DNA of 14,628 bases from Treponema sp. (lineage in GTDB: Bacteria > Spirochaetota > Spirochaetia > Treponematales > Breznakiellaceae). The stretch lies in contig JAIRUO010000128.1 in assembly GCA_031254385.1 (NCBI GenBank), positions 1 through 14,628 on the forward strand, in the 5' to 3' direction. A model generated the notes under the pieces. The model saw only the letters and a list, made by a program, of their open reading frames with translations. It made no database searches and was not told where the DNA came from. The stretch's first letter is position 1. Each line of letters begins with the position of its first letter. Below are positions 1-14,628 of this stretch, in pieces. The translations under genes were made by a program, and so were the position numbers.

Positions 1-192
1 CCGTGTAGCATGAAGCGTTTCACCATTAGGCGGTTTTTCCGCAACGCGTTCTACAATATAACCGTAGACAACAGCGCCGGCGTTGAAAAAGGTGTTAAAT
101 CAATCACGCTGGACGGCAAAGCCCTGCCCGGCTTTGTACTGCCCGTACTAGGCGATGGCAAACCGCATGATGTTGTTGTTGTTATGGGTTGA
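1..192 (+). CDS. C-terminal end of a GH94-family glycoside phosphorylase (5' truncated by window)
   Basis: The frame is open from base 1 and ends with TGA at 190-192, so this is the last 63 codons of a longer gene; the ATG at 10 is internal. The visible part ends in VKSITLDGKALPGFVLPVL followed by DGKPHDVVVVMG. This resembles the C-terminal beta-domain of cellobiose/cellodextrin phosphorylases and related GH94 (formerly GT36) enzymes, which usually close with a 'kGV..i.lDG....g..iP...dG..H.V.V.MG' pattern. Such enzymes split beta-glucosidic disaccharides with phosphate, giving a sugar 1-phosphate in the cytoplasm. Catalytic residues lie upstream of the window, so the substrate cannot be told. 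The gene is followed directly by a G-rich heptad array and then by a sugar isomerase on the same strand, consistent with a carbohydrate-use locus. The family call rests on a short tail only. Confidence 0.6.
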   Translation, partial: PCSMKRFTIRRFFRNAFYNITVDNSAGVEKGVKSITLDGKALPGFVLPVLGDGKPHDVVVVMG

Positions 193-222
193 GGAAGGGA
201 CTAGGGATTAGGGACTAGGGAG
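193..222 (+). repeat. G-rich heptad array after the GH94 gene
   Basis: Immediately after the TGA stop the sequence runs in 7-base steps (GGGACTA, GGGATTA, GGGACTA, GGG). Four GGG runs separated by four bases fit the canonical intramolecular G-quadruplex pattern on the + strand. A complementary C-rich array follows at 274-310, so the two could also pair imperfectly across about 50 bases in RNA or single-stranded DNA. Confidence 0.75.
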
Positions 223-273
223 ATTGGTTAGGAAGTCCAGCGAGTTAGAAATACGCACAGACAACTAACAACA

Positions 274-310
274 ACCCTAACCCCTAAATCCTAACCCCTA
301 ACCCCTAAAT
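274..310 (-). repeat. C-rich heptad array upstream of the isomerase gene
   Basis: Repeated CCCTAAC/CCCTAAA heptads end one base before the AAGAAGGAG ribosome-binding site of the next gene. The complementary strand reads GGGGTTA GGGGTTA GG ATTTA GGGG TTA GGG, a telomere-like series of G runs. It is inverted relative to the array at 193-222. Confidence 0.75.
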
Positions 311-326
311 AAGAAGGAGTTTAAAA

Positions 327-1184
327 ATGAAGATTGGAGTTAGTTCGTATTGTTTTCATCGTTTGATGAAGGACGGGGCTTATACTTTTTTTGACGCTAT
401 TGAGTACGCCAAAAAAACAGGGTTCCAGGCTATTGAATTTACCGATGTCGGGCCGGAAGGCAAAACCATTCCAACAGAAGCCGGGACTATTGCGAAGGCC
501 GTAAAAGATGCGGGTCTTGAATTGTGCAATTACGCGGTTCACGCGGATTTTCTTTACGGCTCTGACGGCGATATGAAAAAGGAAATCGACAGGGTAAAAG
601 CATGCCTGGACATAGCAAAGGCCCTGGGTTCACCCCTTATGCGCCATGACGCGACATGGGGCCTTAGAGACAACACCAAATGCCGCACTTGGCGCGAGGC
701 TGTTAAAATTATCGCCCCTGCCATACGCGAAGTTACCGAATACGCTGACTCCTTGGGCATAAAAACCATGACCGAAAACCACGGCTATTTTTTACAAGAT
801 AGTTACAGAATGGAAGAACTGGTATTGGCTGTAAACCACCCGAATTACGGCCTTTTGGTTGACATGGGGAATTTTATGTGCGCTGACGAAACCAGCGTAA
901 ACGCCCTTGCAACAGTCATGCCTTATGCTCTCCATGTTCACGCAAAAGACTTCCTCTACAAGAGCGGCGCGGAGACAAGGCCAGACGATTCTTGGTTCCC
1001 CACCCGTGGCGGAAACCATCTGCGCGGAACCATCCTGGGCCACGGCGTAGTGTCTGTTGGTCAATGTATTGAGTATGTCAAAAAATGTGGCTACTCCGGC
1101 GTTCTGTCCCTGGAATTTGAAGGGTCGGAAGAGCCGTTAGACGCCATACGAAGGGGATGCGAGTATATGAAGGATAGGGAGTAG
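327..1184 (+). CDS. Sugar phosphate isomerase/epimerase, TIM-barrel family
   Basis: A 285-residue protein of normal length for the xylose-isomerase-like TIM-barrel family (AP endonuclease 2 fold), which interconverts or epimerises sugars in the cytoplasm using a bound divalent metal. The expected metal ligands can be seen: Glu150 in TMTENHG, Asp179 in LLVDMGN, His205 in LHVHAKD, and Glu263 or Glu265 in LSLEFEG. The N-terminal strand MKIGVSSYCF is typical. The ATG at 327 follows AGGAG at 315-319 with good spacing. The last three codons (Asp-Arg-Glu) and the TAG stop at 1182-1184 lie inside a G-rich heptad array, so the natural C-terminus may have been replaced by repeat sequence. The substrate is unknown; the GH94 neighbour suggests sugar catabolism. 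The family call is firm, the exact reaction is not. Confidence 0.85.
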   Translation: MKIGVSSYCFHRLMKDGAYTFFDAIEYAKKTGFQAIEFTDVGPEGKTIPTEAGTIAKAVKDAGLELCNYAVHADFLYGSDGDMKKEIDRVKACLDIAKALGSPLMRHDATWGLRDNTKCRTWREAVKIIAPAIREVTEYADSLGIKTMTENHGYFLQDSYRMEELVLAVNHPNYGLLVDMGNFMCADETSVNALATVMPYALHVHAKDFLYKSGAETRPDDSWFPTRGGNHLRGTILGHGVVSVGQCIEYVKKCGYSGVLSLEFEGSEEPLDAIRRGCEYMKDRE

Positions 1185-1210
1185 GGAGTGGGGAATGGGG
1201 AGTAGGGATT
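1172..1210 (+). repeat. G-rich heptad array overlapping the isomerase stop codon
   Basis: Five GGG or longer runs (GGG agta GGG agt GGGG aat GGGG agta GGG) lie on the + strand and fit the G-quadruplex pattern. The array includes the last codons and TAG stop of the isomerase. Bases 1196-1208 (TGGGGAGTAGGGA) are perfectly complementary to 1281-1293, so the transcript can form a 13-bp stem with a 72-base loop. Confidence 0.8.
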
Positions 1211-1265
1211 GTTATTCGAACTATGGGGGTGCAACCCAGTAGTTTCACTATACTTCAAACTACGA

Positions 1266-1302
1266 TCCCCCACTCTCCACTCCCTACTCCCCACTCCCTG
1301 CC
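1266..1302 (-). repeat. C-rich heptad array overlapping the rarA stop codon
   Basis: This is the inverted partner of the array at 1172-1210. On the minus strand the rarA frame ends in Gly-Ser-Gly-Glu and TAG (1284-1286), all within repeat units of the GGGAGTG/GGGAGTA type. The convergent genes therefore meet in a shared inverted heptad structure, which may act as a bidirectional barrier or terminator, although no T-run is present. Confidence 0.8.
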
Positions 1303-3680
1303 TTAACAAGCAAACTTCTCCACTTCCAAAGTATCGGCCCTCTCGTTATACGTTCTTCAAAAAAACTACGCACCGCCCGGAAAGATTCATCGCCAATATG
1401 TTGAAAAATAAACGAGCCCCAGGAACCTTTTTCATCAAACCAGTTATCCAAATCCCTAGCAGTAAGGAGCCGTTCCTCCTCTCGTTCGATGACTTTGGTT
1501 TCAATACAAAAGCCCTGTTCCCTAAAAGCCAGTTCCAATGTTTCTTTGTCCCAAGTCCAGTAAGCAGGTACCGCGAAAAACGCCTCTTCTGCAGCAGCCA
1601 GTTTATCAGCCAGATCCGCCAGAACGCAAGACGCGTTAGCCGCCATGCCATTGGCCTCTGCTCCCTGCTCTCTGTTCTCTGCTCTCTGCTCTCTGCTCCC
1701 TTTTCCCCACTCCCCACTCCCCTCCTTCAAAATTCTAGACAAGCGTTCGCCCATGCGGGGCGGAGACTGGAGTATGACTACTTTTCCGTCCGGTGCTAAA
1801 AGGCGTTTTGCGGAAGCGGCAAATGCGCTGAATAATTCTGCCGGGTTCTTTCCGGTAGATTTGCGCCCAGACTTCCTCCGTAAGTCCAGCTCCCTGACTA
1901 GAATGTGGTCAAAGACAGGACAGTCAAAGGCCGCTTCTGCCTCTTCGGGGGAGGGGAGGGCGTTATCTGCAAAAACTGCTATTAGGGGTTTTTCGGATTC
2001 GTCAAGGGCGGAGGCTTCGGCAAAACGGATTAGGGCGTCCCTTGCGGAAGCCGTGTCTGTCAGCGCGGCGGTCAAGCCTTCGGGGCAGCGGCGCAGGCAC
2101 TCCCAGAGCAAGAGGCCATCGTTGGCAGCGGCTATCAGGATGCGGTCATGGCGGCTGATTTTGTTCTGTTCCAGGATGAGGTCGCGGTCTTGCAGGAGCA
2201 AGGCGCTGCGTCCAGATTCCATGCGCTTAAACCAGCCTTCCCGGCCTTTGGCTGCACTAGACCAGCTTAAAAGTTCGCTGTCCGCCTTAGAGCCGGTTCC
2301 GAAGCTCGCGTCCCCCAGGATAACGGCGGCCTGGATTTCCCGTTTGCGCATAACTTCTTCCCGGATGCGACCTTCGTAACCGACTGCGGATGGAGTGTAA
2401 AAGGTTCTGCCAACCAAGGCTGAGGGCAAATACTGCTGGGCGGCCCAGTGATCCCTGTAGGCGTGGGGGTAAATGTAGCCTTCGCCGTGGCCAAAGCCTT
2501 CTGCGTCACGGCTGGCATCACGGAGATTATTGGGGACTTCCGCGTCTTCTTTTTCAACTTCCTTGATCGCGTCAAAGAAGGCCATTGTGGTATTGGATTT
2601 TGGCGCGGTTGCCAGATAGAGGCAGGCATGGGCAAGGGGGAACCTGCCTTCGGGAAAGCCTATGCGGTCAAAGGCTTCCGCGCAGGCAATGACTACTTCT
2701 AGGGCATGGGGGTCGGCCAGGCCAACGTCCTAGCTGGCAAGGATGATCATGCGCCGGAAAATAAAGGAAGGGTCTTCCCCGGCCTTGACCATTTTTGCAA
2801 GCCAGTACAAGGCAGCATCGGCATCGCTACCCCTGACGCTTTTTATGAAGGCGCTAATAGTGTCAAAATGATAATCCCCATCCCTGTCGTATAACACCGC
2901 CCGTTTCTGAATGCTTTCCTCAGCAGCTTCCATGCTGATGCGAATTTCACTGCCTTCTGGCGGCGGCCATTTTGACTCGACATTATTCGTTTCTATATAA
3001 CTCGTCTCGATAGCCAGTTCCAGCGCATTGAGCAGACTCCTTGCATCTCCGCCAGCTGTTTCCAGAAGGTGTTCAAGGCTCCCTTCTTCAAAGATCACCT
3101 TCCACTTGCCGTAGCCGCGTTCTGTGTCAGCTAAGGTTTTTTCGGCGGCTTTGCGCAGATCGTCCGGTGTTAATGCCTTAAGCTGAAAGATGCGGCTCCG
3201 GCTGACTAAAGCGCGGTTTACTTCAAAAAAAGGGTTTTCTGTGGTAGCGCCGATAAGGATAACCGTGCCGTTTTCTACCCAGGGGAGTAGCGCGTCCTGC
3301 TGGGCCTTGTTCCAGCGGTGGACTTCGTCTACAAAGAGTATGGTTCTTTCGCCGTAGAGCCTTCGCCTTTCATCAGCACGGTCAATGACTTCGCGTATAT
3401 CTTTGACACCGGTTAAGACCGCGTTAAGGCTTTCAAATACGCTGCGTGTGGTATTGGCAATGACCCTTGCCAGGCTCGTCTTGCCCGTTCCCGGCGGGCC
3501 ATAAAAAATAACAGAAGAAAGGCGGTCGGCCTGAATAGCCCGGCGCAAGAGCCGACCCGGGCCGACTATGTGATCTTGGCCTATGACGTCATCCAGAGTC
3601 CTGGGCCTCATGCGATCCGCCAGGGGGCTTTGGTTGGTCGGATCTTCGTTTACCCCCTGAGTTGTAAAAAGATCGCTCAC
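1284..3680 (-). pseudogene. rarA: RarA (MgsA) clamp-loader-like AAA+ ATPase with C-terminal extension, interrupted by in-frame TAG
   Basis: RarA acts at stalled replication forks. The frame starts at GTG 3680 (AGGA upstream) and is 798 codons long without its final stop. Visible AAA+ motifs are Walker A GPPGTGKT (residues 61-68), Walker B ILFVDE (114-119), sensor 1 GATTENP (144-150) and sensor 2 around Arg214 in GDARSLLN. TAG at 2730-2732 stops the protein after 316 residues, in ILAS-stop-DVGLADP. RarA proteins normally read SEDIGLADP here, so one GAG-to-TAG change explains it. The frame then stays open through PHAYRDHWAAQQYLPSALVGR, typical of the RarA C-terminus. A further stretch of about 320 residues has a possible Rossmann/methyltransferase-like core (DRILIAAANDGLLLWECL; PDGKVVILQS). 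RarA/unknown-domain fusions are known in other bacteria. Residues about 654-676 are translated heptad repeat. It lies 22 bases after the lipoprotein gene. A sequencing error at 2730 is possible. Confidence 0.88.
1653..1733 (-). repeat. Heptad repeat array inside the rarA reading frame
   Basis: On the + strand this reads as about six CTCTGCT-type heptads followed by CCCCACT units. On the coding (minus) strand it gives G-run units (GGGG agt GGGG agt GGGG aaaa GGG) and then AGCAGAG units. The translation is a low-complexity stretch containing SGEWGKGSREQRAENREQGA. The frame is preserved on both sides. Confidence 0.85.
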
Positions 3681-3702
3681 AGCATTTTATCCTGCCTGTA
3701 AA

Positions 3703-4848
3703 TTAACGCTCGCCATTCCAAGTTACATCCCAGGTTCCATTATTTAAGCTCAATTTTAAGCTCCATACTCCGTTTATATAGGTAGATGCGAAAATCAAGG
3801 GCTGCCCGCCAACCCAATGACTACTGTCACTAACAGTTGTTGGCACTTGAATTATATGGTACACTGGATGCTTGGCAATGGTCACTCTAAACGTACCTAC
3901 ATCAGAGAGACTGGAGGGCGATGATACACCGGGTTCTGCAAGGGTGGATGTTGGTTGCCCGGTACCACTTAAATGCAATTCCCTGTAGCCGTTCTTTGTA
4001 CCAAGCAGAAGGAGTTTATCGTCTCCAGTGCCGTTTTCTTTCCAAGTACCCATGGCGCCTGTGTATGGAGGGCCTCCGGTAGAAATTGGCTCGAATACTG
4101 TTCCGCTATACTTTAGGATTTGTCCACCACTGGTTACTGCGGTTATTATGGTATTAACATTCATGATGCCTGTAACGTTGCCGGTTGAACCATTTACTAT
4201 ATCAGAAGTAGGCAATGATGCCAATGTCCCGACATATATGCCCTTACTGGTGGCTATGTAGTAATTAGGGGTCAGAAAAGCTGCACCGTTGAGCTGGCCG
4301 ATGTCAGAAATAATAGGGTCGTTAGAAAGTGAAGTATCTGTACCGCTTACATAATATATTTTCCACCAAGGCACATCTATTTGAATATTAGGGTTATTAG
4401 TTGAAGGTACTTTGGTCGTACCATCCATTGCCCCAACAAAGATAGTATTATTGGCACCCCAAATCGATTGCAGCGAGCCTGAGCCGCCTGTTATTTGTTG
4501 CCAGCTTGTGCCGTTATATCTGTGAAGAGAACAATTCCTTATATCACTTGTATAGGCCAAGGCGTAAAGGTAATCTAACGTAGCAGCTAATGCCGCAATC
4601 TTTCCGACAGGGGAACTAAATGGACTCCAATTGCCATCCTTGTAAGTATATATGGTACTTGATCCAATGGTGGTAACATACAATGTACTATTATATACAA
4701 CCATATTTGTGGATGATCCGTTAATCCTGGGGATTATGGGGGGAAGCTCTTTAGAGATTCTGAAGAAAATTTCGTTCTGATTGCAGGAACTAAATATGTA
4801 AACAAATAGAAGAAAAATAATTACCTTGGCTGCTCTTTTTTTCGTCAT
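3703..4848 (-). CDS. Predicted lipoprotein, beta-propeller-like
   Basis: A 381-residue protein. The start chosen is ATG 4848, giving MTKKRAAKVIIFLLFVYIFSSC: basic N-terminus, hydrophobic core and a cysteine at 22 preceded by IFSS. This looks like a lipoprotein signal with the loose lipobox common in spirochaetes. The longer frame from 4911 would bury the signal and overlap the upstream gene. The mature part is rich in Ser, Thr, Asn, Gly and Tyr, with repeated short beta-strand patterns such as STLYVTT, TIYTYKDGNWSPF and LHRYNGTSWQQ, as in kelch or WD-like propellers. It is probably membrane-anchored and exposed to periplasm or surface. GAGGA, overlapping the stop of the upstream outer-membrane protein gene, serves as ribosome site, so the two are translationally close; rarA follows 22 bases downstream. 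The family is not recognised and the ligand is unknown. Confidence 0.75.
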   Translation of the reverse strand: MTKKRAAKVIIFLLFVYIFSSCNQNEIFFRISKELPPIIPRINGSSTNMVVYNSTLYVTTIGSSTIYTYKDGNWSPFSSPVGKIAALAATLDYLYALAYTSDIRNCSLHRYNGTSWQQITGGSGSLQSIWGANNTIFVGAMDGTTKVPSTNNPNIQIDVPWWKIYYVSGTDTSLSNDPIISDIGQLNGAAFLTPNYYIATSKGIYVGTLASLPTSDIVNGSTGNVTGIMNVNTIITAVTSGGQILKYSGTVFEPISTGGPPYTGAMGTWKENGTGDDKLLLLGTKNGYRELHLSGTGQPTSTLAEPGVSSPSSLSDVGTFRVTIAKHPVYHIIQVPTTVSDSSHWVGGQPLIFASTYINGVWSLKLSLNNGTWDVTWNGER

Positions 4849-4855
4849 CCTGTCC

Positions 4856-5473
4856 TCACTGGAAATGGTACCTGGCAGAAAGGGAAATTTCCAGGAAATT
4901 GCCCAAAACATTTTTTCCGCTTTTTGGCCACTGGGGCACCATCCACCACTGGAGATTCAGGCCAAAAGACCAGTCAGGATTAAAGCGGTAATAAACTGAG
5001 ACGCCGGGGTTTATAATCATGCCAAAATATCCGTCTTCAGTATATAACTGCGGCGCAATTCCCACCATTAGGCGAATGGGAAATTCAAAACGGCCTGCCG
5101 TAAATTGAAAGCCCACATAAGGGCCAATGGGAACAATAAAAAGCATATTTTTAGCTCTGGTTCCGATAAACATCCCTCTTAATTCCCCCCCTATAAACCA
5201 GTTTGGGGTTAAAAAATAACTGTATGCCAGCGCACCTATGCCGCCAATAGTATTAATGCCGTGATTGTTGCGCTCTATGCCGCTTCCGGTAAATATTGTG
5301 GGAAATATAGTCCCCGCTGTAATATGGAACATCATGTCGCCGGCTCTGTAAACATCTGGCACATAAATATCCCAGATAATATCGGGAAACTCGTCTTCCG
5401 GCTCTTCTTCCTGCGCAGCCAGGGGATAAATCAGCAAGAACAAGAAAAACAAAAAGAACCAGGCTCTTCGCAT
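4856..5473 (-). CDS. Small outer-membrane beta-barrel candidate
   Basis: A 205-residue protein with a clear signal peptide (MRRAWFFLFFLFLLIYPLAA, cleavage expected before Gln21). An acidic linker EEEPEDEFPD follows, then alternating hydrophobic/aromatic strands such as NWFIGGELRGMFIG, GPYVGFQFTAG, GVSVYYRFNPDWSFGLNLQWW and FLEISLSARYHF near the C-terminus. The size and pattern fit an eight-stranded barrel of the OmpW-like type, resembling small predicted barrels of treponemes; that family link is inference. The ATG at 5473 has GGAG eight bases upstream. Its TGA stop lies seven bases before the lipoprotein start, suggesting co-expression and perhaps a shared envelope role. It lies 45 bases downstream of the SPFH-like gene. 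Confidence 0.72.
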   Translation of the reverse strand: MRRAWFFLFFLFLLIYPLAAQEEEPEDEFPDIIWDIYVPDVYRAGDMMFHITAGTIFPTIFTGSGIERNNHGINTIGGIGALAYSYFLTPNWFIGGELRGMFIGTRAKNMLFIVPIGPYVGFQFTAGRFEFPIRLMVGIAPQLYTEDGYFGMIINPGVSVYYRFNPDWSFGLNLQWWMVPQWPKSGKNVLGNFLEISLSARYHFQ

Positions 5474-5518
5474 GAAACAACTCCAGATTGTACAGTATGG
5501 CGGCTGTTTACCGCTGGC

Positions 5519-6325
5519 CTAGTCTAGCATAAAACCCTTTTCAAGTGCAAGATACTGCAACAATATAGGGTACCGAGTTAAGATTTCGCCGTATCTTTCC
5601 AGTTCGTCCAGCTTGAGCCTTACTTCAACCCTGGCCCCCGCGTACCTTACCGCATCTTCCTCAAGGACACTATTTTGGAAAGCCAGATATTCGTTATATA
5701 CGCTTTTGAGTACGGCGTAGAGTCCATAATCCGGAATCTGAACGGCCTGAATATAGCAACTGATATTTTCCAGTTCCGGGAAGGCAGCTTCGATTTCGCT
5801 GATTAGCTCATCATAAGAATTGTAAAGAAGGATAGCCTCCATCTCTTTTTGATCTTCCCCAAAAGTAATCAGTCGGTTGATAATAAAAATTTCCAAACGA
5901 CGCGCAAAATCTTCTTCCAGTTTTATTAAATCATCCTGATCGTTAAGATTGTAGGTTTGCGTCAGATCTGGAAGAGCCTCGGCCTTTACGGAGAATGAAA
6001 AATCCCCGGTAACTTCCCATTGAAAGTCGTTGTTTATTCCGGCAAAAGCAGCATAAACCTTTCCCGAAGGAAGCAAGCCTGAGCTGTTTACCGTATGCTG
6101 CACCTGGCTTACGCTAAATACCTTTATTTGAACATTGGTAGGAATGAGCTTGTACCAGCACCAGCGGAAATCTCCTTCCTTGATAATATTGGCATCCGTT
6201 CCATGAGTCTTGGAACGCATGACCCCGTAAGACCCCGGCGGGACATCTAGTTGAACCCATCCAAAGAAAAACCCTACACCGCCGATTATCAGCAGAAAAA
6301 GCAAAAAAACTAAAAATTTCTTCAT
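5519..6325 (-). CDS. SPFH/band 7-like membrane-anchored protein
   Basis: A 268-residue protein starting at ATG 6325, preceded by GAAGGGA. A TTG start 12 codons upstream has no good ribosome site and would place polar residues before the membrane segment. Residues 4-24 form one transmembrane helix (FLVFLLFLLIIGGVGFFFGWV). The part beginning VPPGSYGVMRSKTHG (29-43), with a following IIKEGDFRWCWYKLIPTN, resembles the start of a band 7/prohibitin-like domain, where 'v.pge.gVv...G....ilepGlh' is usual. The C-terminal half is helical and charged, ending in YPILLQYLALEKGFMLD. SPFH proteins form oligomers that organise membranes or regulate proteases. The similarity is partial. It is first in the minus-strand gene series ahead of the barrel, lipoprotein and rarA. 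Confidence 0.6.
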   Translation of the reverse strand: MKKFLVFLLFLLIIGGVGFFFGWVQLDVPPGSYGVMRSKTHGTDANIIKEGDFRWCWYKLIPTNVQIKVFSVSQVQHTVNSSGLLPSGKVYAAFAGINNDFQWEVTGDFSFSVKAEALPDLTQTYNLNDQDDLIKLEEDFARRLEIFIINRLITFGEDQKEMEAILLYNSYDELISEIEAAFPELENISCYIQAVQIPDYGLYAVLKSVYNEYLAFQNSVLEEDAVRYAGARVEVRLKLDELERYGEILTRYPILLQYLALEKGFMLD

Positions 6326-6393
6326 GATCCCTTCTTTTTTAGTACCTTGAGCTTTTTTCAAAACCCGGTTAGTTTTGAAGAAGCCGACCTATG

Positions 6394-6399
6394 TATAAT
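6394..6399 (+). promoter_or_regulatory. Possible -10 element (TATAAT) in the divergent gap
   Basis: A perfect TATAAT lies 45 bases before the membrane-protein start at 6444. No good -35 is found at the usual distance; TTGAAG at 6375 is only 13 bases away. The opposite strand reads TATACA over the same place and could serve the minus-strand genes. Weak call. Confidence 0.3.
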
Positions 6400-6443
6400 G
6401 ATAAACTATTTTTGGCGGATTTCGCAAGCAATATAAGAGCGGT

Positions 6444-6803
6444 ATGCCCATGAAAAGCATCCGCCAGCTAAAAGGCAAATTTCCTTCTATAATAGTCAAC
6501 CGGCTGGCCATATTTTTCTTCCTGATATGCCTATTGACAGGTTTTTTATATGCCCTGGGAACCATTCAGGGTTTCATGGATGATACCCAATCCCTTCTAT
6601 TAAGAATAGCCGCTATTTTTGGGATTCTGCTTGTAATTTCCTCGGTTCTTGGCTTTTTCATTGATCTTGGTTTTTTACTGGTAAAAAAGAAGCTCCGCTA
6701 CCTGGGATACATGTTTTTCTACTGTTTTCTGGGCATTTTCGGCGGGATAATCGCTTCCGCCTCATATTTTGTCCTGGTTATTTCTGCTGGCAATGTTAGT
6801 TGA
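6444..6803 (+). CDS. Small integral membrane protein, three predicted helices
   Basis: A 119-residue protein with a basic N-terminus and three long hydrophobic stretches, roughly residues 20-42 (starting LAIFFFLICLLTGFLYALGT), 51-80 (with Asp74 inside) and 88-115. A Lys-rich loop KKKLR (81-85) sits between helices 2 and 3 and probably faces the cytoplasm. No recognised family; it could be an accessory subunit or a stand-alone inner-membrane protein. The start may be ATG 6444 or ATG 6450; the AGAGCGG before them is a poor ribosome site. It is transcribed away from the SPFH-like gene. A G-rich heptad array follows twelve bases after the TGA stop. Confidence 0.65.
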   Translation: MPMKSIRQLKGKFPSIIVNRLAIFFFLICLLTGFLYALGTIQGFMDDTQSLLLRIAAIFGILLVISSVLGFFIDLGFLLVKKKLRYLGYMFFYCFLGIFGGIIASASYFVLVISAGNVS

Positions 6804-6815
6804 GTTTTTGAAGAA

Positions 6816-6849
6816 GGATTTAGGGGTTAGGATATAGGATTTAGGGAGG
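6816..6849 (+). repeat. G-rich heptad array after the membrane-protein gene
   Basis: Units of the type GGATTTA / GGGGTTA / GGATATA / GGATTTA / GGGAGGAGG. This is the same family as the array at 274-310 (there on the opposite strand), again placed just 3' of a coding region. Confidence 0.65.
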
Positions 6850-6884
6850 AGGCGCGGGTGGCTCTGCTTTATGCCGGACGGCTA

Positions 6885-6913
6885 TTGACATAAATTTTGG
6901 TATTTTGTAGGAT
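6885..6913 (+). promoter_or_regulatory. Sigma70-type promoter for the hairpin array and tRNA genes
   Basis: TTGACA (6885-6890), a 17-base spacer and TAGGAT (6908-6913). The expected start of transcription, about seven bases downstream, falls at about 6921, the first base of GGGTACAGTAGC, which opens the first repeat module. No coding sequence follows on this strand before the tRNAs. Confidence 0.6.
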
Positions 6914-7042
6914 GGTTTTTGGGTACAGTAGCTTTTATTGGTGCCCAGCCCTGTAAATGTTACTGTAATAGATGCTTTTGTTTGGGCTGCGCCATATTAC
7001 AGTGATTGGAAAACGCGCTCAATATTTCGCGCGCGTTCACTT

Positions 7043-7169
7043 GGCGGGGGCCTGATGAATTTATTGAATTAACGCTGCTTGACGCAGCGCTGTTCTGGGG
7101 CCCTCCGGGCCCCTTAAAGCCGTCGTTGGAAGCGGCGCTGACGCCCATCTAAAGATGGGCTTACATTAT
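7043..7169 (+). repeat. Hairpin module 1 (main part)
   Basis: Contains GCCTGATGAATTTATTGAAT, then hairpins at 7073-7089, 7097-7113 and 7143-7160, plus a weaker GC-rich stem near 7118-7136. Its head (6921-6953) is separated from this part by about 90 extra bases that module 2 lacks. Confidence 0.8.
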
Positions 7170-7321
7170 CGGGTACAGTAGCTTCTTTGGCGCCTGGGGC
7201 CTGATGAATTTATTGAATTAACACCGCTTAACGCGGTGAGCTGACGTGGGCCCCTCTGGGGCCCCTAAAGCCGCCATCGGGAGACGGCGCGTTGGTCTGG
7301 CTAAAGCCAGCCCACTTTTTT
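7170..7321 (+). repeat. Hairpin module 2 (complete, 152 bp)
   Basis: Hairpins at 7222-7238, 7248-7264 and 7294-7313. The last stem (CTGGC-TAAA-GCCAG) is followed by CCCAC and six T at 7316-7321, which could act as a partial intrinsic terminator ahead of the tRNA genes. Confidence 0.8.
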
Positions 7322-7401
7322 CGGGAACAGTTGCCTTTATTAGCGCCTGGGCCTGATGAATTTATTGGAACTAACACCGCTTAACGCGGTGAGTTTTGTT
7401 G
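7322..7401 (+). repeat. Hairpin module 3 (partial)
   Basis: Keeps the head and hairpin 1 (7375-7391) and then stops directly at the first base of tRNA-Thr. The later hairpins are missing. Confidence 0.78.
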
Positions 7402-7475
7402 GCCGCCTTAGCTCAGTTTGGCAGAGCGCTTGACTTGTAATCAGGAGGTCTCCGGTTCGAACCCGGGAGGCGGCT
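7402..7475 (+). tRNA. tRNA-Thr (anticodon TGT)
   Basis: A 74-base cloverleaf. The acceptor arms GCCGCCT and AGGCGGC pair fully, with discriminator T. The D arm is in GCTCAGTTTGGCAGAGC, the anticodon loop is CTTGTAA with anticodon TGT, and the T arm contains GGTTCGAACCC. CCA is not encoded. It is fused head-on to the end of hairpin module 3. Confidence 0.95.
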
Positions 7476-7529
7476 CTAAAGGCGGTTGTTTGATTTAACG
7501 AAATGTCTTAAGCTTTGGTGTCAATATCT

Positions 7530-7611
7530 GGGGAGTTTCCAGAGCGGTCAAATGGGGCAGACTGTAAATCTGTTGGCTCAGCCTTCGAAGGTTCGAATCC
7601 TCCACTCCCCA
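7530..7611 (+). tRNA. tRNA-Tyr (anticodon GTA)
   Basis: An 82-base tRNA with a long variable arm, as expected for bacterial tRNA-Tyr. Acceptor arms are GGGGAGT and ACTCCCC with discriminator A, the anticodon loop is CTGTAAA (anticodon GTA), and the T arm is GGTTCGAATCC. CCA is not encoded. The integrase gene starts 128 bases downstream, so the 3' end of this tRNA is the likely attachment site of the element that follows. Confidence 0.95.
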
Positions 7612-7618
7612 TAGCGTG

Positions 7619-7656
7619 CTAAGTCTATATAATATATAGACTTAGCCGTTTTTTTT
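7619..7656 (+). terminator. Rho-independent terminator of the tRNA operon
   Basis: A perfect 12-bp stem CTAAGTCTATAT / ATATAGACTTAG with loop AAT, then CCG and eight T at 7649-7656. Confidence 0.88.
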
Positions 7657-7701
7657 GAAATCACTACCACTACCATAAAGGCGTGATTTCTCCGAAAAGT
7701 A

Positions 7702-7726
7702 AATTTTGCCCAAAAATTTGCCCAAA
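7702..7726 (+). repeat. Short direct repeats before the integrase gene
   Basis: ATTTTGCCCAAA (7702-7713) and ATTTGCCCAAAA (7715-7726) are near-identical neighbours, 13 bases apart. CACTAC is also doubled near 7663. Short direct repeats beside an integrase can be arm-type or excisionase binding sites; this is inference from position only. Confidence 0.4.
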
Positions 7727-7739
7727 AAAGGAGAATAGC

Positions 7740-8924
7740 ATGCGCCAAGGTTATTATCTACGACAGCGAAAAAACGGCGGAAGTTTCCACATTGTCTTTG
7801 TTGATCCGATTACAGGGAAACAAACACATAGGACTACCGAGACAAATGATGAGAAAAAGGCCAATGCCATAGCCCAGGGCTGGCTGCTCAATGGACTGCC
7901 CGACAAACCAAAAGCTAACAATATCGCCAAACAGACAGCTTTTTGTGATTATCTGCATCAATTCTGGGATTTTGAAACATCCGAGTACTTCCGCGAAGTG
8001 GAAACAATGGGGAAAGAACCCCATGTTGAACATGCCCTTGAGATGCAAAAGGCGGTGAAACGGTATTACCGCCCCTATTTTGGGAATAAACTGTTATGTC
8101 AGATTGACGAGGAATACCTCCAGAAATTTGTCGTATACCTGAAAACGGAGAAAAAACTTGCAGCCTCGACCGTAAATTCCGCCAGAAATGCCGCATTCGT
8201 GGCACTACGCTATGCGAAGCGAAAGAAGATAATCCGGCAGTTTGATTTTGATGCGGTGCTGCGTGCCGGGGGGAAGGCCAAAGAACGGGGCATACTGGAA
8301 AGGGATGAAGTGGAGAAACTGTTCAGCCTGGAGTGGCCCAGCGCCCGTTCCCGCATGGCTGTTCTAATTGCCGCAAATACGGGCATGAGGATGGGGGAAG
8401 TCCGTGCGCTGCGAGTCTACGATATCCACGAAGACCGCATAAGCGTCTGTCATAGTTGGGGAAAAAAAAGTAGGATGAAATCAACGAAAAACCAGGAAAT
8501 ACGGGAAGTCCCGATAATTCAGGCTTTTTATGAAGAAATAATGGCCTATATCAAAGAATCAGGCTTTTACAAATTGGACTGCCTGCTCCTGCCCGGAAAG
8601 AACCCTGAAATCCCGTACAACAACCGGCAGATTGGGAAGGATTTCAATAAGATGCTTGAAGAAATTGGAATAGATGAAAAAGAACGAAAGGAAAGGGGCA
8701 TCGTATACCATTCCTGGAGGCACCTATTGGCGAAGAACCTTGTTCAAAAAGGGGTACCCAAGGCCATAGGGATGAAAATTTTGGGGCAGAAAACTGGCAG
8801 GGTATTCGATAAGTACGCCGACCATGTGGATAAGGAGACTTTCAGACAGATGACGAACGCCATTGAGACTGTATCGAATATTGAAGCCTTAAAGGAGCCT
8901 ATACCTTTTCATAGGGTTGTATAA
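7740..8924 (+). CDS. Tyrosine-type site-specific integrase
   Basis: A 394-residue protein of usual integrase length. The start at ATG 7740 is set by AAGGAG six bases upstream; a GTG at 7683 would add 19 residues with no ribosome site. The N-terminus (RQRKNGGSFHIVFVDPITGK) looks like an arm-binding beta-sheet domain, residues about 90-170 form the SAM-like core-binding domain, and the catalytic domain follows. Visible catalytic residues are Arg217 in TGMRMGE, a Lys in the KSTKNQ turn (~248-250), His324 and Arg327 in HSWRH, and nucleophile Tyr359 in FDKYADH. The usual His of the LGH motif is Gln350 (ILGQK), a mild deviation. It would cut and join attachment sites, most likely at the adjacent tRNA-Tyr. 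Eighteen bases separate it from the orphan gene downstream, so the two may share a transcript. Confidence 0.92.
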   Translation: MRQGYYLRQRKNGGSFHIVFVDPITGKQTHRTTETNDEKKANAIAQGWLLNGLPDKPKANNIAKQTAFCDYLHQFWDFETSEYFREVETMGKEPHVEHALEMQKAVKRYYRPYFGNKLLCQIDEEYLQKFVVYLKTEKKLAASTVNSARNAAFVALRYAKRKKIIRQFDFDAVLRAGGKAKERGILERDEVEKLFSLEWPSARSRMAVLIAANTGMRMGEVRALRVYDIHEDRISVCHSWGKKSRMKSTKNQEIREVPIIQAFYEEIMAYIKESGFYKLDCLLLPGKNPEIPYNNRQIGKDFNKMLEEIGIDEKERKERGIVYHSWRHLLAKNLVQKGVPKAIGMKILGQKTGRVFDKYADHVDKETFRQMTNAIETVSNIEALKEPIPFHRVV

Positions 8925-8942
8925 GATGTTATGATGTAATGT

Positions 8943-10241
8943 ATGATTACACCTGCATATACAGAGTTTTCGCTTCATCCTATAAAGAGCTGTTTTACAC
9001 AAGAAGCTACAGATCCGACTTCATGGATAGATGAATTTGAAAAAAGTGAATATCCATACAATGAAATTATAAGCGTAATAGAATTCTATGAGTTTATTAT
9101 TGCTTGTATAATTAAAGCAATGCCATTCTTAGAGGATAATGAATCTTTGTTGGATAAGGTTAATACTATCTTTAAGGAGAGATACAATACATTTGCTCAA
9201 GAACATTTTAAAGAGGTTAAATTTTACGAATCATTATTAACAATTATCAGATTCATTAATTTACCACCTCAAAATCGGAAATATGGATTATGTGATACTG
9301 TACAAGCAACACAAAATTTTTATAAATATTTGATGATGTATATTGAAATCGTATTTGGTGACACATGCAATGATTATATTTTTATTCATGATGAGTTAAA
9401 GAAATCAAAACGTAAAACTGAAATTAAAAATTTAAATGAATTATTAAATATTTCAAAAGGGATTAAATGCCCGAAATTAAAATATTTTGCAATAAATAAC
9501 TTGTTGGGATTTTTTGAGAGAAAGAAAAAGAATTATAATAATGCAGAGAAGTCTATTATTCAAGCACCTAATTATAACCAATCAAATAATATACAGGACA
9601 ATAGCAATAATAAACTGCTTGATAAAATATTTTCTATATTTTCTCAATATGCATTAAATTTAGGTGAAACAATAAACGAAACAAATAGTGGCTTAAAGCA
9701 TATATATTCAACTATCAGAAATGAATCATATAATTTAGAGACTGTGATCATTGAAGAAGGTGAAAAAACAAGAGAACTTATAATAAACAAAGCGTTTGAA
9801 ATTTCTAATGAAATCATGAATTGCTATTCATCAATACCTCCGGAATACCGAGGAAAATGTGCCGAAAAATTGTGGATGATCGCTAGGCATCCAGAGTTTA
9901 TTGAACCTCTTGGTATCTTAATTCTAAATGGTTTTATAAAGGAAGAACCAAAAAATTATAAATTTGACTATAAGACAAAAAAAGGGTTCGGATATAATAT
10001 TTTAGCATATTGTATTTCTCAGTATGCAGATTTAAGGAAATGGGCCGATTATCCAGGATCAAAAAATAAAAAAAATGATGAGCATGAAAGTTTTTACACT
10101 AAAAGGGTTTATGAACCTTTTAGTATTGCGTTTGATATAAAGAACCTTGAAAACAATATAAGAGATAAAAATATTCCTAAAGAATATTATGAATTCATAG
10201 AAAAGTCAGGGCTGAAGGAGTGTAAAACCTGGAAAATTTGA
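8943..10241 (+). CDS. Orphan AT-rich cargo protein, unknown function
   Basis: A 432-residue protein in which I recognise no domain. It is strongly AT-rich, with many AAA, AAT, TTA and ATA codons, unlike the integrase before it, and so was probably acquired separately. The composition suggests a soluble, mostly helical protein with no signal peptide or membrane helix. An Asn-rich, low-complexity linker (NYNNAEKSIIQAPNYNQSNN, residues about 198-217) divides an N-terminal half from a C-terminal half containing IPPEYRGKCAEKLWMIARHP and a lysine-rich tail. ATG 8943 is the first in-frame start after a stop at 8937 and lacks a clear ribosome site, so translation may be weak or coupled to the integrase. 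Its place beside the integrase is a common site for accessory or defence cargo, but nothing in the sequence proves such a role. Confidence 0.7.
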   Translation: MITPAYTEFSLHPIKSCFTQEATDPTSWIDEFEKSEYPYNEIISVIEFYEFIIACIIKAMPFLEDNESLLDKVNTIFKERYNTFAQEHFKEVKFYESLLTIIRFINLPPQNRKYGLCDTVQATQNFYKYLMMYIEIVFGDTCNDYIFIHDELKKSKRKTEIKNLNELLNISKGIKCPKLKYFAINNLLGFFERKKKNYNNAEKSIIQAPNYNQSNNIQDNSNNKLLDKIFSIFSQYALNLGETINETNSGLKHIYSTIRNESYNLETVIIEEGEKTRELIINKAFEISNEIMNCYSSIPPEYRGKCAEKLWMIARHPEFIEPLGILILNGFIKEEPKNYKFDYKTKKGFGYNILAYCISQYADLRKWADYPGSKNKKNDEHESFYTKRVYEPFSIAFDIKNLENNIRDKNIPKEYYEFIEKSGLKECKTWKI

Positions 10242-10495
10242 AGGATTGTCTCTATCCTATATCAGAATACGCCAAATATGCATTCAATGTTTCAATAATA
10301 CCATTATTTTATAAAATTTATTAATAGAAAAAAGTCTGTATATGTTTCATAATTCTATATAATATAAAGAATTACAAAAACTTATTTCTTAAAATTAAAT
10401 TAATCTACATATTTTTATAAATACGTGAAATGTGTTTTTTGATCCATTAATGTTATGCCATAATAAGCCTCAAAGAGAGCATTTTGGAGGCAAAA
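10242..10495. other. AT-rich intergenic stretch
   Basis: No gene seen on either strand. It holds an imperfect AT hairpin near 10351-10373 (AATTCT...AGAATT) and a possible promoter at 10439-10466 for the HTH gene. Confidence 0.6.
10439..10466 (+). promoter_or_regulatory. Possible promoter for the HTH gene
   Basis: TTGATC (10439-10444), a 16-base spacer and TAATAA (10461-10466), ending 29 bases before the ATG. Such matches are frequent in AT-rich DNA, so the call is weak. Confidence 0.35.
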
Positions 10496-10720
10496 ATGAC
10501 AGAGCAAACTTATATACCCTTAAATGAGATTGAGTTAATTACTCGAAGGGAACTAGCAAGAATTCTAAAGATTGGGATTTCTTCTGTTGATCTTATACCA
10601 GAAGATGAACTACCACGAGTTCACTTGGGCAAATCAGTTCGATTTACCATAAAGAGTATAAAGGATTTTATTCAACTGCATGAAAATAGGCAAAAAGAGG
10701 AGACCATAAATGCTAAGTGA
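10496..10720 (+). CDS. Excisionase-like helix-turn-helix DNA-binding protein
   Basis: A 74-residue protein. ATG 10496 follows GGAGG at 10486-10490; the TTG four codons upstream is part of the ribosome site and is not used. Residues about 14-60 match the MerR/excisionase-type small winged HTH pattern: ITRRELARILKIGISSVDL, then ELPRVHLGKSVRFTIKSIKD with the Gly-Lys-Ser-Val-Arg turn that usually begins the wing. Proteins of this kind act as recombination directionality factors or small repressors. In an element with a tyrosine integrase, excisionase or element regulator is the natural guess, though here it is separated from the integrase by the orphan gene and not beside it. The two roles cannot be told apart from sequence. 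Confidence 0.78.
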   Translation: MTEQTYIPLNEIELITRRELARILKIGISSVDLIPEDELPRVHLGKSVRFTIKSIKDFIQLHENRQKEETINAK

Positions 10721-10820
10721 TACTTAAATAGTTGTACATCGAAAAACCAGTCCGGTATTAAAAAAAGGATATTGGTTAATTTTAATGTCAAATTGTTTTG
10801 AACTAAATTTGAGGTGATTA

Positions 10821-11009
10821 ATGATGAAAAGTTTTATTGAAAATGCAAACTGGTCAAAGCTAATAATTGCGATAAACAAGGCAAAGCCAGATTACGGCAC
10901 ACTCACACTCGATCTGACATTCCACAACAGCGATCTAGCTAGAGCGAGTATAAAGGCCAAACTTGATACAGTAATTTTTAAAAAGGAGGATAAAAATGAT
11001 CGAATTTGA
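10821..11009 (+). CDS. Small hypothetical protein (62 aa)
   Basis: Starts at ATG 10821 or ATG 10824, behind GAGGTG at 10811-10816. The chain has an amphipathic N-terminal helix (ENANWSKLIIAINKA) and then a beta-rich part, KPDYGTLTLDLTFHNSDLAR. The 'YGtltl...' pattern vaguely recalls small YGS-type proteins such as DUF2292, but this is not a firm match. The end (KKEDKNDRI) overlaps the ribosome site and start of a second mini-gene at 10996, an arrangement that suggests translational coupling. Function unknown. Confidence 0.5.
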   Translation: MMKSFIENANWSKLIIAINKAKPDYGTLTLDLTFHNSDLARASIKAKLDTVIFKKEDKNDRI

Positions 11010-11087
11010 AGAAAATGAACCAACCATCTTTTCGTAGACATTAAAAAGCCAATCTCAAAAATTGTGTTAATCGCCATAAAATGGTAG
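10996..11087 (+). pseudogene. Mini-gene with strong ribosome site, broken or frameshifted after 13 codons
   Basis: AAAAGGAGG ends seven bases before ATG 10996. The frame gives MIEFEENEPTIFS and TAG at 11035-11037. In the -1 frame the reading continues as FVDIKKPISKIVLIAIKW to TAG at 11085-11087, a basic/hydrophobic tail with coherent composition. A -1 slip on the TTTT run at 11029-11032 (ATC TTT TCG TAG) would join the two into about 30 residues. Either the gene has decayed by a small indel or it uses frameshifting. It overlaps the end of the preceding small gene in another frame. Low confidence that it is expressed. Confidence 0.35.
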
Positions 11088-11106
11088 AAATCCCAAAGGA
11101 GATATT

Positions 11107-12035
11107 ATGATCATGTCACAAGAGAAGAAAGAGAAAGAAATAGATATTATCAACCAATTGCTTGATAATATTGATTTCAGGGGCCTAATACAGGACGAAA
11201 TAAAGAAACAGGATGGCATTATCAGGCAGTTAACATTGAGGATGCTCCAGAGAGCCCTTGTGGCAGAAATGGCCGAACACCTGGGTATGAAAAGAACTCC
11301 AGCGAAGGGGACAACAGTGGGAATATCCGAAACGGGTACACGGAAAAGGACGTGTTGCTGTGGCACGAGTACACAAGAATAAAGGTTCCCCGGGACCGGA
11401 ACGGAACTTTTGAGCCCTTGATAATCCCTAAGTACCAGAAGCTCGTGGATCTGTACAACGACCAGATTATCTTAATGTACTCCTTCGGGATGAGTGATCG
11501 GAATATCAAAACCCACCTTGAAAAAATCTATAGGGTCAAAGTGTCGCCTGATCTGGTAAGCCGCGTGACAAATGCGGTGCTGGAGGAGGTGCGGGAGTGG
11601 CAGAACCGGCGGCTGGAAGCTTCATACACGATAGTATATCTGGACGCGCTGAAAGTCAAGGACAGGACGGAAGAGGGGAGCATCACCAAAAACGTATATT
11701 CGGCCCTTGGAGTGAATTTTGAGGGGAAAAAGGAAGTATTGGGGCTGTGGATAGCGGAAAGCGAAGACACGAAGTTCTGGATGGAGGTATTGACCGAGCT
11801 GAAAAACCGTGGGATAAAGGACATACTCATAACCTGCATGGACAGGCTTACCGGATTTCCGGAGGCGGTGCGTTCAGTATACCCAGAAACCCGGGTGCAT
11901 CACTGCATAGTGCACATGGTTCGGAATTCGACTAATTTTGTTTCGGACAAGGACTTAATAAAAGTATGCGCAGATTTGAGAACTATCTATTCGGCTAACG
12001 AGGAGGAAGCGGGGCGCGAGCGTGTTACGTTCTAA
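11107..12035 (+). pseudogene. IS256-family (mutator-type) transposase, frameshifted and 3'-truncated
   Basis: The first frame starts at ATG 11107 (AAGGAG upstream) and encodes the N-terminus, ending in the family-like VAEMAEHLG. It then leaves frame at 11281-11290; the -1 frame continues with YEKNSSEGDNSGNIRNGYTE and on through VPRDRNGTFEPLIIPKYQ and KDILITCMDRLTGFPEA. Loss of one G in CTGGG(G)TAT explains the break. The first two residues of the DDE triad are visible, in IVYLDALKVK and TCMDRLTGF (the usual Gly after Asp is Arg). The match to the family stops at about 12021, after YSANEEEAGRE. The remaining hundred or so residues, including the catalytic Glu, are missing, as are recognisable terminal inverted repeats. 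It is therefore inactive. A programmed -1 slip at A-AAA-G (11289-11294) is possible in principle but pointless with the truncated end. Confidence 0.88.
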
Positions 12036-12082
12036 TGATATTTGCCATTTACATAAAAATCAGACTACCTCCCTGTGAAGTA

Positions 12083-12290
12083 ATTACACTAAGTATAATT
12101 TCCAGACAGGCTCAGGGAAAAACACAAATTTATACTAAGTATAATTCTGTGTTATTGCCCATGGAATGACCCAGAATTATACTTAGTATGATTTCCAGGC
12201 AGGCTCAGGGAAAAACACAAATTTATGTTAAGTATAATTCTGTGTTATTGCCCAGGGAACGACCCAAAATAATGCTTATTATGATTTCCA
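12083..12290. repeat. Five palindromes at 46/47-bp spacing in alternating orientation (93-bp tandem unit)
   Basis: Copies of TATAC-TAA-GTATA or its inverse are centred at about 12091, 12137, 12184, 12230 and 12277, that is 46, 47, 46 and 47 bases apart, with the centre reading TAA, TAA, TTA, TAA, TTA. The 93-base unit starting AGTATAATTTCCAG at 12092 recurs at 12185 and, in part, at 12278. Half-units are inverted relatives of their neighbours (CAGGGAAAAACACA against TGTGTTATTGCCC), so each unit can fold into a long imperfect hairpin. It begins about 60 bases after the transposase is cut off. No coding sequence is present. Confidence 0.85.
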
Positions 12291-12356
12291 GACTTTTCTC
12301 TCCTTATACCGGCCCGGGGGCATAATTTATTCCAATATACGCTTAGGTTTTTTCAT

Positions 12357-12379
12357 AAAATTATACTAAGTATAATTTT
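12357..12379. repeat. Solitary perfect copy of the palindrome
   Basis: AAAATTATAC-TAA-GTATAATTTT has 10-bp perfect arms, the most regular copy in the window. It lies outside the 46/47-bp phase of the array. It could be an operator or a replication/partition site; nothing else supports a role. Confidence 0.75.
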
Positions 12380-12640
12380 TCTATACCAATAAGAGACAAC
12401 TGGGGCAAATTCCTCAGAATCCTTCTTATACTTTGATATCTCTGCCTTAACCGTCCGAAACCGCCCTTTTTAGCTGTTTTGTAAAGACAGACCCCACATA
12501 AATATGTATGACAGCGTATATATACCTATAGGAAAATTTTTAGACTCTTTTGCACAGGGGTAGCAAAAACTTTTGAATCCAGCATAAGTAATAAAAAATT
12601 CTGGATATGTACTTAATAAGCACTAACAGGAGGAAGCGTC
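12380..12640. other. Non-coding stretch before the small cargo genes
   Basis: No gene seen. It contains a weak inverted repeat ATCCAG (12577-12582) / CTGGAT (12601-12606) in front of the next gene's ribosome site. No convincing promoter was found. Confidence 0.5.
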
Positions 12641-12808
12641 ATGTTGGAATGGGAAGGTGAAGAAATAATCGGGGAGTTGCCGGACAGTGAAATTAAATGG
12701 GCAAAGGACGTGTTAAAAAGGGCTGAAACAAGCTGGCCTGACGAGGCCGATGTAAGTACGGCAATTATGATTAAAAAGAGAGCTGTAAAAGAAGAAAGGT
12801 GGAAATAG
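12641..12808 (+). CDS. Small hypothetical protein (55 aa)
   Basis: ATG 12641 follows AGGAGG at 12629-12634 with good spacing, and the frame ends at TAG 12806-12808. The protein is acidic at the N-terminus and basic at the C-terminus (MLEWEGEEIIGELPDSEIKW to KKRAVKEERWK). It is mostly helical by composition, has three scattered Trp, and carries neither a signal peptide nor a membrane segment. No family recognised. The following gene begins 65 bases downstream on the same strand with its own ribosome site, so the two are probably co-transcribed. Small charged proteins in mobile elements include anti-defence factors, antitoxins and regulators; none of these can be asserted here. Confidence 0.55.
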   Translation: MLEWEGEEIIGELPDSEIKWAKDVLKRAETSWPDEADVSTAIMIKKRAVKEERWK

Positions 12809-12873
12809 TATGCTTGAAGTGCATAGTTGCCGGATTTGGAAATAAAATTGTTGGATGCTATAAGGAGAAAACA

Positions 12874-13236
12874 ATGAAAATACCAGAAAGCTTGACCGAG
12901 ACGGGCGGATCTCAAGAATTTCGACACGAATGGATGCTGATAACCGCTTATAAAATAATCGACCTTGAAGCTGAAGAAGAAAACCACCGAGAAATTATTG
13001 ACGCCCGTTTTTATATTCCGAAAAAAAATAGCAGTCTAAATATGAAATGTATCATTTGGATAAGGGATGCTAAAAATAATCGGTATGCCTGGGCATTGGG
13101 GAAAACCTATGGGGCCGGATACCATCAGCAGTCAGAGGTAACATCCGACGCTTTGAGAAAAATGGGCATTGAATTTGAAAGGCAAGAAGACCCTGCAAGT
13201 AAGGGCTCTGATGCACTGGAAGAAACACTTTCCTAG
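12874..13236 (+). CDS. Hypothetical mobile-element protein (120 aa)
   Basis: ATG 12874 is chosen because AAGGAG lies just upstream; a GTG at 12799 would add 25 residues and overlap the previous gene. After an N-terminal Glu-rich part come beta-like stretches (IIDARFYIPKK, NMKCIIWIRDAKNNRYAWA) and the motif GKTYGAGYHQQSEVTSDALR followed by KMGIEF. From memory, this resembles a group of phage, plasmid and island proteins of unknown function in which a short Cys/Trp-containing strand is followed by 'GGYGYHK.SAA...A...AGI'. The similarity is by pattern and should be treated as tentative. No catalytic residues can be assigned. The tail (DPASKGSDALEETLS) is polar and probably disordered. It is the second gene of a likely three-gene cargo set. 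Confidence 0.65.
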   Translation: MKIPESLTETGGSQEFRHEWMLITAYKIIDLEAEEENHREIIDARFYIPKKNSSLNMKCIIWIRDAKNNRYAWALGKTYGAGYHQQSEVTSDALRKMGIEFERQEDPASKGSDALEETLS

Positions 13237-13353
13237 TTAAAAATTTAGGCTATGTCAAAACAATCCTTGTAAAGATCGAAGCTTGACAAGCACTTCCCTT
13301 CCCTATTACGTCGATCCGATAACAATTGCTGTAATAGAATCATATTCGATCTC

Positions 13354-13382
13354 TTGCGCCGTATATGCTTATGCATTATAAT
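13354..13382 (+). promoter_or_regulatory. Sigma70-type promoter for the 99-aa gene
   Basis: TTGCGC (13354-13359), a 17-base spacer and a perfect TATAAT (13377-13382), giving a leader of about 38 bases. Upstream, GCTTGACAAGC (13281-13291) is a small perfect palindrome containing a TTGACA, but no good -10 follows it. It might be an operator. Confidence 0.5.
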
Positions 13383-13426
13383 CTTGTTGAATTCGTCCGT
13401 AAATTAACAATGATAGGAGTTTGAAA

Positions 13427-13726
13427 ATGAACACAGCAATCTTAATACATACAGAGGATTCAGAAGTCAAATATACACTTTCAGAGCAAGATGCAGGTAT
13501 CACTGTTAAAATGCCCTTTACCGATCATGATGGAAATGGAAATACCTTTATAAATTATAACATCGTTGAGGTTGAAAACGGTCATAAAGCAAATGTAGTA
13601 AAACAGTTTTTCATAGAAAACAATATAAATATTATCCGAGACAACAAAGCATACTCCCTTGAGGGTGTATTGTTTGATGCCGTATCTTTACCATTAAAAT
13701 TGGAACCTAACCAAATAATAGACTAA
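13427..13726 (+). CDS. Hypothetical protein (99 aa)
   Basis: ATG 13427 follows AGGAG at 13415-13419 with seven bases between; a TTG two codons earlier is not needed. The protein reads as alternating beta strands, starting MNTAILIHTEDSEVKYTLSE, with an Asp/Gly/Asn-rich loop TDHDGNGNTF (residues about 33-42) that could bind a metal or simply be a turn. A helical part follows (NVVKQFFIENN), then a beta-like end, LEGVLFDAVSLPLKLEPN. No signal peptide, membrane helix or known family. It has its own promoter and is the last gene before about 900 bases of repeats. It may be a cargo or regulatory protein. Confidence 0.6.
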   Translation: MNTAILIHTEDSEVKYTLSEQDAGITVKMPFTDHDGNGNTFINYNIVEVENGHKANVVKQFFIENNINIIRDNKAYSLEGVLFDAVSLPLKLEPNQIID

Positions 13727-13795
13727 AAGCAAAATTCTAGAAAAATTTTAATGCATGCTTTATAAAATGGATACCCTAGATTAATAATTTACTAT

Positions 13796-13921
13796 AAATT
13801 ACCTCCGAGGTAATTTGTAGTTGACTCCGATCAAACAACCCCAGTTATCAAGCCCCCAACAGAATACGTCCGTTTGTCCCTTCACAAGCTTACACAAAAA
13901 TATCCAGCTTTATTAAAAACT
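13796..13921 (+). repeat. 154-bp repeat family, copy 1 (divergent 5' part)
   Basis: Starts with hairpin AAATTACC-TCCGA-GGTAATTT (13796-13816). The middle is divergent, then the conserved tail GTTATCAAGCCCCCAACAGA from 13844 runs to TATTAAAAAC at 13920. The tail is nearly identical to copies 2 and 3. Confidence 0.85.
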
Positions 13922-14182
13922 TTGGCTCTTCAGGAATTATGGTGGAAGGATACCTTATAAAAACAGTAATGAAATATTGGCTAAAAGTGTAAGGTGTGTC
14001 CAAATTTAACGAAAAACGCACAAAATAGCCTCTTTTTGTAATATTTTATGACTTTGCCCCCGTAAAGGGGCCAAAGTTTTATAGGAAGAGGCAAAATTTC
14101 CTACAGAATTTGCCTATAAAGACAGGCCAATATCAGGGTTTCCACGCCGTTTCCACTACAAAGCCTGAAGCCCTAAAACTTT
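13916..14182. mobile_element. Candidate 259-bp small non-autonomous element inserted in the repeat array
   Basis: The distance between copies 1 and 2 is 413 bases instead of 154, an excess of exactly 259. The extra DNA is flanked by AAAACTTT at 13916-13923 and 14175-14182. Just inside are GGCTCTTCAGG (13924-13934) and CCTGAAGCCCT (14164-14174), imperfect inverted ends sharing CTTCAGG. An 8-bp duplication is typical of several IS families, including IS256. It has no coding sequence. The alternative is ordinary repeat divergence, since AAAACTTT is also part of the repeat junction. Confidence 0.45.
14028..14092 (+). other. Large hairpin inside the 259-bp insertion
   Basis: The outer stem is GCCTCTT (14028-14034) with AAGAGGC (14086-14092). 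The inner stem is ACTTTG.CCCC with GGGG.CAAAGT (14051-14077), with one C-C mismatch and loop GTAAA. The inner stem is followed by only four T, so it is a weak terminator at best. A further GGCAAA/TTTGCC inverted repeat lies just beyond. Confidence 0.7.
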
Positions 14183-14332
14183 TAATTTGTATCGTACACT
14201 ACAAAAAATTACCCTTGTGGTAATTTTATCTTAAACCCCAAGCCAAAGCAAACCCTGTTATCAAGCCCCCAACAGAATACGTCCGTTTGTTCCTTCCCAA
14301 GCTTACACAAAAATATCCAGCTTTATTAAAAA
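14179..14332 (+). repeat. 154-bp repeat family, copy 2
   Basis: Hairpin AAAATTACC-CTTGT-GGTAATTTT at 14205-14227, then GTTATCAAGCCCCCAACAGA from 14257 and a tail ending TATTAAAAAC. It is directly followed by copy 3 with an exact 154-base period. Confidence 0.92.
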
Positions 14333-14451
14333 CTTTTAATTTGTATCGTACACTACAAAAAATTACCCTTATGGTAATTTTATCTTAAATCCCAAGCCAA
14401 AGCAAACCCTGTTATCAAGCCCCCAACAGAATACGTCCGTTTGTTCCTTAT
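14333..14451 (+). repeat. 154-bp repeat family, copy 3 (3'-truncated)
   Basis: Nearly identical to copy 2. The hairpin loop is CTTAT instead of CTTGT (14359-14381). Identity ends after GTCCGTTTGTTCCTT at about 14450. Confidence 0.92.
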
Positions 14452-14628
14452 TAAACTCCAACTTCAAACAGACTCAAAAACTAAATAGAAGAAAGATAAT
14501 AGAAGAATAAAGAGTAATGGCAAGATAAAAGGAGTTAACATTGCGGTTTAATTCTATATATTATATATAGATACAAGTTAACTTGGCCGAATTTTGTAAA
14601 CATTTCTTCAAAATATGCATTTAATTCT
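14452..14628. other. Non-coding stretch at the window end
   Basis: No gene of recognisable form is seen. The stretch holds an AT palindrome (14553-14571) and a possible promoter that would serve a gene beyond the window. Confidence 0.5.
14541..14569 (+). promoter_or_regulatory. Possible promoter for a gene beyond the window
   Basis: TTGCGG (14541-14546), a 17-base spacer and TATATA (14564-14569). The -10 lies in an AT palindrome TCTATATAT/ATATATAGA, so the match may be by chance. Confidence 0.3.

What the first reader, a model, noticed from the sequence alone, without database searches (positions are those of the whole stretch)
6921..7401. Tandem hairpin modules with compensatory base changes, directly upstream of tRNA-Thr
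Three copies of a module share conserved single-stranded pieces (GGGTACAGTAGC, CCTGATGAATTTATTG) and hairpins whose stems differ between copies by paired changes. Hairpin 1 differs at two pairs, hairpin 2 at one flipped pair, and hairpin 4 at three pairs with the TAAA loop kept. Six compensated pairs among so few copies argue for selection on RNA (or cruciform) structure. I recognise no known RNA family here.
Basis: partly seen in the sequence, partly recalled or inferred. Interest (0 to 1): 0.78.

Follow-up and report, generated by a model that had tools for sequence, protein, structure and literature searches.

The report
Tandem RNA-hairpin modules before tRNA genes
In DNA that probably comes from a spirochaete, a roughly 150-base block of hairpins is repeated two and a half times between a promoter-like site and two transfer-RNA genes, with changes in the stems that keep the pairing, so it may be an undescribed structured RNA made together with those tRNAs.

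Summary
Two full copies and one truncated copy of a ~150-nt module lie at 6921-7401 and abut tRNA-Thr. Copies 1 and 2 are 92/131 identical over the aligned core. In three stems (20 pairs) all 14 substitutions fall in 7 pairs changed on both sides: 6 stay paired, 1 is broken. Random placement of as many substitutions gave as many compensated pairs with P~1e-4 for the two best-anchored stems and in 1 of 400,000 trials for all three. I read promoter, modules, tRNA-Thr, tRNA-Tyr and terminator as one transcription unit with the modules as its long 5' leader; this is inferred, nothing shows transcription. Rfam has no match at 6921-7401. No homologue turned up in the searches made (viral contigs, phages, plasmids, 20 other genomes), but no spirochaete genome could be reached, so distribution is unknown. 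Folding does not tell the strand (z -5.2 plus, -6.2 minus). A BOX-like interspersed repeat is the main rival.

The parts
6885..6913 (+). sigma-70-type promoter candidate TTGACA-N17-TAGGAT (10 of 12), start expected about 6920-6921
   Evidence: one of 3 plus-strand places with at least 10/12 in the window (5 sites on the minus strand)
6921..7170 (+). module 1 (full, with a ~100-nt insert at about 6946-7041)
6946..7041 (+). insert of module 1: mutually exclusive stems A and C (A uses the conserved 5' end), and stem B crossing C (possible pseudoknot)
   Evidence: duplex energies A -13.9, C -12.7, B -17.0 kcal/mol; prediction only, no comparative support
7171..7322 (+). module 2 (full)
7323..7401 (+). 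module 3 (truncated after hairpin 1; runs up to tRNA-Thr)
7051..7066 (+). conserved CCTGATGAATTTATTG of module 1 (also 7200-7215 and 7352-7367)
7073..7089 (+). hairpin 1 of module 1 (6 bp)
   Evidence: two compensated pairs against module 2
7222..7238 (+). hairpin 1 of module 2 (same sequence at 7375-7391 in module 3, where the scan also calls it terminator-like)
7097..7113 (+). hairpin 2 of module 1 (7 bp)
7248..7264 (+). hairpin 2 of module 2 (7 bp, one flipped pair)
7119..7136 (+). hairpin 3 of module 1 (4 bp; 7270-7288 in module 2), no variation in its pairs
7143..7160 (+). hairpin 4 of module 1 (7 bp, loop TAAA, 4 T in the first 8 bases after it)
7293..7321 (+). hairpin 4 of module 2 with its tail CTTTTTT: intrinsic-terminator-like
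7402..7476 (+). tRNA-Thr (TGT)
7529..7612 (+). tRNA-Tyr (GTA)
7618..7656 (+). terminator candidate of the unit: 13-bp stem then CGTTTTTTTT

Best explanation
The modules are a tandemly duplicated structured RNA that forms the ~480-nt 5' leader (external transcribed spacer) of a tRNA-Thr/tRNA-Tyr transcription unit. Transcription starts at the first base of module 1. Part of it may stop at the terminator-like hairpin that ends module 2, giving a short RNA of two modules; the rest reads through module 3 and both tRNAs to the terminator after tRNA-Tyr, and RNase P, cutting at 7401/7402, releases the leader. The invariant stretches outside the varying stems are the likely contact sites for a protein or another RNA, held in place by hairpins whose sequence may drift as long as they pair. 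Shown: the repeats, the compensated stems and (by ARAGORN and Rfam) the tRNAs. Inferred from consensus matches: promoter and terminators. Inferred only: one transcript, partial termination, processing, action in trans.
For: 6 compensated against 1 broken of 7 changed pairs, 1 of 400,000 random trials. The 26-nt piece GGGCCTGATGAATTTATTGAATTAAC is identical in modules 1 and 2 while the aligned core as a whole is 92/131 identical. A 10/12 promoter-like site, one of 3 plus-strand places of that quality in 14.6 kb, ends 7 nt before module 1. The scan of 6300-7700 finds no other plus-strand promoter-like site. A 13-bp hairpin with a T-rich tail follows tRNA-Tyr. The one-base insertion inside the conserved piece of module 3 argues against coding.
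Against: No expression data. Covariation rests on one comparison of two full copies, with stems chosen after the fact. Folding does not favour the plus strand (z -5.24 plus, -6.22 minus). Promoter- and terminator-like sites are common by chance in this stretch (5 found against 2.1 expected for each kind). A T6-tailed hairpin before module 3, and hairpin 1 of module 3, which the scan also calls terminator-like (tail AGTTTTGTTG), would cut tRNA synthesis if they terminated fully. No homologue was found, and spirochaete genomes were out of reach. As far as I recall, leaders this long are unusual before tRNA operons; in L241 (thr-tyr-gly-thr genes) a TATAAT lies 28 bases before tRNA-Thr (by eye).
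Confidence: 0.43

Rival explanations
1. An interspersed, BOX-like palindromic repeat (a small mobile or parasitic element) that landed in the tRNA leader and was duplicated in tandem; its hairpins serve its own spread or are a by-product, and the tRNAs are bystanders.
For: Modular hairpins, tandem copies, a truncated copy and an insert in module 1 would fit such repeats; the authors of PMC3049150 think pneumococcal BOX, RUP and SPRITE repeats parasitic, with extensive secondary structure, and show some BOX elements expressed (abstract). The contig carries an integrase, an IS256-type transposase and other repeats.
Against: No fourth copy in 14.6 kb, a small sample; the first copy starts just where the promoter-like site would start RNA.
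Confidence: 0.27
2. A cis-acting tandem attenuator: each module senses something (a tRNA, a metabolite or a protein) and hairpin 4 is its terminator, so the array sets how much tRNA-Thr and tRNA-Tyr is made.
For: Hairpin 4 of module 2 has a stem of -10.7 kcal/mol and 6 T in the first 8 tail bases; hairpin 1 of module 3, just before tRNA-Thr, is also called terminator-like; the insert of module 1 has mutually exclusive stems involving the conserved 5' end.
Against: Hairpin 4 of module 1 has a poor T tract and module 3 lacks hairpin 4; I saw no alternative (antiterminator) fold common to the copies, though I made no systematic search for one; no T-box or other riboswitch match in the window at E<=1.
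Confidence: 0.2
3. No function: a tandem duplication of palindromes whose arms are kept matched by template-switch (quasi-palindrome) mutation, which changes both arms at once.
For: Such mutation (recalled, not looked up) gives double changes without selection; my test rejects only independent substitution.
Against: The 26-nt piece outside the varying stems is kept without change between modules 1 and 2, which palindrome correction does not explain; promoter coincidence.
Confidence: 0.08
4. An array of integron attC-like recombination sites.
For: Tandem hairpins; some Treponema carry integrons (PMC3607928, passages).
Against: The integrase in the window scores 37.5 bits against a cut-off of 265 for the integron integrase model; the only start-to-stop ORF of 60 aa or more over the modules is a 62-aa one on the minus strand, without a homologue found; the paper's hypothesis places the integron gain after the split from the termite-gut species.
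Confidence: 0.02

Closest known systems
3'ETS of the E. coli glyW-cysT-leuZ tRNA transcript (sRNA sponge)
   Same: Spacer RNA made with tRNAs and cut from the precursor, with a function in trans (PMC6191717, passages)
   Different: That one is a 3' spacer; this would be a repeated 5' leader. No sequence comparison was made
rtT RNA / tandem repeats of the E. coli tyrT locus (recalled; the search returned no paper)
   Same: Tandem repeats within a tRNA transcription unit
   Different: As recalled, it lies after tRNA-Tyr and includes a piece of the tRNA; the modules here are no more like tRNA-Thr or tRNA-Tyr than shuffles, and no Rfam family matches 6921-7401 (that rtT is among the families is recalled)
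Pneumococcal BOX elements
   Same: Structured repeats that can be co-transcribed with neighbours (PMC3049150, abstract)
   Different: Interspersed over the chromosome; copy number could not be tested here
STAXI motif (RF01728)
   Different: A pseudoknot unit listed for Enterobacteriales; no Rfam match here
Termite-flg and Termite-leu RNAs (RF01729, RF01730)
   Same: Candidate structured RNAs known from termite hindgut only (PMC2864571, passages)
   Different: No match at E<=1

Membership tests
Any Rfam 15 family | covariance-model score at or above the gathering score | tested here: not met
   within 6921-7401 no match even at E<=1; the tRNAs at 7402 and 7530 match
tRNA external transcribed spacer RNA | transcribed together with a tRNA and cut from it | not testable with these tools
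   only promoter and terminator consensus matches
Transcription attenuator / riboswitch leader | terminator with U tract in the leader | tested here: met
   hairpin at 7293-7314 with tail CTTTTTT; a consensus match among 5 found against 2.1 expected, not a measured termination
Transcription attenuator / riboswitch leader | conserved alternative (antiterminator) fold | tested here: inconclusive
   mutually exclusive stems only in the insert of module 1; no systematic search
Interspersed repeat (BOX-like) | many copies over the genome | tested here: inconclusive
   none elsewhere in the 14.6-kb window; no host genome held
Integron attC array | integron integrase nearby | tested here: not met
   37.5 bits against a cut-off of 265
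Hammerhead ribozyme (CUGAUGA resemblance, recalled) | match to Rfam hammerhead models | tested here: not met
   no match at 6921-7401 at E<=1

The most novel reading that the evidence does not exclude
A tandem, multi-module RNA sensor with its own terminators controls the output of a tRNA operon in a spirochaete, i.e. tRNA genes themselves are the regulated output of a repeated riboswitch-like leader.
Probability: 0.12. Interest if true: 0.8.

Novelty: new variant of a known kind. Interest (0 to 1): 0.5.

Why it matters
From general knowledge, not from a call: few structured RNAs have been described in spirochaetes, and tRNA operons are usually taken to have short, passive leaders. A repeated, structure-keeping leader before tRNA genes would be either a new family of tRNA-borne small RNAs or a new way of setting tRNA supply. 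If it is instead a mobile repeat, it is another BOX-like element, of modest interest.

Tried and rejected
Coding: the conserved 16-mer reads PDEFI in one frame, and that frame is open for at least 100 codons at 168 of the 238 places where the 16-mer occurs in the 237 loci, so those matches are mostly of the coding kind and unrelated to the module. In the window itself module 3 has a one-base insertion in the piece, and the 62-aa ORF across module 1 found no candidate sharing three 5-residue words (a weak test for so short a query). Rejected.

Pairing of the two conserved pieces with each other (one long hairpin): -13.0, -10.6 and -7.2 kcal/mol in modules 1, 2, 3, reached by 3%, 15% and 45% of shuffles and by 3%, 7% and 42% of random window stretches. 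Not established. Decayed tRNA copies inside the modules (hairpin 3 resembles the tRNA-Thr acceptor ends): local alignment scores reached by at least 12.8% of shuffles in each of the 6 comparisons. Rejected.

Strand from folding: both strands fold better than shuffles, the plus strand with DNA parameters too; no decision. Single modules have lower energy on the plus strand, but without a shuffle control there.

In the part of the blastn output shown no alignment goes beyond 33 nt. Viral contigs with further patterns:: 0; 1, in a frame open for 494 codons of L238, so taken as chance; 0 each. Integrase-led search of viral contigs: none. A neighbouring protein against plasmids: none. Phages and plasmids by distant blastn: 2 and 1 records, 24-29-nt matches at E>=2. 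tRNA-Thr/tRNA-Tyr pair in viral contigs: 2 contigs, L240 and L241, no module by model R1 (two weak matches there, E 0.23 and 1.6, both in L034). R1 on 20 genomes reached through chance loci: 0 of 20, and the tool warns that this shows nothing without a positive genome. Literature: (8 searches); I saw nothing in the listings that describes this array; I saw passages of four papers and the abstract and outline of a fifth.

Full report
Where it lies. No host genome is held for this 14,628-base contig; a metagenome record seems likely but is not stated. tRNA-Thr (7402-7476) and tRNA-Tyr (7529-7612) are followed by an integrase gene (7683-8924), so a mobile element may sit downstream of the pair; no second copy of the tRNA-Tyr end lies in the window.

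The repeats. Module 1 (6921-7170), module 2 (7171-7322) and a truncated module 3 (7323-7401) share the start GGGWACAGTWGC and CCTGATGAATTTATTG. Modules 1 and 2 align without large gaps from the conserved piece to hairpin 4, 92 of 131 aligned columns identical, so hairpins 1, 2 and 4 are compared by position. A covariance model built from the copies finds those three, by construction, and nothing else convincing in the window.

The compensation. On 20 pairs of hairpins 1, 2 and 4, modules 1 and 2 differ at 14 positions, which form exactly 7 pairs; 6 remain pairs (H1: G-C/A-T, T-A/C-G; H2: G-C/C-G; H4: C-G/T-A, A-T/G-C, T-A/G-C) and 1 becomes T x C. Placing the same number of substitutions at random gave at least as many compensated pairs with P~0.006 (H1), 0.034 (H2), 0.027 (H4), 1.1e-4 (H1+H2) and in 1 of 400,000 trials (all three). 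Column shuffles reach the covariation score in 3 of 500 and the number of further pair types in 36 of 500; slid structures give 0 or 1 double change against 6. Limits: the stems were chosen after the fact, only two full copies exist, hairpin 3 adds nothing, and template-switch mutation of palindromes can change both arms at once.

The transcription unit. The scan of 6300-7700 gives 5 promoter-like sites against 2.1 expected, so several are noise; the only plus-strand one, TTGACA-17-TAGGAT, ends 7 nt before module 1. In the whole window 3 plus-strand places reach 10/12, and 5 sites do on the minus strand. Terminator-like sites: 5 against 2.1 expected. The one after tRNA-Tyr has a 13-bp stem and 6 T in the first 8 tail bases; the one ending module 2 has a stem of -10.7 kcal/mol and a T6 tail; hairpin 4 of module 1 is as stable but its tail has 4 T in 8; hairpin 1 of module 3, ten bases before tRNA-Thr, is also called terminator-like. 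I infer one unit in which the modules are the leader. No plus-strand promoter-like site was found between the modules and the tRNAs, but promoters of another kind would be missed. The two terminator-like sites inside the leader are a difficulty for simple read-through and the reason why the attenuator stays a serious rival.

Strand and kind of nucleic acid. The region folds far better than shuffles on the plus strand (z -5.24), on the minus strand (z -6.22) and with DNA parameters (z -4.38). The compensated pairs are all Watson-Crick. RNA on the plus strand is therefore inferred from promoter, terminators and tRNA direction, not from folding.

Module 1 insert. At about 6946-7041, with the conserved start, there are possible stems A (TACAGTAGC of the start with GTTACTGTA), B (GGTGCCCAGCCC with GGGCTGCGCC) and C (TTACTGTAATA with TATTACAGTGA); A excludes C, and B crosses C, so a switch or a pseudoknot is possible. 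The insert has no counterpart in modules 2 and 3 and no comparative support.

Relatives. Two viral contigs with the same tRNA pair have no module. This absence says little.

Judgement. I put 0.43 on a co-transcribed leader RNA that is processed and acts through its conserved pieces, 0.27 on a BOX-like repeat, 0.20 on a cis attenuator, 0.08 on a by-product of palindrome mutation and 0.02 on attC-like sites.

Noticed in passing
window 2586-2729 (between ORFs 1284-2585 and 2730-3680, minus strand): The RarA/MgsA-type AAA ATPase gene (NF009881: profile 3-303 in one ORF, 353-618 in the other) is split between two ORFs, by a change in the gene or an assembly error.
   Followed up: partly
window 11107-12035: IS256-type transposase spread over two overlapping ORFs in different frames, the second ending before the end of the profile.
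   Followed up: no
window 12082-12259: An 85-nt unit present twice (92%), with 30-nt inverted repeats, just after the transposase ORFs.
   Followed up: no
window 13833-14490: Three copies of a ~90-nt unit (95% and 65% to the first), and a 121-nt repeat present twice, 98% alike, spaced 154 nt; I assigned no gene there.
   Followed up: no
window 1177-1299: Long imperfect inverted repeat of GGGAGTGGGGA-type sequence, arms 83-92% complementary, which gives sub-threshold microRNA matches in Rfam.
   Followed up: no
window 8943-10241: A 432-aa protein next to the integrase with no match in Pfam, PHROGs or PADLOC at E<=0.001.
   Followed up: no
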